From the NCBI GenBank assembly GCA_033763975.1, contig JANRJM010000002.1:62001-126000 (forward strand): a stretch of 64,000 nt of DNA. The letters are read 5' to 3'. A program made the position numbers and the translations under genes. The notes under the pieces are model-generated. The model had not been told where the DNA came from and ran no database searches. It saw only the letters and a program-made list of their open reading frames with translations. The stretch comes from Planctomycetota bacterium. GTDB lineage: Bacteria > Planctomycetota > Phycisphaerae > Phycisphaerales > UBA1924. Positions 1-64,000 of this stretch are shown here, piece after piece; the first letter of the stretch is position 1, and each line of letters opens with the position of its first letter.

Positions 1-603
1 GTCCGCCTCTCGCGCACCAGCGTCGACAACGTCGCCTTCCCCTCCGTCGGCAGCAACGCCGAGGTCGGCCTCTACCAGTACGTCGGCGAAGAAGCCTTCA
101 CCCGCACCGCCGCCGAGTACTCCCGCTTCTTCAAGCTCGAAGAAGACGCCCTCAACCGCAAGACCGTGCTCCAGCTCACCGCCCGCGCCGGCTACATCCT
201 CCAGGACCAGGAAGACGTCCCCTTCTACGAACGCCTCTACCTCGGCGGGCAGTCCTTCCGCGGGTTCGGCTTCCGGGGCGTCGCCCCCGTGGGCATCCGC
301 AACGACAACGGCGAGCCCTCCGACGAGACCGTCGGCGGCGTCTTCTCCTTCTTCGCCGGCGCCGAGATCCGCCGCCCCCTCCTCACCGACCTCGTCTCGG
401 GCGTGCTCTTCATCGACACCGGCACCGTCGACGAAGACCTCTCGTTCGACAAGTACCGCGTCTCGGTCGGCTTCGGCATCCGCATCTACGTCGAGCAGCT
501 CAGCAGCGCCCCGCTCGCGTTCGACTTCGGGTTCCCCATCCTCAAACAGGACACCGACGACACGCGCATCCTCACGTTCACCTTCGATCTCCCGTTCGAT
601 TAA
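1..603 (+). CDS. bamA: BamA/Omp85 outer-membrane assembly factor, 3' part only
   Basis: The window opens inside this gene; frame 1 is open from base 1 to the TAA at 601-603, giving the last 200 residues. BamA is the beta-barrel that inserts other barrels into the outer membrane. The fragment alternates hydrophobic and polar residues as barrel strands do, and carries the loop-6 signature SFRGFGFRG near residue 85. It ends FTFDLPFD, close to the usual aromatic C-terminal strand signal. The gene is followed 62 nt later by an ompH/skp gene and then lpxD, the classical bam-skp-lpx order, which supports BamA over another Omp85 protein. The POTRA domains lie outside the window. Confidence 0.87.
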   Translation, partial: VRLSRTSVDNVAFPSVGSNAEVGLYQYVGEEAFTRTAAEYSRFFKLEEDALNRKTVLQLTARAGYILQDQEDVPFYERLYLGGQSFRGFGFRGVAPVGIRNDNGEPSDETVGGVFSFFAGAEIRRPLLTDLVSGVLFIDTGTVDEDLSFDKYRVSVGFGIRIYVEQLSSAPLAFDFGFPILKQDTDDTRILTFTFDLPFD

Positions 604-665
604 GCCCCGTACCCTTCCCTCGCACCGCGGGGCCCCGCCCCCCGCCGCCTGGAGACACATCCCCG

Positions 666-1334
666 ATGCACCGCTCCGCCGCTCAGGACCTCGGGCTCTC
701 CGCGTTCGCCGTCGCCGCCGCCCTCGCCGTGCTCGTGGGCGCCGCGTTCTCGGGCAACGCCTCCCCGTCGCGCCCCGTCGCCCCGCGTCCCACGACGGTC
801 GCCGTCGTCGACCTGACGGCGGTCATGGAGCAGCTCGCCGAGTTCAAGGACCGCAACACCGAGTTCGGGCGGCGGGGCGACATCATCCGCGCCGAGCTGC
901 AGGCCCTGGACGACAAGATCACCCAGGCGCAGAACGAACTCAAGAACACCATCGACAAGTCCGACACCAAGCGCCAGATCGACAAGCTGCGCGAGATCGA
1001 AGAGAACCGCATCATCCTGAAGGCCCGTCAGGAGGCCCACAAGGCCGTCGTCGAGCTCGAACAGGGCGAGTTCGTCCACAGCCTCTACGCCAAGTCGATC
1101 GAGGCCGTGAAGGCCCTCGCCGAGAAGGAAGGCATCGACCTCGTCATCGCCGACGACCGCGCGATCATGACCCGCCCCGAGGCGCCCATCGGCGAGAACC
1201 GCCGACGCATGGACGCCCGCGGCATCATCTTCGCGGCGCCCCACCTCAGCCTCACCGACCGCCTCGTCACCATCATGAACAACGACTACTCCGCCGGACG
1301 CGCGACCCCGGCGCCCGCGCAGGGTCGCCCCTAG
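666..1334 (+). CDS. OmpH/Skp-family periplasmic chaperone
   Basis: A 222-residue protein with an N-terminal hydrophobic segment (about residues 7-27) that is a signal peptide or anchor. Skp/OmpH proteins form trimeric helical tentacles that hold unfolded outer-membrane proteins in the periplasm. The start of the mature part, [12 protein letters not shown], matches the first strand of the family. Residues about 55-150 are charged, helical and coiled-coil-like ([30 protein letters not shown]). The second half returns to a small beta/alpha core ([13 protein letters not shown]). GGAG lies 11 nt before the ATG. Its position between bamA and lpxD is the usual one. The C-terminal 40 residues, Pro/Ala-rich at the end, are longer than in E. 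coli Skp. Confidence 0.82.
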
Positions 1335-1365
1335 CACCCCGCCCGCCGGCACCCGGAGCGACCCC

Positions 1366-2442
1366 GTGACCACCGCCCCCCCGCGCCCGGACACCCCGGC
1401 CCACACGTCGCCCCGCATCACCTCGGGCGAACTCGCCGCCACCCTCGGCGCGTCGCTGCTCGGCCCCGCCGACGTCACCCTCACCCGCATGGATTCCCTC
1501 GACCACGCCGCCCCGGGCGCGCTGGTCTTCATCCGCAACCACCGCTTCGCTCGCCGATGGCCCGCCTCCCAGGCCTCCGCCGCCCTCATCTCGCGCTCCA
1601 TCGCGCTCGCCGACCTCATCCCGGACTTTGACCCCGCCAACCCCGCCTCGCCCCGCCCGCTGCTCATCGTCCCCGACGCCGACATGGCCGCGATCCGCGC
1701 CGCCGCCTTCTTCACCCCGCCCGCGCCCCCCGCGCCGCCGGGCATCCACCCCGGCGCGCACGTCGACCCCGCCGCCAGCGTGCACCCCACCGCCAGCATC
1801 GGCCCGGGCTGCATCCTCCGCGCCGGCTGCGTCGTCGGCGAGCGGGCCGTGCTCGTCGCGGGCGTGGTCCTCGGCCTCGACGCCCGCGTCGGCGCCGACA
1901 CCGTCCTGCACCCCCACGTCTGCGTCCTCGACCGCTGCGTCGTCGGCGAACGCTGCATCCTCCACGCCGGCGTCATCATCGGCGCGGACGGCTTCGGCTA
2001 CCGCCCCTCCGCCCAGGGCCTTGTCAAGGTCCCGCAGATCGGCAACGTCATCCTCGAGAACGACATCGAGATCGGCGCCAACTCCTGCGTCGACCGCGCC
2101 ACCTTCGGCTCCACCTTCGTCGGCTCGGGCACCAAGATCGACAACCTCGTCCAGATCGGGCACAACTGCCGCATCGGACGCTCCTGCGTCATCTGCGGGC
2201 ACGTCGCCCTCGCCGGCAGCGTCGTCCTGGGCGACGCCGTCATGCTCGGCGGCAAGGTCGGCGTCGCCGACGGCGTCGAGATCGGCGATCGCGCCAAGGT
2301 CGCCGCCTACGCCGGCGTCGCCACCGATCTCGCGCCCAACGGCAGCTACATGGGCGCCCCCGCCGGGCCCGCCAGCGAATGGCGACGCACCTTGGTCGCC
2401 CTCCGCCGCTTCAGCAAGCGCACGGGCGACACCGACCGCTAG
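1366..2442 (+). CDS. lpxD: UDP-3-O-acylglucosamine N-acyltransferase
   Basis: LpxD adds the N-linked acyl chain to UDP-3-O-acyl-glucosamine, the third step of lipid A synthesis, in the cytoplasm. The 358-residue protein has an N-terminal uridine-binding domain (to about residue 105) and then a left-handed beta-helix of hexapeptide repeats ([10 protein letters not shown] onward). [11 protein letters not shown] and [10 protein letters not shown] are LpxD signatures; the His of the latter is the expected catalytic base. It starts at a GTG with GGAG 8 nt upstream, 31 nt after the skp-like gene, and is followed 23 nt later by lpxC, so the four genes look co-transcribed. The linker before the helix is unusually Pro/Ala-rich. 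Confidence 0.92.
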
Positions 2443-2465
2443 CCGCGGCGTTCCGCACCCCCGCC

Positions 2466-3401
2466 ATGCACGCCCCGCGCACCGTGCTCCGTCAACCCAC
2501 CGATCCTGTCCGGGGCGTCGGGCTCTTCAGCGCGCGCCCCGCCTCGCTCTCCTTCCTCCCGGGCGACGCCCGCGGGCGCATCACGCTCCGCCGCATCGAC
2601 GCCGGCCACACTGCGAGCACCGCCCCCGCGCACATCGCCGCGCTGCACACCAACGCCGCATGGGCCGCCCTGCCGCCCGCCTTCCCCATCCGCAACACCA
2701 CCCTCGCCGCGTCTCACGCCGACACGCCCGCCCAAAGGGCCGCCGACGCCTCGGCGCACATCTTCGCGACCGTCGAGCACGTCCTCTCCGCCCTCGCGGG
2801 GCTGGGCGTCTGGGACGCGTTCATTCACCTCCACGACGCGTGCGAAGTTCCCATCCTCGACGGCTCGGCGCTTCCATTCGTCGAGGCCCTCCGCCCGCAC
2901 CTGGTGCGCCCGGCTCATGACCCCGGCGCATCCGCCGAGCCCACGCCGCTCTCGCTCCGCGCGCCCGTCGAGGTCCGCGCGGGCGATGCCTCCATCCGCG
3001 CCGAACCCGCACCGGAGATCGACTACACCTACGCGCTGGACTACGGCCCGGCCTCGCCGCTCCCGCCGCAGCAGGCCCGCTGGACGGGCGACCCCGACGA
3101 CTACGCCGCGAACATCGCCCCCGCGCGCACGTTCTCGCTGCGCGCCGAGGCCCACGCCGCCCGGGCCGCCGGGCTCTTCGCGCACCTCTCCCCGCGCGAC
3201 ATGCTCGTCGTCGGCGACGACGGCGCGCCCATCGACAACGCGTGGCGAATGCCCCACGAGCCGGCGCGCCACAAACTCCTCGACCTCATCGGCGACCTCG
3301 CGCTGCTCGGGGCTCCCCTGCACGCGCGCGTCGTCGCGCACAGGAGCGGGCACGCCCTGACGCACGAGTTCTGCCGCGCCGTGCTCGCCGCCGCCCGCTG
3401 A
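2466..3401 (+). CDS. lpxC: UDP-3-O-acyl-N-acetylglucosamine deacetylase
   Basis: LpxC is the zinc-dependent deacetylase that commits UDP-GlcNAc to lipid A. The 311-residue protein (start ATGCACGCC, giving MHAPRTVLRQ) carries the three family motifs in order: TVEHVLSALAGLG (first zinc His), ARTFSL in the middle, and RHKLLDLIGDL (second zinc His and the zinc Asp), followed by HRSGHALTHEF. It is about the usual length and is not fused to FabZ as in Bacteroidetes. The frame is open upstream into lpxD, but the first residues homologous to LpxC follow this ATG. No good ribosome binding site is seen in the 23-nt gap, so translation may be coupled to lpxD. Confidence 0.92.
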   Translation: MHAPRTVLRQPTDPVRGVGLFSARPASLSFLPGDARGRITLRRIDAGHTASTAPAHIAALHTNAAWAALPPAFPIRNTTLAASHADTPAQRAADASAHIFATVEHVLSALAGLGVWDAFIHLHDACEVPILDGSALPFVEALRPHLVRPAHDPGASAEPTPLSLRAPVEVRAGDASIRAEPAPEIDYTYALDYGPASPLPPQQARWTGDPDDYAANIAPARTFSLRAEAHAARAAGLFAHLSPRDMLVVGDDGAPIDNAWRMPHEPARHKLLDLIGDLALLGAPLHARVVAHRSGHALTHEFCRAVLAAAR

Positions 3402-3411
3402 CGCCCGCGAC

Positions 3412-3461
3412 CACTTCTGCGCGCGAACCCTGCCCACAGGACCGCCCGTGCGCGCAAAGTG
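3412..3461. repeat. Imperfect inverted repeat after lpxC
   Basis: CACTTCTGCGCGC (3412-3424) pairs with GCGCGCAAAGTG (3450-3461) with one bulge, leaving a 25-nt loop. It lies just after the lpxC stop and could end or stabilise the bamA-lpxC message. There is no T-run after it, so it is not a classical intrinsic terminator. The rest of 3402-3579 shows nothing recognisable. Confidence 0.35.
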
Positions 3462-3579
3462 GCGGTCATCGCCCCCCGCTTCGCCTGACGCCGCCCGCCC
3501 GCTCCGTAGCGTGCCCCACCGGGGGTGCCGGCGCGGCGGGTAACCGCGCGGCCCACCCGGCGAACAAGGGGAGGCGGTC

Positions 3580-4299
3580 ATGGTGGCAGTGCCTGTCGCG
3601 GCGGTGGCCTCGAGTGGTTCGTCCGGGATCGCGTCTGGCGGGCGAGGCGGTAGGCCGCAGGGTTCGCCTCGGGGTAGAAACAGCGTGCGGGCGGCTCTCC
3701 GGACGCTCGCCGCAGGGGTGTGTGTGATGTTCCTCGTCGCGACGAACCCGGGCTGCGTGAACAGCGCCGACGTCCGGCGCGTGCGTGCCCAGGGCCTGTC
3801 GCTCCGCAACGACCTCGACGCTTCGCTCCGCGCGGGCGAGTCCCAACTTTCCGACCTCGACGTGCGGGGCCGCGCCCCCGACGATCCCGAGCGCCTGCGG
3901 ACCGTCTCCCAGGTTGAACTGCTGCGGGCACGCCGGGCGGAGCTCGACCGCGCGCTGGCCGATCTCGACGCCGAGCACGCCGCCTGGCTGGCCGACGCCG
4001 ACCCCGAGGACCCGCTGGCCCGCGCGCTGCGCGACGCCACCCCGCGCCTGCCCGACCCGCTCTCGACGCCCGTGCTGCTGGGCGGGGCGCTCCTGGCCGC
4101 CGCCCTGCGTGCCCGCCAGCTCAAGACCGCCCTGGTCTCCGTCGCCGAGAGCATCGAGAAGGCCAAGCAAACGGACGATGTCTTCCGCGAGCGGTTCGCC
4201 CAGGCCGCCCCGACGATCCGGTCCATCCAGACCCCCGCCGCCCGGCGAATCGTCGACACCGTGACGAGCGAAGGATTCCACATGAGGCTCCCGCTGTGA
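3580..4299 (+). CDS. Putative lipoprotein or anchored helical protein, unknown function
   Basis: Not recognised. AGGGGAGG lies 5 nt before the ATG at 3580 and supports this start, giving 239 residues. After a basic, Gly-rich stretch there is one hydrophobic segment (about residues 38-55, ending FLVATNPGC) that could be a lipoprotein signal, although the -3 to -1 residues are not a good lipobox. A shorter form starting at the GTG near 3684 would give a more normal signal peptide. The remainder is charged and helical ([32 protein letters not shown]) and probably coiled coil, with a second weakly hydrophobic stretch near residue 165. Its stop overlaps the start of the pseudopilin gene (GTGA), so the two are probably translated together. 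Confidence 0.6.
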
Positions 4300-5096
4300 C
4301 CCCCACGCCCCGCCGAACCCGCCCGCACGCCAGGCCGTCGGCCGGACGCCTCCCAGCCGCTCGGCGCGCCCGAGCTGCCCGTCGCAGCAGCACCGGGGCG
4401 TTCACGCTCATCGAGCTGCTCGTCGTCCTCGCCATCATCACGATCATCGTGAGCATCACGCTGCCCGCCGTCGCCGGCGCCCGCGAGAGCGGGCGTCGCA
4501 CCAAGTGCCTGGCGAACCTCAAGGGCATCGCCGTCGGGCTTCAGTTGTACATGGACCAGGAGAGCAAGGGCCTGCTCCCCCGCGTGCGCCCGCTGAACGA
4601 CGGCGCCAACGAGAACGACCCGTCGCTGCTCGACATCATGGGCAAGTACACCGACGCGGCCTTGCCCTTCCGCGAGAACGGCACGGGCGACTGGATCAGC
4701 CCCGACCCCTGGCGCTGCCCGTCGGACCGCTCCGGGGGCGACGCCGCCACCGACTTCAAGCCCCTCTGGCAATCCAGCGGCACGAGCTACGAGTACCTGC
4801 CGGCGTTCGTGATGGTCGCGGCCGAAACCCTCACCGTCCGCAACCCGCACTTCGGCGTGAGCAAGGCCTACGAGAACTTCCGCCCCGCGCTCCCCGTGCT
4901 CATCGACGCCGACGACTGGCACAACCCGCGCTTCGAGGTCAACCGGCGCTCCGACATGTCCAACGAGGCGCGCTGGGAGCGCAACGCCGTGTTCTACGGC
5001 GACTGGCGCGCCGAGAAGTCGCCCTTCTTCGGCGACGAGACCGTCGAGCGCCTGGTCATCGACACCATCCAGTTCGGCGGGGGGCTGGGCGGATGA
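4296..5096 (+). CDS. Type II pseudopilin-like protein with prepilin cleavage motif
   Basis: A 266-residue protein with a basic 34-residue leader and then [18 protein letters not shown], the prepilin peptidase signal and hydrophobic N-helix. The conserved Glu5 is present. The small residue next to the cleavage site is Ala rather than the more common Gly-Phe junction. After the helix comes [19 protein letters not shown], typical of the large family of secreted pseudopilins in planctomycetes (the DUF1559-like group). The rest is a globular domain rich in Asp, Asn and Trp, of unknown role. No secretin, ATPase or prepilin peptidase gene is in the window. It starts with GTG overlapping the stop of the upstream gene, and its own TGA overlaps the next ATG, indicating one transcription unit. 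Confidence 0.8.
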
Positions 5097-5881
5097 GCGT
5101 GCTCGACCGTGCCAACGCCCGCCTCGTCACCGCGCTGCTCGACGCGCGCGACCGCGCCCGCCTGTGGTGGCGCGAGCGCACCCGCACCGAGGACGACCGG
5201 CGCCGCACCATCCGCCGGCTCGGCGCGTTCGGCGCCGGGGCCGCCCTGCTGCTGGGTGTCGGGCTCTACTTCGTCCTGCGTCCCACGCCCCGCCCCGACT
5301 ACCTGAACGACCCGCTCGACGACGTGTTCAACTACACGCTGCTGACCGACGACTTCAACAGCCTGCCCGTCGAGCAGCGCCTCGCGCTCATCGGGCAGCT
5401 CGTGCAGCGCCTCAAGGGCATGGACGCGGGCGACAACGTGCTGCTCGCGTCGTTCGCGGCGGGCATCGCCGGGGCGGCCCGGGACCAGATCGAGGAGAAC
5501 GCGTCGCGCCTCGTGCTCGACGTGTGGGACCGGCACGCCGCCGGCTACGAGGACGTCCCCCTCGAGGAGCGCGAGCTGTACCTGGAGAGCGCGTTCATCG
5601 ACATGGCGGAGACCATCGAGGCCATCACCGGGCAGGTCCGCGACGTCTCGGACGCCGAACGCATCAACGAGGTCCGTCGCCAGGCCGCCCGCGACCGCGA
5701 GAACCTCCGCGAGGGGAACAACGTCCCGCCGCCCGAGGCCATCGGGCGCATGGCGGCGTTCATGAACTCGCGCGTCGGCGGGCACGCCAACCCCGCGCAG
5801 CGCGCCCGCGGCACGCAGATGCTCCGCGACATGACCCGCCACTTCCGCGGGCAGGACATCTCCACCGGCAGGCCCAAGTAG
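5093..5881 (+). CDS. Single-pass membrane protein of unknown function, coupled to the pseudopilin
   Basis: Not recognised. The ATG at 5093 overlaps the stop of the pseudopilin gene (ATGA), giving 262 residues. A basic region ([16 protein letters not shown]) is followed by one transmembrane helix at about residues 43-61 ([20 protein letters not shown]), then a soluble, mainly helical domain with many charged residues (about 70-262). The N-in topology would put the C-terminal domain outside the cytoplasm. Coupling to a pseudopilin suggests an accessory role in the same envelope process, but nothing in the sequence says which. Confidence 0.65.
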
Positions 5882-5906
5882 CCCCCGCGCGGGCGGCGTG
5901 CGCGCG

Positions 5907-6611
5907 TCATCGGGCGGGGTTCGATTCGGTCCGCGCCTCGATCTCCAGCGCGCCCTCGCGCGCCCGCACGCCCAGCAGACGCACCGATCGCGCGCCGTCG
6001 GCGGGGATGACCGCCTCGGGCAGCAGCGGGCGCTCGCCCCGCAGCATGTCGGCGACGTCGGCGGGCATCGCCCCGGCGCGCGCCAGCGCGAGCCCGACCG
6101 GCACGGGGAGCGCGCCCGCCCGCGCGCCGACCACCCGCACGCGCAGCCCGCCCGCGTCGTCGACGAACACCTCGCAGTCGAGCGTGACGATCGCGGCGTC
6201 GTCGCCGACCGGCGCGCCGATTCGGATGAACCCGTCGCGCACGTCGACACGCACACCCCCCAGCCCGTCGGGCCATCGGAAGGCGGGGTCGTTGCTCTCG
6301 AGCCACGGGCGCAGGCGTTCGCTCGCCCAGGCGGAGAGGTCGCGCTCGGAGAGCGAGACGCGCCAGACCTCGCTGCGATAGGGGGCGTCCGGCGCGGAAG
6401 CGGCGGCCGCGGGGCGGACGGCGGTGATCTGCGAGACGCAGGCGTTCTCGAACTGTGTGCCCAGTTCGCCCGCGTACGCGCCCGGGTTGGCCTGCTCCCA
6501 CCATGCAGGGGCGGCCCGGACGGCCAGGAAGAGGGCGAGAGCGACGCACCCGATGATCACCGGCACGGCGATGACAAGCCGCAGAAGCCAGCGACGGACG
6601 GTGGGACGCAC
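5907..6611 (-). CDS. Single-pass membrane protein of unknown function
   Basis: Not recognised. 234 residues from a GTG at 6611. A short basic start (MRPTVRRWLLR) precedes a transmembrane helix at about residues 10-30 (LVIAVPVIIGCVALALFLAV). The remaining about 200 residues are soluble and probably periplasmic, with a pattern of alternating strands (FIRIGAPVGDDAAIVTLDCEVFV). The start is supported by a TACCAT hexamer 5 nt upstream and no ribosome binding site, the leaderless pattern seen at other genes here. It runs tail-to-tail with the pseudopilin operon, 25 nt away. Confidence 0.6.
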   Translation of the reverse strand: MRPTVRRWLLRLVIAVPVIIGCVALALFLAVRAAPAWWEQANPGAYAGELGTQFENACVSQITAVRPAAAASAPDAPYRSEVWRVSLSERDLSAWASERLRPWLESNDPAFRWPDGLGGVRVDVRDGFIRIGAPVGDDAAIVTLDCEVFVDDAGGLRVRVVGARAGALPVPVGLALARAGAMPADVADMLRGERPLLPEAVIPADGARSVRLLGVRAREGALEIEARTESNPAR

Positions 6612-6616
6612 GGGCG

Positions 6617-6622
6617 ATGGTA
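6617..6622 (-). promoter_or_regulatory. Candidate -10 element TACCAT, leaderless start
   Basis: TACCAT on the minus strand ends 5 nt before the GTG at 6611. With the usual 6-8 nt between -10 and transcription start, the mRNA would begin at or next to the start codon. No Shine-Dalgarno sequence or clear -35 is present. Confidence 0.4.
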
Positions 6623-6643
6623 CGGGCGGGGGGGGACTGGAAG

Positions 6644-6675
6644 TGGCAGAGTGGAAGAGTGGAAGAGTGGAAGAG
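6644..6675. repeat. Short tandem repeat, four units of 8 bp (TGGAAGAG)
   Basis: Three perfect TGGAAGAG units (6652-6675) preceded by one variant TGGCAGAG (6644-6651). It lies between a protease gene 3' end and the 5' end of the next minus-strand gene. Confidence 0.85.
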
Positions 6676-6740
6676 TGATTGAATACGTGAGTGGTGAATG
6701 GTGAGCGCTCACAGCCGCGGCACGCTCACCACTCACCGAG

Positions 6741-6812
6741 TCACCCGTTCACCTACTCACCCATCCACCCATTCACCCATTCACCCACTCACCCGTTCAC
6801 CCATTCACCCAC
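6741..6812. repeat. Minisatellite of nine 8-bp units (TCACCCAT consensus)
   Basis: Nine consecutive 8-bp units with consensus TCACCCAT; four units end in CGT, CAC or TAC variants and one begins with C. It begins 55 bp after the other 8-bp array and ends 10 bp before the stop codon of the S8 protease gene. On the transcribed strand it reads as (A/G)TGGGTGA units. Between the two arrays GGTGAGCG (6700-6707) can pair with CGCTCACC (6724-6731). Confidence 0.85.
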
Positions 6813-6821
6813 CCGCTCGCA

Positions 6822-9800
6822 TCACGGGCAGGGCTGGCCGGAGACGACCTGCGAGAGGACGTCGACGTCGTCCTGGTCGACGTTGCCATCGCCGTTGAAG
6901 TCGGGGTCGTTCGACGAGCACGAGGGATCGCCCGCAACGACCTGCGCCAGGCAGGCGATGTCGTCCTGATCGACGTTGCCGTCGGCGTTGAAGTCCGGGT
7001 CGCACCCGCCGGGGTTCTCGCAGGTGAGGGCCGAGACGACGAGGTCGTCGACGGCGGCCTCGACGATGGACCCCGAGGCGGCGTCGTCGGCGATGAACCG
7101 CAGGCGGACGGCGGCGCCGGGGTTGGCGACGAGATCACCGACGCGGAAGGTGGGCGTGTTCCACCCGCCGCTGGCCTGCGGCCCGGCGGGGCCGACGGTC
7201 TCGACGGGCAGCCAGGTGGAGCCGTTGTCGTTGGAGATCTGCACGGTGAAGACGTCGGCGTTGGGCGCGGCCCCGCCGGTGTTGGAGTACCAGCGCGAGT
7301 ACGAGAGGGTGGCGTCGGCCAGCCCGGTGAGGTTCATGGGCGCGCTCAGGAGCGTGGTGAACCCATTGTCCACGTCGAACGTGCCGATGGAGGTGCCGGC
7401 GTTGCCGTCGGTCACCCAGCAGGCGACGCCGGGCGCCGGGGTGGTGTCGTCCTCGGGCTGGGCGCCGGTGGCCTGCGGGTCCATGCGGTTCCAGGCGCCG
7501 GTGGTGGCGGTGTCGCCGGGCTGCCCGCCGACCCAGCCGTCGTCGGATTCCATGTCGAAGGACAGGAACGTCTCGATGACGCCGATGTCGGCCGCGAGCG
7601 GGGTGGAGGCGCCGCCCGCGGGCGCGGTGGAGGCGCCGGAGAGCACGCCCTGGGCGACGAAGTAGTACTCGACGTCGGCGTCGCAGGCGAAGCCCGGAAG
7701 CGTGCCCGTCCAGCGCGTGCCGCTGTCGAGCGTCATGGGGAGGCTGATGAACGACGCGCCCGGCGAGGTGCGGTAGCGCAGCTGCACCGAGCCGGGGACG
7801 AGCGTGTCGTTCTGGATGAACACGTCCGCGCTCACCGCGGCGGGCGTGCCGGGCGGGACGAGCGAGACGAGGTCGGCGGTGGCGAGCGAGAGCGTCGGGA
7901 TCGGCTGCCCGCCCGCGAGCACGTGCGACGAGACGATCGAGAACGACTGCGGGCCCTGGGGCACGTTGAAGGCCTTCACGCGCACGTTCCACACGCCGGG
8001 CGCGGGGTTGTCGACGCGGACCTGCTCGAGGTTGTCGCGGGTGTTGCGCTGCGTGCGGACGGCGTTGTTCGCCGGGGCGGCGGGGTCGAGCGTCCAGGGG
8101 AACGCCCGCGCGTTCGTGCCGGGGGCGTAGACCTCGAGATCGAGGTCGTTCACGAGCGCGGGGATGGCGTTGGGGGTCGCGGGGACATCGTCCCACGCGA
8201 TGGTGACGACGAGGGCGGCGGCGCCGGCGGGGACGGTGATGGTGTAGTTCTGGTCCTGGCCCTGCGCGACCTGGGCTTCCTGGAAGTTCGCGGTGCGCAT
8301 GAGGTCGATGGCGTCGCGGACGCGGACCGAGCCGTAGCCGTACTGGTAGTCGGGGCCGGGGTTCCCGCGGTCGGCGGCGGACTGGGCGAAGAGCACCTTG
8401 AGGGTGGAGTTGCGGGGGTCGTTGGCGCCGGGGAAGCGGGCGCGGAAGTCCTGGAGGAGGAGGGAGGTGCAGCCGGCGACGGTGGGGGTGGCCATGGACG
8501 TGCCGCAGAGGCTGGCGTAGGCGGTGTCGCCGCTGCTGGTGCAGCTCGTGACGCCGCCGTCGCCGCCGGACTGGCAGCCGGGGGCGGAGAAGTCGGGCTT
8601 CATGCGGCCGTCGTCGGTGGGGCCCCAACTGGAGAAGGACGAGATGTTGTCGGAGTCGGCGTTGACCGAGCCGATGCAGAGGTGGTTCTTGGCGCCCGAG
8701 GGCGGGCCCATGGTGGCGAACGACGTGCCGCAGCGGCCGTTGCCGCGCTCGTTGCCGGCGGCCCAGACGACGCGGAAGGGCGAGTTGTTCGTGACGGCGG
8801 ACGAGCCGCGGACGATGGAGTCGATGACGGCGTCGGTGGTGTTGTAGTCGCCGTGCCAAGTGCAGGGGAAGCCGTTCTGCGCGACGTTGGTGCCGATGGA
8901 GTTGGTCGAGAGATCGGCGCCCAGGCCGTAGCCCGTGGCATAATCGACCTCGATGTCGACGGGGTTGGTGTAGAGCCATCCGGACGCGCCGGAGATGTTG
9001 ACGCCCGCGGAGAGGATCGTGACGCCCGGGGCCATGCCGCGGTGGGCGGGGTTGGCGATGCCTGCGCCGCCGACGGTGCCCGCGCAGTGCGTCGCGTGCC
9101 CGGAGAGCGCGCTGCCGTCGAAGACGCTCGCCCGCCCGGAGAAGTCCACGTGCGTGGTCCGCACCGATCCGCCGTCGAAGACCAGGACCGAGACGCCCGC
9201 GCCGGTGAGGCTGTACGGGCTGGCCTGCACCACGGCGGCCTGCGTGAGCGAGCGGTTCTCGGCGTTCATCTCCTGCAACTGGGGGAGCACGGGCTCGACC
9301 CACTGCACGTCGTCTTCGAGCAGCAGCGCGCCGAGGTTCGCGAGCGGGACGTGCGCGACGAACGCGTTGACCGAGGCCATGGCGCCCTGGGATGAGCCGC
9401 CGTGGCGCTTGACGAGGTCGGCGCCGACGATGTCGGCGGGCGCGTCGGCGTGCAGGACGATGTTCACGGCGACCTCGCGCGCGTCGCCCTCGCCCCGCAC
9501 GGCCCAGGCGGGGATGGCGTCGCCCGCGACGTCGGCGCCCAGGTGAGCGCGGATGTCGGGGTGCATCTTCCACTCGGGGTTGATCGGGGCGACGCCGGTG
9601 ATCCAGGTGTTGGGCTGGCCGGCGCGGGCGCCTTGGGCGGGGCGGACGCTCGCGAAGAAGGCGTTGTCGCCGACGGGGGCGAGGAGCGTGACGCCGCGGG
9701 CGTCGAGCTCGGCGCGGCCGGCGTCGGTAATGGGGCGGTCGAGCTGGACGAGGACGCGCCGGGCGCGGGAGGCCTCGGCGGCGAGGACCTGGTCGATGCC

Positions 9801-9941
9801 GGTGCGTTCGAACGCGGGGGCCGGGCTGCCGGAGCGCCACTGGACCTGGGCGGCGGCGGGAAGGGCGAGGCCCGCGCAGGCGGCGAGCGTGAGGGCGGTG
9901 AGGATGGACGACCCGGACGTGCCGCGTGCGCGCGTGGACAT
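6822..9941 (-). CDS. Secreted S8 (subtilisin-like) protease with C-terminal dockerin-like domain
   Basis: Start chosen at the second of two close ATGs (9941) because GGAG lies 8 nt upstream; this gives 1039 residues. The signal peptide ends at LALPAAAQ. A propeptide-like region follows (to about 220), then the S8 catalytic domain with Asp256 (VFDGG), His282 (GHATHCAGT) and Ser482 (GTSMATP). Behind it are a beta-sandwich (about 550-670), a region with paired Cys, and a jelly-roll domain containing MNLTGLADATLSYSRWYSN. The last about 60 residues are the dockerin-like tail ending QPCP, with loops DFNADGNVDQDD and DFNGDGNVDQDD. It probably digests protein outside the cytoplasm. It is a clear paralogue of the next gene, domain for domain. 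Confidence 0.92.
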   Translation of the reverse strand: MSTRARGTSGSSILTALTLAACAGLALPAAAQVQWRSGSPAPAFERTGIDQVLAAEASRARRVLVQLDRPITDAGRAELDARGVTLLAPVGDNAFFASVRPAQGARAGQPNTWITGVAPINPEWKMHPDIRAHLGADVAGDAIPAWAVRGEGDAREVAVNIVLHADAPADIVGADLVKRHGGSSQGAMASVNAFVAHVPLANLGALLLEDDVQWVEPVLPQLQEMNAENRSLTQAAVVQASPYSLTGAGVSVLVFDGGSVRTTHVDFSGRASVFDGSALSGHATHCAGTVGGAGIANPAHRGMAPGVTILSAGVNISGASGWLYTNPVDIEVDYATGYGLGADLSTNSIGTNVAQNGFPCTWHGDYNTTDAVIDSIVRGSSAVTNNSPFRVVWAAGNERGNGRCGTSFATMGPPSGAKNHLCIGSVNADSDNISSFSSWGPTDDGRMKPDFSAPGCQSGGDGGVTSCTSSGDTAYASLCGTSMATPTVAGCTSLLLQDFRARFPGANDPRNSTLKVLFAQSAADRGNPGPDYQYGYGSVRVRDAIDLMRTANFQEAQVAQGQDQNYTITVPAGAAALVVTIAWDDVPATPNAIPALVNDLDLEVYAPGTNARAFPWTLDPAAPANNAVRTQRNTRDNLEQVRVDNPAPGVWNVRVKAFNVPQGPQSFSIVSSHVLAGGQPIPTLSLATADLVSLVPPGTPAAVSADVFIQNDTLVPGSVQLRYRTSPGASFISLPMTLDSGTRWTGTLPGFACDADVEYYFVAQGVLSGASTAPAGGASTPLAADIGVIETFLSFDMESDDGWVGGQPGDTATTGAWNRMDPQATGAQPEDDTTPAPGVACWVTDGNAGTSIGTFDVDNGFTTLLSAPMNLTGLADATLSYSRWYSNTGGAAPNADVFTVQISNDNGSTWLPVETVGPAGPQASGGWNTPTFRVGDLVANPGAAVRLRFIADDAASGSIVEAAVDDLVVSALTCENPGGCDPDFNADGNVDQDDIACLAQVVAGDPSCSSNDPDFNGDGNVDQDDVDVLSQVVSGQPCP

Positions 9942-10111
9942 GTGCATCTCTCCGTGGGATTGAGGCGGGCCCGGATCCGGGCCGGCGGGACTCTCTCTCG
10001 AACACGCCCGGCCTGCGGACAGCACCGGTGCACCCGGGCCGAAGCGCGGGACTTGGTCAGTTTCGGCGAACTTCCCCGGTCGGTTCCGTGGGAATCCGTG
10101 CGAACGTTCGT

Positions 10112-10140
10112 TGAATACCGGCGCAAGGCCGTTTGGTCAA
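10112..10140 (-). promoter_or_regulatory. Candidate sigma70-type promoter for the first S8 protease
   Basis: On the minus strand TTGACC (10135-10140), 17 bp, then TATTCA (10112-10117). It faces the protease gene at 9941 and would give a leader of about 165 nt. Confidence 0.55.
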
Positions 10141-10174
10141 GCGCCGATTGCCGCGGGCGGAGGCGGGCCGGGCG

Positions 10175-13100
10175 TCAGGGGCAGGGCGCCCCGCCGATGA
10201 TCTGCGCCAGCAGGGCGAGGTCACCCTGGTCGGTGTTGCCGTCGCGGTTGAAGTCGGCGTCGGCCGACCCGCCCGCGCAGGCCGGGGAACCCCCGATAAC
10301 CTGGGCAAGGCACGCGAGGTCGTGCTGGTCGACGTTTCCGTCGGCGTTGACGTCCGGGTCGCAGGGCGGCTCGGTGGAGCAGACCTGGGTGAAGACCCGC
10401 AGGTCGTCGATGGCGGCCTCGACGACCGACGGGGTCGCGCCATCCTCGGCGATGAACCGCAGGCGCACCTGGGCGCCGGGGTTGGCGATCAGGCTGCCGA
10501 CGCGGAACGCGGGGGTGTACCACCCGCCGGCGGCCTCGATGCCCGATGGGCCCACGGTCTCGACGGGCAGCCAGGTCACGCCGTCGTCGGGCGAGATCTG
10601 CACGACGAAGGTGTCGGCGTTGGGCGCCGAGCCGGTGGAGTTGGAGTACCAGCGCGAGTAGGTGAGCGTGGCGTCGGCGAGGCCGGTGAGGTTCATGCGC
10701 GGGCTGGTGAGGATGGTGCGCCCGGTGTCGATGTCAAAGTCGCCCAGCGACGTGCCGGCGGCTGCGCCGGTCACCCAGCAGGCCGAGCCGAAGCCCGTGG
10801 TGTCGTGCTCGGGCTGGGCGCCGGTGCCCTCGGGATTGGCGCGCTCCCAGCGTCCGGTGGCGGCGGTGTCGGGGCCGGTGGTCCAGCCTGCGTCGGATTC
10901 CATGTCGAAGTAGACGTGGGTCTCGATGATGCCGACGGCGGCCTCGAGCGGCGAGGCGGCGCCGCCGGAGGGGGCCGCCGCGGACCCCGACTGCGCGCCC
11001 TGTGCGGAGAAGTAGTACTCGACCTCGCCCTCGCACTCGAACCCGGGGAGGACGCCCGCCCAGCGGGTGGCGTTGACGGGCACCATCGGCACGCTGACGA
11101 AGGGCAGGCCCGGGGCGAGGCGGTAGTGCAGGCGGACCGAGCCGGGCACGACGACGTCGTTGTCTGCCAGGACGTCGGCCGAGACGAGCGCCGGGGCGAG
11201 CGGAGGGACAAGAGTCACGACGTCGGCGGGCAGGACGGCGACGGTGGGGAAGGACGGGCCGGAACCCAGCGGGTGCGACGACACCAGGGAGAACGGCTGC
11301 GGGCCCTGCGGGACGTCGAACGCCTTGACGCGGATGTGCCACAGTCCCGGCGCGGGGGCGTCGACGCGCACCTGCTCGAGGTTGTCCAGGTCGTTGCGGC
11401 GCGTGCGGACGGCGTCCATCGACGGGCGCTCGGGGTCGAGCGTCCACGCGAAGTGCCGGTCGCCGCCGGGCGCGTAGACCTCGAGATCAAGGTCGTTCAC
11501 AAGAGCGCGGGCGGCGTTGGGCGTGCCCGGGACATCATCCCAGGCGAGCGTCAGGACGAGCGCGGGCGAGCCCGCGGGGACGACGACCTGGTAACTGACG
11601 TCCTGGCCTTGGGCGGCCTGCGCCTCGCGGAAGTTGCCGGCGCGCATGAGGTCGATGGCGTCCTTCGCGCGGACGGAGCCGTAGCCGTACTGGTAGTCGG
11701 GGCCGGGGTTCCCGCGGTCGACGGCGGACTGGGCGAAGAGGACCTTGAGCGTGGAGGTGCGGGGATCCGGTCGTCCGGGGAAGCGGGCGCGGAAGTCCTC
11801 GAGGAGCAGGGCGACCGATCCGGCGACGGTGGGCGTGGCCATGGACGTGCCGCACATGACGCCGTAGGCGCTGTCGCCGTCGGAGGTGGTGCTGGTGACG
11901 CCGGCGTCGCCGGCGCTCTGGCAGCCGGGGGCGCAGAAGTCGGGCTTCATGCGTCCGTCGTCGGTGGGCCCCCAGGCGGAAAAGGAACTGACCAGGTCGG
12001 TGTCGGCGTCGACGGAGCCGACGCACAGGTGGTTCTTGGCGGTGGCGGGCGGGGCGACGGTGGCGTACGAGACGCCGCAGCGCCCGCTGCCGCGTTCGTT
12101 GCCGGCGGCCCAGACGACGCGCAGGGGCGTGTACCCGGTGACGGGCGACGACCCGCGGACGATGGCGTCGATGACGGCGTCGGTGGTGCTGTAGTCGCCG
12201 TGCCACGCGCACGGGAACCCGTTGGTCGCGACGTTCGTGCCCAGCGAGTTCGTCGCGAGATCGACGCCCAACGCGGCGGCGGCGGCGTAGTCGATCTCGA
12301 GGTCGGACGGGTCGGTGTAGAGCCAGCCCGCGGGGCCCAGGTCGAGCCCGGCCGACAGGATCGACACGCCGGGCGCCATGCCCCGGTGCAGCCCGGCGCT
12401 GGACTGCCCCCCGCCCCCGAGCGTGCCCGCGCAGTGCGTGGCGTGCGAGGACGGGGCGCTCGCGTCGAGCGTCACCACGCGCCCGCCGAAGTCGGTGTGC
12501 GTGGCACGCACGCGGCCTGCGTCGAACACCAGCGCCCGGACGCCCTGCCCCGACAGGTTGTACGGGCTCGCCTGGAGGGCGGCGGCCTGCACGCGGGTGC
12601 GGTTCTCGGCGTTCATGGCGCCCAGGGCCGGCAACGCCGGCTCGATCCACTGCACGTCGTCCTCGAGCGCCAGCGCGCCGAGGTTCGCGCGCGGCACGTG
12701 GGCCATCAGCGCGTTCACGGACGTGAGCACGCTCGCGACGACCCCGCCGTGCCGGGCGAGCAGGTCGCGCCCGCGCTCGCCGGCCGGGGCGTCCTGGTGG
12801 AGCACCACGCACACGACGACCTCGGGGTTGGGAGCCGCCCCGCGGAGCGACCACGCGGGGAGCGTGTCTTCGCGGATGTCGCGGTGCATTTTCCAGTCCG
12901 GGTCGATGGGGGCGGCGGCGACGAGCCGGTCGCTCGCCGCGGCGCGCTCGCCGAACCCGGGACGGAGGGACGCGAAGAAACTGGTATCGCCGACGGGGGC
13001 GAGCAGCGAGACGCCGCGGGCGAGGAGGTCGGCGCGGACGAGATCGGTCGGGGGCTTGTCGAGCTTGACGAGGACGCGGGAGGCGGTGCGGGCGTGGGCG

Positions 13101-13243
13101 CGGAGGACGTCGGCGGCGCGGTGGGGGTCGATCTTGGCGGCGGGGGCGCCGGAGCGCCACTGGACCTGGGCCGCGACGTTCGACGTCGCGGCGACGAGCG
13201 CGAGAACGGACGACCCGGACGCGAGGAGGGCAGTCGTGCGCAT
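10175..13243 (-). CDS. Secreted S8 protease paralogue with C-terminal dockerin-like domain
   Basis: Start ATG at 13243 has GGAG 6 nt upstream and begins a signal peptide (MRTTALLASGSSVLALVAATSNVAAQ); 1022 residues. Domain order is the same as in the gene downstream of it on this strand: prodomain, S8 catalytic domain with Asp241 (VFDAG), His267 (SHATHCAGT) and Ser467 (GTSMATP), beta-sandwich, and the jelly-roll domain with MNLTGLADATLTYSRWYSN. The dockerin-like tail is the most divergent here: the loops read DVNADGNVDQHD and DFNRDGNTDQGD and the end is GAPCP. All calcium-ligand positions are kept. The two genes are a tandem duplication separated by 233 bp. Confidence 0.92.
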   Translation of the reverse strand: MRTTALLASGSSVLALVAATSNVAAQVQWRSGAPAAKIDPHRAADVLRAHARTASRVLVKLDKPPTDLVRADLLARGVSLLAPVGDTSFFASLRPGFGERAAASDRLVAAAPIDPDWKMHRDIREDTLPAWSLRGAAPNPEVVVCVVLHQDAPAGERGRDLLARHGGVVASVLTSVNALMAHVPRANLGALALEDDVQWIEPALPALGAMNAENRTRVQAAALQASPYNLSGQGVRALVFDAGRVRATHTDFGGRVVTLDASAPSSHATHCAGTLGGGGQSSAGLHRGMAPGVSILSAGLDLGPAGWLYTDPSDLEIDYAAAAALGVDLATNSLGTNVATNGFPCAWHGDYSTTDAVIDAIVRGSSPVTGYTPLRVVWAAGNERGSGRCGVSYATVAPPATAKNHLCVGSVDADTDLVSSFSAWGPTDDGRMKPDFCAPGCQSAGDAGVTSTTSDGDSAYGVMCGTSMATPTVAGSVALLLEDFRARFPGRPDPRTSTLKVLFAQSAVDRGNPGPDYQYGYGSVRAKDAIDLMRAGNFREAQAAQGQDVSYQVVVPAGSPALVLTLAWDDVPGTPNAARALVNDLDLEVYAPGGDRHFAWTLDPERPSMDAVRTRRNDLDNLEQVRVDAPAPGLWHIRVKAFDVPQGPQPFSLVSSHPLGSGPSFPTVAVLPADVVTLVPPLAPALVSADVLADNDVVVPGSVRLHYRLAPGLPFVSVPMVPVNATRWAGVLPGFECEGEVEYYFSAQGAQSGSAAAPSGGAASPLEAAVGIIETHVYFDMESDAGWTTGPDTAATGRWERANPEGTGAQPEHDTTGFGSACWVTGAAAGTSLGDFDIDTGRTILTSPRMNLTGLADATLTYSRWYSNSTGSAPNADTFVVQISPDDGVTWLPVETVGPSGIEAAGGWYTPAFRVGSLIANPGAQVRLRFIAEDGATPSVVEAAIDDLRVFTQVCSTEPPCDPDVNADGNVDQHDLACLAQVIGGSPACAGGSADADFNRDGNTDQGDLALLAQIIGGAPCP

Positions 13244-13398
13244 GAGACACTCCGTGAACGCCGCGCTCCCGCGCGGGGAGGCGGCGGCGGGAAGCCCTGG
13301 ATGAACCCCGGCGTCGGGCCGCGCTCGCGGCGTCGACGACCCCTCGCATGGCAACGCGCGTCCCAGTGTCGCGCCCGCCCCCCGGGAACGGAACATAA

Positions 13399-13428
13399 GA
13401 GATAGCGGGCGGACGCGGTCGCGGTCAA
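13399..13428 (-). promoter_or_regulatory. Candidate sigma70-type promoter for the second S8 protease
   Basis: On the minus strand TTGACC (13423-13428), 18 bp, TATCTC (13399-13404). The leader to the ATG at 13243 would be about 150 nt. The rest of the 334-bp gap 13244-13577 holds only the terminator described next. Confidence 0.5.
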
Positions 13429-13500
13429 CCGTGTTTCATGGGTGATTCAGCCTAGATTCACCCGGAATCCACCTGGTTCTTGCGAAGTCCGGTAGATCAT

Positions 13501-13537
13501 GAAAGAAAAAGCCCGCAGGGCGTAGGCCGCGCGGGCT
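13501..13537 (-). terminator. Intrinsic terminator of the 13578-14954 gene
   Basis: On the minus strand AGCCCGC and GCGGGCT (13531-13537 and 13510-13516) form a 7-bp stem followed by TTTTTCTTTC. It is 40 nt past the stop codon of the minus-strand gene at 13578. Confidence 0.8.
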
Positions 13538-13577
13538 CGTAAGAAGTGACATTCAGCCCGTAGTTCGGGCGAAGATG

Positions 13578-14954
13578 TTACGGGCAGGGCTGACCGGCGA
13601 CGACCTGCTCGAGGGTGAAGACGTCGTCCTGATCGGCGTTGCCGTCGCGGTTGAAGTCAGGGTCGGCGCAGGGCGAGCAGCCGGAGTTGCCGGCGATGGC
13701 CTGGGCGAGGCACTCGATGTCGCTCTGGTCGACGTTGCCGTCGGCGTTGATGTCGGGGTCGCACGGGGGCTGCGAGGGCCCGCGGGCGGCGAAGTCGACG
13801 CTCTGGGGGGAGTGGGCCTTGAAGAGGCCGAGGGTGGCGTCGACGGTGCGCGGGGGCTGGTCGGCGGTGAACCAGAAGTTGTACATGGTGCCCCAGCGGA
13901 GGGCGTTGGCGTTGGGGTTGACGGCGACCGTGGCGTCGGTGCGGAAGGTGACGGTGTTGCAGCCGCGCTCGAAGACCCAGGGGTTGTTGTTGTAGATCTC
14001 GCCGGAGTGGTGCATGGGGGCGTTGAAGCCGGAGTTGGTGACGTTGACGCCCGCGGGGACGGGGATGGTGATGGAGCCGCCCGCGCGATCGGACGAGAGG
14101 TTGAAGACGGCGTAGTCGTAGGTCCAGGTGCCGTTGCCGTTGTCCGTCACCTTGTGGGCGGCGTGGAAGCGGCCTTCGGCGGGCACGTCGATGATGACGT
14201 CTTCGACGCGGGCATCGACGAGGTTGGCGCCCATGCCGTGCTGGCGCCAGGCGGTGATGGCCGGGACGTGGCGGGTGGTGGTGCCGGTGATGCTCATGGC
14301 GTTGGTCCCGGCGGCGACGGTGACGCGCTTGAACGAGGCGTTGTTGTTGCGCTTGTTGCCGGCGGCGTCGTCGGTGCCGACGTACACGCCCTCGACGAAG
14401 TACTGGGCGTTGGGGAACGCGGTGGTGCCGATCTGGGCGGCGGGCACCTGGATGCGCTTGAAGATGGCGTTGCCGGTGGCGGCGCTGAACGAGCTGAACT
14501 GGCCGGTCCAGGGGTTGATGCTGGAGCGGGCGGCGAGGCGGCTCTGCCCGGCGTTCCAGCCGGAGGAGTAGATGTCGAGGCAGCCGACGCCGAGGACGGA
14601 GCCGCCCGCGCCGTTGCACGTCGGGGCGCACAGGCTGTTCGTGCCGGCCGCGGCGCAGCAGGCGAGCTTGGCGAAGCTCTCGCCGATCTGGACGAGGCGC
14701 CCGTCGGAGAGGCGGTAAGCGTTCATGGCCAGGCCGGGCGTGCCGCTGTTGGCCCAGGTGAGGTTGGCGGTGCCGATGTTGCAGGTGTACGAGCCAATGG
14801 TGTACCCGTAGACCCCGCTGACCGCGCCGTGGTTGGTGATGGACTGGACGTCGGCCAGGACGACATCGGCGCCCGGCGGGAAGGCCGTCGCCGGCAACGC
14901 GGCGACGCCGACCGCCACCGCCCCGAACATCGCACGCTTCAGAAACGATTTCAT
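13578..14954 (-). CDS. Secreted protein of unknown function with C-terminal dockerin-like domain
   Basis: GGAGGT lies 4 nt before the ATG at 14954, fixing the start; 458 residues. Signal peptide MKSFLKRAMFGAVAVGVAALPATA. The mature part begins FPPGADVVLADVQS and has a cysteine-rich stretch (LACCAAAGTNSLCAPTC near residues 100-120). A beta-rich domain follows (about 240-395) with VTDNGNGTWTYDYAVFNLSSDR and WGTMYNFWFTADQPP. I do not recognise an enzymatic family; the second domain resembles structural domains of secreted planctomycete proteins. The tail loops are DINADGNVDQSD and DFNRDGNADQDD, ending GQPCP. A strong intrinsic terminator follows. Confidence 0.82.
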   Translation of the reverse strand: MKSFLKRAMFGAVAVGVAALPATAFPPGADVVLADVQSITNHGAVSGVYGYTIGSYTCNIGTANLTWANSGTPGLAMNAYRLSDGRLVQIGESFAKLACCAAAGTNSLCAPTCNGAGGSVLGVGCLDIYSSGWNAGQSRLAARSSINPWTGQFSSFSAATGNAIFKRIQVPAAQIGTTAFPNAQYFVEGVYVGTDDAAGNKRNNNASFKRVTVAAGTNAMSITGTTTRHVPAITAWRQHGMGANLVDARVEDVIIDVPAEGRFHAAHKVTDNGNGTWTYDYAVFNLSSDRAGGSITIPVPAGVNVTNSGFNAPMHHSGEIYNNNPWVFERGCNTVTFRTDATVAVNPNANALRWGTMYNFWFTADQPPRTVDATLGLFKAHSPQSVDFAARGPSQPPCDPDINADGNVDQSDIECLAQAIAGNSGCSPCADPDFNRDGNADQDDVFTLEQVVAGQPCP

Positions 14955-15203
14955 GCTACCTCCGGTGAGAAGAACCTGGACTCCGGGTTGAGACCGGGCG
15001 GGCGCGCCGCCGTTCCAACCGACGATCCCACTGCTGAGACATGACCCCGAACGGGCTCGAGTGCACCCGGGGGCTCCGCAACGAATCGCGGACAGCGTAC
15101 CGCTCGGGCGGCATCTGCGGAAGCCCCGACACGAGAAATCCGCTCGTGGGCGAGCGGGCCCGATGAAAACCCGAACTCGGGCGGGTTTCCGGGCGTTCCG
15201 GCT

Positions 15204-15209
15204 ATAGTC
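15204..15209 (+). promoter_or_regulatory. lpd: Candidate -10 element TATAGT for lpd
   Basis: TATAGT is the best -10 match in the 281-bp divergent region 14955-15235 and gives a leader of about 20 nt that contains the AAGGA site of lpd. No convincing -35 is seen. On the other strand TTCCGC-17 bp-TACGCT (15094-15122) is a weak promoter candidate for the divergent gene. Confidence 0.4.
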
Positions 15210-15235
15210 GGGCGTCATTGCACGAAAGGACGGGC

Positions 15236-16777
15236 ATGCGGCATTTCGACGTGGTGGTGATCGGGGGCGGGCCGGCGGGGTACGTGGCGGCGATCCGGGC
15301 GGCGCAGCTCGGCTTTTCCGTCGCGTGCGTGGAGCGTGCCAAGCTGGGCGGGGTGTGCTTGAACTGGGGGTGCATCCCCAGCAAGGCGCTGCTGGCCAAC
15401 GCCGAACTCGTCGAGAAGCTGCGCCGCCAGGAGGACCAGAAGTTCTGGGGCCTCAAGATCAGCGGCGAGGTCGGGCTCGACTGGGACCGCGTCATCGGCC
15501 GGTCGCGCGACGTGGCGGGCAAGCTGAACAAGGGCATCGAGTTCCTGCTCCGCAAGAACAAGATCACGCACCTGGTGGGGAACGCCAAGCTCGTCTCGGC
15601 GGCGTCGAACGGGAAGAAGTGCACCGTGGAGGTGCAGGAGTGCGCGGTCAAGGAAGAACTGACGAGCGCCCCCGCCACGCCCGGCAAGGCCATCGAGACC
15701 ATCACCGCCGACCACGTCATCGTCGCGACGGGCAGCGTGGCGCGCGATCTGCCGTTCGCGAAGTTCGACGGCGACCGCGTGTGGGGCGCGCGCGAGGCGA
15801 TGTACAACAAGGAGCAGCCCAAGAAGCTCGTCGTCGTCGGCGCCGGCGCCATCGGGATGGAGTTCGCGTACTTCTACCACTCCATGGGCACGCAGGTCAC
15901 GGTCATCGAGATGCTGGACCGGGTGCTGCCGGTCGAGGACAAGGACGTGTCGGCGGCCCTGGAGAAGCTGTACAAGAAGCACGGGATGACGTTCCTCACC
16001 TCGCACGTCACGCAGGGCGTGGAGAAGACCGCGTCGGGCGTGAAGGTGACGGTCGCGCCGCTGGCGAACGGGAAGCCCGACGAGAGCAAGAAGCAGGTGC
16101 TCGAGGCCGACCGGGTGCTGCTGGCCATCGGGGTCAAGGGGCGCACCGACGGGCTGTGCGACGCGTCGCTGGGCTTGAAGATCGAGAAGGACCACATCGT
16201 CACGGACTTCAAGCCCGGGGTGACGAAGAACGAGGCGATCGATTACAAGACGAACCTGCCCGGGGTGTACGCGGTGGGCGACGTGATCGGCCCGCCGTGG
16301 CTGGCGCACGTGGCGATGGAAGAGGCGGTGACGTGCGTGGAGCGGATCGCGTGGCGGGCGAAGAAGTGGCACCACGAGCCGCACCCGATCGACTACTCGA
16401 CGATCCCCGGCTGCACGTACTGCATCCCGCAGGTGGCGAGCGTGGGCTACACCGAGCAGAAGCTGATCGAGATGGGCAAGGTGAAGGGGAAGGACTACGC
16501 GGTGGGCACGTGCGGGTTCATGGCGCACGGGAAGGCGATCGCCGCGGCCCACACCGACGGGTTCGTCAAGATCATCCGGGGCCTGCCGCGGGGCGAGATC
16601 CTGGGGGCGCACATCCTGGGCGACCAGGCGACGGAACTGATCGCGGAACTGACCCTGGCGCGTCGGCTGGAAGCGACGACCGAGGAGCTCATCGCCACGA
16701 TGCACGCGCACCCGACGATGCACGAGGCGGTGCACGAGGCCGCCCTGGGCAGCGAAGGGCGCATGATCCACGCCTGA
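15236..16777 (+). CDS. lpd: Dihydrolipoyl dehydrogenase (E3)
   Basis: Flavoprotein that re-oxidises dihydrolipoamide in 2-oxoacid dehydrogenase or glycine cleavage complexes, making NADH in the cytoplasm. The ATG at 15236 has AAGGA 6 nt upstream; 513 residues. It shows the FAD motif VVIGGGPAGYVAA, the redox disulfide GGVCLNWGCIPSK, the NAD motif VVVGAGAIGMEFA, the second FAD motif GVYAVGDVIGPPWLAH, and the active-site HAHPTMHE at the C-terminus. It is somewhat longer than usual, with an extra insertion near residues 120-160 (CTVEVQECAVKEELTSAP). It is a lone housekeeping gene among secreted-protein genes; no E1 or E2 gene is next to it. Confidence 0.94.
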   Translation: MRHFDVVVIGGGPAGYVAAIRAAQLGFSVACVERAKLGGVCLNWGCIPSKALLANAELVEKLRRQEDQKFWGLKISGEVGLDWDRVIGRSRDVAGKLNKGIEFLLRKNKITHLVGNAKLVSAASNGKKCTVEVQECAVKEELTSAPATPGKAIETITADHVIVATGSVARDLPFAKFDGDRVWGAREAMYNKEQPKKLVVVGAGAIGMEFAYFYHSMGTQVTVIEMLDRVLPVEDKDVSAALEKLYKKHGMTFLTSHVTQGVEKTASGVKVTVAPLANGKPDESKKQVLEADRVLLAIGVKGRTDGLCDASLGLKIEKDHIVTDFKPGVTKNEAIDYKTNLPGVYAVGDVIGPPWLAHVAMEEAVTCVERIAWRAKKWHHEPHPIDYSTIPGCTYCIPQVASVGYTEQKLIEMGKVKGKDYAVGTCGFMAHGKAIAAAHTDGFVKIIRGLPRGEILGAHILGDQATELIAELTLARRLEATTEELIATMHAHPTMHEAVHEAALGSEGRMIHA

Positions 16778-16986
16778 TCGGCGCGTGACGCCCGACCGGC
16801 GCACGGCGGGTCCGGCGCGGGGCAAGAGACCATCGGGCGGGGCGCAGGCCCTGCGGCGAGAGGCGAGACTGCACGGCAGGGGCGGTGCAATCGGGCTTTG
16901 CGCGTCCGGGCGTCTCTGGTACCATTCGGGCGTACGGCTCAGGTGCGTTCGCACCCGGGCCGCGGGCCGGGGGTGGAGAGACGCCG

Positions 16987-18624
16987 ATGCGTGGGGCGAT
17001 GCGGGCGAAGCGGGGTTGGGTTGCGCTCGTGGTGCACGGTGTGGCGGCGTGGTGGGCGAGCGCGCAGCCGTTCCTGGACGTCCCGTATCTCTCGACGCAG
17101 TCGCCCGAGGTGTTCCGCGACGCGTTCGCGCGGGCGCGCTGCGGGACGGTGCGGATCCTGATCCTGGGTGATTCGCAGGAGACCTCGCCGGCGGGGGCGG
17201 GGGCGGTGTACGTGCCGCGGGTGCAGTTCGAGTTCTGGTCGCGGATCGGCAACGCGCCCGAGACGCCGTGGATGGCGCTGCGGATCACAACGGGGAGCGG
17301 CACGCCGTACGCGGATTACCTGTGGCGGGGCGGGCATGTGCTGCAGGGGGTGACCGAGTCGCGGCTGCCGCCGAGCGCGTTCCCGCCGGGGCACGTGGGG
17401 GCCAAGACCTCGACAACGAACGGCAGCAACGTGAACGGGAACCAGTTCTACGGCAACCTGCTGCTGCTGCAGCACGACTGCGCGAACGTGCACCCGGGCG
17501 CGGAGATGCGTCTGCTGCACGAGTACTTCGACCGCGACGCGCCGATCGCGCTGGACGTGATGGCCGCGAGCAGCCCGAGCAGCGGGGAGGTGCGCGTGCG
17601 GGTGACGCCCGCGCCGACGTCGGCGACGGGGTTCTTCTTCCCGACAACAGAGGTGTTCGAGACGACGCTGGGGCTGGAGCGGCCCGGGGTCGAGATTCTG
17701 ACCCAGCGCGTGGGCCCGCTGCCCATGGGCACCGGCCAGTACATGCAGGTGGAGCTGTCGGGGACGGACCCGGCGAAGTTCACGGACCTGATCAGCGCGC
17801 GGTACGTGAACCTGAGCGATCCGCGGGGGTTCGCGATCACGAGCCTGTCGCTGGGGGGGTACAAGGCGCTGGACATCGAGTACTCGCACGCGGGGTGCGG
17901 GCCGGTGCTGGGGGCGATGGCGCCGGACCTGGTGATGATCTGCTACGGGGCGAACGACGCGACGGGGAACACGCCCCCGCCCGAGGCGGCGCCGATCACG
18001 CCCGAGCGCTATCGGGCGGACCTGGAGTCGCTGATCGCGTTCGTACGGTCGCACACGCGGGCCGACCTGCCGGTGATTCTGGTGAGCGACCCGATGCGGA
18101 CGAACCTGCCGAACCAGACGGCGCGGGACAACCTGGACGCGCAGCCGGGCGTGCACGCGGCGATCGCGGCGGCCGACCCGCTGGTCTGTGCGCTGAACTC
18201 GCGCCGGCTGACGCACGAGGCGGGGTGGACGCCCACCGGGGCGGGGCCATATCTGCAGGACGGCGTGCACTACTCGTCGCTGGGTGGGCGAGCAAAGGCC
18301 CAGGTGGAGGCGACGGCGCTGTTCGGCGCGTTCTTCCCCCAGGCGTCGGACTGCAACGCGAACGGGACCGACGACGCGTGCGATGTTCTGGCGGGGACGA
18401 GCACGGACGCGGACGGGGACGGCGTGCCGGACGAATGCCGCTGCGACCCGGACTTCAACGCGGACGGCAACGCCGACCAGGACGACGTGGCGTGTCTGGC
18501 GCAGGTCGTGGCGGGCGACGCGACGTGCTCGGCGTCGGAGCCGGACTTCAACCGCGACGGGAACGTCGACCAAGACGACGTGGACGGGCTGCTGCAGGCG
18601 GTGGCCGGGTCGGGGTGCCCGTGA
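16987..18624 (+). CDS. Secreted SGNH/GDSL hydrolase with C-terminal dockerin-like domain
   Basis: GGAGAG lies upstream of the ATG at 16987; 545 residues with a signal peptide ending VAAWWASAQ. SGNH enzymes hydrolyse esters, often on polysaccharides or lipids. Block I is ILILGDSQE with Ser63, block III is CYGANDA with Asn323, and block V is DGVHYSSLGG with Asp425 and His428. After the catalytic domain comes DCNANGTDDACDVLAG and DADGDGVPDEC, a calcium-type linker, and then the dockerin-like tail (loops DFNADGNADQDD and DFNRDGNVDQDD, ending GSGCP). A TACCAT hexamer at 16920-16925 may be the -10 site. The substrate cannot be inferred. Confidence 0.88.
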   Translation: MRGAMRAKRGWVALVVHGVAAWWASAQPFLDVPYLSTQSPEVFRDAFARARCGTVRILILGDSQETSPAGAGAVYVPRVQFEFWSRIGNAPETPWMALRITTGSGTPYADYLWRGGHVLQGVTESRLPPSAFPPGHVGAKTSTTNGSNVNGNQFYGNLLLLQHDCANVHPGAEMRLLHEYFDRDAPIALDVMAASSPSSGEVRVRVTPAPTSATGFFFPTTEVFETTLGLERPGVEILTQRVGPLPMGTGQYMQVELSGTDPAKFTDLISARYVNLSDPRGFAITSLSLGGYKALDIEYSHAGCGPVLGAMAPDLVMICYGANDATGNTPPPEAAPITPERYRADLESLIAFVRSHTRADLPVILVSDPMRTNLPNQTARDNLDAQPGVHAAIAAADPLVCALNSRRLTHEAGWTPTGAGPYLQDGVHYSSLGGRAKAQVEATALFGAFFPQASDCNANGTDDACDVLAGTSTDADGDGVPDECRCDPDFNADGNADQDDVACLAQVVAGDATCSASEPDFNRDGNVDQDDVDGLLQAVAGSGCP

Positions 18625-18769
18625 GAGGCTTCGACCGCGCGGCGCGATGACGGTGGAAGCCCGGGGAACCGACGACGAATTCAGCGAAGGTCGCGTGAAG
18701 CAACGCGCGGCGCGAGAGCGCGCCGACGGACGCCGATTGCGCTAGGTGTTTTTTATATCGACACTTACA

Positions 18770-18785
18770 ACATCGCGCGCGATGT
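18770..18785. promoter_or_regulatory. Perfect 16-bp palindrome in an AT-rich patch
   Basis: ACATCGCGCGCGATGT is self-complementary over 16 bp and sits in a locally AT-rich stretch (18747-18770) of the 354-bp gap 18625-18978. It could be an operator, or a hairpin ending the 16987-18624 message, but no T-run follows it. Confidence 0.35.
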
Positions 18786-18875
18786 GCGCCCGGCGGTCGT
18801 CGGTCGCGGGCGATTGGTTTCGAAAATCCCCCAAATTGACCGTGAATTCTGTTTCGCGACGTCGCTCTCGGACGG

Positions 18876-18934
18876 TAGGCTGCGATCACGGTCGACCTGC
18901 GCCCCTGTAGGGGATGTGAACGGCTTTCGCCGTT
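18876..18934 (+). promoter_or_regulatory. Candidate -10 and hairpin leader of the M12-like metalloprotease gene
   Basis: TAGGCT at 18876-18881 is a possible -10. The leader after it can fold into CCCC-TGTA-GGGG (18902-18913) and AACGGC-TTTC-GCCGTT (18919-18934). GGGGA lies before the ATG at 18979. There is no evidence for a known riboswitch. Confidence 0.3.
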
Positions 18935-18978
18935 GTGGGGGCGTGGGCGACGCGTGGTGCATCCAAAAGGGGAAGAGC

Positions 18979-21900
18979 ATGAAGAACTGGCTCAGCAAGG
19001 CCTGTCGGGCGGCGATGGTTATCGCCGCCGGGGCCGCGGTCGCTGTCGGCACGACGGCGCACGCGCAGCATCGAGTTCATCCGGATCCGATCTCGATCAA
19101 GGACATGCCGGTGGCGGACCTCGCCGGCGGGGTGGTGGTGTGGCTGGACGTGCCCGCGAACACGCGCGAGGCGATGACCATCACGCTGCCGACCGAGCAC
19201 CGCAAGGAGCTGGTCCTGGCGATCGAGCCCAACTCGATCCTGGACGAGACGCACGAGGTGCGTGCGTACTTCGGTCGCGGCCCGAACGATTACCACGTCG
19301 TCGACTGCGGCCCGGAGACGACGTACACGGGCGTGGTGCAGAACCTCGAGGACTCGCGCGTCGGCCTGTCCATCATCGACGACGGGATCATCGGCGGGAT
19401 CTATCTGCCGGACGGCTCGACCGTCTGGGTGCAGCCTCTGAGCGACTTCCTGCCCGGCGCCCCCGCCGAGATGCACGTCGTGTACGAGGGTGAGGACTCG
19501 TCCTGCGGCGGGATCTGCGGCGTGGCCAACGCCCCGAACCGCGAGGGGCACGACCACGAGACCAACGGGTACGACCCGCGCGGCGCGTGCGGCGGAACGT
19601 ACTGCGAGGCGCTGGTCGCCTGCGACGCCGACTTTGCCTACTACCAGGATCGCGGCAGCAGCACGACTGCGACGCGCGACCGCATCACCGCGATCATCAA
19701 CGTGATGAACCACCAGTACCAGCGCGACGTGCAGATCACGCACGCCGTCGGCACGATCCTGGTGCGAACGACGTCGGGCTCGGACCCGTACACGTCGAAC
19801 AACAACAACACGCTCCTGAGCCAGTTCCGCAGCGAGTGGAACGCGGTCAACGGCGCGATCTTGCGCGACGTGGCGCACCTGTTCACGGGACGCGAGATCG
19901 ACGGCAACATCATCGGGACGGCGTACGTCGGCCAGGTCTGCGACCTGCCGAACGCGTACGGCTTCTCGCAGTCTGACTTCTCCTCGTCCTTCTCCTGCGT
20001 CACGGACCTGACGGCCCACGAAGTCGGGCACAACTGGGACGCCAACCACTGCACGTGCACCAGCTCGACGATGAACCCGTCGATCACCTGCACCAACACC
20101 TTCCAGAACTCCACCACCCCCAACAGCATCACCGACATCAACGCGTACGAGAACAGCGTCGGCTGCCTCACCTCGCGCAGCGGCATCCCCGCCAACAACA
20201 TGTGCACCAGCGCCACGCGCGTGCGCTTCAACGGCAACTGGACCGGCTCCAACGTCGGCGCCACCACTGATGGCGGCGAGACGACCTGCGGCGACGAGGG
20301 CGGCGGGCTCTTCGATGTCTGGTGGGTGGTCACCCCGCCGGTGTCCGGCACCGTCACCCTCAGCACCTGCGGCTCGAGCTTCGACACCGTCCTGAGCGTC
20401 TTCGACGACTGCCCGGGCGGGGTCGATGATCTCGTCGCGTGCAACGACGACATCGGCAACACCGTCTGCCCGAGCAACGGGCTCAACTCCCAGCTCACCT
20501 TCTCGGCCGTCGGCGGCAGCACGTACTACATCCGCGTCGCCGGCTTCAACGGCGCGACGGGCAGCATCACGCTCAACGTGGACTGCCCCGAGCCGGCCAA
20601 CAACTCGCCCTGCTCGCTCGGGGCCCCGATCTTCGACGGCAACAACCTCATCGGCACTGTGTACGGCGCCGCCTCGGACGGCGACGCCACCTGCGGCTCG
20701 TCGACCGGCAACCAGGACGTCTGGTACGAGTTCACGGCGCCGTGCCCGGGCACGCTGGTGGTCAGCACCTGCGGCAGCCACGACTGGCAGGGCAACGAGG
20801 ACTCCGGCATGGACACGGTGCTCTCGCTGCACTCGGCGTGCATCGGCGACACCACCAACCAGCTCGCGTGCAACGACGACTCGTCGACGAACTGCACGCA
20901 GGCCGGGGCGGTGCGTGACTCGCGCGTCTCGACCGTCGTGACGCGCGGGCAGGTCGTGCAGATCCGCGTGGCGCCCTTCGGCGCCAGCAACTCGGGCTTC
21001 GGCACCGGCATGTTCCGCATCCAGGCCGACTTCACGCAGAGCGTCGAGGCGCCGGAGGTCACGGCGATCGCCAACCAGAGCGTCAACTGCTCGACGCTCT
21101 ACACGGGTCCCACCCCCAGCGTGGTCGCGCCGTCGTGCATGACGGGCGTCACGTGGTCGCTGGTCACTGGCCCGGCGGGTATGACGATCAACAGCGCCAC
21201 GGGCGTGGTCTCCTGGCCGAACCCGGTGGTAAGCACCCCGCTCGTCACGATCCGCGCCACCAACTCGGCGGGCTTCGATGACGAGGGCTTCATCCTGACG
21301 GTCGACCGCATCTCGCCGTTGATCGTGGCGATTCCGAACAACACAATCGGCTGCGGCTCGGCGTACACCGGCCCGACGCCGTCGCTCACGAACCCGGGTT
21401 GCATGAACCCGATCACGTCGTGGGTGCTGCTGACCGGCCCCGCGGGGATGACCATCAACGCCGCCACCGGGGTCGTCTCCTGGCCCACCCCGGTCGCCGG
21501 CGCACATCTCGTCAACATTCAGGCCATCAACTCGGTGGGGAGTGACACCGAGTCGTGGACGGTCACCGTCAGCCAGTCCGCGCCGGTTCTCACGGACATC
21601 CCGGACGCGGCGGTCGCGTGCGGCCCGTACACCGGCCCGACGCCGACCTTCACCAATCCCGGGTGCATGGGCCCGGCCACGCTCTACCAGCTCGCCGCGG
21701 GCGCGCCGGCGGGCATGACGATCAACGCCGCCACCGGCGTGGTCTCGTGGGCCAACCCGGTCGCCGGCGTGTTCCCGATCACGATCCGCGTGACGACCGC
21801 CGTCGGCACGGACACGGAGTCGTGGACCCTCACGGTCAACCGCATCGCGCCGGTGATCGTGGCGATCCCGAACGGGACGCACAACCTGCCCAACCCGTAC

Positions 21901-22299
21901 GTCGGTCCGACGCCTTCGCTCACCAACGCCGGGTGCATGAACCCGGTGTCCTACTCGCTCGTCACGTTCCCCGCGGGCATGACGATCAACAACGCGACCG
22001 GCGTGGTCACCTGGGCCGCCCCGGTGCTGGGCGTCCACAACATCACCATCCGCGCTACCAACTCGGCCGGCTTCGATGACGAGACCTGGCGCATCGAGGT
22101 GCTGCCCGGCGTGCCCTGCGACCCGGACGTCAACTGCGACGGCAACGTCGATCAGGACGACATCGCCTGCCTCGAGCAGGCGGTGGCGGGCGAGCTCGGC
22201 TGCATCTGCACCGACCCGGACTTCAACCAGGACGGCAACGTCGATCAGGACGACATCGACGCGCTCTCCCAGGTTGTCGCCGGCTCGCCCTGCCCCTAA
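18979..22299 (+). CDS. Secreted M12 (reprolysin-like) zinc metalloprotease with PPC-like, Ig-like and dockerin-like domains
   Basis: 1106 residues; the ATG at 18979 begins a signal peptide (MKNWLSKACRAAMVIAAGAA, ending AHAQ). A propeptide-like domain (about 35-190) precedes the metzincin domain. The zinc motif is HEVGHNWDANH, with His347, Glu348, His351 and His357. A nearby STMNPSITC stretch is a plausible Met-turn. Then come two beta domains with CNDD and DVWWVVTPP/DVWYEFTAPC motifs (about 410-690). Four about 85-residue repeats of putative-Ig type follow (700-1045), each containing GMTIN(S/A/N)ATGVV(S/T)W. The dockerin-like tail has an extra Cys in its first loop (DVNCDGNVDQDD) and ends GSPCP. 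Probable role: extracellular proteolysis. Confidence 0.9.
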   Translation: MKNWLSKACRAAMVIAAGAAVAVGTTAHAQHRVHPDPISIKDMPVADLAGGVVVWLDVPANTREAMTITLPTEHRKELVLAIEPNSILDETHEVRAYFGRGPNDYHVVDCGPETTYTGVVQNLEDSRVGLSIIDDGIIGGIYLPDGSTVWVQPLSDFLPGAPAEMHVVYEGEDSSCGGICGVANAPNREGHDHETNGYDPRGACGGTYCEALVACDADFAYYQDRGSSTTATRDRITAIINVMNHQYQRDVQITHAVGTILVRTTSGSDPYTSNNNNTLLSQFRSEWNAVNGAILRDVAHLFTGREIDGNIIGTAYVGQVCDLPNAYGFSQSDFSSSFSCVTDLTAHEVGHNWDANHCTCTSSTMNPSITCTNTFQNSTTPNSITDINAYENSVGCLTSRSGIPANNMCTSATRVRFNGNWTGSNVGATTDGGETTCGDEGGGLFDVWWVVTPPVSGTVTLSTCGSSFDTVLSVFDDCPGGVDDLVACNDDIGNTVCPSNGLNSQLTFSAVGGSTYYIRVAGFNGATGSITLNVDCPEPANNSPCSLGAPIFDGNNLIGTVYGAASDGDATCGSSTGNQDVWYEFTAPCPGTLVVSTCGSHDWQGNEDSGMDTVLSLHSACIGDTTNQLACNDDSSTNCTQAGAVRDSRVSTVVTRGQVVQIRVAPFGASNSGFGTGMFRIQADFTQSVEAPEVTAIANQSVNCSTLYTGPTPSVVAPSCMTGVTWSLVTGPAGMTINSATGVVSWPNPVVSTPLVTIRATNSAGFDDEGFILTVDRISPLIVAIPNNTIGCGSAYTGPTPSLTNPGCMNPITSWVLLTGPAGMTINAATGVVSWPTPVAGAHLVNIQAINSVGSDTESWTVTVSQSAPVLTDIPDAAVACGPYTGPTPTFTNPGCMGPATLYQLAAGAPAGMTINAATGVVSWANPVAGVFPITIRVTTAVGTDTESWTLTVNRIAPVIVAIPNGTHNLPNPYVGPTPSLTNAGCMNPVSYSLVTFPAGMTINNATGVVTWAAPVLGVHNITIRATNSAGFDDETWRIEVLPGVPCDPDVNCDGNVDQDDIACLEQAVAGELGCICTDPDFNQDGNVDQDDIDALSQVVAGSPCP

Positions 22300-22358
22300 C
22301 CACGGGGCCGGGATCGGCCAGCACCCGGGGGTGAACCCCCGGTAACCAACGCTTCTCC

Positions 22359-22397
22359 GCCGCGGGCTCCCTTGGGGGGTCCGCGGCTTTCTTTTTG
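22359..22397 (+). terminator. Intrinsic terminator of the metalloprotease gene
   Basis: GCCGCGG (22359-22365) pairs with CCGCGGC (22381-22387) across a 15-nt loop, followed by TTTCTTTTTG. It lies 60 nt past the stop codon. Confidence 0.8.
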
Positions 22398-22474
22398 TCC
22401 CGGCGGATTCGCGCGGGGCGTCACGCCAGAGGCGAACCCACGAACAATGAGGTTCCGTTCCGCGGGCCCGGCGG

Positions 22475-22480
22475 TACACT
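22475..22480 (+). promoter_or_regulatory. Candidate -10 element TACACT
   Basis: TACACT would give a leader of about 30 nt carrying the GGAGGAG site of the gene starting at 22519. A weak -35 candidate (TTCCGT, 22453-22458) is 16 bp upstream. Confidence 0.4.
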
Positions 22481-22518
22481 GGGCCGCCCCGTCACCCTGC
22501 TCGGAGGAGATGCTCCAC

Positions 22519-23589
22519 ATGCTGAAATCCCTGATCGCGGCGCTCGCCCTCTGCGCGGGCACCGCCGCAGCCCAGACCTATGACGTTGCGTTCGTGCCGG
22601 CGTCGTCGAGCGTGTCGTGGTCGTTCTCGCTGGGGGCACCGTTCCAGTCGGGCGGGGCGAGCTTCATCATCGGCGACTGGGATCTCGAGACGAACCCGCT
22701 GGGCACGCGGACGATCCCGGGCTTCAGCGGCGGCGACACCAGCGCGAACACGCCCGTGAACGTGACGGGATCGGTGTCGTCGAGCGCGACCTCGGGCGGC
22801 ACGCCCCTGCGCCCGGACGGCGGGCTGCGCATCACCCTCGACACGGAAGCGGGCGCGTGCCAGGTCTCCGGGCTGGTGCTCGACCTGCTGAACGGCGCGA
22901 CGGCGGGGGGCGACGCGAACGCGAGCATCACGTACTCGACGTTCCGCACGCGCCAGCCCACGTGCCTCATCTTCGGCGGGTTTCCCATCAACGTGCCGCT
23001 GGGGAGCGCGACGGTCACGGGGCTGGTCGCGGCCCAGCAGGACGCCTCGAACGCGGGCGCGCTCACCGACGCCGGCGGAGGCTCGTACACGTTCACGGTG
23101 CCGATGATCGTGCTCGCGACGGTCGACGTTGTGCTCGCGGGCACGCCCACGCCGCTGGACGCGATCCCGTTCCCGATCGTGCTGACGGGGACGATCACGC
23201 CCGGCGGCCCGACGGCGAGCCTGACGGCGTCGGTGCAGGTGAACGAGCAGATCACGCAGGAGACCGCGACGCAGCTCCCGGAGATCCCGTTCGACGAGCC
23301 GCTGTGCGGCGGGAGCCTGCTGCTGAATCTGGTGCTCGCGTCGGTGAACACGACGGTCACGATCAACGCGACGATCGTGGGCTCGGGCACGGGCACGCCG
23401 CCGGCGTGCGACCCGGACTTCAACCAGGACGGCAACGTGGACCAGGACGACGTCGGCTGCCTGGCGCAGGTCGTCGCGGGCGATCCGACGTGCTCGTCGC
23501 AGGACCCGGACTTCAATCGCGACGGGAACGTCGATCAGGACGACATCGCCGCCCTGACGCAGGTCGTGGGTGGGGCGGCGTGCCCGTAA
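22519..23589 (+). CDS. Secreted beta-rich protein of unknown function with C-terminal dockerin-like domain
   Basis: Two in-frame ATGs (22510 and 22519) follow a GGAGGAG; the second has the better spacing and starts a clean signal peptide (MLKSLIAALALCAGTAAAQ). 356 residues. The mature part (about 20-295) is predicted beta-rich, low in charge, with two Cys (ACQVSG, TCLIFGG), and has no motif I recognise. The tail loops are DFNQDGNVDQDD and DFNRDGNVDQDD, ending GAACP. It may be a binding or structural surface protein; no catalytic role can be shown. The 259-bp gap that follows contains six GCCCGT words within about 70 bp and otherwise only the next promoter. Confidence 0.8.
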   Translation: MLKSLIAALALCAGTAAAQTYDVAFVPASSSVSWSFSLGAPFQSGGASFIIGDWDLETNPLGTRTIPGFSGGDTSANTPVNVTGSVSSSATSGGTPLRPDGGLRITLDTEAGACQVSGLVLDLLNGATAGGDANASITYSTFRTRQPTCLIFGGFPINVPLGSATVTGLVAAQQDASNAGALTDAGGGSYTFTVPMIVLATVDVVLAGTPTPLDAIPFPIVLTGTITPGGPTASLTASVQVNEQITQETATQLPEIPFDEPLCGGSLLLNLVLASVNTTVTINATIVGSGTGTPPACDPDFNQDGNVDQDDVGCLAQVVAGDPTCSSQDPDFNRDGNVDQDDIAALTQVVGGAACP

Positions 23590-23780
23590 GGCATCGCCCG
23601 TGAAGCCCGGCCCGTGGGGCCCGGCCCGTAAACGCGACGCCCGTTGAGCCGCACTCGCAACGCCGCGCCCGCGGTGCGCGCCGTCACGGGGGCGTGCGGG
23701 TGCTTTCGGGGGTCCGGGAACGGGCGGACGGGCGAAGTGGCGAGTGGGCGGCAACTCGGACCCGCCGACAGACGAATCTC

Positions 23781-23809
23781 TTGTGCCGCGCCGGTCTTGC
23801 GGAGATACT
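23781..23809 (+). promoter_or_regulatory. Candidate sigma70-type promoter
   Basis: TTGTGC (23781-23786), 17 bp, GATACT (23804-23809), about 40 nt before the ATG at 23849. Confidence 0.5.
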
Positions 23810-23848
23810 GCGTGGCGGCCGCCGTTCGGCGGCAGAGGGAGTGCTGTC

Positions 23849-25417
23849 ATGCGCGCACGCATCGTTGCAGGGATGGCGGCGGCCACGCTCGCGGCCGGTT
23901 TGCCCGTGGGTCTGACGCCCGCGGGGCTCGAGGCGACGGCGTACGGCCAGGCCGCTCCGGGGCAGATCGCGGCCGAGACTCCCCCGACCGACGCGGCCCG
24001 CTGGACGCCTCTGCTGACCGAGGTGCCGGGCGTGGAGACGATGCGGGTGGTGCTGCGGGGGCGGGGCGGGTACGAGCAGCGCGACAACTGCCCGCAGACC
24101 TCGAGCCACACGAACGCGAGCTTCGAGGGCGGGACGTACACGCTGCAGGGCGGGTTCGCCGACGGCGAGATCGCGGCGGTGAGCTACACGCTGCCGGGCT
24201 CGTTGTTCCCGCTCAAGGTCACGACGATGGAGTTCATCATCGGGCAGCAGAACGCGAGCGTGACGACGACGACGGAGTGGTCGGTGCTGGTGTGGGAGGG
24301 CACGCCGAGCACGGGGACGCTGGTGGCGGAGTTCAACTCGGACGGGTCGACGCTGGCGCACGTGGTGATGGGCCCGGGCACGCGGGCGACGAACGTGCAG
24401 GCGTCTGTGGACCCCAACGACCCGGACCAACTGTTCATCTTCAACCCGCAGGGGCTGGCGCAGCAGACGTTCTCGATCGGGTTCCGCATCGACCGGCACA
24501 ACGCGCCGTCGGGGAATCCGTGCGTGGTGGCGCCGTCGGCGACGCAGAACGCATTCCCCGCGACGGACAACACGGTCATCGGCTGCGGCACGGGCTACGC
24601 GCAGCTCAACCGGCCCAGCGACAACTGGCTGTTCGCGCTGAACTGCGGGCCCAACGGGTGCCCGCCCAACGGCGGGTGGACGCGGTTTTCCGGTTTGCAG
24701 ACCGACACGAGCATCCTGGGGATCTGCCTCACCGGATGCCGCCCGCGGGGCGACTGGGTGATGCGGGCGACGTGGGATCCTGTGAACTGCCCGCCCCCGG
24801 AGGGCGCGTGCTGCTTCGGCACGGCGGGGTGCTTCCTGGCCGAGCAGACCGCGTGCCAGAACGCGGGCGGCACGTGGCGCGGGCCGGGGACGGTGTGCGG
24901 CACGCCGCAGGGGGGCCAGTTCCCCGGGTGCGTCGCGCCGCCCAACACTCCTCCGACCGCGGAGGCGGGCGCGGACCAGACGCTCACGGACACGGACGGG
25001 GACGGCATGGAGACGGTGATCGTGGACGGGGCGGCGAGCACCGACCCGGACCCGGGCGATTTCATCGCGAACTTCCGGTGGTCGCGGGGCGGAACGGTGC
25101 TGCAGGACGGGCCGGCGTTCCTGTCGACGTCGCTGCCGGTGGGCGTGCACACGCTGACGCTGACCGTGACGGACAGCCGCGGGGATTCGGACACCGACGA
25201 GGTCGTCATCACGATCGAGCCGGGCGTTGCGCCGTGCGATCCGGACTTCAACGTGGACGGCAACGTGGATCAGTTCGACGTCGCGTGCCTGGCGCTGGTG
25301 GTGGCGGGCGATCCGGCGTGCTCGACGACTGACCCGGACTTCAACCGCGACGGGAACGTGGACCAGAGCGACATCCAGGCGCTCGAGCAGGTGGTGGCGG
25401 GCGCCCCGTGCCCGTAA
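23849..25417 (+). CDS. Secreted protein with Cys-rich motif, PKD/REJ-like domain and dockerin-like tail
   Basis: GAGGGAG lies 8 nt before the ATG at 23849; 522 residues. The signal peptide is followed by an unknown beta domain (about 60-305) containing VSYTLPGSLFPLKVTTMEF and ending in WVMRATWDPVNCPPP. Next is a short cysteine-rich element, GACCFGTAGCFLAEQTAC, of a type common in planctomycete secreted proteins. A PKD/REJ-like Ig fold follows (about 370-455: ADQTLTDTDGDG, VHTLTLTVTDSRGDSDTDEV). The dockerin-like tail has loops DFNVDGNVDQFD and DFNRDGNVDQSD and ends GAPCP. The PKD-like domain is of the same type as those in the genes starting at 25723 and 29476. Function unknown; adhesion is plausible. 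Confidence 0.82.
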   Translation: MRARIVAGMAAATLAAGLPVGLTPAGLEATAYGQAAPGQIAAETPPTDAARWTPLLTEVPGVETMRVVLRGRGGYEQRDNCPQTSSHTNASFEGGTYTLQGGFADGEIAAVSYTLPGSLFPLKVTTMEFIIGQQNASVTTTTEWSVLVWEGTPSTGTLVAEFNSDGSTLAHVVMGPGTRATNVQASVDPNDPDQLFIFNPQGLAQQTFSIGFRIDRHNAPSGNPCVVAPSATQNAFPATDNTVIGCGTGYAQLNRPSDNWLFALNCGPNGCPPNGGWTRFSGLQTDTSILGICLTGCRPRGDWVMRATWDPVNCPPPEGACCFGTAGCFLAEQTACQNAGGTWRGPGTVCGTPQGGQFPGCVAPPNTPPTAEAGADQTLTDTDGDGMETVIVDGAASTDPDPGDFIANFRWSRGGTVLQDGPAFLSTSLPVGVHTLTLTVTDSRGDSDTDEVVITIEPGVAPCDPDFNVDGNVDQFDVACLALVVAGDPACSTTDPDFNRDGNVDQSDIQALEQVVAGAPCP

Positions 25418-25459
25418 GAGCACGGGTCTGGGGTGACCGGGCGTGAGCGTGAAAATTCC

Positions 25460-25488
25460 TTGACCGAACCGGAACCTTGGGGTACGAA
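25460..25488 (+). promoter_or_regulatory. Candidate sigma70-type promoter for the matrixin-like gene
   Basis: TTGACC (25460-25465), 17 bp, TACGAA (25483-25488). It predicts a long leader of about 225 nt before the ATG at 25723. The 305-bp gap 25418-25722 shows nothing else recognisable. Confidence 0.5.
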
Positions 25489-25722
25489 CAGCGAAGCGGA
25501 GTCGAAGGTCCGGAGCAGGTGCGGCCGGGCCGGGAGAGGGAGTAGCCGTCGCGGGGGGTCCGAGAATCGGCGGGGCGGTCTGCGCCGTCGCCGGGGATCG
25601 GAAGCGGGCGACGGGCCGCGCTTCGGTGCGGCTGGCGAGCCGACATCTGGATGTGCGCCGGGGCTTCGGCCGCGGATTGGTTCAGTGATTCGGTGTTGAT
25701 GTTCATCGGAACGGAGCGGCAA

Positions 25723-28401
25723 ATGAAGACGACCGGGAATGTTCGTGCGGCGTGCGCGGGTGCGCTTCTCACGGCGTGCGGGATGGCGACGGCGGGCCCG
25801 GCGGACTCGCCGCGCGGCGGCGATGGCTGGCTGTACCCGGCGGTGGACTTCCAGGACGGTCGGGCGCGGGGGACGGACGGGGTTGTCACGCGCGGGGTGT
25901 CGGACATCGAGGTCGCGACGGGCGATCCCGAGGACGCGGGACCGTTCGCGGCGTGCTTCGACGAGGGGTACGAGGCGACGCCCGAGGAGTGGGAGGCGAT
26001 CAACGCGGCGCTGGCGGACGGGTACACGTCGCGGTACAACGCGATTTCGCGCTGGCCCGGGGCGACGGGCGCCCCGATCAACCTCACGTGGTCGCTGGCG
26101 CCGGACACGGTGACGATCGTCGGGGGGACGGGCGGGAACCAGCAGAACGTGCTGTTCAGCCGCATGAATCAGCTGTTCGGCTCGGGCAACCAGAACACGT
26201 GGATCACGCAGATCACGAACGCGATGAACCGCTGGGCGACGCTGTCGGGCGTGAACTACACGCGGGTGCAGTGGAGCGGGAACCAGTGGGACGACGGGGC
26301 GGCGTGGGGCTCGAGCGGGTCGCCGGGGCTGCGGGGCGACATCCGCATCGGGATGAAGAACATCGACGGGGGCAGCGGGATCCTCGCGTACAACTCGTTC
26401 CCGGGGAGCGGCACGGGCGGGGACATGGTGCTTGACTCGTCGGAGAACTGGGCGAACTCGAGCGGGACGTACATCTTCCTGCGGAACATCGTGCAGCACG
26501 AGAACGGGCACGGGCTGGGGTTCGCGCACGTCTGCCCGTCGAACCAGACCAAGCTCATGGAGCCGTTCTACAGCTCCAACTACGACGGCGTGCGCCAGGA
26601 CGACCTGCGCGCGGTGCACCAGAACTACGGGGACCCCAACGAGAGCAACAACTCCTCGGGCACGGCGACCGACCTGGGCACGCTGGGCGCTGGGACGACG
26701 ACGAGCCTGGGCGCGATCCCGATCCCGTCGATCCCCGGGGGCGCGCTGCTGAGCCTGCACTCGGCGGACGTTGACTACTACAAGGTGACCCTGACCGAGC
26801 CGCGCCTGGTGAACATCACCGTGACGCCGGCGGGCACGTCGTACACGGACGTGGACCAGAACGGGGACGGATCGTGCCAGTCGTCGGGAACGACGACGAA
26901 CGCGCTGGCGACGGCGGACATGGTGCTGCGGGCGTTCTCGTCGAACGGGACGACGGAACTGCGCCTGCGGGACGCGACGGCGGCTGGGGCGGCCGAGACG
27001 ATCACGGGGCTGCTGCTCAGCAACGGGGTGAGTTTCGTGAGCGTGTCGCCGGACCCGGTGAACACGCAGACGCAGTGCTACACCTTCTCGATCACGGTGA
27101 CGACCACGAACCTGGCGTGCAGCGCGACGGACGGGACGCTGTCGGACCGGGTGCGGATCACCTGGCCGAGCGTGCCGGACTCGACGGGGTACATCGTGAT
27201 GCGCAACACGGTGAACCAGACGTCGGGCTCGACGCAGGTGGGGCAGGTGGACAGTGCCACGACGACGTTCGATGACCTGACGGCGGCGCCGGGCACGACG
27301 TACTACTACTTCGTGCGGGCGGCCCAGACCGGCAGCACGATCTACCGGTACATGACGATCACGGGCAACGCCGGGTTCGTGGGGGCCGCGAACCAGCCGC
27401 CGTCGGCGAACGCCGGGGCGGACATCGTGCTGCAGGACGCCGACGACAACCAGGTGGAGGGCACGACGCTCGACGGGTCGGCGAGCATGGACGCCGACGG
27501 GACGATCGTGAACTACCTGTGGCAGGAGAACGGGATGACGCTGGGCACGGGTCCCCTGCCGACGCTCTTCCAGAACTTCACGGCGGGCGTGCACACGGTG
27601 ACGCTCACCGTCACGGACAACTCGAACGCGACGGATTCGGACGACGTGCTGGTGACGGTGAACCGCCGGCCGCTGGCGAACGCCGGCGCGGACGCGGTGG
27701 TCGACGACATCGGCGACACCGGCTCGGAGCCTGTGACGCTCGACGGGTCGGCGAGCACCGACCCCGACGGGACGGTCGTGAACTACCTGTGGCAGGAGAA
27801 CGGTTCGACGCTCGCCGACGGGCCGGACGCCACCCCGACGGTGGACCTGGCGTGGGGCGCGCACCTCATCACCCTGACGGTGACGGACAACCTGGGTGGC
27901 GTGCACACCGACAGCCTCGCGGTCTTTGTGAACCGGGTGCCGGTCGCGAACGCCGGGCCGGACCAGCTCGTGCTCGACGCGGACGCCTCGGGATCTGAGA
28001 TGGTGACGCTCGACGCCTCGGCGAGCACCGACGCGGACGGGACGATCACGAACTACCTGTGGCAGGACGGCGCCTCGACGCTGGCGACCGGGCCGAGCGC
28101 GCAGGCGACGGTGGACCTGGGCGTGGGCGTGCACGTCATCACGCTGACGGTGACGGACAACCGCGGGTCGCAGTCGTCGGACGTGGTGATCGTGACGGTG
28201 GAGTCGCCCGGCTCGCCGTGCGACCCGGACTTCAACGGCGACGGGAACGTGGATCAGGACGACGTGGCGTGCCTGTCGCAGGTGGTGGCCGGAGACCCGA
28301 GCTGCTCGGGCGCGGATCCGGACTTCAACCGCGACGGGAACGTGGACCAGGACGACATCGCCTCGCTGACGCAGGTGGTTGCCGGGGAGCCGTGCCCGTA
28401 G
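25723..28401 (+). CDS. Secreted matrixin-like zinc metalloprotease with three PKD-like repeats and dockerin-like tail
   Basis: GGAG lies before the ATG at 25723; 892 residues with a signal peptide. The catalytic domain (about 80-305) has the metzincin site HENGHGLGFAH: His259, Glu260, His263 and His269. KLMEP follows as the probable Met-turn. A PPC-like domain (about 310-455) and a fibronectin-like domain (about 460-550) come next. Three PKD/REJ-like repeats of about 90 residues follow (560-825), each with GS/AS-AS-DADG/DPDG and NYLWQ motifs. The tail ends GEPCP with loops DFNGDGNVDQDD and DFNRDGNVDQDD. It likely acts on extracellular proteins. The three repeats are also similar at the DNA level. 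Confidence 0.9.
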   Translation: MKTTGNVRAACAGALLTACGMATAGPADSPRGGDGWLYPAVDFQDGRARGTDGVVTRGVSDIEVATGDPEDAGPFAACFDEGYEATPEEWEAINAALADGYTSRYNAISRWPGATGAPINLTWSLAPDTVTIVGGTGGNQQNVLFSRMNQLFGSGNQNTWITQITNAMNRWATLSGVNYTRVQWSGNQWDDGAAWGSSGSPGLRGDIRIGMKNIDGGSGILAYNSFPGSGTGGDMVLDSSENWANSSGTYIFLRNIVQHENGHGLGFAHVCPSNQTKLMEPFYSSNYDGVRQDDLRAVHQNYGDPNESNNSSGTATDLGTLGAGTTTSLGAIPIPSIPGGALLSLHSADVDYYKVTLTEPRLVNITVTPAGTSYTDVDQNGDGSCQSSGTTTNALATADMVLRAFSSNGTTELRLRDATAAGAAETITGLLLSNGVSFVSVSPDPVNTQTQCYTFSITVTTTNLACSATDGTLSDRVRITWPSVPDSTGYIVMRNTVNQTSGSTQVGQVDSATTTFDDLTAAPGTTYYYFVRAAQTGSTIYRYMTITGNAGFVGAANQPPSANAGADIVLQDADDNQVEGTTLDGSASMDADGTIVNYLWQENGMTLGTGPLPTLFQNFTAGVHTVTLTVTDNSNATDSDDVLVTVNRRPLANAGADAVVDDIGDTGSEPVTLDGSASTDPDGTVVNYLWQENGSTLADGPDATPTVDLAWGAHLITLTVTDNLGGVHTDSLAVFVNRVPVANAGPDQLVLDADASGSEMVTLDASASTDADGTITNYLWQDGASTLATGPSAQATVDLGVGVHVITLTVTDNRGSQSSDVVIVTVESPGSPCDPDFNGDGNVDQDDVACLSQVVAGDPSCSGADPDFNRDGNVDQDDIASLTQVVAGEPCP

Positions 28402-28473
28402 AAGCCGAGGGGGTCGGACTAGTTCTCGGACACGGGGCACGCGCAAAGTTCGCGCGCAAGTTCCAAGAACCTG

Positions 28474-28502
28474 TTGGCTCGGGGAATCCCTTCGGGTACA
28501 CT
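28474..28502 (+). promoter_or_regulatory. Candidate sigma70-type promoter
   Basis: TTGGCT (28474-28479), 17 bp, TACACT (28497-28502), 60 nt before the ATG at 28563. Confidence 0.55.
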
Positions 28503-28562
28503 GGCCCGCCGGGGGGGAGGATCGCCGGGTCCGGTCCGAAGGTATTTACGGGAGAGAGAGAT

Positions 28563-29384
28563 ATGACCCTTGTGCGTGGAGTGGTGGCGTGCGCGCTCGC
28601 GGTGGCCGCGTCGAGCGCTTTCGGGCAGGTGTTCGGCGTGGAACTCGTGCAGAACGGCGGAGCGGAGGCCGGGGCGGCGTCGCCGGACGGCTCGCAGCCG
28701 GTGCCGGCGATTCCTGGCTGGACGTTCACGGGCGTGAACGTGGTCGCGTACGGCACGCCGGGGGGGATGTTCCCGACGGCGGCCTCGCCCGGCCCGGTGG
28801 CGCGGGGGGCGCAGTTCTTCAGCGGGGGCAACGACAACGACTTCGCGAACGCGTCGCAGAGCATCGACGTGAGCGCGGGCGCGGGCGACATCGACGACGG
28901 TCTGGTCACGTTCTCGATGTCCGGCTGGCTGGGCGGCACGGGCACGCAGAACGACGTGGCGCAGCTGGCGGCGGTCTTCAACGACGGCGCGGGCCAGAGC
29001 ATCGGCACCACGACGCTCGTCGGGCCCTTCGCGTTCGAGCGGGGCGGGGTGACGGGCATGCAGCTGCGCGAAGCGACCGGCCCGCTCCCTCCGGGGACGC
29101 GCGCCATCACGCTGGTCGTGTCGATGGTGCGCACCGAGGGGGTGTACAACAACGGGTTCGCCGACAACGTGTCGCTCACGCTCACGACGACGGGCGTGCC
29201 CTGCGAGCCCGACTTCAACCAGGACGGCAACGTGGATCAGGACGACCTGGCCTGCCTGGCGCAGGTCGTTGCGGGCGATCCGTCGTGCTCGGACGCGGAC
29301 CCGGACTTCAACGGCGACGGGAACGTGGACCAGGACGACATCTCGTCGCTCGCGCAGGTCGTCGCGGGCGCACCGTGCCCGTGA
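28563..29384 (+). CDS. Small secreted jelly-roll-like protein with dockerin-like tail
   Basis: GGGAGAGAGAG precedes the ATG at 28563; 273 residues. The signal peptide (MTLVRGVVACALAVAASSAFG) is followed by one domain beginning VELVQNGGAEAG and IPGWTF. This pattern is shared with carbohydrate-binding-like jelly-roll domains of the DUF642 type. Only about 190 residues separate the signal from the tail, so this is nearly a single domain plus sorting module. The tail starts with CEPD instead of CDPD; loops are DFNQDGNVDQDD and DFNGDGNVDQDD, ending GAPCP. A binding role is a guess from the fold only. Confidence 0.8.
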   Translation: MTLVRGVVACALAVAASSAFGQVFGVELVQNGGAEAGAASPDGSQPVPAIPGWTFTGVNVVAYGTPGGMFPTAASPGPVARGAQFFSGGNDNDFANASQSIDVSAGAGDIDDGLVTFSMSGWLGGTGTQNDVAQLAAVFNDGAGQSIGTTTLVGPFAFERGGVTGMQLREATGPLPPGTRAITLVVSMVRTEGVYNNGFADNVSLTLTTTGVPCEPDFNQDGNVDQDDLACLAQVVAGDPSCSDADPDFNGDGNVDQDDISSLAQVVAGAPCP

Positions 29385-29392
29385 GATGAGGC

Positions 29393-29424
29393 GGCGGGGC
29401 GTCCGGGGTCGGAGGCGCCCCGCC
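29393..29424 (+). terminator. Possible hairpin terminator
   Basis: GGCGGGGCG (29393-29401) pairs with CGCCCCGCC (29416-29424) a few bases past the stop of the preceding gene. The following bases (GGGGTTGTC) make a poor T-run, so efficiency is doubtful. Confidence 0.35.
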
Positions 29425-29475
29425 GGGGTTGTCATGAGCCCATCGCGCGAACGACGGGCGCACAGGAGCGGGTCG

Positions 29476-31338
29476 ATGCGTCGAGCGCTGGCGAGGGCGG
29501 CGGGGGTGGTTGTGCTGGCGTGCGCGGCGGTGCCCGCGCAGGCCCAGTGGCGATTCGCGACCTGGAACATCACCGACTTCAACGGCGGGCGCAGCGCCGC
29601 GATCCAGACCGCGGTGTACGACTCGTTCCAGGGGCGAAGGTTCGCGCCCGACGTGCTGTGCGTGCAGGAGGTGGAGAGCGCGAGCGCCGCGTCGTCGCTG
29701 CTGCTGACCCTGAACACGGACCCCGACGGGCCGGGCGACTGGGCGCTCGCCGCGTTCATCAACGGGCCTGATACCGAGTCGATCCTGCTCTACCGCACGA
29801 GCAAGGCGGTGCTCGTGCGGAACACGACGATCGTCGCCCGCGCGGACGGCACCACGGCGGACCAGCCCCGGCACACGTACCGGTGGGACCTGCGCCCCGT
29901 GGGCTACGGCGCCACGCCCGGGGTCACCATCGGCGTCTACGGCACGCACATGAAGTCGAACGACACGGCGGCCGACCAGGCGCGCCGGCTCATCGAGGCG
30001 ACGGACATCCGCGACAACGCCGAGGGCATCGACACCGAGGGCCCCGGCACGGGACTGCCCGCGGGGTACGCCTTCCTGCTCATGGGCGACTTCAACATTC
30101 AGACGGCGTCGCAGGCGGCGTACGTGGAGCTCACGGGCTCGCAAGCGAACAACACCGGGCGATTCTTCGATCCCATCCGCCAGGCCGGTGGTTGGAACAA
30201 CAGTTCAACGTACCGGATGATCCACACGCAGGACCCGGTGGGCGCCGGGGGCATGGACGACCGGCTCGACCAGATTCTCCTGGGACCGACCCTGCTGGAC
30301 CAGGCGGGGCTGGACTACATCGGAACGCTGCTGGGCCCGCAGAATCCGATCGCGTGGAACCTCAACACGTTCCAGGATCCCAACCACTCGTACCGGTGCT
30401 GGGGGAACGACGGCACGAGCTACAACGAAGCGCTGAACATTTCGGCCAACGCGATGGTGGGTCCGGTGATCGCGCAGGCGCTGGTCGACGTGACGGGCGG
30501 GACGAGCGGGCACCTGCCGGTGTTCCTCGACCTGCGGGTGCCGGCGAAGGCCGCGACGACGGCGTCGCTGGACTTCGGCACCGTGGCGCAGGGCTCGAGC
30601 GCGCCCGCGCGGACGCTGACGGTGACCAACTCGGGCGATGTGAACCTGTGGACGACGGCGGGCATCGCGACGCTGACGTACTCGATGGCGGCGTCGCCCG
30701 GGTTCTCGGCCCCGGGGGGCGCCTTCTCCGAGCCCCCGGGGGGCGGGTCGAACTCGCACACGATCTCGATGAGCACGGCGACGGCGGGGCCCAAGGTCGG
30801 CTCGGTGGTGCTCACCACCAACGATCCGGACCGCCCGACCATCATCGTGACGCTGACGGGCGTGGTGACGCCGCCGAATGTGAACCCGGTCGCGCGGGCG
30901 GGCGACGACCAGGTGGTGGCGGACGCCGACGGGTCGGGGAGCGAGATCGTGTTCGTCGACGGCTCGGCGAGCACGGACTCGGACGGGACGATCGTCGAGT
31001 TCCGGTGGTCGGAAGGCTCGACGGTGCTGGCGCAGGGCCCGTCGGCGATGGCGAACTTCCCGCTCTCGGTGGGCGTGCACACGCTGACGCTGCTCGTGAC
31101 CGACGACGACGGCGGGAGCGACACCGACGAGGTGGTCGTCGAGGTGCTGCCCGGGTGTGATCCGGACTTCAACCGCGACGGGAATGTCGATCAGGACGAC
31201 GTGTCGTGCCTGGCGCAGGCGGTCGCGGGCGACCCGACGTGCTCGGACGCGGACCCGGACTTCAACCGCGACGGGAACGTGGACCAGGACGACATCGAGG
31301 CGCTGACGCAGGCGGTGGCGGGCGCGGGCTGCCCGTGA
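29476..31338 (+). CDS. Secreted endonuclease/exonuclease/phosphatase-fold protein with PKD-like and dockerin-like domains
   Basis: AGGAG lies 8 nt before the ATG at 29476; 620 residues, signal peptide ending AVPAQAQ. The EEP domain (about 23-355) shows the family order: TWNITDFNGG, DVLCVQEVES (metal-binding Glu), YGTHMKSND, LLMGDFNIQ (catalytic Asp and Asn), and SGHLPVFLDL as the C-terminal His motif. Members are extracellular DNases or phosphodiesterases; the substrate is not evident. A beta-sandwich of the ASH/choice-of-anchor type (about 355-465) and one PKD/REJ-like domain (about 470-560) follow. The tail loops are both DFNRDGNVDQDD, ending GAGCP. DNA scavenging is plausible given the secreted proteases nearby. 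Confidence 0.88.
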   Translation: MRRALARAAGVVVLACAAVPAQAQWRFATWNITDFNGGRSAAIQTAVYDSFQGRRFAPDVLCVQEVESASAASSLLLTLNTDPDGPGDWALAAFINGPDTESILLYRTSKAVLVRNTTIVARADGTTADQPRHTYRWDLRPVGYGATPGVTIGVYGTHMKSNDTAADQARRLIEATDIRDNAEGIDTEGPGTGLPAGYAFLLMGDFNIQTASQAAYVELTGSQANNTGRFFDPIRQAGGWNNSSTYRMIHTQDPVGAGGMDDRLDQILLGPTLLDQAGLDYIGTLLGPQNPIAWNLNTFQDPNHSYRCWGNDGTSYNEALNISANAMVGPVIAQALVDVTGGTSGHLPVFLDLRVPAKAATTASLDFGTVAQGSSAPARTLTVTNSGDVNLWTTAGIATLTYSMAASPGFSAPGGAFSEPPGGGSNSHTISMSTATAGPKVGSVVLTTNDPDRPTIIVTLTGVVTPPNVNPVARAGDDQVVADADGSGSEIVFVDGSASTDSDGTIVEFRWSEGSTVLAQGPSAMANFPLSVGVHTLTLLVTDDDGGSDTDEVVVEVLPGCDPDFNRDGNVDQDDVSCLAQAVAGDPTCSDADPDFNRDGNVDQDDIEALTQAVAGAGCP

Positions 31339-31352
31339 TCGGGCCAGGCTGG

Positions 31353-31358
31353 TAGGCT
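31353..31358 (+). promoter_or_regulatory. Candidate -10 element TAGGCT, leaderless start
   Basis: TAGGCT ends 7 nt before the ATG at 31366. No Shine-Dalgarno sequence lies between them. Confidence 0.4.
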
Positions 31359-31365
31359 GCGCCGC

Positions 31366-32976
31366 ATGATGCGAGCAACCGGACCGGTTCGGGCGTGGGC
31401 GATTCTGTGCGCACTGGCGGGCGGCGTGGTGTTCGGCGGGCAGCCGGGGGCGGCGCCGGCGCCGGAGCGCGCGCGGCCGATGCCGCGGACGCCCAGCGCG
31501 TACGACGCGCGGGACGACGTGTTCTATCACTTCATGCCCATCGCGTGGCGGTGGGGCGAGCCGGCGGGAGCGGTTCCGGACGTCGCGCGCGAGCACCGTT
31601 TCGGCAACTTCGCGGGGATGATCGACTCGCTGGCGTACCTGGAATCGCTGGGCGTGACGGGGGTGTGGATCAACCCGGTGTTTCCGAGCCGCGCGTACCA
31701 CGGGTATCAGCACGGCGAGGCGGACCGCATCAACCCGTGGTTCGGGACGGAGGAAGAGTTTCTCGCGTTCGTCGGGGCGGCGCGGCAGCGCGGGATCAAG
31801 GTGTACGTGGATCTCGTGGCGTACGGCATTTCGCAGGATTCGGCGTACTTCACGAACTCGCGGGGCGCGCCCGAGCACCCCGACGGCGGGATGCTCGCGT
31901 ACACCGACGCGGGGCGGACGCAGTTCACCGGGTACTCGTTCCGGACGTGGACGGGCGAACGCATCGGGTTCGTGAACTGGGACCTGCGCGATGCGCGGGC
32001 GCGCGACCTGGTGATCGGCTGGTCGAAGCGCTGGCTGGACCCCAACGGCGACGGCGATGTATCCGACGGGATCGCGGGGTACCGGCTCGATCATGTCTGG
32101 GCGCGGTACGACAAGGGGCCCGACGGGCTGGGGTACAACATCGATGACTTCTGGCGCGCCTGGCGGGCGGGGCTGGAGACGGTGAACCCGCAGGTGTTCA
32201 CCTTCGCCGAGCAGGCGAAGTGGGAGACCAGCGGGGCGGACCTCTTGGCCACCGGCGACGGCGCGAACGCGCACGACGCGGCGTTCACGAAGGTGTTCGA
32301 GATGGCGGCGCGCGAGGCGCTGCGGCGCGGGAAGGCCAAGCCCCTGATCGACGCGATGGAGCGGACGGTGCGCGAGTGCCCACCCGGGCGGACGTTCCTG
32401 GCGATCATCGGCGACCACGACGTGGACCGGCTGGCGAGCGCGATCGGCGCGGACCGGGCGGAGACGCTGGGGCGCGCGAGGGCGGCGGCGGCGGTGCTGC
32501 TGCTGCAGCCCTTCCCGCCCGTGCTGTACTACGGCGATGAGATCGGGATGCTCGGAAAGGCGGGGAACTTCGGGTCCGACGCGAACGACATTCCGCGCCG
32601 TGAGCCCATGAAGTGGCTGGCGGCGCACGGCGCGCCGATGCCCGACTACGCGCGCCTGCACGCGGGCGTGTGGGAGAAGCGGTACTCGCACGATCACGAC
32701 GGGCGCAGCGTGGAAGAACAGGCGGGGGTCGAGGGGTCGCTGCTGGAGACGTACCGGGCGCTCGTCCGGGCGCGGCGTGCGGACATCGTGCTGCGCCGGG
32801 GGTCGTACGAGACGGTGGCGGTGGACGACCCCGGCGTGTGGGTGTTCCGCCGGTCGCTCGCGGGGGAGGGGTCGCGCCTGGTGGCGATCAACCTGGGCGG
32901 GACGGACGCTGGCGTGCGGGTGGGCGGGCGGACGATTGTCGTGCCGGCGTACGGGCACGTGGTGGAGCGCGAGTAA
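31366..32976 (+). CDS. Alpha-amylase family glycoside hydrolase (GH13)
   Basis: 536 residues with an N-terminal signal-like segment (AILCALAGGVVFGG), so probably exported. GH13 enzymes hydrolyse or transfer alpha-glucans. Motifs: VWINPVFPS early in the barrel, GYRLDHV with the nucleophile Asp242, FAEQ with the acid/base Glu282, and GDHDVDR with His351 and Asp352. A C-terminal beta domain (ETVAVDDPGVWVF to the end) closes the protein. There is no dockerin-like tail, unlike the genes before it. A GH57 amylase about 10 kb away may act on related glucans inside the cell. Two adjacent ATGs (31366, 31369) are possible starts. Confidence 0.88.
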   Translation: MMRATGPVRAWAILCALAGGVVFGGQPGAAPAPERARPMPRTPSAYDARDDVFYHFMPIAWRWGEPAGAVPDVAREHRFGNFAGMIDSLAYLESLGVTGVWINPVFPSRAYHGYQHGEADRINPWFGTEEEFLAFVGAARQRGIKVYVDLVAYGISQDSAYFTNSRGAPEHPDGGMLAYTDAGRTQFTGYSFRTWTGERIGFVNWDLRDARARDLVIGWSKRWLDPNGDGDVSDGIAGYRLDHVWARYDKGPDGLGYNIDDFWRAWRAGLETVNPQVFTFAEQAKWETSGADLLATGDGANAHDAAFTKVFEMAAREALRRGKAKPLIDAMERTVRECPPGRTFLAIIGDHDVDRLASAIGADRAETLGRARAAAAVLLLQPFPPVLYYGDEIGMLGKAGNFGSDANDIPRREPMKWLAAHGAPMPDYARLHAGVWEKRYSHDHDGRSVEEQAGVEGSLLETYRALVRARRADIVLRRGSYETVAVDDPGVWVFRRSLAGEGSRLVAINLGGTDAGVRVGGRTIVVPAYGHVVERE

Positions 32977-32988
32977 GCGCGGCGGCGG

Positions 32989-32994
32989 TACGAT
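32989..32994 (+). promoter_or_regulatory. Candidate -10 element TACGAT, leaderless start
   Basis: TACGAT ends 8 nt before the ATG at 33003, in the 26-bp gap after the amylase gene. No ribosome binding site is visible. Confidence 0.4.
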
Positions 32995-33002
32995 GCCCGC
33001 TC

Positions 33003-34670
33003 ATGCTGCGGCTCCCGCGCACCCTCTGGCTGTCATACGCGACGGACCTGCTTCGCCTGCTGTCGCTGACGGCGGGCGTGCTCGTCACCATCATCGCCTT
33101 CGCGGGCGCGATCAAGCCGATCTCGGACGGGCTGCTGTCCTCGGCCGACGCGCTGCGCTTCGTGCTGCTGGCGATGCCCCCGATGCTCGCGTACGCGCTG
33201 CCCTTCGCCGGCGGGTTCGCCTCGACCCTGGTCTACCACCGCATCGCGACCGACCTCGAGGCGACGGCGGCGTACGCGGGCGGGCTGTCGCACCGCGCGG
33301 TGCTCGCGCCGGCGGCGGGGGTCGCCATCGGCTGCGCCTTGCTGCTCTCGACGCTCAACGAGATCGTCATCCCGCGGTTCCTGATGGAGATGCAGCGGCT
33401 CATCACCGTGGACGTCGCGCGCCTCGTGGGGCAGCAGGTGGCGCGGGGGCAGTCGGTCTCGTTCGGGAACGTCATGATCCACGCCGACCGGGTGCAGAAC
33501 GTCCGCCCGGAGGACGGCGTGCTCGACGCGCTGCTCCTGAGCGGGTTCGGCGCGGTGGAGCTGCGCGACGGAACGCCCACGACGGAGGTGACCTCGGCCC
33601 GGGCCACGCTGTGGCTGCTCCCCGGCGCGACGAGCGCCGACAGCGACCTGCCGGCGTCGCGCGATGACGAGGGGCGGACGCGCGTGGTGCTGGAGCTCAC
33701 GGACGTGGTGGCGGCGCGCGAGAGCGGCGGGATCGGCGTGTTCTCCGACACGCGGGTGAGCTGGGTGGTGCCCAACACCTTCCGCGACAACGTGAAGTTC
33801 CTGAGTTGGCGCGACCTCGCGACCATCCGCGATACCCCCGAGCGGCTGAACTGGATCGACCCCAAGCGCAAGGCGCTGGCGCTCACGCTCGCGCGCGTCC
33901 GGGCGGGGGAGGCCATCGAGGCGGTGCTGCGCGACGCGGGCGGGGTGGAGCTCGCGGACGATCGCGGCGGGTCGGTGCGCGTGCGGGCCGGGGACGTGAC
34001 GCGAGAGGACGGGCGCCTGCGCCTGGCGGCGCCGGCGGGCGGCGCGATCGAGGTCCGCACGACCAAGGCGGGCGGGGGCGAAGACGCGATCCGCGCGGCG
34101 GGGGGGTGGCTGGAGTTCGAGGACCAGCAGGCCGCCCTCGACCCGCGGGTGCGGCTGCGGCTGGAGCTGGAGGGCGTGCAGGCGGGCGCGGGGGCGGCGG
34201 CCCGGCCGACGATGGCGATCGCCGGGCTCGAGCCCCGCGAGTCGGCGCTGCGCGAGCTGCTGGCGATGGGCTCGCGCGAACTGCTGAACGTGGCGCGGGC
34301 GCGGGGCGACGGCCCGGACGCGGACCCGGACCTGCGCGACAAGATGTACGGCCCGCACGGGCTGTCGGGGGCGCTCAAGCGCCTCGACCACGACGTGATG
34401 GCGAAGCGCCACGAGCGCCTGGCGCTGGCGGCGTCGTGCGCGGTGATGGTGCTGTGCGGGGCGGTGATGGCGCTGCGCCTGTCCACGCGCTCGCCCCTGG
34501 CGGTGTACCTGTTCTCGTTCTTCCCGGCGCTCGCGTGCCTGGTGACGATCAGCGGCGGGCAGCAGGTGACGGTGAAGCAGGGCGCGCCCGGGCTCATCCT
34601 GATGTGGAGCGGGGTGGGCGGGCTCGCGCTCTTCACGTTCTGGGTGTACCGGCGCCTGGCGCGCCACTAG
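33003..34670 (+). CDS. LptF/LptG-family permease (first copy)
   Basis: Inner-membrane subunit of the LptB2FG exporter that extracts lipopolysaccharide. The 555-residue protein has transmembrane helices near the N-terminus (LSLTAGVLVTIIAFAGAI; LLAMPPMLAYALPFAGGFAS; LAPAAGVAIGCALLLSTL), then a long soluble periplasmic beta-jellyroll-like domain (about 140-450). C-terminal helices follow (LALAASCAVMVLCGAVMAL; YLFSFFPALACLVTI; LILMWSGVGGLALFTFW). It is longer than typical LptF/G (about 360), mostly because of an enlarged periplasmic part. It heads a run with a GT39 enzyme, a PAP2 phosphatase and a second permease. Which of the two is LptF cannot be decided by eye. Confidence 0.85.
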   Translation: MLRLPRTLWLSYATDLLRLLSLTAGVLVTIIAFAGAIKPISDGLLSSADALRFVLLAMPPMLAYALPFAGGFASTLVYHRIATDLEATAAYAGGLSHRAVLAPAAGVAIGCALLLSTLNEIVIPRFLMEMQRLITVDVARLVGQQVARGQSVSFGNVMIHADRVQNVRPEDGVLDALLLSGFGAVELRDGTPTTEVTSARATLWLLPGATSADSDLPASRDDEGRTRVVLELTDVVAARESGGIGVFSDTRVSWVVPNTFRDNVKFLSWRDLATIRDTPERLNWIDPKRKALALTLARVRAGEAIEAVLRDAGGVELADDRGGSVRVRAGDVTREDGRLRLAAPAGGAIEVRTTKAGGGEDAIRAAGGWLEFEDQQAALDPRVRLRLELEGVQAGAGAAARPTMAIAGLEPRESALRELLAMGSRELLNVARARGDGPDADPDLRDKMYGPHGLSGALKRLDHDVMAKRHERLALAASCAVMVLCGAVMALRLSTRSPLAVYLFSFFPALACLVTISGGQQVTVKQGAPGLILMWSGVGGLALFTFWVYRRLARH

Positions 34671-34683
34671 CGGAGATCCCTGC

Positions 34684-36438
34684 GTGCGCGATTCTTCGCT
34701 GGGAGCGGTGCCGGTCGGCGCGTGGGCGCGGTGGGCCGGGCGCGCGGGCAGCGCCGCGTGGTTCATCGTGCTGGTGACGGCGGCGCGCCTGGTGTACCTG
34801 TTCTTCTTCTGTCCCTACTCGCTCATCGAGGACGAGGCGCACTACTGGGAGTGGAGCCGGCGGCTGGCGCTCAGTTACTACACCAAGGGGCCGGGCATCG
34901 CCTGGGCGATCCGCGGGGCGACGGAGCTCTTCGGCGATGTCGAAGGGGCCGTGCGCCTGCCGGCGGTCGTCTGCGGCGCGATCGCGGGCGCGGGCGTGGC
35001 GATGCTGGCGCACGGGGCCATCCCCGATCGTCGGGCGGCGTTCATTGCGGCGGCGTGCTTCATGCTCACGCCCATCTTCCAGATCACCGGGCTGATCGTC
35101 ACGATCGACGGCCCGCTGACCGCCGCGTGGACCATCGGCGCCTGGGGCGCCTGGCGGGCCCTGGTGCGCGACGACCCGCGCGGGTGGCTCGTGCTCGGGG
35201 CGGCGGTGGGCGTCGGCTGCCTGTTCAAGTACACCACGCTGCTGCTCCCCCTGGGCGTGTTCGCGGCGGCGAACGTCACGGGCCTGCGGGTGCGGCGGCA
35301 TGTGCCGGCCATGCTCGGCGGGGCCGCCTTGTGCGCGGTCGGGCTGCTGCCCGTCATCGTGTGGAACGCGCGCAACGACTGGGCGACGATCGCGCACCTG
35401 CTGGGGCACCTGGGCGTGAAGGGCGGGGACATGCCGGTGACGCAGGGGCGCGACGGGTGGTCGTACTCGCCCCTGTGGACGCTGTCGTTCCTGGGCACGC
35501 AGGCGGCGCTGCTGGGCCCGGTGCTCATCCTCGGGGTGCTGGGCGCGCTCGACGCGTGGCGGGCGCGCACGGCCGACCCCGCGCGCTGGCGGCGCGAGGG
35601 CGCGCTCGCGGCGATGGGGATGCCGGTGTTCCTGTTCTACTTTCTCGTGAGCTTCCTGACCGAGCCCGAGGGCAACTGGGCGCTCGCGGGCGGGCTGACG
35701 TTCGTGCCGCTGGCGGCGGGGCGGGTGCTGCGCGGCATGGACGACTGGCTCGCGCGGGTGCGCGCGTGGCGGGCGAGCCCCTCGCCGCGTCCCCGCATGG
35801 GCGTGCTCGTGCGCCGCCCGGAGACGCCGACGCAGGTGCTGTGGATGATCCTGCTGTGCGGGGGCCTCGTGGTCGCGGTGGGCTCGCTGCGACTGGACCT
35901 CCTGGCGCGCCTGCCGCGGGTCGGGCGGTACATCCCGGTGCACCGCTTCACGGGCGCGGAGCGCATGGCGGCGCACGTGGACCGCTTGCGGGCGGAGGTG
36001 CGCGATGAGACGGGCGCGGAGCCGTTCGTGGTGGCGATGCACTACGGGCGGGCGAGCCAGATGGCCTTCTACCTGCCCGGGCATCCCGTCGTCTACTGTG
36101 CGACATCGGTGATCCTCGGGGGGCGGCACACGCAGTACGACTACTGGCCCGACACGGACCTGCGGCGAGACCTGGGCCTGCGCGGGCGCCCGAGCGTGAT
36201 GCTCGGCGGCACGCGCGAGGCCTGGTCGCTGGTGTTCGCACGCGTGCGCGAGATCGGCCGGCTGGACGCCGACGGCAAGAAGGACCGCCCGGTGTTCATC
36301 GGCGAGGACTTCCTGTTCACGAGCTTCGACCGCAACCCCGCGATGGGACGCGATCTCACGACCAATCCAAAAGCGGGGCCGGCGCAAGGGCCTTCGCCCG
36401 ATCGCGTGCCGGAGCCCGTGCCGGAGCCGCTGCCGTGA
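34684..36438 (+). CDS. GT39/ArnT-like integral-membrane glycosyltransferase
   Basis: 584 residues from a GTG with GGAG 8 nt upstream, 13 nt after the permease. The N-terminal part has the family feature IEDEAHYWEWS, whose acidic pair binds the lipid-linked sugar donor, followed by about ten hydrophobic helices up to residue about 410. A C-terminal soluble domain (about 420-560) has NHY-like FVVAMHYGRASQMAFYLPG. Members transfer a sugar from polyprenyl phosphate to lipid A or to protein on the periplasmic side. Its position between two LPS-export permeases argues for lipid A or LPS as the acceptor. The last 20 residues are Pro-rich (PVPEPVPEPLP). Confidence 0.82.
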   Translation: MRDSSLGAVPVGAWARWAGRAGSAAWFIVLVTAARLVYLFFFCPYSLIEDEAHYWEWSRRLALSYYTKGPGIAWAIRGATELFGDVEGAVRLPAVVCGAIAGAGVAMLAHGAIPDRRAAFIAAACFMLTPIFQITGLIVTIDGPLTAAWTIGAWGAWRALVRDDPRGWLVLGAAVGVGCLFKYTTLLLPLGVFAAANVTGLRVRRHVPAMLGGAALCAVGLLPVIVWNARNDWATIAHLLGHLGVKGGDMPVTQGRDGWSYSPLWTLSFLGTQAALLGPVLILGVLGALDAWRARTADPARWRREGALAAMGMPVFLFYFLVSFLTEPEGNWALAGGLTFVPLAAGRVLRGMDDWLARVRAWRASPSPRPRMGVLVRRPETPTQVLWMILLCGGLVVAVGSLRLDLLARLPRVGRYIPVHRFTGAERMAAHVDRLRAEVRDETGAEPFVVAMHYGRASQMAFYLPGHPVVYCATSVILGGRHTQYDYWPDTDLRRDLGLRGRPSVMLGGTREAWSLVFARVREIGRLDADGKKDRPVFIGEDFLFTSFDRNPAMGRDLTTNPKAGPAQGPSPDRVPEPVPEPLP

Positions 36439-37100
36439 GGTTTCTGACGCCCCATGACCGGCGCGTCCGCCGTCGCCGACGCCTGCTGCTGGCGGCGGCG
36501 TTCCTGCTCGGGCTCATCGTGCTGACGCTGCTGGATCGCGCGATCTTCGAGGCCCTGCGCGTGGCGGACCGCCCGCGCCTCGAGCGGCGCGACTGGTACC
36601 AGTTCCTGCGGGCGCTCGGGTACGCACCGACGTGGATCGCCGTGGGCGCGGTGCTCATCGCGTGCGACGCCGCGGCCCGGCGCATGCACGCGGCCCGACC
36701 CGCGCACGCGGCCCGGCGGGGCGCGCTCACCATCCTCGGGGCGCTCCTCGGGGGCGGGCTGGCCGAACTGCTCAAGGTGGTGGTGGCGCGCCAGCGCCCG
36801 ATCAACAACGGCGTGGCCGACGGCGCGTACGTGTGGGGTTACCCGTTCGAGGCCCTCGCCGGGGGCGGCAACTACGGGCTCGCGTCGAGCCACGCGGGCG
36901 TCGCGTTCGGGGCGGCGTTCGTGCTCGCGCGCGTCGCGCCCGGCAGCGGCTGGGTGCTGATCCCCCTGGCGATCGGCTGCGGCGTGTCGCGCCTGCTGAC
37001 GGGCGCCCACTTCGCCACCGACGTGTACGTCGCCGCGTGGCTCAGCGGTGTCATCGCGGCGGCGTTGTGCGGGCGGTTCGGCGAAGGGCGGGCGGCATGA
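36435..37100 (+). CDS. PAP2-family membrane phosphatase
   Basis: 221 residues; the GTG start overlaps the stop of the glycosyltransferase (GTGA). PAP2 enzymes remove phosphate from lipid phosphates on the outer face of the inner membrane. The three motifs are present: KVVVARQRP (motif 1), SSHAG (motif 2, in place of PSGH) and SRLLTGAHFATDV (motif 3 with the nucleophilic His and Asp). There are about five transmembrane helices. In this operon the likely substrate is lipid A phosphate (LpxE/LpxF-type) or the undecaprenyl phosphate released by the GT39 enzyme; the sequence does not decide which. Its TGA overlaps the next ATG. Confidence 0.84.
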   Translation: MRFLTPHDRRVRRRRRLLLAAAFLLGLIVLTLLDRAIFEALRVADRPRLERRDWYQFLRALGYAPTWIAVGAVLIACDAAARRMHAARPAHAARRGALTILGALLGGGLAELLKVVVARQRPINNGVADGAYVWGYPFEALAGGGNYGLASSHAGVAFGAAFVLARVAPGSGWVLIPLAIGCGVSRLLTGAHFATDVYVAAWLSGVIAAALCGRFGEGRAA

Positions 37101-38236
37101 GGACGCTGGACCGGTACATCGCGTGGCACTACATCGTGAACATCGCGATGCTGTTCACCTTCCTGTTCTCGGTGATCATCGTGATCGACTTCTCGCTGAA
37201 CTTCGACGAGTTCATCGAGATCGCCGGCAGGATCGCGCGCGAGCGCGGCTGGGAGAAGAGCCGCGTGCGCGAGGCGCTGCTGGCGTTCGCGCTCGTGCTC
37301 GACCTGTGGTGGCCCCGGCTCTTCCAGTTGTTCCATTACCTCGCGGGCGTCGTGATCGTCGGCGGCATGGGCTTCACGTGCGCGCAGATGGTGCGCCACC
37401 GCGAGTTCGTCGCGATCCTGGCGGGGGGCATCAGCCTGCAGCGGGCGGCCAGGCCCCTGGTGCTGGTGGCGCTGGGCGTCGTCACGCTGCAGGCGATCAA
37501 CGCGGAGGTGATCTTGCCTCGCCTGGCGCCGATGCTCACGCGCGACAAGAAAGAGGCCGGCACGCGCGGGCTGGGCGAGACGCGCCAGCCCCTGACGGCC
37601 GACGGCGCGGGACGCCTGTTCTACGCGCGGCGGGTGGACCTGGACGCGGGCGTCGTCGAGGGGCTGTGGGTGTGGGAGCGCGACGGGCGCGGGCTCATGA
37701 CGCGGCGCATCACCGCGCAGAAAGCAACATGGGCCGGCGACCACTGGCAGCTCGACGCGGGCGTCGTCGAAACACCCGGCGACCTCGGCGCGAGCGGGCG
37801 GCGTGTGACCACGCCTCTGTCGCGCCTCGACACCGACCTCGACCCCACCGCGATGCGCCTACGCCGCTTCGAGGGATACAGCCACAACCTGTCGAGCGCG
37901 CACCTGACGGAACTGGTGGATCGCCTCAAGGCCCAGCCGCGCCCGCCCACGCAGCGCATCGAAACGCTGGAGCGCATCCGCTCGGGGCGGTACGCGATCA
38001 TGCTCGCGAACGTGCTGACGCTGCTGGTGTGCCTGCCGTTCTTCCTGCGGCGTGAGCCCACGGGCCTGCTGCGCCAGAGCATCAAGTGCGCGCCCGTCGC
38101 GTTCGGCGCGATCCTCGGCACGGGCGTGGGCGTGACGGCGGCGGTGCCGGGCCTGCCGGCGTGGCTGGGCGTGTTCGTGCCGGTGCTGATCCTCGTGCCG
38201 CTAGCGACCGCGGCGATGTCGAGCGTGAAGACGTAG
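37097..38236 (+). CDS. LptF/LptG-family permease (second copy)
   Basis: 379 residues, the usual LptF/LptG length; the ATG overlaps the PAP2 stop (ATGA). It starts MRTLDRYIAWHYIVNIAMLF, the family N-terminus, with helices at 12-34, about 75-95 and about 125-145. A periplasmic domain (about 150-285) and two or three C-terminal helices follow (IMLANVLTLLVCLPFFL; LGVFVPVLILVPLA). An unusual charged stretch, EIAGRIARERGWEKSRVR, lies between the first two helices. With the first permease it would complete an LptFG pair; LptB, LptC and LptA genes are not visible here. Confidence 0.84.
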   Translation: MRTLDRYIAWHYIVNIAMLFTFLFSVIIVIDFSLNFDEFIEIAGRIARERGWEKSRVREALLAFALVLDLWWPRLFQLFHYLAGVVIVGGMGFTCAQMVRHREFVAILAGGISLQRAARPLVLVALGVVTLQAINAEVILPRLAPMLTRDKKEAGTRGLGETRQPLTADGAGRLFYARRVDLDAGVVEGLWVWERDGRGLMTRRITAQKATWAGDHWQLDAGVVETPGDLGASGRRVTTPLSRLDTDLDPTAMRLRRFEGYSHNLSSAHLTELVDRLKAQPRPPTQRIETLERIRSGRYAIMLANVLTLLVCLPFFLRREPTGLLRQSIKCAPVAFGAILGTGVGVTAAVPGLPAWLGVFVPVLILVPLATAAMSSVKT

Positions 38237-38346
38237 CACGTCACGACGTGCGGCCACGTTCAGGGTGAAGTCTTCGTGAAGTCGCGCGAGTCTGCGGCGT
38301 TCGCGGTACATGTGCCGATGCGAATGAGGTACAACGGAGTCACCCC

Positions 38347-39480
38347 ATGAAGCATTCATCGGCTCATCATCGGTCCAGCGGCACGATCGTCGCACTCGGC
38401 GCGTGCAGGCGCGGCATTGACGGCGCATCACGTCTTGGCTTCACGGTCCTCGCGTGGCTGGCCGCCCTGGCCGTCGCACTCGCTGCGCCGGTTGCACAGG
38501 CCCAGCCCGTACCGGACTACGGCTTCGAGTGGCGGGCGATTCGAGATCCGGGCAACCCGGCGGCGTCGGGAGATCGGTTTCCCGGGTTCCCGCGGGACGG
38601 GATTCCCGAGGCCGGGCGCGTCGATTACGAGTTTCGTCTGACGCGTACCGAGATCACCGCGACGCAGTGGTTTGAGTTTGTAGACGCGTACTCGCGGTTC
38701 AACCCGGTGCAGGGGTCGCTGGCCGCGTCGCTCGGCGGCAGGCATCTAATCCGTATTCCGGACTCCGGCGACCCGCGCGGCTACCGGTGGGAAGTACTCG
38801 CCGACGCGCTCGACGCCGCGGCGGACATGGGCTGGTGGTACGCCGCCCGGTATTGCAACTGGCTGCACAATGGGAAAGTGAATGAGGCGTGGGCCTTCGA
38901 GAGTGGCGCCTACGACAGCGCGACGTGGACGGCGGACCCGACGAATCCGTACGGCGGGCAAGTGGTGCGTTCGCCGGGAGCCATGTTCTGGATCCCGAAC
39001 CTCGATGAGTGGACGAAGGCGATGCACTGGGACCCGAACAAACTTGGCCCGGGCATCGGTGATTACTGGCTCTACCCGCACGCGAGCGACACGCCGCCGG
39101 TGGGGGGCATGCCGGGGACGGCGGGCGCGCAGACCGGTGCGGGGGTGTACGACGACGAAGGCACGTTCCGAATCTACCCGGTGGGTTCGTACCCGAACGC
39201 GCAGAGCCCGTGGGGGTTGCTCGATGGGTCGGGCGGCGTGACGGAGTGGCTCGAGGGCGCGTTCCCCAACGGTGTGAGACCGGCGCGGGGGTCGGACAAC
39301 TCGTACACGGACGTGGATTACTGGGACCGAATCGACAAAATCCATGGGTTAACTCCGGAGCAGTGGGGCTTCGGGCTCAGAGTAGCCTCGGTCGTGCCCG
39401 CTCCGGGGACTGCGGGCGTTCTCGTTTTGTCTGTGCTGCTGTACACATCACGAAGGAGGTTCAGATGCGGAAGGCGATAA
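38347..39480 (+). CDS. Exported SUMF1/FGE-fold protein with PEP-CTERM-like tail
   Basis: 377 residues; GGAG lies 7 nt before the ATG. A long N-region leads to a signal peptide ending APVAQAQ. The SUMF1 (formylglycine-generating-enzyme) fold is shown by YEFRLTRTEITATQWFEFV, ARYCNWLHNG, FWIPNLDEWTKAMHW and GSGGVTEWLEG. The Cys expected after EW in active enzymes is replaced by Leu, so oxidase activity is unlikely. The C-terminus, VPAPGTAGVLVLSVLLY then TSRRRFRCGRR, has the Pro-rich, hydrophobic, basic order of PEP-CTERM signals in planctomycetes. It is the only such tail seen in the window. A/T-ending codons are more frequent than in neighbours. The last 16 bp overlap the next gene. Confidence 0.83.
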   Translation: MKHSSAHHRSSGTIVALGACRRGIDGASRLGFTVLAWLAALAVALAAPVAQAQPVPDYGFEWRAIRDPGNPAASGDRFPGFPRDGIPEAGRVDYEFRLTRTEITATQWFEFVDAYSRFNPVQGSLAASLGGRHLIRIPDSGDPRGYRWEVLADALDAAADMGWWYAARYCNWLHNGKVNEAWAFESGAYDSATWTADPTNPYGGQVVRSPGAMFWIPNLDEWTKAMHWDPNKLGPGIGDYWLYPHASDTPPVGGMPGTAGAQTGAGVYDDEGTFRIYPVGSYPNAQSPWGLLDGSGGVTEWLEGAFPNGVRPARGSDNSYTDVDYWDRIDKIHGLTPEQWGFGLRVASVVPAPGTAGVLVLSVLLYTSRRRFRCGRR

Positions 39481-41297
39481 CGCTCGGTGTCCTAGTACTG
39501 TCGTCGAGTGTTTCGTCCGCGGTGGTCTCCGTCGGCGTGAACCCATCCGGCGACCCACACGCGTACGCAACCGTGACGCAGACCGGGCTGACGACCTACA
39601 CGGTCGAACTGGTCGTAGAGTCGGCCTTTGCGGGGAGTTCCGCGTCGTTTGCAATCGGCGGGGCCACGACTGATACGATCGAGTCGATCACGGTGCGGGC
39701 CGATTCGGCGGCGCCGGTCTCGTTCACGATCGGTTCGACAAGTGCCTTCGTGGGATCCGTTGGAGACATCGACATCGGCACGAGCACGAGCCATGTGACA
39801 CTCACCGAAGGGCGTGTACTGAACAACCTCGGGTCTATGCGCATCCACAAAGTCACCTTTCTTCAGGTGAACGGCCAGATTCTCGGAGACATCACGTGTG
39901 AATCGCACACATCCGGAGTCAGCGACCTCCTGTCGCTGCGCAGCGGGTCGGTCGCCACGCCCGGCGGCATCTTCGGCGACATCACGGTCGAGCATGGCAA
40001 GGCCGACTTCATCTCCGTCTTCGGCGGCGACATCGGCACGCCCACGTCGCCGGTGACGATCCGCGTGCGGGACGACATCGGGTCGATCGACGCGGACGCC
40101 GTATATGCGAGTATCGGTGCGCCAACGGGCGCCACAGTCCGTCCGCGCATCCGCCGCCTTGCGGCCAATGCCGGCCCGATCGTCGGCGACCTGCATGTTC
40201 GATCGTTCCAGTTGCTGACGGGCCAGAACACGGCCGGAATCTACGCCCTTGCCGGTGACCTCGACGCCGATGTGATCATCGCCGAGAACACGACGGCGGG
40301 CGGGTTCAGAGTCTCCGGCGGCGTGTTTCCCGATGGCCGCATCCTTCGAATCGGCGGCTCGCTGTCGAACCCGCCAGTCCAGGGCTTCAACGGCGCTATC
40401 GAACTTCCGGCCAACGGCCTTCAGGGCCAGATCATCGTGAATGCCTCGAATGGAGGAGGGTCGTGGGTCGGCAACGTCGTGGTGGGGACAACAACGCTCG
40501 TGCCGGAGCCGGATTACACGCAGACGTCCGCCTCGATCGGCGGCGGGGCCGTCGGGCAGGTGCGATTCCGATTGCATGATGAGGACTGCTCGCCAGCAAA
40601 TACGCCGAGTTCCCCGCCGGAGATCCTCAACTCGAAGTTCTGCGGACGCATCGCCGGCCAGGAGGAGTACATCACCCTGCGGTTCTACGGCCCGGTGCGC
40701 GTGGACCACACGTCGGCGAGCCCGGTCACCATCCGCGCCGATGGCACGCCGAGCGTGCTGAGCGAACGCGCCACCGCCGCGTTCCTGACGCGCAGCAGCA
40801 CGGGGGCCGCGTCGCGCGAGGTGGAGATCCGCGGGTCGAACCTTCGGCGCCTGCTCCCCGGCGTGTACCGCATCCGCCCGGTGACAACCGCGAGCGACGA
40901 CGGCGTGTACTCGCTCCGCCCGTTGCTCTGTGACGACACGCTCGTGGAGCCGAATCCGCCGCTGGTGACGGACTTCGAGTACGTGTTCGAGCTTCTCTCC
41001 GACTGCAACGACAACGGTATCGATGATGTGACTGAGATCGCGCAGAATCCGTCGCTGGACCTCTTCCCCGGGGATGGATGCATCGATTACTGCTACTCGG
41101 GCACCTGCGGGCTGGACTACAACGGCGACGGCAATGTGGACCAGGACGACTTCCAGTGTCTCGCGCAGGCCGTGGGCGGCACCTTGACGTGCTTGGCTGT
41201 CGGCGCCGACCCGGACTTCAACCAGGACGGGAACGTCGATCAGGATGACGTGCTTGCCCTCGGATCGACGATCGCGGGCGATCCATGCCCGTGGTAG
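39465..41297 (+). CDS. Secreted protein of unknown function with variant dockerin-like tail (CPW end)
   Basis: AAGGAGGT, inside the upstream coding region, lies 4 nt before the ATG at 39465, so the two genes overlap by 16 bp and are probably co-translated. 610 residues; signal peptide MRKAITLGVLVLSSSVSSA. The mature protein is a long series of short beta strands with repeated GDI and IG motifs (about 80-320: VGSVGDIDIGT, ILGDITCE, IFGDITVE), suggesting a beta-helix or autotransporter-like passenger fold. A DCNDNGIDDVTEIA linker precedes the tail. The loops are DYNGDGNVDQDD and DFNQDGNVDQDD. The end is GDPCPW: TGC CCG TGG TAG, one base from the usual TGC CCG TGA. Confidence 0.83.
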   Translation: MRKAITLGVLVLSSSVSSAVVSVGVNPSGDPHAYATVTQTGLTTYTVELVVESAFAGSSASFAIGGATTDTIESITVRADSAAPVSFTIGSTSAFVGSVGDIDIGTSTSHVTLTEGRVLNNLGSMRIHKVTFLQVNGQILGDITCESHTSGVSDLLSLRSGSVATPGGIFGDITVEHGKADFISVFGGDIGTPTSPVTIRVRDDIGSIDADAVYASIGAPTGATVRPRIRRLAANAGPIVGDLHVRSFQLLTGQNTAGIYALAGDLDADVIIAENTTAGGFRVSGGVFPDGRILRIGGSLSNPPVQGFNGAIELPANGLQGQIIVNASNGGGSWVGNVVVGTTTLVPEPDYTQTSASIGGGAVGQVRFRLHDEDCSPANTPSSPPEILNSKFCGRIAGQEEYITLRFYGPVRVDHTSASPVTIRADGTPSVLSERATAAFLTRSSTGAASREVEIRGSNLRRLLPGVYRIRPVTTASDDGVYSLRPLLCDDTLVEPNPPLVTDFEYVFELLSDCNDNGIDDVTEIAQNPSLDLFPGDGCIDYCYSGTCGLDYNGDGNVDQDDFQCLAQAVGGTLTCLAVGADPDFNQDGNVDQDDVLALGSTIAGDPCPW

Positions 41298-41333
41298 GCG
41301 GCTCTGAGCGGCACGGCGCGGGCGGCGATCGCG

Positions 41334-41339
41334 TACACT
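41334..41339 (+). promoter_or_regulatory. Candidate -10 element TACACT, leaderless start
   Basis: TACACT ends 6 nt before the ATG at 41346, with no ribosome binding site between. Confidence 0.42.
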
Positions 41340-41345
41340 GCGGAC

Positions 41346-42623
41346 ATGGCGAGCGTCGTCTTCTACTTTCAGGTGCACCAGCCGTTCCGTCTTCGTCGGT
41401 ACAGCGTCTTTGACGCGGACCCGTTCTACTTCGAGGACACGAAGAACGCGGAGATCTGCCGCAAGGTGGCGGACAAGTGCTACCGACCGGCGACGCAGCT
41501 GATCCTGGACCTCGTGCGCCGGCACAAGGGCAACTTCCGCGTCAGCTACGCGATCACCGGGGTGGTGCTGGAGCAGTTGGAGCGCTGGGCGCCGGACGTG
41601 ATCACGACGTTCCAGGACCTCGCGAAGACGGGCTGCTGCGAGTTCATCGGCGAGACGTACTACCACTCGCTGGCGGGGATCTACAGCCGCACGGAGTTCA
41701 ACGAGCAGGTGGAGATGCACACGCGCAAGGTGCAGCACCTGTTCGGGCAGACGCCGTCGGTCTTCCGGAACACGGAACTGATCTACAACAACGATCTGGC
41801 GTGGCACGTGAGCCAGATGCGCGGGGCCGACGGCGGGCGTCGCTTCAAGGGCATGATCTGCGAGGGCGTGGACCGGCACCTGGGGTTCCGCTCGCCGAAC
41901 TTCGTGTACCAGCCGAGCGGCAAGCCCACGGGGCGGGGCGACAAGCCCTTCGGGCTGCTGCTGAAGAACTACCGCCTGAGCGACGACATCGCGTTCCGGT
42001 TCAGCAACCGGGGCTGGGCCGAGTGGCCGCTCTCGGCCGAGAAGTTCGCGCAGTGGGTGCACCAGATCAACGGCGACGGGTATCTGTGCAACCTGTTCAT
42101 GGACTACGAGACGTTCGGCGAGCACCAGTGGGCGGACACGGGGATCTTCAACTTCCTGAGCAAGCTGCCCGAGGCCGTCTTCGACGTGGCGCCCGGGCAG
42201 AACCACTTCATCACGCCCGGCGAGGCGATCGACCAGTTCGCGCCCGTCGGCGAGTACGATGTGCACGAGTACATCTCGTGGGCCGACACCGAGCGCGACC
42301 TCACTGCGTGGCGCGGCAACGCCATGCAGTGGAACGCGCTCGAGGAGACGTACCGCCTGGAGCGCGAGATCAAGGCGCGCGTGGAGCGGGCCAACGCCGA
42401 GGGCGACGCCGAGGAGAAAGCCCACGCGGCACACCTGCTCGAGGACTGGCGCAAGCTCACCACCAGCGATCACTTCTACTACATGTGCACGAAGTACTTC
42501 GCCGACGGCGACGTGCACAAGTACTTCAACCCGTACGACTCGCCCTACGACTCGTACATCAACTTCATGAACGTGCTGGACAACATCCGCACGCGTCTGG
42601 CGACGACGGCGTCCGTGCGGTAG
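41346..42623 (+). CDS. Glycoside hydrolase family 57 (alpha-amylase type)
   Basis: 425 residues, no signal peptide, so cytoplasmic. GH57 enzymes are retaining amylases or branching enzymes acting on alpha-glucans such as glycogen. Motifs in order: FQVHQPFRL (motif 1), ECIG-like EFIGETYYHSL (motif 2), VFRNTELIYNN with the nucleophile Glu144 (motif 3) and LFMDYETFGEHQW with the acid/base Asp253 (motif 4). The C-terminal third is helical (EREIKARVERANAEGDAEEK) and ends with a Tyr-rich segment. Its length fits alpha-amylases of the family rather than the larger branching enzymes. Confidence 0.9.
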   Translation: MASVVFYFQVHQPFRLRRYSVFDADPFYFEDTKNAEICRKVADKCYRPATQLILDLVRRHKGNFRVSYAITGVVLEQLERWAPDVITTFQDLAKTGCCEFIGETYYHSLAGIYSRTEFNEQVEMHTRKVQHLFGQTPSVFRNTELIYNNDLAWHVSQMRGADGGRRFKGMICEGVDRHLGFRSPNFVYQPSGKPTGRGDKPFGLLLKNYRLSDDIAFRFSNRGWAEWPLSAEKFAQWVHQINGDGYLCNLFMDYETFGEHQWADTGIFNFLSKLPEAVFDVAPGQNHFITPGEAIDQFAPVGEYDVHEYISWADTERDLTAWRGNAMQWNALEETYRLEREIKARVERANAEGDAEEKAHAAHLLEDWRKLTTSDHFYYMCTKYFADGDVHKYFNPYDSPYDSYINFMNVLDNIRTRLATTASVR

Positions 42624-42724
42624 CGCCGGCTCGATCGCCGGTTTGATTTTGAGCCAGCGCACGGCCGCCCGCCGCGGGCGTTGTGCATGTGCATTCTTCG
42701 GACCTTCACGGACATCCGCGCAAT

Positions 42725-42754
42725 GAAAACCCGCACGCATGGGAGCGTGCGGGT
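42725..42754 (-). terminator. Intrinsic terminator between convergent genes
   Basis: ACCCGCACGC (42729-42738) and GCGTGCGGGT (42745-42754) form a perfect 10-bp stem with a 6-nt loop. On the minus strand it is followed by TTTTCATT, so it mainly serves the minus-strand gene ending at 42832. The 208-bp gap holds nothing else clear. Confidence 0.75.
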
Positions 42755-42831
42755 GATACGGCTGTGCGTATCGCGTTTTCGAACGCTCTCGGGCGGGCGA
42801 CCCGGTTCTCAGCCGCGCGTGCGAGGTGTGC

Positions 42832-44163
42832 TCAGGGGCACTCGGACCCGGCGACGACCTGCTCGAGGGCCGCGATGTCGTCCTGGTCGACGTTGCCGTC
42901 CTGGTTGAAGTCCGGGTCGACGCCCGCGCCGAGGCACTCGGGCGAGCCACCGACCGCCTGCGAGAGGCACGCGATGTCGTCCTGATCGACGTTGCCGTCG
43001 GCGTTGACGTCGGGATCGCAGGGCGCACCGGCGGACAGGCGGGCGATGTAGCCGAAGTACTTCTGCGTCGTGGTGTCGTAGCACCAGCCGCCGAGGATCG
43101 TGCCGTCGCCGCTGCAGAAGGTCTCGCGCACGCGGATGTTGGTGGGGATCATGACGCCGGCGTCGCCGAGGATGGTGCGGAGTGCGCGGCTGCCGTCGCC
43201 GGGGGTCCACACCAGCCCGTCCCAGGTGCTCACGCCCCCCGCGATGGTGTAGCCCACCAGCGTGTTGCCGTCGAGCGAGCAATCAAAGATGTACGACGAC
43301 GCGATCGCGGGCGTGCCGCTGGGGGGCAAGATCGCCTGGAGCCCGCCGGGCTGGGTCCAGCGGAAACCGACGTTGATGAACTCCCCGCCGGCGTTCGTGG
43401 TGGAGCCCAGGCCGACGACGACCGAGCCGTCGGCGGAAGCGGCGAAGCCCTCGATACCCACGTTGAACGGGTTGGGGAGGATGCCCAGGTCGGTGGGCAT
43501 GACGCCGCCGTTGAACCACGCGGCCCCGCGCTGGAAGTCGTCGGTGTCGGGGTCGAAGTCGCCGATGGTGCCGAAGCCGACCACGGCCGTGCCGTCGGCC
43601 GAGACGCCCTGCACCGAGGAGAAGATCAGCATGTCATCGCCGATGTCGTCGAGGGGAACGAAGCCGCCCGTCGAGGTCCAGCGCCACCCCTGCTGGTACG
43701 GATCGCCGAAGTTCGCGCCCGTGAGGCCGACGACCATGGAGCCGTCGCCCGAGACGCCGGTGGCGTACGAGATGTTCCCGCCGGAGAGCCCGCCGATCTC
43801 GAGGAAGCCGCTCTCGCCCCAGACGAAGGCGCTGGTGGCGCCGCCCGGCCCGCCCCCGACGTAGCCGACGACCACCGAGCCGTCCGCGCTCAGCGAGAGC
43901 GCGTTGAGGTCGCGCCCGAGCGGATCGACCAGGTCGCGCCGCGTGCCGTTCGTCAGGTCGAGCACGTAGCAGAAGGGGATCGTCGGGCGGGTCTGCGAGT
44001 TCTGGAGCGAGACGAGCGCGAACTGCCCATTGTCGCTGATGTCCTGCACCACCGCGTAGTCAAAGCCGGCGTCGGGCGCGATCGTCTCGAACGACTGCCC
44101 GTGCGCGTGCGAGACCATCGCCAGGATCGTGGCGGCCACGGAGAACGGAACCGTGCGAATCAT
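42832..44163 (-). CDS. Secreted repeat protein (HAF/propeller-like) with dockerin-like tail
   Basis: GAGGAGGT lies 7 nt before the ATG at 44163; 443 residues, signal peptide ending SHAHG. The mature part repeats a unit of about 45-60 residues built around SxDGSVVVG followed by an aromatic F-x-W strand: LSADGSVVVGYVGG, VSGDGSMVVGLTG, VSADGTAVVGFGT, ASADGSVVVGLGS, CSLDGNTLVGYTI. This matches HAF-type repeats predicted to form a beta-propeller and often found on PEP-CTERM proteins. The tail loops are DVNADGNVDQDD and DFNQDGNVDQDD, ending GSECP. Ligand unknown. Confidence 0.85.
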   Translation of the reverse strand: MIRTVPFSVAATILAMVSHAHGQSFETIAPDAGFDYAVVQDISDNGQFALVSLQNSQTRPTIPFCYVLDLTNGTRRDLVDPLGRDLNALSLSADGSVVVGYVGGGPGGATSAFVWGESGFLEIGGLSGGNISYATGVSGDGSMVVGLTGANFGDPYQQGWRWTSTGGFVPLDDIGDDMLIFSSVQGVSADGTAVVGFGTIGDFDPDTDDFQRGAAWFNGGVMPTDLGILPNPFNVGIEGFAASADGSVVVGLGSTTNAGGEFINVGFRWTQPGGLQAILPPSGTPAIASSYIFDCSLDGNTLVGYTIAGGVSTWDGLVWTPGDGSRALRTILGDAGVMIPTNIRVRETFCSGDGTILGGWCYDTTTQKYFGYIARLSAGAPCDPDVNADGNVDQDDIACLSQAVGGSPECLGAGVDPDFNQDGNVDQDDIAALEQVVAGSECP

Positions 44164-44197
44164 CGTGATACCTCCTCAGCCCCCGCACGCGCCGCCC

Positions 44198-44226
44198 AGA
44201 ATACCCGAGGGCCCGCCGGACACCAA
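44198..44226 (-). promoter_or_regulatory. Candidate sigma70-type promoter
   Basis: On the minus strand TTGGTG (44221-44226), 17 bp, TATTCT (44198-44203), about 35 nt before the ATG at 44163. Confidence 0.55.
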
Positions 44227-44297
44227 GTGAAGTTTCTGTGTACGGCGTTCGGGTGCTCCCGATCGGCGCTCGCGCCCCCGCCACGCCGTGCGGCTCC

Positions 44298-44303
44298 TAG
44301 AGT
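44298..44303 (+). promoter_or_regulatory. purB: Candidate -10 element TAGAGT, leaderless start
   Basis: TAGAGT ends 9 nt before the ATG of purB; no ribosome binding site is visible. Confidence 0.38.
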
Positions 44304-44312
44304 GCGCCGGGT

Positions 44313-45839
44313 ATGAGCGCCAGCCCGTACGACACCTACACGTCCCCGCTCGCGAGCCGCAACGCCAGCCCGGCGATGCTGCGCCTGTGGTCGCCCCGGC
44401 ACAAGTTCAACACCTGGAGGCGGATCTGGCTCGCCGTCGCGCAGGCGCAGCATCAGTTGGGCTTGCCTGTGAGCGAGGAGCAGGTCGAGCAACTCCGCGC
44501 GGTGGTGGAGCGAAAGAACCCCGATGGCACCGTCGGCATCACCGACGACGAGATTCGCCTCGCCGAGAAGTACGAGCGCGACCTGCGGCACGACGTCATG
44601 GCCCACGTCCACGCGCTGGGAGACTCATGCCCCGAGGCCAAGGGCATCATCCACCTTGGGATGACGAGCCAGGATGTTGTGTGCAATGCGGACTTGCTGA
44701 TCCTGCGGGACTCTCTTTTTCTCATCGGAGAGAAGATCGACCGAGCCGTGTTCGCATTCGGGGAGTTTGCTCGCTCGCATCACGATCTTCCCACGCTTGG
44801 ATACACGCATTATCAACCGGCTCAGCCGCTGACGGTGGGGCGTCGCGCGGTGCAGTGGGCGTACGAACTAGATTTGTCGCACGAGAATCTTCGGGAGCGA
44901 GCCGCAGAGATTGTGTGCGGCGGGCGGGGGTTGAAGGGTGCGACGGGCACACAGGCGTCGTTCCTCGCACTACTTGGGGGCGAGAGAGCACGGGTGGATG
45001 AACTCGAATCGCGATTCATGAAGTCGCTCTTCGACAACGACACCGACTGGCACGACATGTACCAGTTCACGGGGCAGACGTATCCGCGTCTGCACGACAC
45101 GATCGTGCTCTCGCGGCTTGCCACTGTCGCCGCCGTTCTCCACAAGATCGCCACCGACATCCGCCTCCTCTCCAACCGCAAGGAACTCGACGAGCCGTTC
45201 GAAGACAAGCAGATCGGCAGCAGTGCGATGCCGTACAAGCGCAACCCGATGCGCTGCGAGCGGATCTGCGGCCTCACGCGCTTCGTCATGAACCTCGTCG
45301 GCAACGCCTACGACACCGCCGCCACGCAGTGGCTCGAACGCACGCTCGACGACAGCAGCAACCGGCGTCTCTCGCTGCCCGAGGCCTTCCTCGCCCTCGA
45401 CGGCGCGCTCGACCTCATGCACAACGTGGCGTCGGGCCTCATCGTGCACGAGGCGATGGTGCGGCGGAACCTGATGGCCGAGCTGCCCTTCATGGCGACC
45501 GAGAACATCCTGATGGAGTGCGTGAAACTCGGTGGCGACCGCCAGCACTACCACGAACTCATCCGTGTGCACGCGCAGGCCGCCGGGCACCGCGTGAAGC
45601 ACGAGGGCCTCGACAACGACCTGCTCGAGCGGCTTCGGAACGACCGCGCGTTCTGGTCGGCCGCTCGCGGCGGGCCGCTGGCGGCGGAACTGAACTGGGA
45701 CGGCGTGCTGGACCCCATGAAGTACGTCGGGCGGAGCGTCGAGCAGACCGAGCGGTTCATCCGCGAGGTCGTGGAGCCGCTGCGCGAGCGGTACAAGGAC
45801 GAACTCGAATCGCTCGACGACAGCGGGCCGCGGGTGTAG
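44313..45839 (+). CDS. purB: Adenylosuccinate lyase
   Basis: Cytoplasmic enzyme of purine synthesis; it splits SAICAR and adenylosuccinate, releasing fumarate. 508 residues, somewhat long for the family. Fumarase/lyase signature: GSSAMPYKRNPMRCE, containing the mobile-loop Ser. Other family blocks are GMTSQDVVCNADLL and YTHYQPAQPLTVG (catalytic His in the latter). The family variant resembles the eukaryotic-type enzyme (KRNPMRCE). Between about 44630 and 45010 the third codon positions are visibly richer in A/T than in the rest of the gene, although the reading frame is intact. A DinB-like gene starts 2 nt after the stop. Confidence 0.94.
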   Translation: MSASPYDTYTSPLASRNASPAMLRLWSPRHKFNTWRRIWLAVAQAQHQLGLPVSEEQVEQLRAVVERKNPDGTVGITDDEIRLAEKYERDLRHDVMAHVHALGDSCPEAKGIIHLGMTSQDVVCNADLLILRDSLFLIGEKIDRAVFAFGEFARSHHDLPTLGYTHYQPAQPLTVGRRAVQWAYELDLSHENLRERAAEIVCGGRGLKGATGTQASFLALLGGERARVDELESRFMKSLFDNDTDWHDMYQFTGQTYPRLHDTIVLSRLATVAAVLHKIATDIRLLSNRKELDEPFEDKQIGSSAMPYKRNPMRCERICGLTRFVMNLVGNAYDTAATQWLERTLDDSSNRRLSLPEAFLALDGALDLMHNVASGLIVHEAMVRRNLMAELPFMATENILMECVKLGGDRQHYHELIRVHAQAAGHRVKHEGLDNDLLERLRNDRAFWSAARGGPLAAELNWDGVLDPMKYVGRSVEQTERFIREVVEPLRERYKDELESLDDSGPRV

Positions 45840-45841
45840 CC

Positions 45842-46366
45842 GTGCTCGACGCCGTGCTTCCAACGCTCGAACGGACTCCCGCCGTGCTCGGCGCGCTGCT
45901 CCGTGATCTTCCCGACGACGCTGTGCGCAGTGCGTACGGCCCGGGTACCTGGTGTGCGTACGAAGTCGTCGGTCACCTCATCGCCGGCGAGCGACTCGAC
46001 TTGATGCCACGAATCCGTCACGTCCTCGCGCACGGCACCTCGCGCCCGTTCGAGCCGTTCCCGCACGACGCGACCATCCGCGCCGACTGCGGCACGCCGC
46101 TCGCCGATCTCCTCGACGAGTTCGCCACGCTCCGTGCCGACGGGCTGCGCGAGCTCCGGGCGCTGCGACTGTCGCCGACCGACCTCGCCCGTCGCGCCGT
46201 GCACCCGGCGCTGGGCGAGGTGACGCTATCGCAGTTGTTGGCGACATGGGCGGCGCACGACTTGCACCATGTGCGGCAGGCGTGCTTGGCGCTGGCGTGG
46301 CGACTGCGCGAGGACGTGGGACCATGGCGGGCGTATCTCAATACCTTTCAGCACGGACGCGCGTGA
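45842..46366 (+). CDS. DinB-family protein
   Basis: 174 residues from a GTG placed 2 nt after the purB stop; no ribosome binding site, so probably coupled. DinB-fold proteins are four-helix bundles with a metal site of three His. Here the candidates are in VVGHLIAGERLD (first His) and AAHDLHHVRQ (second and third). Many members are thiol-dependent transferases, for example with bacillithiol or mycothiol, but the substrate is not predictable. The TGA overlaps the ATG of the next gene by one base. Confidence 0.78.
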   Translation: MLDAVLPTLERTPAVLGALLRDLPDDAVRSAYGPGTWCAYEVVGHLIAGERLDLMPRIRHVLAHGTSRPFEPFPHDATIRADCGTPLADLLDEFATLRADGLRELRALRLSPTDLARRAVHPALGEVTLSQLLATWAAHDLHHVRQACLALAWRLREDVGPWRAYLNTFQHGRA

Positions 46367-47241
46367 TGTCGGGACGTCACGTGATTTCCCGCCCCACGCA
46401 CAGGCACTTCGACCCCTCCATGCGATCACTCGCGCCATACCACCTGCTGCTGCTCGCGGCCACGCTCCTCGCCGGCGTCCTGATGCCGTGCGTCGGGTGC
46501 GCCGCCCGCGCGCGTGCGGAGCGAGCATCTGCCGCGGCCGGCGTTTGGGAGCCGGTGGGCTTTTCCGTGCGCGGCCAGCCGATCCTGGCAACGACCATCG
46601 CCCCGCCCGCCGGCGCCATGCCGCCCCGGGTGCTGATCGTCGGCGGGATCCACGGCAACGAACGCGAGGGGCTTCCCGCGGTCGATCCGCTCGTCGAGAT
46701 GCTCGGGCGCGATTCCGCCGGCGCGCACGTCCGCGTCGTGCGCGACCTGAACCCGGACGGCACGGCGGCCCGGAGCCGGGGCAACGCGCGGGGCGTCGAC
46801 CTCAACCGCAACTTTCCGGCGTCGAACTTCTCGCCCTCGCTGCAGCGCGGGCCCGCGGCGTTGAGCGAGCCCGAATCGAACGCGCTCGCGGGAGAACTCG
46901 CGCGATTCCGCCCGCACGTGGTGATCGTGTTCCACTCGATCGCGCGCGGGCCGTTCGTGAACTTCGACGGCCCGGGCGAGGCGCTCGCCAGCGCGTTCGT
47001 GTCCGGGGCCGCGCCCGCCGACGGGCGCTGGCGCGTCGAGCCCAGCATGGGCTACCCGACGCCGGGGTCGCTGGGCACGCTCGTCGGCGTCGACGGCGGG
47101 ACGCCGATCCTCACCGTCGAGTTCCTGCGCGGGCACGACGCGCCGACGGCGATCGCGAGCGCGCTCGGGGGCGTGCGCGCGGTGCTGCTTCACCTCCGCG
47201 ACATGCCCGGGGCAACATGGCAGCGATCTGGACCGAGCTGA
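46366..47241 (+). CDS. M14-type zinc carboxypeptidase-like protein (MpaA-like), probably envelope-anchored
   Basis: 291 residues from the ATG that overlaps the DinB-like stop (TGATG); an internal ATG at 46420 would remove 18 residues and leave a better signal peptide (MRSLAPYHLLLLAATLLAGVL). LMPCVGCAA may be a lipobox. The zinc motif is GGIHGNEREG (HxxE); NRNFP is the substrate Asn-Arg pair, VFHS carries the third zinc His, and LTVEFLRG the catalytic Glu. The small size and motif set resemble murein-peptide amidase A and succinylglutamate-desuccinylase-like peptidases. A cell-wall peptide substrate is likely, though not shown. Confidence 0.8.
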   Translation: MSGRHVISRPTHRHFDPSMRSLAPYHLLLLAATLLAGVLMPCVGCAARARAERASAAAGVWEPVGFSVRGQPILATTIAPPAGAMPPRVLIVGGIHGNEREGLPAVDPLVEMLGRDSAGAHVRVVRDLNPDGTAARSRGNARGVDLNRNFPASNFSPSLQRGPAALSEPESNALAGELARFRPHVVIVFHSIARGPFVNFDGPGEALASAFVSGAAPADGRWRVEPSMGYPTPGSLGTLVGVDGGTPILTVEFLRGHDAPTAIASALGGVRAVLLHLRDMPGATWQRSGPS

Positions 47242-47304
47242 GAATCTCGGCGGATTCAACGTCCGGTTTCATCCAACACGTTCGCCGACTCGAACAATCC
47301 GACA

Positions 47305-48444
47305 ATGCACGCTCGTGCGCGACATCTTCTGGCGGTCTGCATCCTCCTGTGCCTGTGGCCGAGGGCGCTGAGGGCCGGCGGCCCGTACGTCGCCGAGCTT
47401 GTCGACTACGCGGAGGTGAGGGCCGTCGTCCCCGCGACCACAGCGGAGACTTTCACGCGGGTGGTCGGAGCATCCGCCGATCAGCAGTTCGCCGCCCGCG
47501 CGCTGGTCGAGGGCGCTCGGGTTGAGCTCCGCCGGGTCATCAACAGGCACCTGCGCACCGTGCGCGACGATCCGACACTCGAGCAGATGAAAGAGAGCGA
47601 GGCGCAGGTCGTACGCGACGCGCTCGGCGTCGAGAAGCGGCTTCTTGATGACCTGTACTCGATCCTGACGGACGATCAGAGGCCCCGGTTCGCGGCGTTC
47701 GAGCGTGCGCACCGGCGTTCGCTCCTCGCGTATACGACGGTCCAGTCGCTGCCCGTGGATGTCTGGCAGTTCCTGTGGGCGAACGACGTCGACCCCGCGC
47801 AGGATGTCTCGCTCGCCGCCCTGCTCGAGAACTTCGATCGCGAGAGCGACGGGGCGCTCGTCCGGAAATGGCGCGCCATGCGGGCGTACTTCGAGGACGT
47901 GAAGCTCCTGTCCGATGGGTCGGAGAAGTCTCGCGCACGCAGCCGGAAGATCCAGAATGAGTTCCTGGCGGCCAACGCAAACCTCGAACGGACCCACGCT
48001 TCCGTCGTCGAGCGGCTCGTGGCAGCGCTTCCCCCTCGTCTCGGCGACGCGCTCGTGACGGAGGTCATCGAGCGGTCCCTCGGGGACTCCTACGGCAGCC
48101 TCGCCAGCCCGGAGAAGTACCCGGTCGTGCGCGAGGTGCTCGCGCTGGACCTCACGCCGGATCAACGCCGCAAGGCCCTGGCGATCATCGACGAGGCCCG
48201 GACCGAGGCGCTCGATCAGGCCCGCACCGGCGTGGTCGAGCAGGCGCGCTTTGTGCTCCTCGACGACGAACGCCGCACGGACGGTCGGACATCGCCCCTG
48301 AACCTGTACCTCGAGCAGGCGTCCGCGCTCCGCGTCCGGGTGAGCGGCGAAATGCTGTCGCTTCTCACCCCGGCGCAGCGGCTCGACTACGAAGCGAGCG
48401 ATGTGATCGAGCCGTCATCGTCCTCGGTTGTCAAAGACGAGTAA
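47305..48444 (+). CDS. Exported helical protein of unknown function
   Basis: Not recognised. 379 residues; N-terminal signal peptide MHARARHLLAVCILLCLWPRALRAG. The mature protein is almost entirely charged alpha helix (ELRRVINRHLRTVRDDPTLEQMKESEAQVV; the LTPDQRRKALAIIDEARTEA stretch repeats a pattern seen in LTFQRRQ-type periplasmic proteins such as Spy/CpxP). No membrane helix beyond the signal and no Cys in the mature part. The codon use is less G/C-biased at third positions than in neighbours. The last 14 bp overlap the end of the convergent GNAT gene. Confidence 0.62.
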   Translation: MHARARHLLAVCILLCLWPRALRAGGPYVAELVDYAEVRAVVPATTAETFTRVVGASADQQFAARALVEGARVELRRVINRHLRTVRDDPTLEQMKESEAQVVRDALGVEKRLLDDLYSILTDDQRPRFAAFERAHRRSLLAYTTVQSLPVDVWQFLWANDVDPAQDVSLAALLENFDRESDGALVRKWRAMRAYFEDVKLLSDGSEKSRARSRKIQNEFLAANANLERTHASVVERLVAALPPRLGDALVTEVIERSLGDSYGSLASPEKYPVVREVLALDLTPDQRRKALAIIDEARTEALDQARTGVVEQARFVLLDDERRTDGRTSPLNLYLEQASALRVRVSGEMLSLLTPAQRLDYEASDVIEPSSSSVVKDE

Positions 48445-49057
48445 AGGGCCCGATCCCGGGCTTGACAACCTTCACCATGAGCACCTGGTCCCAGCGCGTG
48501 CCGTCGTCGTGCTTGCAGCCCGCCGGGAGCATGCCGTACTCCACGAACCCGAAGCGCCGGTACAGCGCACGCCCGGCGAGGTTGGCGGCGTACACGCCCA
48601 GCGTGACCATCTCGACCTCGGGCTGCGTGGCGGCCCAGTCCATCGCCGCCGCCATGAGGGCCGTCCCGACGCCACGCCCGCGGTGAGACGACCGCACGCT
48701 CATCCCGAGCTCGAGCACGTGGCGCACCTTGCGCTTGGGGTATGTGCGCCGGAGATTGAGCAGCCCGAGCATCGGGTGCGCGCCCGCGCCGGGCGCGGGG
48801 GCGTTCGCCCAGGGGTCGCGCGCGTCGAACGCGCAGAGGAACAGCAGGCCGGGCTCGCGGAGGTTTTCGGCGAGGAACTCGCGCTCGCGGTCGAGCGTCA
48901 TCGTGAACTCGTCGGCCTGCGTCAGCGTGTGCTCGCTGGTGCGGAAGACCTCGATCGCGCACTCGAGCACGCCGGGTGCGTCGTCGGGCGTGGCCGAACG
49001 GACCACGCACATCCCGTCCGGGCGGAGCTGGTACTGCCGGGGGCCCACGATTGCCAT
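48431..49057 (-). CDS. GNAT-family N-acetyltransferase
   Basis: 208 residues from the ATG at 49057, chosen because a TAGACT hexamer lies 8 nt upstream and the frame upstream of it lacks family residues. Acetyl-CoA binding motif A is LELGMSVRSSHRGRGVGTALM (RGRGVG at its end), followed by AANLAGRALYRRFGFVEYG, the motif B helix and strand. GNAT proteins acetylate amines of small molecules or proteins; the substrate cannot be told. Its end overlaps the convergent gene by 14 bp. Confidence 0.85.
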   Translation of the reverse strand: MAIVGPRQYQLRPDGMCVVRSATPDDAPGVLECAIEVFRTSEHTLTQADEFTMTLDREREFLAENLREPGLLFLCAFDARDPWANAPAPGAGAHPMLGLLNLRRTYPKRKVRHVLELGMSVRSSHRGRGVGTALMAAAMDWAATQPEVEMVTLGVYAANLAGRALYRRFGFVEYGMLPAGCKHDDGTRWDQVLMVKVVKPGIGPFTRL

Positions 49058-49065
49058 AGGCGGGG

Positions 49066-49071
49066 AGTCTA
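49066..49071 (-). promoter_or_regulatory. Candidate -10 element TAGACT, leaderless start
   Basis: On the minus strand TAGACT ends 8 nt before the ATG at 49057; the bases between (CCCCGCCT) are not a ribosome binding site. Confidence 0.42.
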
Positions 49072-49125
49072 CTCGCCCGAGAAGTTGGGCTGGGGTCGGG
49101 GTCCGCTCGGGCCGATAAGACAGGC

Positions 49126-50922
49126 GTGCCCACACTCATCGAACGCGCCACCGACCTCGTGATCTCGGCCCAGTACGCGCAGGCCGAGAAGTTGCTCCGC
49201 CCGTACCTCGCGCGCCACCGCGACGACGCGGCGGGGTCGTACCTGCTGGGGCACTGCCTGGCCCGGTCGGGGCGGCTCGTCGAGGCGATCCACCATCTGG
49301 AGCGAGCGGCGAGCGTGCCGGGCGCGCCGCCCAACGCGCGCGTGGAGCACGCGACGGCGGTGTTCGACAGCGGGCGGCACACGGAAGGCGTGGACCTGAT
49401 GGCGGGCATCGCGCGCGACCATGCGGACCACACGCCCGCGCACGTGCTGCTGGCGAAGATGCTGCTGCGGGCCGGGCTGTTCGTCGACGCGATGGAGTCG
49501 TGCCTGCGGGCGCTCCAGCAGCAGCCCGACGCGCCGGACACGACCTCGCTGTACGCCTCGTGCCTCGCGGGGCTGGGGCGGGCCAAGCAGGCCGTCGAGT
49601 GGTACCGCAAGGCCTCGGCCCTCGCGACGGGCGATCCCGACGTGCGCGCCCGCCTGTGCTTCTCGCTGAACTCGACGCCCGCCGACCCGCGCGCCGTGTA
49701 CCAGGAGCATCTCGCCTACGGGCGGCTCGTGGTGGCGCACGCCGAACGCCTGCCGGCGCCGAATGTCGATCGCACGCCCGGACGGCGTCTGCGCGTCGGG
49801 TTCCTCTCGCCGGACTTCCGCGAGCACCCCGTCGCACGGTTCATCGCGCCCGTGCTGCGCGGGCTCGACCGCGCACAGTTCGAAGTCGTCGCGTACGACG
49901 TGGGTCACGAGCCCGACGGCGTCACCGCCTCGCTGCGCACGCTCGCTGATGTGTGGCGCGACTGCGCGACGCGCCCCGACGCGGAGGTCTCGCGCCTCGT
50001 GCGCGCCGACGCGGTCGACATCCTGATCGACCTCGCCGGCATCACCGGCAACGCGCGACCGGGCGTGCTCGCCGCCCGCCCCGCGCCGGTGCAGATCGCG
50101 TACCTGGGGTACCCGAACACCACCGGCCTGCCGACGATCGACTTTCGCATCGTGGACGGCGTGACCGACCCGGCGGGCGCGCCGCTCTTCAGCAGCGAGC
50201 GCCTGCTGCGCATCGACCCGTGCTTCCTGTGCTTCGACCCGCCCGACGCACCGCTGCCCGCCGCCGGAGCGCCGGGGCGAACGCACGTCGTGTTCGGCTC
50301 GTTCAACAACGCGACCAAGCTCAGCGACGCGACGCTCGACCTGTGGCGGGACGTGCTGGCCCAGGTGCCCGGCTCGCGGCTGGCGCTCAAGGGCAAGGGG
50401 CTGGCCGATGCCAAGTGCCGCCGCGCGTTCGAGCGCCGGTTCGCCGAGCGCGGGCTCGATGTCTCGCGCATCGACGTGCTGCCCTACGAGCGTTCGCACG
50501 CGGCGCACCTGCGCGCATATGACGCGGTCGACATCGCGCTCGACACCTTCCCCTACGCGGGCACGACCACCACGTGCGAGGCGCTCTGGATGGGCGTCCC
50601 GGTCGTGACGCTCGCGGGCAACACGCACGCGTCGCGCGTGTCGGCGTCGATCCTGCGGGCGTGCGGCCTTGGGGAGTGGGTCGCCTCCGACGCCCCCGGG
50701 TACGCGCGTCTCGCGGGCGACCTGGCCCGCGCGCGCCCGTCGCGCCAGAGCGTCCGCGCCGCGGCCGCGGGCTCGGCGCTGTGCGATGTCCCCGGGTTCG
50801 TCGCCCGGTTCGGCGCCATTCTCCACGAGGCCTGGCGACTGAACGCGGCCCCGCGCGGCTTCACCGGCCAGGCCATCGCCGGGCTCGCGGCCCCGATGCG
50901 CCCCGAGTCGGCCGTCGCCTGA
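49126..50922 (+). CDS. TPR-containing OGT/SPINDLY-like glycosyltransferase (GT41)
   Basis: 598 residues from a GTG; no signal peptide, so cytoplasmic. Residues about 1-180 are tetratricopeptide repeats (AEKLLRPYLARHRDDAAGSYLLG, LGRAKQAVEWYRKAS). Residues about 215-580 are a GT-B glycosyltransferase like O-GlcNAc transferase: LRVGFLSPDFREHPVARFI, DILIDLAGITGNARPGV, QIAYLGYPNTTGLP, VVFGSFNNATKLS, LALKGKG and DTFPYAGTTTTCEALWMGVPVVTL, the last being the UDP-sugar site. Such enzymes glycosylate Ser/Thr or Asn of proteins. The acceptor is unknown. It is divergently transcribed from the GNAT gene. Confidence 0.88.
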   Translation: MPTLIERATDLVISAQYAQAEKLLRPYLARHRDDAAGSYLLGHCLARSGRLVEAIHHLERAASVPGAPPNARVEHATAVFDSGRHTEGVDLMAGIARDHADHTPAHVLLAKMLLRAGLFVDAMESCLRALQQQPDAPDTTSLYASCLAGLGRAKQAVEWYRKASALATGDPDVRARLCFSLNSTPADPRAVYQEHLAYGRLVVAHAERLPAPNVDRTPGRRLRVGFLSPDFREHPVARFIAPVLRGLDRAQFEVVAYDVGHEPDGVTASLRTLADVWRDCATRPDAEVSRLVRADAVDILIDLAGITGNARPGVLAARPAPVQIAYLGYPNTTGLPTIDFRIVDGVTDPAGAPLFSSERLLRIDPCFLCFDPPDAPLPAAGAPGRTHVVFGSFNNATKLSDATLDLWRDVLAQVPGSRLALKGKGLADAKCRRAFERRFAERGLDVSRIDVLPYERSHAAHLRAYDAVDIALDTFPYAGTTTTCEALWMGVPVVTLAGNTHASRVSASILRACGLGEWVASDAPGYARLAGDLARARPSRQSVRAAAAGSALCDVPGFVARFGAILHEAWRLNAAPRGFTGQAIAGLAAPMRPESAVA

Positions 50923-50932
50923 CACCCCCGCA

Positions 50933-52099
50933 TCAGTTCTCCGGCAGGTCGTCGCCGGTCACCACGTCGCGGAACGCCATGCGGAGCTGGTGCGTGATCG
51001 GGCCCTCGCCGTCGGAGATCTTCGTCTCGTCGACCTGCGGGACGGCGATGATCTCCGCCGCGGTCCCTGTCAGGAACATCTCGTCGGCCTCGAGCAGGAA
51101 CTCCAGGCGCATCATGCGTTCCTCGACGGGGATCCCGCACGCGGGGGCGAGCTCGTCCATCACGAAGCGGCGCGTGACGCCCTCGAGCAGCCCGCCCGCG
51201 AGGCGGTCGTTCTCGCCGTTGACCGGGGGCGGCGTGTAGAGCTTGCCGTCCTTCACGACGAAGATGTTGTCGCCGGTGCACTCGGTGACCCAGCCCTCGG
51301 GCGAGAGCATGATCGCCTCGTGGCACCCGGCCTCGATGGCCTCGACCTTCGCGAGGATGTTGTTCAGGTAGTTCAGGCTCTTGATGCGCGGGTCCAGGCA
51401 GGCGATGGGCGTCTTGGGGCGCTTCGCGACGATCACGCGCATGCCCGTCTCGTAGAACTCGGGCGGGTAGAGGGCGATGGTGTCGGCGATGCAGATGACG
51501 CCCGGCACGGGGCACTTGCGCGGGTCGAGCCCGAGCGTGCCGTACCCGCGCGTCACGACGAGCCGGATGTACCCCTCGCGGATCCCGTTCGCCTCGATGC
51601 AGTCACGCTGGATCTGCACCATGTCCTCGGGCGAGACGGGGATGCGCAGGTGGATCTTCTCGGCGCAGCGGTAGAGGCGGTCGATGTGGCTCTGGCACTT
51701 GAAGATCTTGCCGCCGTAGACGCGGATGCCCTCGAAGACCCCGTCGCCGTAGAGCAGCCCGTGGTCGTAGACGCTGACCATGGCGCGGTTCTTGGGGACG
51801 AGCTGGCCGTTGACCCAGACCAGGGGCTTCTCGCCGATCTCGCGCTCGCCCGCCCACACGTGGCCGAGCGAGACGCTCGGCATTTTCTTGACATCCATCG
51901 CGCTCTCCCGTGCCGACGCGCCCTTGGCGGCGCGCGAGCCCTTCCCGTTCGAGGACTTCGCGGGCGCCACGCCGCGCGATGACTTGCCGCCCGCGGGCTT
52001 GCCGCTCGCCCCCTTGCCGGCGCGACGGGCGCGTGCACCCGCGCGCTGCTGGGCGCCGGTGGGTGTGCTGCGAGCGGTGCGCGTCGGCTTTACGGGCAT
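50933..52099 (-). CDS. ilvE: Class IV (branched-chain) aminotransferase with basic N-terminal extension
   Basis: AAAGGAG lies 7 nt before the ATG at 52099; 388 residues. The enzyme transfers amino groups between branched-chain amino acids and 2-oxoglutarate using PLP. YDHGLLYGDGVFEGIR and RIKSLNYLNNILAK (PLP Lys240) are diagnostic of the class. D-amino-acid transaminase or ADC lyase are less likely alternatives, since LDPRKCPVPGVICIADTI follows IlvE-like proteins. Odd feature: residues about 1-75 are an extension of Lys, Arg, Ala, Gly and Ser (GKGASGKPAGGKSSRG, KSSNGKGSRAAKGAS) absent from ordinary IlvE; the core begins near MPSVSLGHVWAG. It resembles tails of nucleic-acid-binding proteins. 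Confidence 0.86.
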   Translation of the reverse strand: MPVKPTRTARSTPTGAQQRAGARARRAGKGASGKPAGGKSSRGVAPAKSSNGKGSRAAKGASARESAMDVKKMPSVSLGHVWAGEREIGEKPLVWVNGQLVPKNRAMVSVYDHGLLYGDGVFEGIRVYGGKIFKCQSHIDRLYRCAEKIHLRIPVSPEDMVQIQRDCIEANGIREGYIRLVVTRGYGTLGLDPRKCPVPGVICIADTIALYPPEFYETGMRVIVAKRPKTPIACLDPRIKSLNYLNNILAKVEAIEAGCHEAIMLSPEGWVTECTGDNIFVVKDGKLYTPPPVNGENDRLAGGLLEGVTRRFVMDELAPACGIPVEERMMRLEFLLEADEMFLTGTAAEIIAVPQVDETKISDGEGPITHQLRMAFRDVVTGDDLPEN

Positions 52100-52184
52100 G
52101 GGTGACTCCTTTCGGTTGCATCGGCGCACGGACCCCCCGTCGCCGACAGATCGTAGTGAGCGCCGCGCCGGAAAACCCCGCTTC

Positions 52185-54263
52185 TCACGCCCGAACTTCC
52201 GCCCCCAGGGCCGCCTTGAGCGCCTCCTGGAGCGTGCCCGCCGGGCCGTCGATCTCCTCGTGGCGGAGCGTCCGGGTCGCGTCGCGGTACGACAGGCGGA
52301 TCGTGACCGACTTGCGCCCCGCGCCGATCTGCGATCCCCGGTAGGTGCCGACGAACGCGACGCCCTCGAAGGGCCCGCCCCCGCCCGCCGCGCGCCGGGT
52401 CGCCGCCTCGATCGCGGCCCATGTGGTCGCCTCGGGCACGATGAGCGAAATGTCGCGCTCGATACCCGGGAACGCGGGGAGTGCCCGCACCGTCGCGACG
52501 GGCGGGTACGCCGCCAGCAGCGCGTCGGTGTCGAGCTCGCACGCGGCGCAGGGCGTGTCGAGGTCGAACATCTTCTGCGCCTCGGGGGCGATGAGCCCCA
52601 TCCAGCCGATGTCCTTGCCCCGCAGCAGGACGCGCGCGAACGCCCGGGAATCCAGGCCCGGCCGGTCGGGCGCGCCGGGCGTCAGTTCGACCGTCGCGCC
52701 GGCGAGGCGCTCGGCGAGCGCGTCGACCGCGCCGCGCAGCAGGCGCAGCCCCGCCTGCAGGTCCGCCACGGTCGCGCTCTTGCCGCGGACCGGCACGTCG
52801 AGCAGCAGGCCCGTCGCGCGGTGCTCGATGCTCGCGCCGTCGCGCTCGCCGAAGACCGGCGCCAGTTCGAACAGGCGCACGCCGCCCTCGACCCGCACGA
52901 ACGCGCGCTGGTTCGTCCGGCGGCACGCCAGCAGCCCGGGCATCAGGCTGGGGCGCAGCACGGGCTCCTCGCCCCGGCGTTCGTCGTCGACGCGCGCGGG
53001 CGTGACGCCCCGCGGGCAGAACGCCCCGGCCGCCTTCTCGCCCGTGAAACTGAACGTCACGACCTCGTAGAAGCCCAGCCCGGCCAGCACCTCGGACAGC
53101 AGCCGGCGCGCCCGCTCGGTCGGCTGCGCTGGCCGCACCGCGATCTCGACGCGCTCGCGCACCGGCAGGCGAGCAAAGCCCACGACCCGCGCGACCTCCT
53201 CGATGACGTCCGCTTCGCGCGTCACGTCCGGGCGGAACGGGGGAATGGTGCACACCAGCGACTCGCCCGCGCGCCCCACGGGCTCGACGCCGATCTCCAG
53301 CCGCCCGAGGGCCCCCACCATCTCGTCGACGCCCAGTTCCACGCCCAGCAGCGCGCGGCAGCGGCTGGGGCGCAGCACCACCCGCGTCGGCCCGGGCACG
53401 GGCCGCCCGCCCTCCAGCACGCCCGCGCAGACCGACCCGCCGGCGACCTCGGCCAGCAGCCCCGCCGCACGCCGAGCGGCCTCGTCGATCGTCCGCGCGT
53501 CCACCACGCGTTCGAACCGGTGCGACGCCTCCGTCCGCAGCCCGTGCCGCCTGGACGACCGGCGCACCGCCACCGGGTCCCACGTGGCCATCTCGAACGC
53601 GACGTCGCGCGTGCGCTCGGTGACCTCGCTCGCCTGCCCGCCCATCACGCCCGCCAGGCTCTGCGGTCGGGCGCGGTCGGCGACCACGATCTCGTCGCCC
53701 GCCAGCGTGCGCACCTTGCCGTCGAGCGTCGTGAGCGTCTCGCCGGGCGTGCTCCGGCGCACGACGAGCGCCCGCCCGTCGAGCGCATCCAGATCAAACG
53801 CGTGGCACGGGTTGCCGAGCTCGCCCGCGATGAAGTTCGTCACGTCCACGACGTTGTTGATGGACCGCTGCCCGGCGTTCTCCAGCGCTTCGCGCAGCCA
53901 CGCCGGGCTCGGGCCCACCCGCACGCCCCGGACCACCCGCAGCGTGAACCACGGGCACGACTCGGGCACGAGGTTCTCCAGCGACGCCACCCCCGACACC
54001 GGCTTGGGCCCTTCGACCAACGCCGGGCCGACCGGGGGGCGCAGGCCGATCCCCAGCCGGGCGGCGGCCTCGCGCGCGAGCCCCAGGTGCGAGAGGCAGT
54101 CGCCGCGATTGCTTGTGACCTCAACATCCAGACGCACGTCGCCATCCGGGAGCGGCTCGCGGTGCTCTACCGGGAATCCGGCGTCGATGAGGGCGCGCTC
54201 GATGTCCGGTGCGGAGACCTCCGCGTCCAGGTACCGGCGCAGCCATGCCACGGAAATCAGCAT
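52185..54263 (-). CDS. pheT: Phenylalanyl-tRNA synthetase beta subunit lacking the OB (EMAP-like) domain
   Basis: 692 residues from the ATG at 54263, against about 790 in E. coli. The N-terminus MLISVAWLRRYLDAEVSAPD passes directly to DVRLDVEVTSNRGDCLSHLG, so the usual tRNA-binding OB domain inserted after about residue 40 is absent. The B3/B4 editing region (NVVDVTNF, ELGNPCHAFD, TLDGKVRTL), B5 (SRCRALLGVELG), the core domain and the C-terminal anticodon-binding fold (FPGIERDISLIVPE to the end) are all present. PheT pairs with PheS to charge tRNA-Phe; pheS is not in the window. A TACCCT hexamer 6 nt upstream suggests a leaderless message. Confidence 0.92.
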   Translation of the reverse strand: MLISVAWLRRYLDAEVSAPDIERALIDAGFPVEHREPLPDGDVRLDVEVTSNRGDCLSHLGLAREAAARLGIGLRPPVGPALVEGPKPVSGVASLENLVPESCPWFTLRVVRGVRVGPSPAWLREALENAGQRSINNVVDVTNFIAGELGNPCHAFDLDALDGRALVVRRSTPGETLTTLDGKVRTLAGDEIVVADRARPQSLAGVMGGQASEVTERTRDVAFEMATWDPVAVRRSSRRHGLRTEASHRFERVVDARTIDEAARRAAGLLAEVAGGSVCAGVLEGGRPVPGPTRVVLRPSRCRALLGVELGVDEMVGALGRLEIGVEPVGRAGESLVCTIPPFRPDVTREADVIEEVARVVGFARLPVRERVEIAVRPAQPTERARRLLSEVLAGLGFYEVVTFSFTGEKAAGAFCPRGVTPARVDDERRGEEPVLRPSLMPGLLACRRTNQRAFVRVEGGVRLFELAPVFGERDGASIEHRATGLLLDVPVRGKSATVADLQAGLRLLRGAVDALAERLAGATVELTPGAPDRPGLDSRAFARVLLRGKDIGWMGLIAPEAQKMFDLDTPCAACELDTDALLAAYPPVATVRALPAFPGIERDISLIVPEATTWAAIEAATRRAAGGGGPFEGVAFVGTYRGSQIGAGRKSVTIRLSYRDATRTLRHEEIDGPAGTLQEALKAALGAEVRA

Positions 54264-54269
54264 GGCCCG

Positions 54270-54275
54270 AGGGTA
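54270..54275 (-). promoter_or_regulatory. pheT: Candidate -10 element TACCCT, leaderless start
   Basis: On the minus strand TACCCT ends 6 nt before the ATG of pheT; no ribosome binding site. The remaining 54276-54506 is the leader side of the divergent dockerin gene and shows no clear promoter. Confidence 0.38.
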
Positions 54276-54506
54276 GCGACGCGGGCGCCCGGGCGGGGAC
54301 GGCGCGCCCGGCCGCGGCCTCTGGCTCCGGACGTCCCGCGATCTCGGGGTTTTACCAGTTACGCGTCGTCTGAACGGCAGATTGATGCGCTCGCGTTGCC
54401 GCACGCCCAAGTCGTGGTCCATTGCGGTGGGGAACTCGAAAGCGGGCAGCGGCAGGACTCACCCTCGGGGACGCCCGCGAGCGCAGCACATCGAAAGGGT
54501 GTGTCC

Positions 54507-56111
54507 ATGATGATTTCTCGGTCTCGGGCGGCGGCCTGCCTCGCCGCCGTCGCCGGCCTCGCGGGGTTCAACACCGCGTACGGCCAGCAGTACACGTCGT
54601 CCCCCTCACTCGCCATCCCGGACTCGGTCGGTCCCTCCGTGCAGGACACCATCACGGTGACCGGCGGACCGACGAGCATCATGGACATGGCCGTCACCAT
54701 CAACATCACGCACACGTGGGACGCCGATCTCGACATCGTGCTGGTCCGCAACGGGCAGACGCTGCACCTGACCTCCGACAACGGCGGCAGCGGGGACAAC
54801 TTCGTCGACACGCGCTTCATCGATGCTGCGGCGACCTCCATCACCACGGGCGCCGCCCCGTTCACCGGCGACTATCGCCCCGAGGGCGGAAATCCCGGCT
54901 GGACCGGCACCATCGTCATCCCGGGCGTGTTCCTGGCGGACCTTGCTGGCTTCAACGGGCAGGACGCCAACGGGGCGTGGGACCTGGTGATCGACGATGA
55001 CGCCGGGGGCGACGTCGGCACGCTGAACTCCTGGACGCTCGACTTTGACCCGGTACCCCCGCCCCCGCCCCCGCCCCCGCCGCCGAACGACGCGTGCGCG
55101 GACGCGGAGCCCGTCGGCGACGGCGCGTTCGCGTTCGACACGACGACGGCCACGCCCGAGGGCCCCGGCGCCTGCGGAGCCTCCGCCGCCTCGCCCGACG
55201 TGTTCTTCCTGTGGACGCCGACCACGACCGGCTGCGGGGTGATCGAGACGTGCGGCTCGGGCTTCGACACCGTGCTCGAGGTGCTGAGCGTCTGCGGCAC
55301 GTCGCTGAACTGCAACGACGACGCGTGCGGACTCCAGAGCCGCATCGAGCTGCCGAGCGTCACCGCTGGCACGCCGATCCTCGTCCGAGTGTCGGGCTTC
55401 AACGCCGCCGCCGGCGCGGGCACCGTGACGTTCACGTCCTCGCCCTCCACGCCCTACACCCCGCCGGGCAGCGGGACGACCGAGGCCGAGGCCTGCGGCA
55501 ACGACCCCGACACCATCAACGCGGGCTGCAACAGCACCCCGCCGTCGTACCTGCCCATCGCGTGCGGCGAGACGATCATCGGCACCACGTTCGTCATCCC
55601 CAACACCACGCGTGACACCGACTGGTTCAGCTTCACGCTGGGCGCCACCGACAGCGTGACGGTCACCGGGCAGGCGCAGATCCCCGTCAACGCCTACATC
55701 ATGCGCGTCAACGACTGCGCGACCTTCGACATCACCATCCTTGCCACCGGCAACAACACGAGCTGCAACCCCGGCTTCACCGCGACCGCCGCCGACCTTC
55801 CCGCCGGCGACTACGTGTTCTTCATCGCGTCCACCAACTTCACGAACGTCGCCGTCTGCGGCACGGGCACCGAGAACTGGTGGGCCACGCTCACGTTCGG
55901 CAACGGCTGCGGCGGGGCGCCCTGCGACCCCGACGTGAACCAGGACGGCAACGTCGATCAGGACGACATCGCGTGCCTCGCGCAGGCCGTCGCCGGCAAC
56001 CCCGGCTGCCTGGGCGGCGGGGTCGATCCTGACTTCAACCAGGACGGCAACGTCGACCAGGACGACATCTCGACGCTCGAGCAGGTCGTCGCCGGCTCGC
56101 CGTGCCCGTGA
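54507..56111 (+). CDS. Secreted P-domain protein with dockerin-like tail (first of three)
   Basis: Start at the first of two adjacent ATGs (54507, 54510), preceded by AAAGGGTGTGTCC; 534 residues. Signal peptide ends NTAYGQQ. The first domain (about 20-175) is a proprotein-convertase P-domain type jelly-roll: TINITHTWDADLDIVLV, GSGDNFVDTRF, NGAWDLVIDDDAGGD, LNSWTLDF. A Pro-rich hinge (PPPPPPPPP) leads to one unit of PNDACADAEPVGDG...CNDDACGLQSRIELP type (about 190-305). A C-terminal domain beginning SSPSTPYTPPGSGTTEA follows (about 310-470). The tail loops are DVNQDGNVDQDD and DFNQDGNVDQDD, ending GSPCP. P-domains usually stabilise or target proteases; no protease domain is present here. The remainder is nearly identical to parts of the next gene. 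Confidence 0.87.
   Translation: MMISRSRAAACLAAVAGLAGFNTAYGQQYTSSPSLAIPDSVGPSVQDTITVTGGPTSIMDMAVTINITHTWDADLDIVLVRNGQTLHLTSDNGGSGDNFVDTRFIDAAATSITTGAAPFTGDYRPEGGNPGWTGTIVIPGVFLADLAGFNGQDANGAWDLVIDDDAGGDVGTLNSWTLDFDPVPPPPPPPPPPNDACADAEPVGDGAFAFDTTTATPEGPGACGASAASPDVFFLWTPTTTGCGVIETCGSGFDTVLEVLSVCGTSLNCNDDACGLQSRIELPSVTAGTPILVRVSGFNAAAGAGTVTFTSSPSTPYTPPGSGTTEAEACGNDPDTINAGCNSTPPSYLPIACGETIIGTTFVIPNTTRDTDWFSFTLGATDSVTVTGQAQIPVNAYIMRVNDCATFDITILATGNNTSCNPGFTATAADLPAGDYVFFIASTNFTNVAVCGTGTENWWATLTFGNGCGGAPCDPDVNQDGNVDQDDIACLAQAVAGNPGCLGGGVDPDFNQDGNVDQDDISTLEQVVAGSPCP
55440..56111 (+). repeat. Long direct repeat, copy 1 (C-terminal half of P-domain gene 1)
   Basis: This stretch, coding for SSPSTPYTPPGSG to the Cys-Pro end, is nearly identical at DNA level to 58089-58763. 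Differences are scattered single bases, many silent. Confidence 0.85.
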
Positions 56112-56163
56112 CGGAAGCACTGATCTGAAAGCGACTTCGCAGTCGCATCGCAGTTCCTGACCG

Positions 56164-56200
56164 CACCCCGGGGAGCAACACCCCGGGGTGTTTGTGTTTT
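56164..56200 (+). terminator. Intrinsic terminator of the first P-domain gene
   Basis: CACCCCGGGG (56164-56173) and CCCCGGGGTG (56181-56190) form a perfect 10-bp stem with a 7-nt loop, followed by TTTGTGTTTT. Confidence 0.85.
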
Positions 56201-56292
56201 CGGACCTGGGGATTGGATGCGCGGCCGGGCGACAGACGACCCGCATTTCCCACTGGAAAAGAGACGGTCAAGTACATGTTCCCGCCAATCGC

Positions 56293-56320
56293 TTGACTTC
56301 GCGCAGATTTTGTGTCAAAT
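56293..56320 (+). promoter_or_regulatory. Candidate promoter of the second P-domain gene
   Basis: TTGACT (56293-56298), 16 bp, TCAAAT (56315-56320), 82 nt before the ATG at 56403. Confidence 0.4.
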
Positions 56321-56402
56321 GGGCGCTTCTGCTCCCACGCCGGCGTCCGGCGAGTCTCTTGTGGGGGCGCTCGTGTCTTCCGATTCAGAAAGGGTGTGTC
56401 GA

Positions 56403-58763
56403 ATGAGGCAGAATCGCATGAAGGTGGCGGCGTTCCTCGCCGCTGCCGCTGGACTGGCGGGGTTCAACACCGCCATGGGCCAGCAGTACACGTCGTCGCC
56501 GGGCCTGGCGATCCCGGATGAGCCCGGCCCGTCGGTGCAGGACACCATCACGGTGACCGGCGGCCCGACGAGCATCTCGAACATGGCCGTGATCATCAAC
56601 ATCACGCACACGTGGGACGCCGATCTTGACATCGTTCTGGTGCGCAACGGCCAGACGCTGCACCTGACCTCCGACAACGGCGGCAGCGGCGACAACTACA
56701 CCAACACGCGCTTCATCGACTCGGCCGCGACGTCGATCACCGCGGGCCTCGCGCCGTTCACCGGCGACTTCCGCCCCGAGGGCGGGGATCCGGGCTGGGC
56801 CGGCACGATCGTGATCCCGGGCGTGTTCCTGGCGAACCTGGCCGGCTTCAACGGTCAGGACTCCAACGGCGCGTGGGACCTGGTGATCGACGACGACATC
56901 GGCGCCGACGTCGGCACGCTGAACTCCTGGACGCTGGACTTCAGCCCCGGCGCGCCACCCCCGCCGCCCCCGGGCCCGCCGAACGATCTGTGCATCAACG
57001 CCACCCCGGTGGGCGAGGGCACGCACGCCTTCGACAACACGCTGGCGAACACCGAGTACGCCGCGGTGACCTGCCCGATCGGTAACTACGACGTGTTCTA
57101 CCTCTACACGCCGACGTTCACCGGCACCGCCCGCATCAACACCTGCGGCCAGACGGGCCTGGACACCACCCTCACGGTGCTGTCCGAGTGTCTCGCCGGC
57201 GAGATCGCGTGCAACGACGACACCTGCGGCCTGCAGAGCCAGGTCGAGATCCCGGTGACGACCGGCGTGCCGGTCATCGTCCGCATCGCGTCCTGGTCGT
57301 CGGCGGCGCGCGGCTCGGGCACGTTCACGATCACCGAGCTGGCCCCCGCCACCAACGACCTGTGCGCGAACGCGACCGCCGTGGGCGAAGGCTCGTTCAG
57401 CTGGGACAACTCCGGCACCGGCACCGAGGGCTTCGCCTCGTGCGGGTTCGGCGCCGACCCCGGCTCGTCGGACATCTACTTCACCTACACCCCCACCTTC
57501 ACCGGGCTGTGCCAGATCGATACCTGCAACTCCGCCGTCGACACCATCCTGACGGCCTACTCCGATTGCAGCCAGGCGGCCGAGATCGCCTGCAACGACG
57601 ACTTCTGCGGCCTGCAGAGCGGGATCCAGCTCGACGTCACCGCTGGCGTGCCGCTGACCATCCGCGTCGCCGGCTGGCAGGGCGACACCGGCGCTGGCGT
57701 GCTGAACATCGCGCAGCTCTTCCCCGGTCCTCAGCCCAACGACCTCTGCGCCAACGCCGAGGCCACCGGCGACGCCACGATCTCCTTCGACACGACCGGC
57801 GCTCTCGCGAACGGCCCCGGCGTCTGCGGCGGCTCGGCCGCCTCGCCCGACATCTTCTACCTCTGGACCCCGACGAACAGCGGCTGCGGGCTGATCGAGA
57901 CCTGCGGCTCGGGCTACGACACCGTGCTCGAGGTGCTGAGCGCCTGCGGCACGTCGGTCCTCTGCAACGATGACGCGTGCGGGCTCCAGAGCCGCATCGA
58001 GATCCCCAGCGTGACGGCCGGCGTTCCGGTCCTCGTCCGCGTCTCCGGCTTCGCGGGCCAGTCCGGCGCGGGCGTCGTGACCTTCACGTCCTCGCCCTCC
58101 ACGCCCTACACCCCGCCGGGCAGCGGGACCACCGAGGCCGAGGCCTGCGGCAACAACCCCGACACCATCAACTCCGGCTGCAACAGCACCCCGCCGTCGT
58201 TCCTGCCCATCGCCTGCGGCGAGACGATCATCGGCACGACCTTCGTCATCCCGAACACCACGCGTGACACCGACTGGTTCACCTTCACGCTCGGCGACGT
58301 CGACTCGGTGACCGTCACCGGCCAGGCGCAGATCCCGGTCAACGCCTACCTCCTTCAGATCAACGACTGCGCGACCTTCGACATCTCGATCATCGCGCTG
58401 GGCAACAACACGGCGTGCGACCCCAGCTTCAACGTCTCCGCCGCCAACCTGCCCCCGGGCGAGTACGTCTTCTTCATCGCCTCCACGAACTTCACCAACG
58501 TCTCGGTCTGCGGGACCAACACCGAGAACTGGTGGGCGACGCTCACCCTCGGCAACGGCTGCGGCGGGTCGCCCTGCGACCCCGACGTCAACCAGGACGG
58601 CAACGTCGATCAGGACGACATCGCCTGCCTGTCTCAGGCCGTCGCCGGCAACCCCGGCTGCCTGGGTGGTGGGGTCGATCCTGACTTCAACCAGGACGGC
58701 AACGTGGACCAGGACGACATCGCTGCCCTCGAGCAGGTCGTCGCCGGCTCCCCCTGCCCGTAA
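56403..58763 (+). CDS. Secreted P-domain protein with three repeat units and dockerin-like tail
   Basis: 786 residues; start ATG at 56403 preceded by AGAAAGGGTGTGTCGA, almost the same as the leader of the upstream paralogue. An internal ATG at 56418 (MKVAAFLAAAAGLAGF) is an equally good signal-peptide start. Domains: P-domain jelly-roll (about 22-180), three units of about 115 residues starting PNDLCINATPVGEG, NDLCANATAVGEG and NDLCANAEATGDA, each containing ACNDD/LCNDD and CGLQS. The SSPSTPYTPPGSGTTEA domain shared with the paralogue follows (about 560-720). The tail has loops DVNQDGNVDQDD and DFNQDGNVDQDD, ending GSPCP. The unit number (three against one) is the main difference from the paralogue. 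Confidence 0.88.
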   Translation: MRQNRMKVAAFLAAAAGLAGFNTAMGQQYTSSPGLAIPDEPGPSVQDTITVTGGPTSISNMAVIINITHTWDADLDIVLVRNGQTLHLTSDNGGSGDNYTNTRFIDSAATSITAGLAPFTGDFRPEGGDPGWAGTIVIPGVFLANLAGFNGQDSNGAWDLVIDDDIGADVGTLNSWTLDFSPGAPPPPPPGPPNDLCINATPVGEGTHAFDNTLANTEYAAVTCPIGNYDVFYLYTPTFTGTARINTCGQTGLDTTLTVLSECLAGEIACNDDTCGLQSQVEIPVTTGVPVIVRIASWSSAARGSGTFTITELAPATNDLCANATAVGEGSFSWDNSGTGTEGFASCGFGADPGSSDIYFTYTPTFTGLCQIDTCNSAVDTILTAYSDCSQAAEIACNDDFCGLQSGIQLDVTAGVPLTIRVAGWQGDTGAGVLNIAQLFPGPQPNDLCANAEATGDATISFDTTGALANGPGVCGGSAASPDIFYLWTPTNSGCGLIETCGSGYDTVLEVLSACGTSVLCNDDACGLQSRIEIPSVTAGVPVLVRVSGFAGQSGAGVVTFTSSPSTPYTPPGSGTTEAEACGNNPDTINSGCNSTPPSFLPIACGETIIGTTFVIPNTTRDTDWFTFTLGDVDSVTVTGQAQIPVNAYLLQINDCATFDISIIALGNNTACDPSFNVSAANLPPGEYVFFIASTNFTNVSVCGTNTENWWATLTLGNGCGGSPCDPDVNQDGNVDQDDIACLSQAVAGNPGCLGGGVDPDFNQDGNVDQDDIAALEQVVAGSPCP
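58089..58763 (+). repeat. Long direct repeat, copy 2 (C-terminal half of P-domain gene 2)
   Basis: Partner of 55440-56111. The homology also covers the downstream terminators, both preceded by GTTCCTGACCGCACCCCGGG. Confidence 0.85.
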
Positions 58764-58826
58764 GTGATTTCCACGCGGGTCGATGCGGCTACGCCGCGCC
58801 CGACCCGCCCATCGTGTTCCTGACCG

Positions 58827-58861
58827 CACCCCGGGGCTTCACCGCCCCGGGGTGTTTTTTT
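58827..58861 (+). terminator. Intrinsic terminator of the second P-domain gene
   Basis: CACCCCGGGGC (58827-58837) and GCCCCGGGGTG (58844-58854) form an 11-bp stem with a 6-nt loop, followed by seven T. Confidence 0.9.
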
Positions 58862-58903
58862 CCGCTGGGGCGGCGATCGCCCAAGAGAACCGCTGGCGGA
58901 GCC

Positions 58904-58931
58904 TTGACAAACCCCCGTGGCGCGGTTGAAT
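58904..58931 (+). promoter_or_regulatory. Candidate promoter of the third P-domain gene
   Basis: TTGACA (58904-58909, a perfect -35), 16 bp, TTGAAT (58926-58931), 65 nt before the ATG at 58997. Confidence 0.5.
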
Positions 58932-58996
58932 GCCGTGTGAGGCGATCGCATGAGCGGTCGCGGACGGGGGTCGGTATTTACAAGGGAGAACGGGTG

Positions 58997-60565
58997 ATGA
59001 ACTCGCGCACTGCTCGCATCTTGGCCTTGGCGGCGCTCACCGCTGGTTCGGTGGCGTACGGACAGGTCTTTACCTCAAGCCCGTTCCTGGCGATCCCGGA
59101 TTCGAGCGGGCCGTCCGTGCAGGACACCATCACGGTGTCGGGCGGACCCACGAGCATCACGGCGTTGGCCGTGACCATCAACATCACGCACACCTACACC
59201 GGCGACCTGGACATCGTGCTGGTGTTCAATGGGCAGACGCTGCACCTGACCACGGACAGCGGCGGCTCGGGCGACAACTTCATCGACACGCGGTTCATCG
59301 ACTCGGCGGTGACCTCCATCAGCGCGGGGGTCGCGCCGTTCACGGGCGACTTCCGCCCCGAGGGCGGGACCCCCGGCTGGACCGGCACGATCGTGATCCC
59401 CACGACCTACCTCGCGAACCTGGCCGGCTTCAACGGGCAGGACTCCAACGGCGCGTGGGACCTGGTGATTGATGACGACCTCGGCGGCGACACCGGCACG
59501 CTCAACTCCTGGCAGATCGACTTCAACCCGACGCTGCCCCTGGGCGCCGTGGGCTCGTACGCCGGCTGCGTCACGCCCGCCGACGGCGGCACGGCGATCA
59601 TGCGCGTCACCGTCTCACCCGGCAACAACCCGCCCAGCACGGGCGTCAGCGTCACGCTCGACGGCTCGGCGGTCGGGCTCGCGTCGAACATCGTGCTGCT
59701 GGACGACGGCCTGAACGGCGACGGCGCCGCGGGCGACAACGTCTACGGCGCGGTCCGCTCGATCGAGGCCGGATACTCCACCGGGAACTACCCCCTGCCC
59801 TTCACCGTCACCGACGCCGAGTCGCGCACCGCGACGGGCAACGTCACGGTCGCCGTCGCGAACGCGGCGTCGGTCTACTCCAGCGGGAGCAGCCTGCCCG
59901 CGACGGCCGAGATCCCCTCGGGCAGCGGATCGCTGACGCAGATCGACGGCGTGTTCGACGCCGCGAACGAGGCGAACATGTACCTCATCGAGATCTGCGA
60001 TCCCGCGTCGTTCAGCGCGACGACGTACCTGGGCACCACGCTCGACACGCAGCTCTTCCTGTTCCGCGCCGATGGCACGGGCGTCGCCGCCAACGACGAC
60101 GTGCCGGACGGCCAGCCTGGCGATGCGACGCTCCAGTCGCGACTCTCCAACGCGCTGGTGACCGCCCCGGGCAACTACTACCTCGCCGTCAGCCGCTACA
60201 ACCACGACCCGGTGTCCAACGGCTGCGGGGCGCTCATCTTCCCGAACACCCCGTTCAACATCGAACACCCCGCGAACGCCGGCGCCGGCCCCGTCTTCGC
60301 CTGGTCGGGCGCCGTGGCGTCGAGCACCACCCCGTACTCGATCTTCCTGACGGGCGTGTGCTACCCGAACGGCGGGCCGACCTGCGACCCCGACTTCAAC
60401 CAGGACGGCAACGTCGACCAGGACGACATCGCCTGCCTCGCGCAGGTCGTCGGCGGCGACCCGACCTGCTCCGCGGCTGATCCGGACTTCAACCGCGACG
60501 GCAACGTCGACCAGGACGACATCATGAGCCTCGAGCAGGTCGTTGGCGGGGCGAACTGCCCGTAA
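58997..60565 (+). CDS. Secreted P-domain protein with PPC-like domain and dockerin-like tail (third of three)
   Basis: AGGGAG lies upstream of the ATG at 58997 (a GTG at 58994 is an alternative); 522 residues, signal peptide ending GSVAYGQ. The P-domain (about 20-180) is closely related to those of the two upstream genes (TINITHTYTGDLDIVLV, NGAWDLVIDDDLGGD). After it comes a different Ig-like stretch (about 185-300), with VSVTLDGSAVGLASNIVLLD and AGYSTGNYPLPFTVTDAESR. A PPC-like domain follows (about 310-450), with LIEICDPASFSATTYLGTT. The tail loops are DFNQDGNVDQDD and DFNRDGNVDQDD, ending GANCP. Role unknown. Confidence 0.86.
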   Translation: MNSRTARILALAALTAGSVAYGQVFTSSPFLAIPDSSGPSVQDTITVSGGPTSITALAVTINITHTYTGDLDIVLVFNGQTLHLTTDSGGSGDNFIDTRFIDSAVTSISAGVAPFTGDFRPEGGTPGWTGTIVIPTTYLANLAGFNGQDSNGAWDLVIDDDLGGDTGTLNSWQIDFNPTLPLGAVGSYAGCVTPADGGTAIMRVTVSPGNNPPSTGVSVTLDGSAVGLASNIVLLDDGLNGDGAAGDNVYGAVRSIEAGYSTGNYPLPFTVTDAESRTATGNVTVAVANAASVYSSGSSLPATAEIPSGSGSLTQIDGVFDAANEANMYLIEICDPASFSATTYLGTTLDTQLFLFRADGTGVAANDDVPDGQPGDATLQSRLSNALVTAPGNYYLAVSRYNHDPVSNGCGALIFPNTPFNIEHPANAGAGPVFAWSGAVASSTTPYSIFLTGVCYPNGGPTCDPDFNQDGNVDQDDIACLAQVVGGDPTCSAADPDFNRDGNVDQDDIMSLEQVVGGANCP

Positions 60566-60602
60566 CACGATCCTCGCGGGCCGACACGCACGGCTGAACT
60601 CG

Positions 60603-60630
60603 CGCCCCGGGCCCTCGCCCGGGGCGTTTT
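60603..60630 (+). terminator. Intrinsic terminator of the third P-domain gene
   Basis: CGCCCCGGGC (60603-60612) and GCCCGGGGCG (60617-60626) form a 10-bp stem with a 4-nt loop, followed by TTTT. Confidence 0.8.
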
Positions 60631-60641
60631 CGTGCGCGGGG

Positions 60642-60647
60642 TACGAT
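60642..60647 (+). promoter_or_regulatory. Candidate -10 element TACGAT, leaderless start
   Basis: TACGAT ends 6 nt before the ATG at 60654, immediately after the preceding terminator. No ribosome binding site is present. Confidence 0.45.
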
Positions 60648-60653
60648 CGCCCC

Positions 60654-61112
60654 ATGGATCGACCCGTGCGGACCCTGCTCGTCGCGCTGCTCGTCGCGGG
60701 ATCGTGCGCCGCGCCCCCGCGCCCGGCGGGGACGCCGCCCCCGGATTTCGCGCTCGGCCTGAGCGTGCGGGGCGCTGCGGGAACGGCGCTCGCCCCGGCG
60801 TGGTACATCGTCGAGGCGGACGGCACGCTGCGCGCCGGGCTGGGCGTCCGTCATGAACGCACGCCCGCGCCCGGTCTGGTGCGCGTGCTCCGCCCGGACG
60901 AGCGTGCCGAAGTGTGGCGCCTCGCCGCCGCGATCGACGCCGATGCGCCGGGCGCGGTCAGCGCCGGTGCGCCCGGGCCCGGCGAGGGCTCGTTCTACCT
61001 GGCGCGCGACGGGCGACGCAGCACGGTGGTCCTCGACGAGATCGACGCGCGCCCGGACGTCGCGCGCCTCGCCGCCCGGCTGGCGGAACTCGCCTGGGTC
61101 TCGCCCCCGTAG
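60654..61112 (+). CDS. Small putative lipoprotein, unknown function
   Basis: Not recognised. 152 residues. The N-terminus MDRPVRTLLVALLVAGSC ends in a lipobox-like AGS-C, so lipid attachment at Cys18 is likely. The mature part has a mixed alpha/beta pattern (ALAPAWYIVEADGTLRAGLG; RVLRPDERAEVWRLAAAID; FYLARDGRRSTVVLDEID) and Pro-rich ends. It lies 30 nt before the Hsp70-like gene but each seems to have its own -10 element. Confidence 0.68.
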   Translation: MDRPVRTLLVALLVAGSCAAPPRPAGTPPPDFALGLSVRGAAGTALAPAWYIVEADGTLRAGLGVRHERTPAPGLVRVLRPDERAEVWRLAAAIDADAPGAVSAGAPGPGEGSFYLARDGRRSTVVLDEIDARPDVARLAARLAELAWVSPP

Positions 61113-61130
61113 GCGCTGCCCGCCAATCCC

Positions 61131-61136
61131 TACGCT
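61131..61136 (+). promoter_or_regulatory. Candidate -10 element TACGCT, leaderless start
   Basis: TACGCT ends 6 nt before the ATG at 61143; no ribosome binding site is visible. Confidence 0.4.
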
Positions 61137-61142
61137 GCGAGC

Positions 61143-63020
61143 ATGACGGCCAGCGGCCCCATCGTCGGCATCGACCTCGGCACCACCAACAGCCTCGTCG
61201 CCATCGCCGACGCGCGCGGGCCGCGCGTCATCCCCGACGACGCCGGTCGCGCGACCCTGCCGAGCGTCGTGCACCTCGGGTTGCGCGCCGTCGAGGTCGG
61301 GCACGACGCGCGCGCTCGCGCGCACGCGGACCCGGGCCGCACGATCGCCAGCGTGAAGCGCCTCATGGGTCGCAGTGCGGCGGAGGTGTCGGCGGACGCG
61401 CCGTTCCGGTCGTACGAGGTCGTGCCCGGCGAGCACGGGTCGGCCCGCGTGCGCGTGCCGGGCGAGGGATCCGCCCCCGACCGCGTCGTGACGCCCGAAG
61501 AAGTCTCGGCGATGATCCTGCGCGCGCTCAAGGCGCGGGCGGAGCGGGCGTTGGGCGAGCCGGTGACGCGCGCGGTGATCACCGTGCCGGCGTACTTCGA
61601 CGATGCGCAGCGCCAGGCGACCCGGGCCGCCGGGCAGCTCGCTGGGCTCGACGTCGTGCGCCTCGTGCCCGAGCCGACCGCGGCGGCGCTGGCGTACGGC
61701 ATCGGCGCGGGCGGGGCCGCGTCGCGCCGCCCGTCGACCATCGTGGTGTACGACCTGGGCGGGGGCACGTTCGACGTCTCGGTGCTGCGCCTGCTGCCCG
61801 CGACGGGCGACGAGCCGTTCTTCTTCCGCGTGCTGGGCGTCGGGGGCGACACGCGCCTGGGGGGCGACGACTTCGACCGCCTGCTCGCGGCACGCCTGGA
61901 CGCGCACGCGCGGGCGGGTGGCGTGGAGACGTCGGATGTCCGCACCGACCTGCTGCGCGAGGCCGAGCGCGTGAAGATCGAGCTCTCGGCCCGCGAGGCC
62001 GCACGGGCGCGCGTGGAGCACGCGGGGGGCGTGCTCGAGCCGGAGATCACGCGCGCGGAGTTCGAGGAGCTGATCGCGCCGCTCGTGGAGCGGACGATCG
62101 AGTCGTGCCGGCGGACGCTGCTGCAGGCGTCGGGCGAGCTGGACGGCGCGCCCGTGGACGCGGTCGTGCTCGTGGGCGGGAGTTCGCGACTCCCGCTGGT
62201 GCGCCGGCGGGTGCAGGAGTTCTTCGGGATCGAGCCGTACACCGCGCTGGACCCCGAGCAGGTCGTGGCGCTCGGGGCCGCGGTGCAGGCGCAGATCCTC
62301 TCGGGCGCGCGGCGCGACGCGCTGCTGCTGGACGTGATCCCGCTGTCCTTGGGCATCGAGACCGCCGGCGGGGGCGTGGCGAAGATCATCATGCAGAACG
62401 CGACGATCCCCGCCGTCGCCACCGAGATGTTCTCGACGCAGGTCGACGGGCAGACGGCGATCCGCCTGACGGTGGTGCAGGGCGAGCGCGAGATGGCGGC
62501 GGACTGTCGCACGCTGGGCGAGTTTCACCTGCGGGGCATCCCGCCGATGCCCGCCGGGCTCGCGCAGGTCGAGGTCAAGTTCCTCGTCGACGCCAACGGC
62601 GTGCTGCACGTCTCGGCGCGCGAGCGGCGGTCCGGCAAGGCGGCGTCGCTGCAGGTGATCCCCACGCACGGGCTCTCGGCCGGCGAGATCGAACGCATCG
62701 AGCGCGAGAGCCTGGCGCACGCGCGCGAGGACATGACCCGCCGGCGCGTGGCCGACCTGGTCGCCGCCGCACGGCTGGACGTCGGGTGGATCGGGGCTTC
62801 GCTCGAGCGTCACCGGGCGGCCCTGGACCCCGCCTACGCCGCGGATCTCGACGCGCGCCTCGCCGGCGTGCGGGCCCTCATCGCCTCGGGCGAGCGCGAC
62901 TGGCGGGGCGTCGACACCGGGGCGTTCTCGCGCGCCAAAGGCGACCTGGAGCAGGCGAGCCTGCGCCTGCAGGAAGTCGCGATCGCGGCGTCGCTCCGGG
63001 CCGACGCCTCGTCGCCCTGA
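61143..63020 (+). CDS. Hsp70-family chaperone, HscA-like
   Basis: 625 residues. ATPase motifs: VGIDLGTTNSLVA (phosphate 1), VYDLGGGTFDVSVL (phosphate 2) and LVGGSSRLPLVRRRVQEFFG (adenosine). The substrate-binding half has QGEREMAADCRTLGEFHLRG and VEVKFLVDANGVLHVSARE, closer to HscA (which has MQGERE and DCRSL at these places) than to DnaK. The C-terminal lid is short and lacks the DnaK acidic tail. HscA normally helps transfer Fe-S clusters from IscU, but no isc gene or HscB is visible. Either a second general Hsp70 or a lone HscA is possible. Confidence 0.87.
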   Translation: MTASGPIVGIDLGTTNSLVAIADARGPRVIPDDAGRATLPSVVHLGLRAVEVGHDARARAHADPGRTIASVKRLMGRSAAEVSADAPFRSYEVVPGEHGSARVRVPGEGSAPDRVVTPEEVSAMILRALKARAERALGEPVTRAVITVPAYFDDAQRQATRAAGQLAGLDVVRLVPEPTAAALAYGIGAGGAASRRPSTIVVYDLGGGTFDVSVLRLLPATGDEPFFFRVLGVGGDTRLGGDDFDRLLAARLDAHARAGGVETSDVRTDLLREAERVKIELSAREAARARVEHAGGVLEPEITRAEFEELIAPLVERTIESCRRTLLQASGELDGAPVDAVVLVGGSSRLPLVRRRVQEFFGIEPYTALDPEQVVALGAAVQAQILSGARRDALLLDVIPLSLGIETAGGGVAKIIMQNATIPAVATEMFSTQVDGQTAIRLTVVQGEREMAADCRTLGEFHLRGIPPMPAGLAQVEVKFLVDANGVLHVSARERRSGKAASLQVIPTHGLSAGEIERIERESLAHAREDMTRRRVADLVAAARLDVGWIGASLERHRAALDPAYAADLDARLAGVRALIASGERDWRGVDTGAFSRAKGDLEQASLRLQEVAIAASLRADASSP

Positions 63021-63161
63021 TCGCACGTTCTCGGACGCGTCTCGGGGCCGCGGGCACGCGCGGACGGCCCCGGCGCGGCGCCCTGCGCAGGCTTTGTCCA
63101 AGCCCGCTGGTGTTCTCGCCGATTCCCCGCCTGCAAGCGCGAACACCCGGAGACCCGACGC

Positions 63162-64000
63162 GTGAGACTGATCCTGTGGCTCGCGTGCCTCATGTCGGCG
63201 TGCGTGCCCGCCTGGGCGGGGACGCTGTACGTCCGGACCGTCGGGAACGACGCGAACACCGGGCAGTCGCCCGCCACCGCGGTCCGGACGCTCAACCGGG
63301 CGCTGGCGCTCGCGCAGCCGGGCGACACCATCTACGTGGGTCGGGGGACGTACACCGGCGCGGTCGCGAGCGTGCGGTCCGGAACTCCCACCGCGCGGAT
63401 CCGCGTCGTGGGCGATTATCAGGGCGTCTTCACGGGCGACCCGCGCGGGACGCCCACCATCGACGCGACCGGCGCGGCGACGCTCACCGTCTCGCACAAC
63501 TACATCGACTTCGAACGCATCAACATCCGCCGGGGCACGCGCTGCGTCGTGTGGTCCGGCGTCGACGGCATGCTCCGATCCTGCGTCATCCGCTCCGCAA
63601 CGGATGACGGCGTGCTCGTCACGGGCGGCTCGCTCTCGCTCGTCTCGTGCACCGTCCGCGACGCGGGCGTCGTGGCGACGGGCAACGCCTCCGTGACGCT
63701 GAGTTCGTGCACGCTGCGCGACATCCCCGGCGGGGCGGTGCTCTCGCAGACCACCGGGGCCGTCCGCGTGGAGCAGTGCACGCTGCAGAACAACCCGGGC
63801 TGGGGGATCACCGCCGAATCGGGAAGCGTCACCGTGGTCAACACGCTCTTCCGCCCGGGCGGGGGGGGGATGCTCGTGGGGCGCATCGGGGTTGCGGGCC
63901 CGACGGTGACGGCGTGGAACAACACGCTGGTGTCGCAGGCGAGCGCGGGCGTGCGGGTGCAGAGCGGCTCGGCGACGGTGCGCAACTCGATCTTCTACAC
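63162..64000 (+). CDS. Exported right-handed beta-helix protein, 5' part only
   Basis: Open from a GTG at 63162 (CGGAG about 10 nt upstream) to the end of the window, 279 residues. A signal peptide (LILWLACLMSACVPAWAG) is followed by TLYVRTVGNDANTGQSPA and ALAQPGDTIYVGRGTYTG, the start typical of DUF1565-like pectate-lyase-fold proteins. The next residues are short repeated strands with regularly spaced Cys (RSCVIRSATDDGV, VSCTVRDAGV, SSCTLRDI, EQCTLQNN), as in right-handed beta-helices. Such proteins bind or cleave polysaccharides. The C-terminus, and therefore any dockerin-like tail, lies beyond the window. Confidence 0.8.
   Translation, partial: MRLILWLACLMSACVPAWAGTLYVRTVGNDANTGQSPATAVRTLNRALALAQPGDTIYVGRGTYTGAVASVRSGTPTARIRVVGDYQGVFTGDPRGTPTIDATGAATLTVSHNYIDFERINIRRGTRCVVWSGVDGMLRSCVIRSATDDGVLVTGGSLSLVSCTVRDAGVVATGNASVTLSSCTLRDIPGGAVLSQTTGAVRVEQCTLQNNPGWGITAESGSVTVVNTLFRPGGGGMLVGRIGVAGPTVTAWNNTLVSQASAGVRVQSGSATVRNSIFY

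Follow-up and report, generated by a model that had tools for sequence, protein, structure and literature searches.

Genes A and B and their predicted products

The window analysed is a stretch of 64,000 nucleotides from a planctomycete of the order Phycisphaerales, and it contains two overlapping genes on the plus strand, here called A and B. Gene A (38347..39480, plus strand) starts with ATG and encodes a predicted secreted protein of 377 amino acids with an FGE-sulfatase (SUMF1-like) fold and a C-terminal PEP-CTERM tail. A hydrophobic helix near the N terminus (residues 27-52; 38425..38502, plus strand), placed by the AF2 model and by inspection of the sequence, is a probable signal peptide ending in ..APVAQA. 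The predicted FGE-like domain occupies residues 57-351 (38515..39399, plus strand), as delimited by a second-look comparison with the PDB, and lacks the catalytic cysteine pair. Gene A matched PF03781 with an E value of 1.4e-10 and 41.8 bits (cut-off 23.3). The AF2 model (pLDDT 87.8) gave Z scores of about 18-21 with FGE-fold chains in the PDB (FGE, EgtB, PvdO and CarF); human FGE (1y1h) was aligned at Z 18.3 and rmsd 3.5 over 216 positions.

Homologs of A were matched in at least 87 of 151 genomes, the set consisting of the organism's own genome, which is included in the count, and 150 relatives. The window's own A was aligned with 47 of the 74 A relatives listed, and the identity to A among these 48 sequences was 34-50%. 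In segment 270-350, which we take to be the place of the FGE catalytic cysteine pair, near the domain end, 47 sequences had no cysteine and one had a single cysteine; the pair was present in none. No histidine or cysteine was invariant across the 48 sequences. His174 was kept in 85% of them, so that a metal site in A is still conceivable. The most variable stretches of A include residues 301-340, just before the tail.

The PEP-CTERM tail of A (39394..39465, plus strand), located by TIGR02595 and the AF2 helix, is attached to the FGE-like domain without a linker. It consists of a VPAPG motif, a hydrophobic helix (residues 353-374) and a basic end, and the C-terminal end of the protein is VPAPGTAGVLVLSVLLYTSRRRFRCGRR. 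TIGR02595 (PEP_CTERM) scored 14.9 bits on this tail and 16.0 bits, exactly the 16-bit cut-off, when frame neighbours were included; across 14 control genomes this model gave 2 matches above the cut-off. A itself had no match at E 0.01 in the scan of the NCBIfam library, neither to TIGR02595 nor to GldK, and TIGR02595 was matched at E ≤0.01 by only 1 of the 48 aligned sequences. By pattern, a PEP-CTERM-like end was present in 107 of 119 A homologs, which were those of 132 gene models that passed a filter. A sequence-only reading had assigned a PEP-CTERM-like tail to the gene at 38347, and the end of the protein together with the 16.0-bit score bears this out.

Gene B (39465..41297, plus strand) encodes a predicted secreted multidomain protein of 610 amino acids, of which residues 1-537 were matched in 44 of the 151 genomes (own included). 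AF2 and the second look at the PDB predict a beta-helix for residues 20-366 (39522..40562, plus strand). It was aligned with the HMW1 secretion domain (2odl) at Z 16.6 and rmsd 4.7 over 282 positions; beta-helices generally resemble one another. An Ig-like/CopC-like domain is predicted for residues 367-512 (40563..41000, plus strand) in a lower-confidence part of the AF2 model, and its match to CopC (6nfr; Z 8.4, rmsd 2.3, 95 aligned) is near the level that the tool designates 'common'. Foldseek gave no PDB match for B at E 0.001, the best rows being antibody domains, and the body of B fell into no family in the library scans. Identity to B among the gene-B sequences was 20-32%. One of 29 aligned gene-B proteins (the window's own B and 28 of 30 listed relatives) matched DUF7406 with an E value of 0.0058.

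Residues 549-610 of B (41109..41294, plus strand) form a dockerin-like tail, which ends in PCPW and contains two D-x-N-x-D-G repeats of the dockerin-type calcium-loop kind. PF00404 scored 21.3 bits on this tail, just below the cut-off of 22.9, and 23.6 and 25.8 bits on resident tail copies in the same genome. Besides dockerin, the library scan of B gave only sub-threshold EF-hand and effector-model matches, all on the tail. When the tail alone was compared with PDB sequences, dockerin 2y3n_B was the best match (E 9.9e-5), and the other 20 rows were EF-hand proteins, mostly troponin C. The model of the tail was aligned with dockerin 6kge at Z 6.7 and rmsd 2.4 over 59 positions. B resembles the family NF041540 dockerin_GC ('GC-type dockerin domain-anchored protein') in its dockerin-like C-terminal domain, but this model matched neither B or its tail nor the resident copy L005; it was matched by 2 of the 29 aligned gene-B proteins.

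Overlap and conservation of the gene pair

The ATG of gene B at 39465 is located inside gene A, and the two genes overlap by 16 bp, the stop codon of A included. A Shine-Dalgarno sequence for gene B, AAGGAGGT (39453..39460, plus strand), is situated within the coding sequence of A, 4 nt before this ATG. Both the overlap and the internal Shine-Dalgarno sequence had already been described in the sequence-only reading. The octamer was seen twice in the window (0.47 expected), and at least two copies were present in 9 of 100 shuffles; as it is this frequent in shuffles, its position counts more than its rarity.

The A-B pair is a conserved module. A search that made no use of A found 95 gene-B loci in 44 of the 151 genomes, the window's own locus included. 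An A homolog was present upstream, on the same strand and within 3.5 kb, at 69 of these loci; 26 were without A, and none showed any other arrangement of the two genes. At the unpaired loci the flanks covered were 3 kb upstream and 1.5 kb downstream, and 10 of the 26 had a contig end within 400 bp on the upstream side. Gene models on the fetched stretches gave A upstream of 100 gene-B models, no A for 27 and A downstream for 1; in this last case (G008:C55, 2333-2767) the stretch starts past an A homolog that is listed upstream of B.

Loci were also fetched with A alone, for which A regions were taken, by choice, for 95 of the 150 A matches listed. The 80 loci obtained share genomes with the 95 gene-B loci. 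A B homolog was present within 2.2 kb at 37 of the 68 loci with at least 1 kb of downstream sequence, and no B was detectable at the remaining 31. No B match was present elsewhere in the 80 loci; G050:C66 and L279 have tandem A genes with no B match.

Among 31 close pairs the start of B overlapped the end of A in 22, by exactly 4 nt in 14. A Shine-Dalgarno sequence of at least 4 nt was present in 28 of the 31, a count to be read with the start-picking rule in mind, which itself favours such starts. Bacterial operons often have short gene overlaps with an internal ribosome site, and a 4-nt overlap is ordinary.

Tails, exosortases and cohesins

The dockerin-like tail of B had 80 matches within its own genome, and its amino-acid identity to the host's own tails was 51-70%. 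The tails of gene-B homologs vary: dockerins of different types, a helical tail, or none. The dockerin types tend to follow the host genome, as judged from 27 of 76 untruncated gene-B proteins with a repeat pattern that does not capture the DIFDFL type. The helical tail of the gene-B proteins of G012 and G081 had 4 and 4 matches in those genomes and none in G058. Among A homologs, a dockerin-like tail replaces the PEP-CTERM tail in four; NF041540 matched all four with E values of 1.7e-5 or better, three of them at or over the cut-off, and it was matched by 3 of the 48 aligned A sequences.

The organism's own genome contains two exosortases (PF09721, E 3.8e-48 and 8.5e-46), both above the TIGR02602 cut-off; no Xrt subtype model was over its cut-off for either. 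Twenty-seven PEP-CTERM matches in this genome were at or over the cut-off. An exosortase match was obtained in all 151 genomes and was over the cut-off in 150; possession of an exosortase is ordinary among these relatives. Cohesin PF00963 had no match in the own genome or in the other six members of the genus, a search that a diverged receptor would escape; it was present in 14 of the 151 genomes and over the cut-off in 13.

The sequence-only reading had exposed itself to refutation at two points, an exosortase in the genome and linkage of the two genes in relatives; the enzymes are present and the pair is conserved. Its proposal that two sorting routes are deployed together must be qualified, as the combination is no fixed design: gene-B homologs also carry other tails or none, and four A homologs have a dockerin-like tail.

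Discussion

Our preferred interpretation is that A is a non-enzymatic hub processed by exosortase and that B is its translationally coupled surface partner, to which we assign a probability of about 0.5. A would be exported, its PEP-CTERM tail would keep it at the membrane, an exosortase encoded in the genome would then process it, and its FGE-fold domain would be a docking scaffold, not an enzyme. B, with a predicted long beta-helix and Ig-like domain, would be exported as the partner of A, and its replaceable tail would plug into the host's own docking system. Ribosomes finishing A would start B at the overlap, so that both proteins would be made together and in similar amounts, and A and B would assemble into one surface structure. 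Translational coupling, the A-B complex and its ratio, surface location and tail-receptor binding are what we infer in this scheme. As A and B are kept together in relatives, they may make one surface structure, and the surface assembly proposed in the sequence-only reading is plausible.

The closest precedent for such a hub is found in the type 9 secretion system, where PorK, according to PMC12421860, has an FGE fold without catalytic cysteines and acts as the hub on which a partner protein docks. A shares with PorK/GldK the FGE fold, the missing catalytic cysteines, export and membrane attachment, the last two being predicted for A. PorK chain 9p6h_B was aligned with the A model at Z 17.9 and rmsd 4.2 over 242 positions, and the GldK/PorK model was matched at E ≤0.01 by 8 of the 48 aligned A sequences (best E 5.6e-5), but not by A itself. 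The anchor also differs, being a PEP-CTERM tail in A and a lipid in PorK/GldK, and so does the neighbour, a predicted beta-helix protein in the case of A and PorN in that of PorK. With the exosortase substrates of PMC1569441, A has in common the C-terminal PEP motif with a hydrophobic helix and a basic end, and a genome with exosortases; unlike them, it has a folded FGE-like domain immediately before the tail, and its gene overlaps with the gene of a partner bearing a dockerin-like tail. B resembles the 'planctosome' proteins, which PMC6461901 presents as non-cellulosomal dockerin proteins of Planctomycetes that use cohesin domains, in having a dockerin-like module in a planctomycete and no sign of cellulose breakdown, but its own genome has no PF00963 match. 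The predicted beta-helix of B may be akin to the TpsA secretion domain of two-partner secretion (2odl), given that beta-helices in general look alike; the conserved neighbour of B is A.

The main competing explanation, tentative but considerably stronger than the others below, is that A and B are independent secreted proteins of one operon, co-regulated and co-duplicating without touching each other. A and B co-evolve only weakly: for 68 pairs from 34 genomes the Spearman r was 0.10, a value reached by 260 of 500 shuffles of partners within genomes, and co-evolution was therefore rejected as proof of A-B binding. For the within-genome part r was 0.50 (58 comparisons), reached by 11 of 500 shuffles. 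The 31 A loci with room downstream and no detectable B, the tandem A genes and the ordinary nature of 4-nt overlaps likewise agree with independence. Against it, pairing at 69 of 95 and 37 of 68 loci without one inverted or opposite-strand case has persisted despite the low identity of the proteins. Conserved order would also be accounted for by an enzyme next to its substrate, A being an active member of the FGE/EgtB/PvdO superfamily that modifies B before display. The fold, the PF03781 match and the retention of His174 favour this, but a domain with the cysteine pair in 0 of 48 sequences, no invariant histidine or cysteine and a membrane tail joined without a linker makes such activity highly improbable. 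Least probable of all is a diversity-generating retroelement with A as its variable ligand-binding protein. The top row of the second look at the PDB was the C-type-lectin-like variable protein 1 of Treponema denticola (2y3c; Z 20.9, rmsd 2.8, 222 aligned), level with the two rows that follow, and residues 301-340 are among the most variable of A; the idea is disfavoured because the own genome has no match to reverse transcriptase PF00078, which was found in 1 of 10 genomes searched.

Codon usage bears on a further alternative, that A and B were acquired jointly in a recent horizontal transfer, which the sequence-only reading had suspected. The less GC-biased codon use on which that suspicion was based is real: GC3 is 0.798 in A and 0.826 in B, and the window median is 0.929 (39 rough gene calls, A and B included), with 3 of the 39 calls below A and 4 below B. 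For the other tail matches in the genome, the GC3 of their genes was 0.94 ± 0.03 (29 of 79 matches), and the tail of B is also low, at 0.855, whereas 29 resident tails average 0.945. However, at 29 pair loci of other hosts (those of 80 loci that passed the filters) GC3 was lower than in the flanks for A at 26 and for B at 28. The lower GC3 is therefore a trait of the family, and recent acquisition of the pair, already hard to reconcile with a tail of the host's own type, was rejected as very unlikely. Within B, GC3 is no different between the tail (0.855) and the body (0.823; Fisher p 0.6), which argues against transfer too; for the same reason, capture of the tail from a resident gene was rejected.

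The hub-and-partner interpretation can be extended to a plug-and-socket system in Phycisphaerales, in which an exosortase-sorted FGE-fold pseudoenzyme hub would receive a co-translated beta-helix partner, and this partner would carry a plug swapped to suit each genome's own cohesin-independent receptor. We regard this extension as speculative and rather unlikely as a whole. If it were true, the same protein bodies would be anchored interchangeably by PEP-CTERM or dockerin tails.

No description of the A-B pair was found in the literature searched, which covered few subscription journals. Neither PEP-CTERM with sulfatase-modifying factor nor a GC-type dockerin was found there. PEP-CTERM together with dockerin was not found either, exosortase with dockerin was found for ANME archaea only, and PEP-CTERM with Phycisphaerae was found only as a mention in a reference list.

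To our knowledge, the function of exosortase substrates is not well understood, and the same is true of planctomycete dockerins. The overlapping, conserved pair links the two and provides a concrete two-protein unit for tests. It raises the questions of whether an FGE-fold domain binds a beta-helix partner and of what holds a dockerin tail where there is no recognizable cohesin. As the variation of the tails suggests, the body of a surface protein can be retained while its tail follows the host genome. A could also be a case, outside the type 9 secretion ring, of an FGE fold that acts as a hub instead of an enzyme.

Organization and conservation of the gene pair

Gene A runs from its ATG at 38347 to 39480 (+ strand, 377 residues) and gene B from its ATG at 39465, inside gene A, to 41297 (+ strand, 610 residues). 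A Shine-Dalgarno-type site, AAGGAGGT (39453-39460, + strand), was located 4 nt ahead of the ATG of gene B. A mechanical call gave a longer open reading frame for gene B from 39210, which had no AAGGAGGT before its start; by inspection, the N-terminus obtained from ATG 39465 was leader-like. In the protein encoded by gene A, a hydrophobic helix near the N-terminus is followed by an FGE-sulfatase domain (PF03781, 41.8 bits versus a cut-off of 23.3), which leads directly into VPAPG, a second hydrophobic helix and a basic C-terminal end. On this tail the PEP-CTERM model TIGR02595 scored 14.9 bits, or 16.0 with neighbours, which is exactly the cut-off. The overlapping pair with PEP-CTERM-like and dockerin-like tails described in the sequence-only reading was confirmed; the interpretation attached to it was partly supported.

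In 22 of 31 close A-B pairs the start of B overlapped the end of A, by exactly 4 nt in 14 cases, and a Shine-Dalgarno sequence of at least 4 nt was present at the start of B in 28 of the 31, the start-picking rule favouring such sites. The 16-bp overlap in the window is a variant of this general feature.

Across the own genome and 150 relatives (151 genomes in all), 87 had a match to A and 44 had one to B searched without its tail. The 102 gene-B matches were merged to 95 loci, the window's own counted. The pair was conserved in relatives, as 69 of the 95 loci carried an A homolog directly upstream on the same strand within 3.5 kb, and no other arrangement of A and B occurred among them. The remaining 26 had no such homolog; in 10 of these, by our reading of the locus listings, a contig end lay at most 400 bp away on the upstream side. 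A second scan with the A alignment against named genomes, of which the best 80 of 402 loci were used (mostly Phycisphaerales or Phycisphaerae metagenome assemblies by title), shared several contigs with the first, judged by equal lengths (L258 corresponds to G004:C7, for example), and was not independent of it. Within these best 80, 68 loci continued for 1 kb or more downstream; a B homolog followed within 2.2 kb in 37 and a detectable B was absent in 31, with no B match elsewhere in the loci. Among the matches listed, one genome had five A homologs in a row (G050:C66:39125-44325), and in another three A matches lay inside a single 1125-residue open frame (G045:C155:8330-11509). The parts of the A-B module are of known kinds; no description of the module itself was found by title or abstract opening.

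Predicted folds and a possible complex

The structure model of gene A (pLDDT 87.8) matched FGE-fold chains with Z up to 20.9 (human FGE 18.3; PorK 17.9). The catalytic cysteine pair was absent in all 48 aligned A sequences, residues 270-350 containing no cysteine in 47 and one in the other, and no cysteine or histidine was invariant; His174 was kept in 85%. PorK also lacks these cysteines, and its FGE fold serves as a docking hub (PMC12421860). A profile of A found PorK chains weakly (best E 1.4e-4), and 8 of the 48 sequences matched the GldK model at E 0.01 or better. Gene A resembles PorK in an FGE fold lacking the catalytic cysteine pair, but itself had no GldK match at E 0.01. Because of this resemblance and the weak PorK and GldK matches, gene A may act as a PorK-like docking hub; it was not assigned to the PorK/GldK family.

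The model of gene B (pLDDT 79.3) comprised a predicted beta-helix (residues 20-366; Z 16.6, rmsd 4.7, 282 residues aligned to the HMW1 secretion domain), a predicted Ig-like domain (residues 367-512; Z 8.4 with CopC over 95 aligned residues at rmsd 2.3, close to the common level) and a dockerin-like end that aligned to 6kge (Z 6.7, rmsd 2.4, 59 residues). These predicted folds tell little about function.

Across 68 pairs the A and B distances correlated weakly, with an r of 0.10 that 260 of 500 within-genome and 30 of 500 free shuffles attained; for the 58 comparisons within genomes r was 0.50, a value attained in 11 of 500 shuffles. Given this weak correlation and the A loci without a detectable B, the single surface assembly proposed earlier, in which A and B would form a physical complex, stands at about even odds.

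Codon use

GC3 was lower in gene A (0.798) and gene B (0.826), as the sequence-only reading had noticed, the median of 39 rough gene calls in the window being 0.929; 29 other dockerin-tail genes had 0.94 and 26 PEP-CTERM genes 0.88. Across 29 loci of the pair in other hosts GC3 was below the flanks in 26 for gene A (mean -0.074) and in 28 for gene B (mean -0.098). Since the same drop recurs there, the lower GC3 is a family trait, and the shared recent acquisition suggested from it was dropped. GC3 of the gene B tail was likewise low (0.855 versus 0.945 in resident tails), which fits either explanation.

C-terminal tails and their possible partners

The own genome (3.27 Mb, 19 contigs; window G000:C2:62001-126000) was searched for an exosortase gene, and two were found (PF09721, E 3.8e-48 and 8.5e-46). 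Both exceeded the general TIGR02602 cut-off, and no Xrt subtype model exceeded its own cut-off with either. Their presence is ordinary, because all 151 genomes had an exosortase match, which exceeded the cut-off in 150. In the own genome TIGR02595 had 48 matches with E up to 10, of which 27 reached the cut-off, gene A at exactly 16 among them; 2 of 14 control genomes exceeded the cut-off. Cohesin was found in 14 of 151 genomes, and in none of the seven genomes of the genus, the own one included; a diverged cohesin would escape this search.

Searching the own genome with B yielded 80 matches with E at most 0.01, B among them; the other 79 hit only the last part of B, so this dockerin-like tail recurs as a C-terminus throughout the genome. 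Fifteen of the 80, B's own tail included, were at 15 gene ends within 6825-60562 of the window, which is a dockerin-rich island in a genome without a cohesin match. A 443-aa protein (42835-44163, - strand), encoded just beyond and on the opposite strand to the GH57 gene at 41346-42623, likewise ends in a tail of this kind, with a PF00404 score of 23.6 bits, and has a body unlike that of B.

Tails of gene-B homologs varied: relatives of B's tail within the genus, other dockerins, a helical non-dockerin tail, or none. Genome G004 of the same genus had its own variant (68 matches), and the DIFDFL type had at least 203 matches in G035 (150 of 332 candidates scored) and at least 90 in G055 (150 of 187 scored), many partial. 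The conserved helical-looking tail of the G012 and G081 proteins (e.g. G081:C179:4247-4432; 4 and 4 matches per genome) is possibly a further sorting or docking tail. In 27 gene-B proteins, taken from 76 by repeat pattern, likeness within versus between genomes was 0.47 versus 0.17 for tails and, a smaller effect, 0.20 versus 0.11 for bodies; label shuffles reached the difference in 0 and 2 of 1000, and the best partner came from the same genome in 11 and 4 of 17, respectively. By these measures the tails track the host more closely than the bodies do, which would fit both swapping and homogenization.

A PEP-CTERM-like end was recognized by pattern in 107 of 119 A homologs. Among the other 12, the one on G062:C22 was PEP-CTERM-like by eye, in four the PEP-CTERM end was replaced by a dockerin-like tail, with an NF041540 match of E 1.7e-5 or below in all four and a score that reached the cut-off of that model in three, and the remainder looked cut or shifted. 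These four FGE-like homologs (two on contig G064:C33, one each on G060:C98 and G038:C33) suggest that PEP-CTERM and dockerin-like anchors can replace each other.
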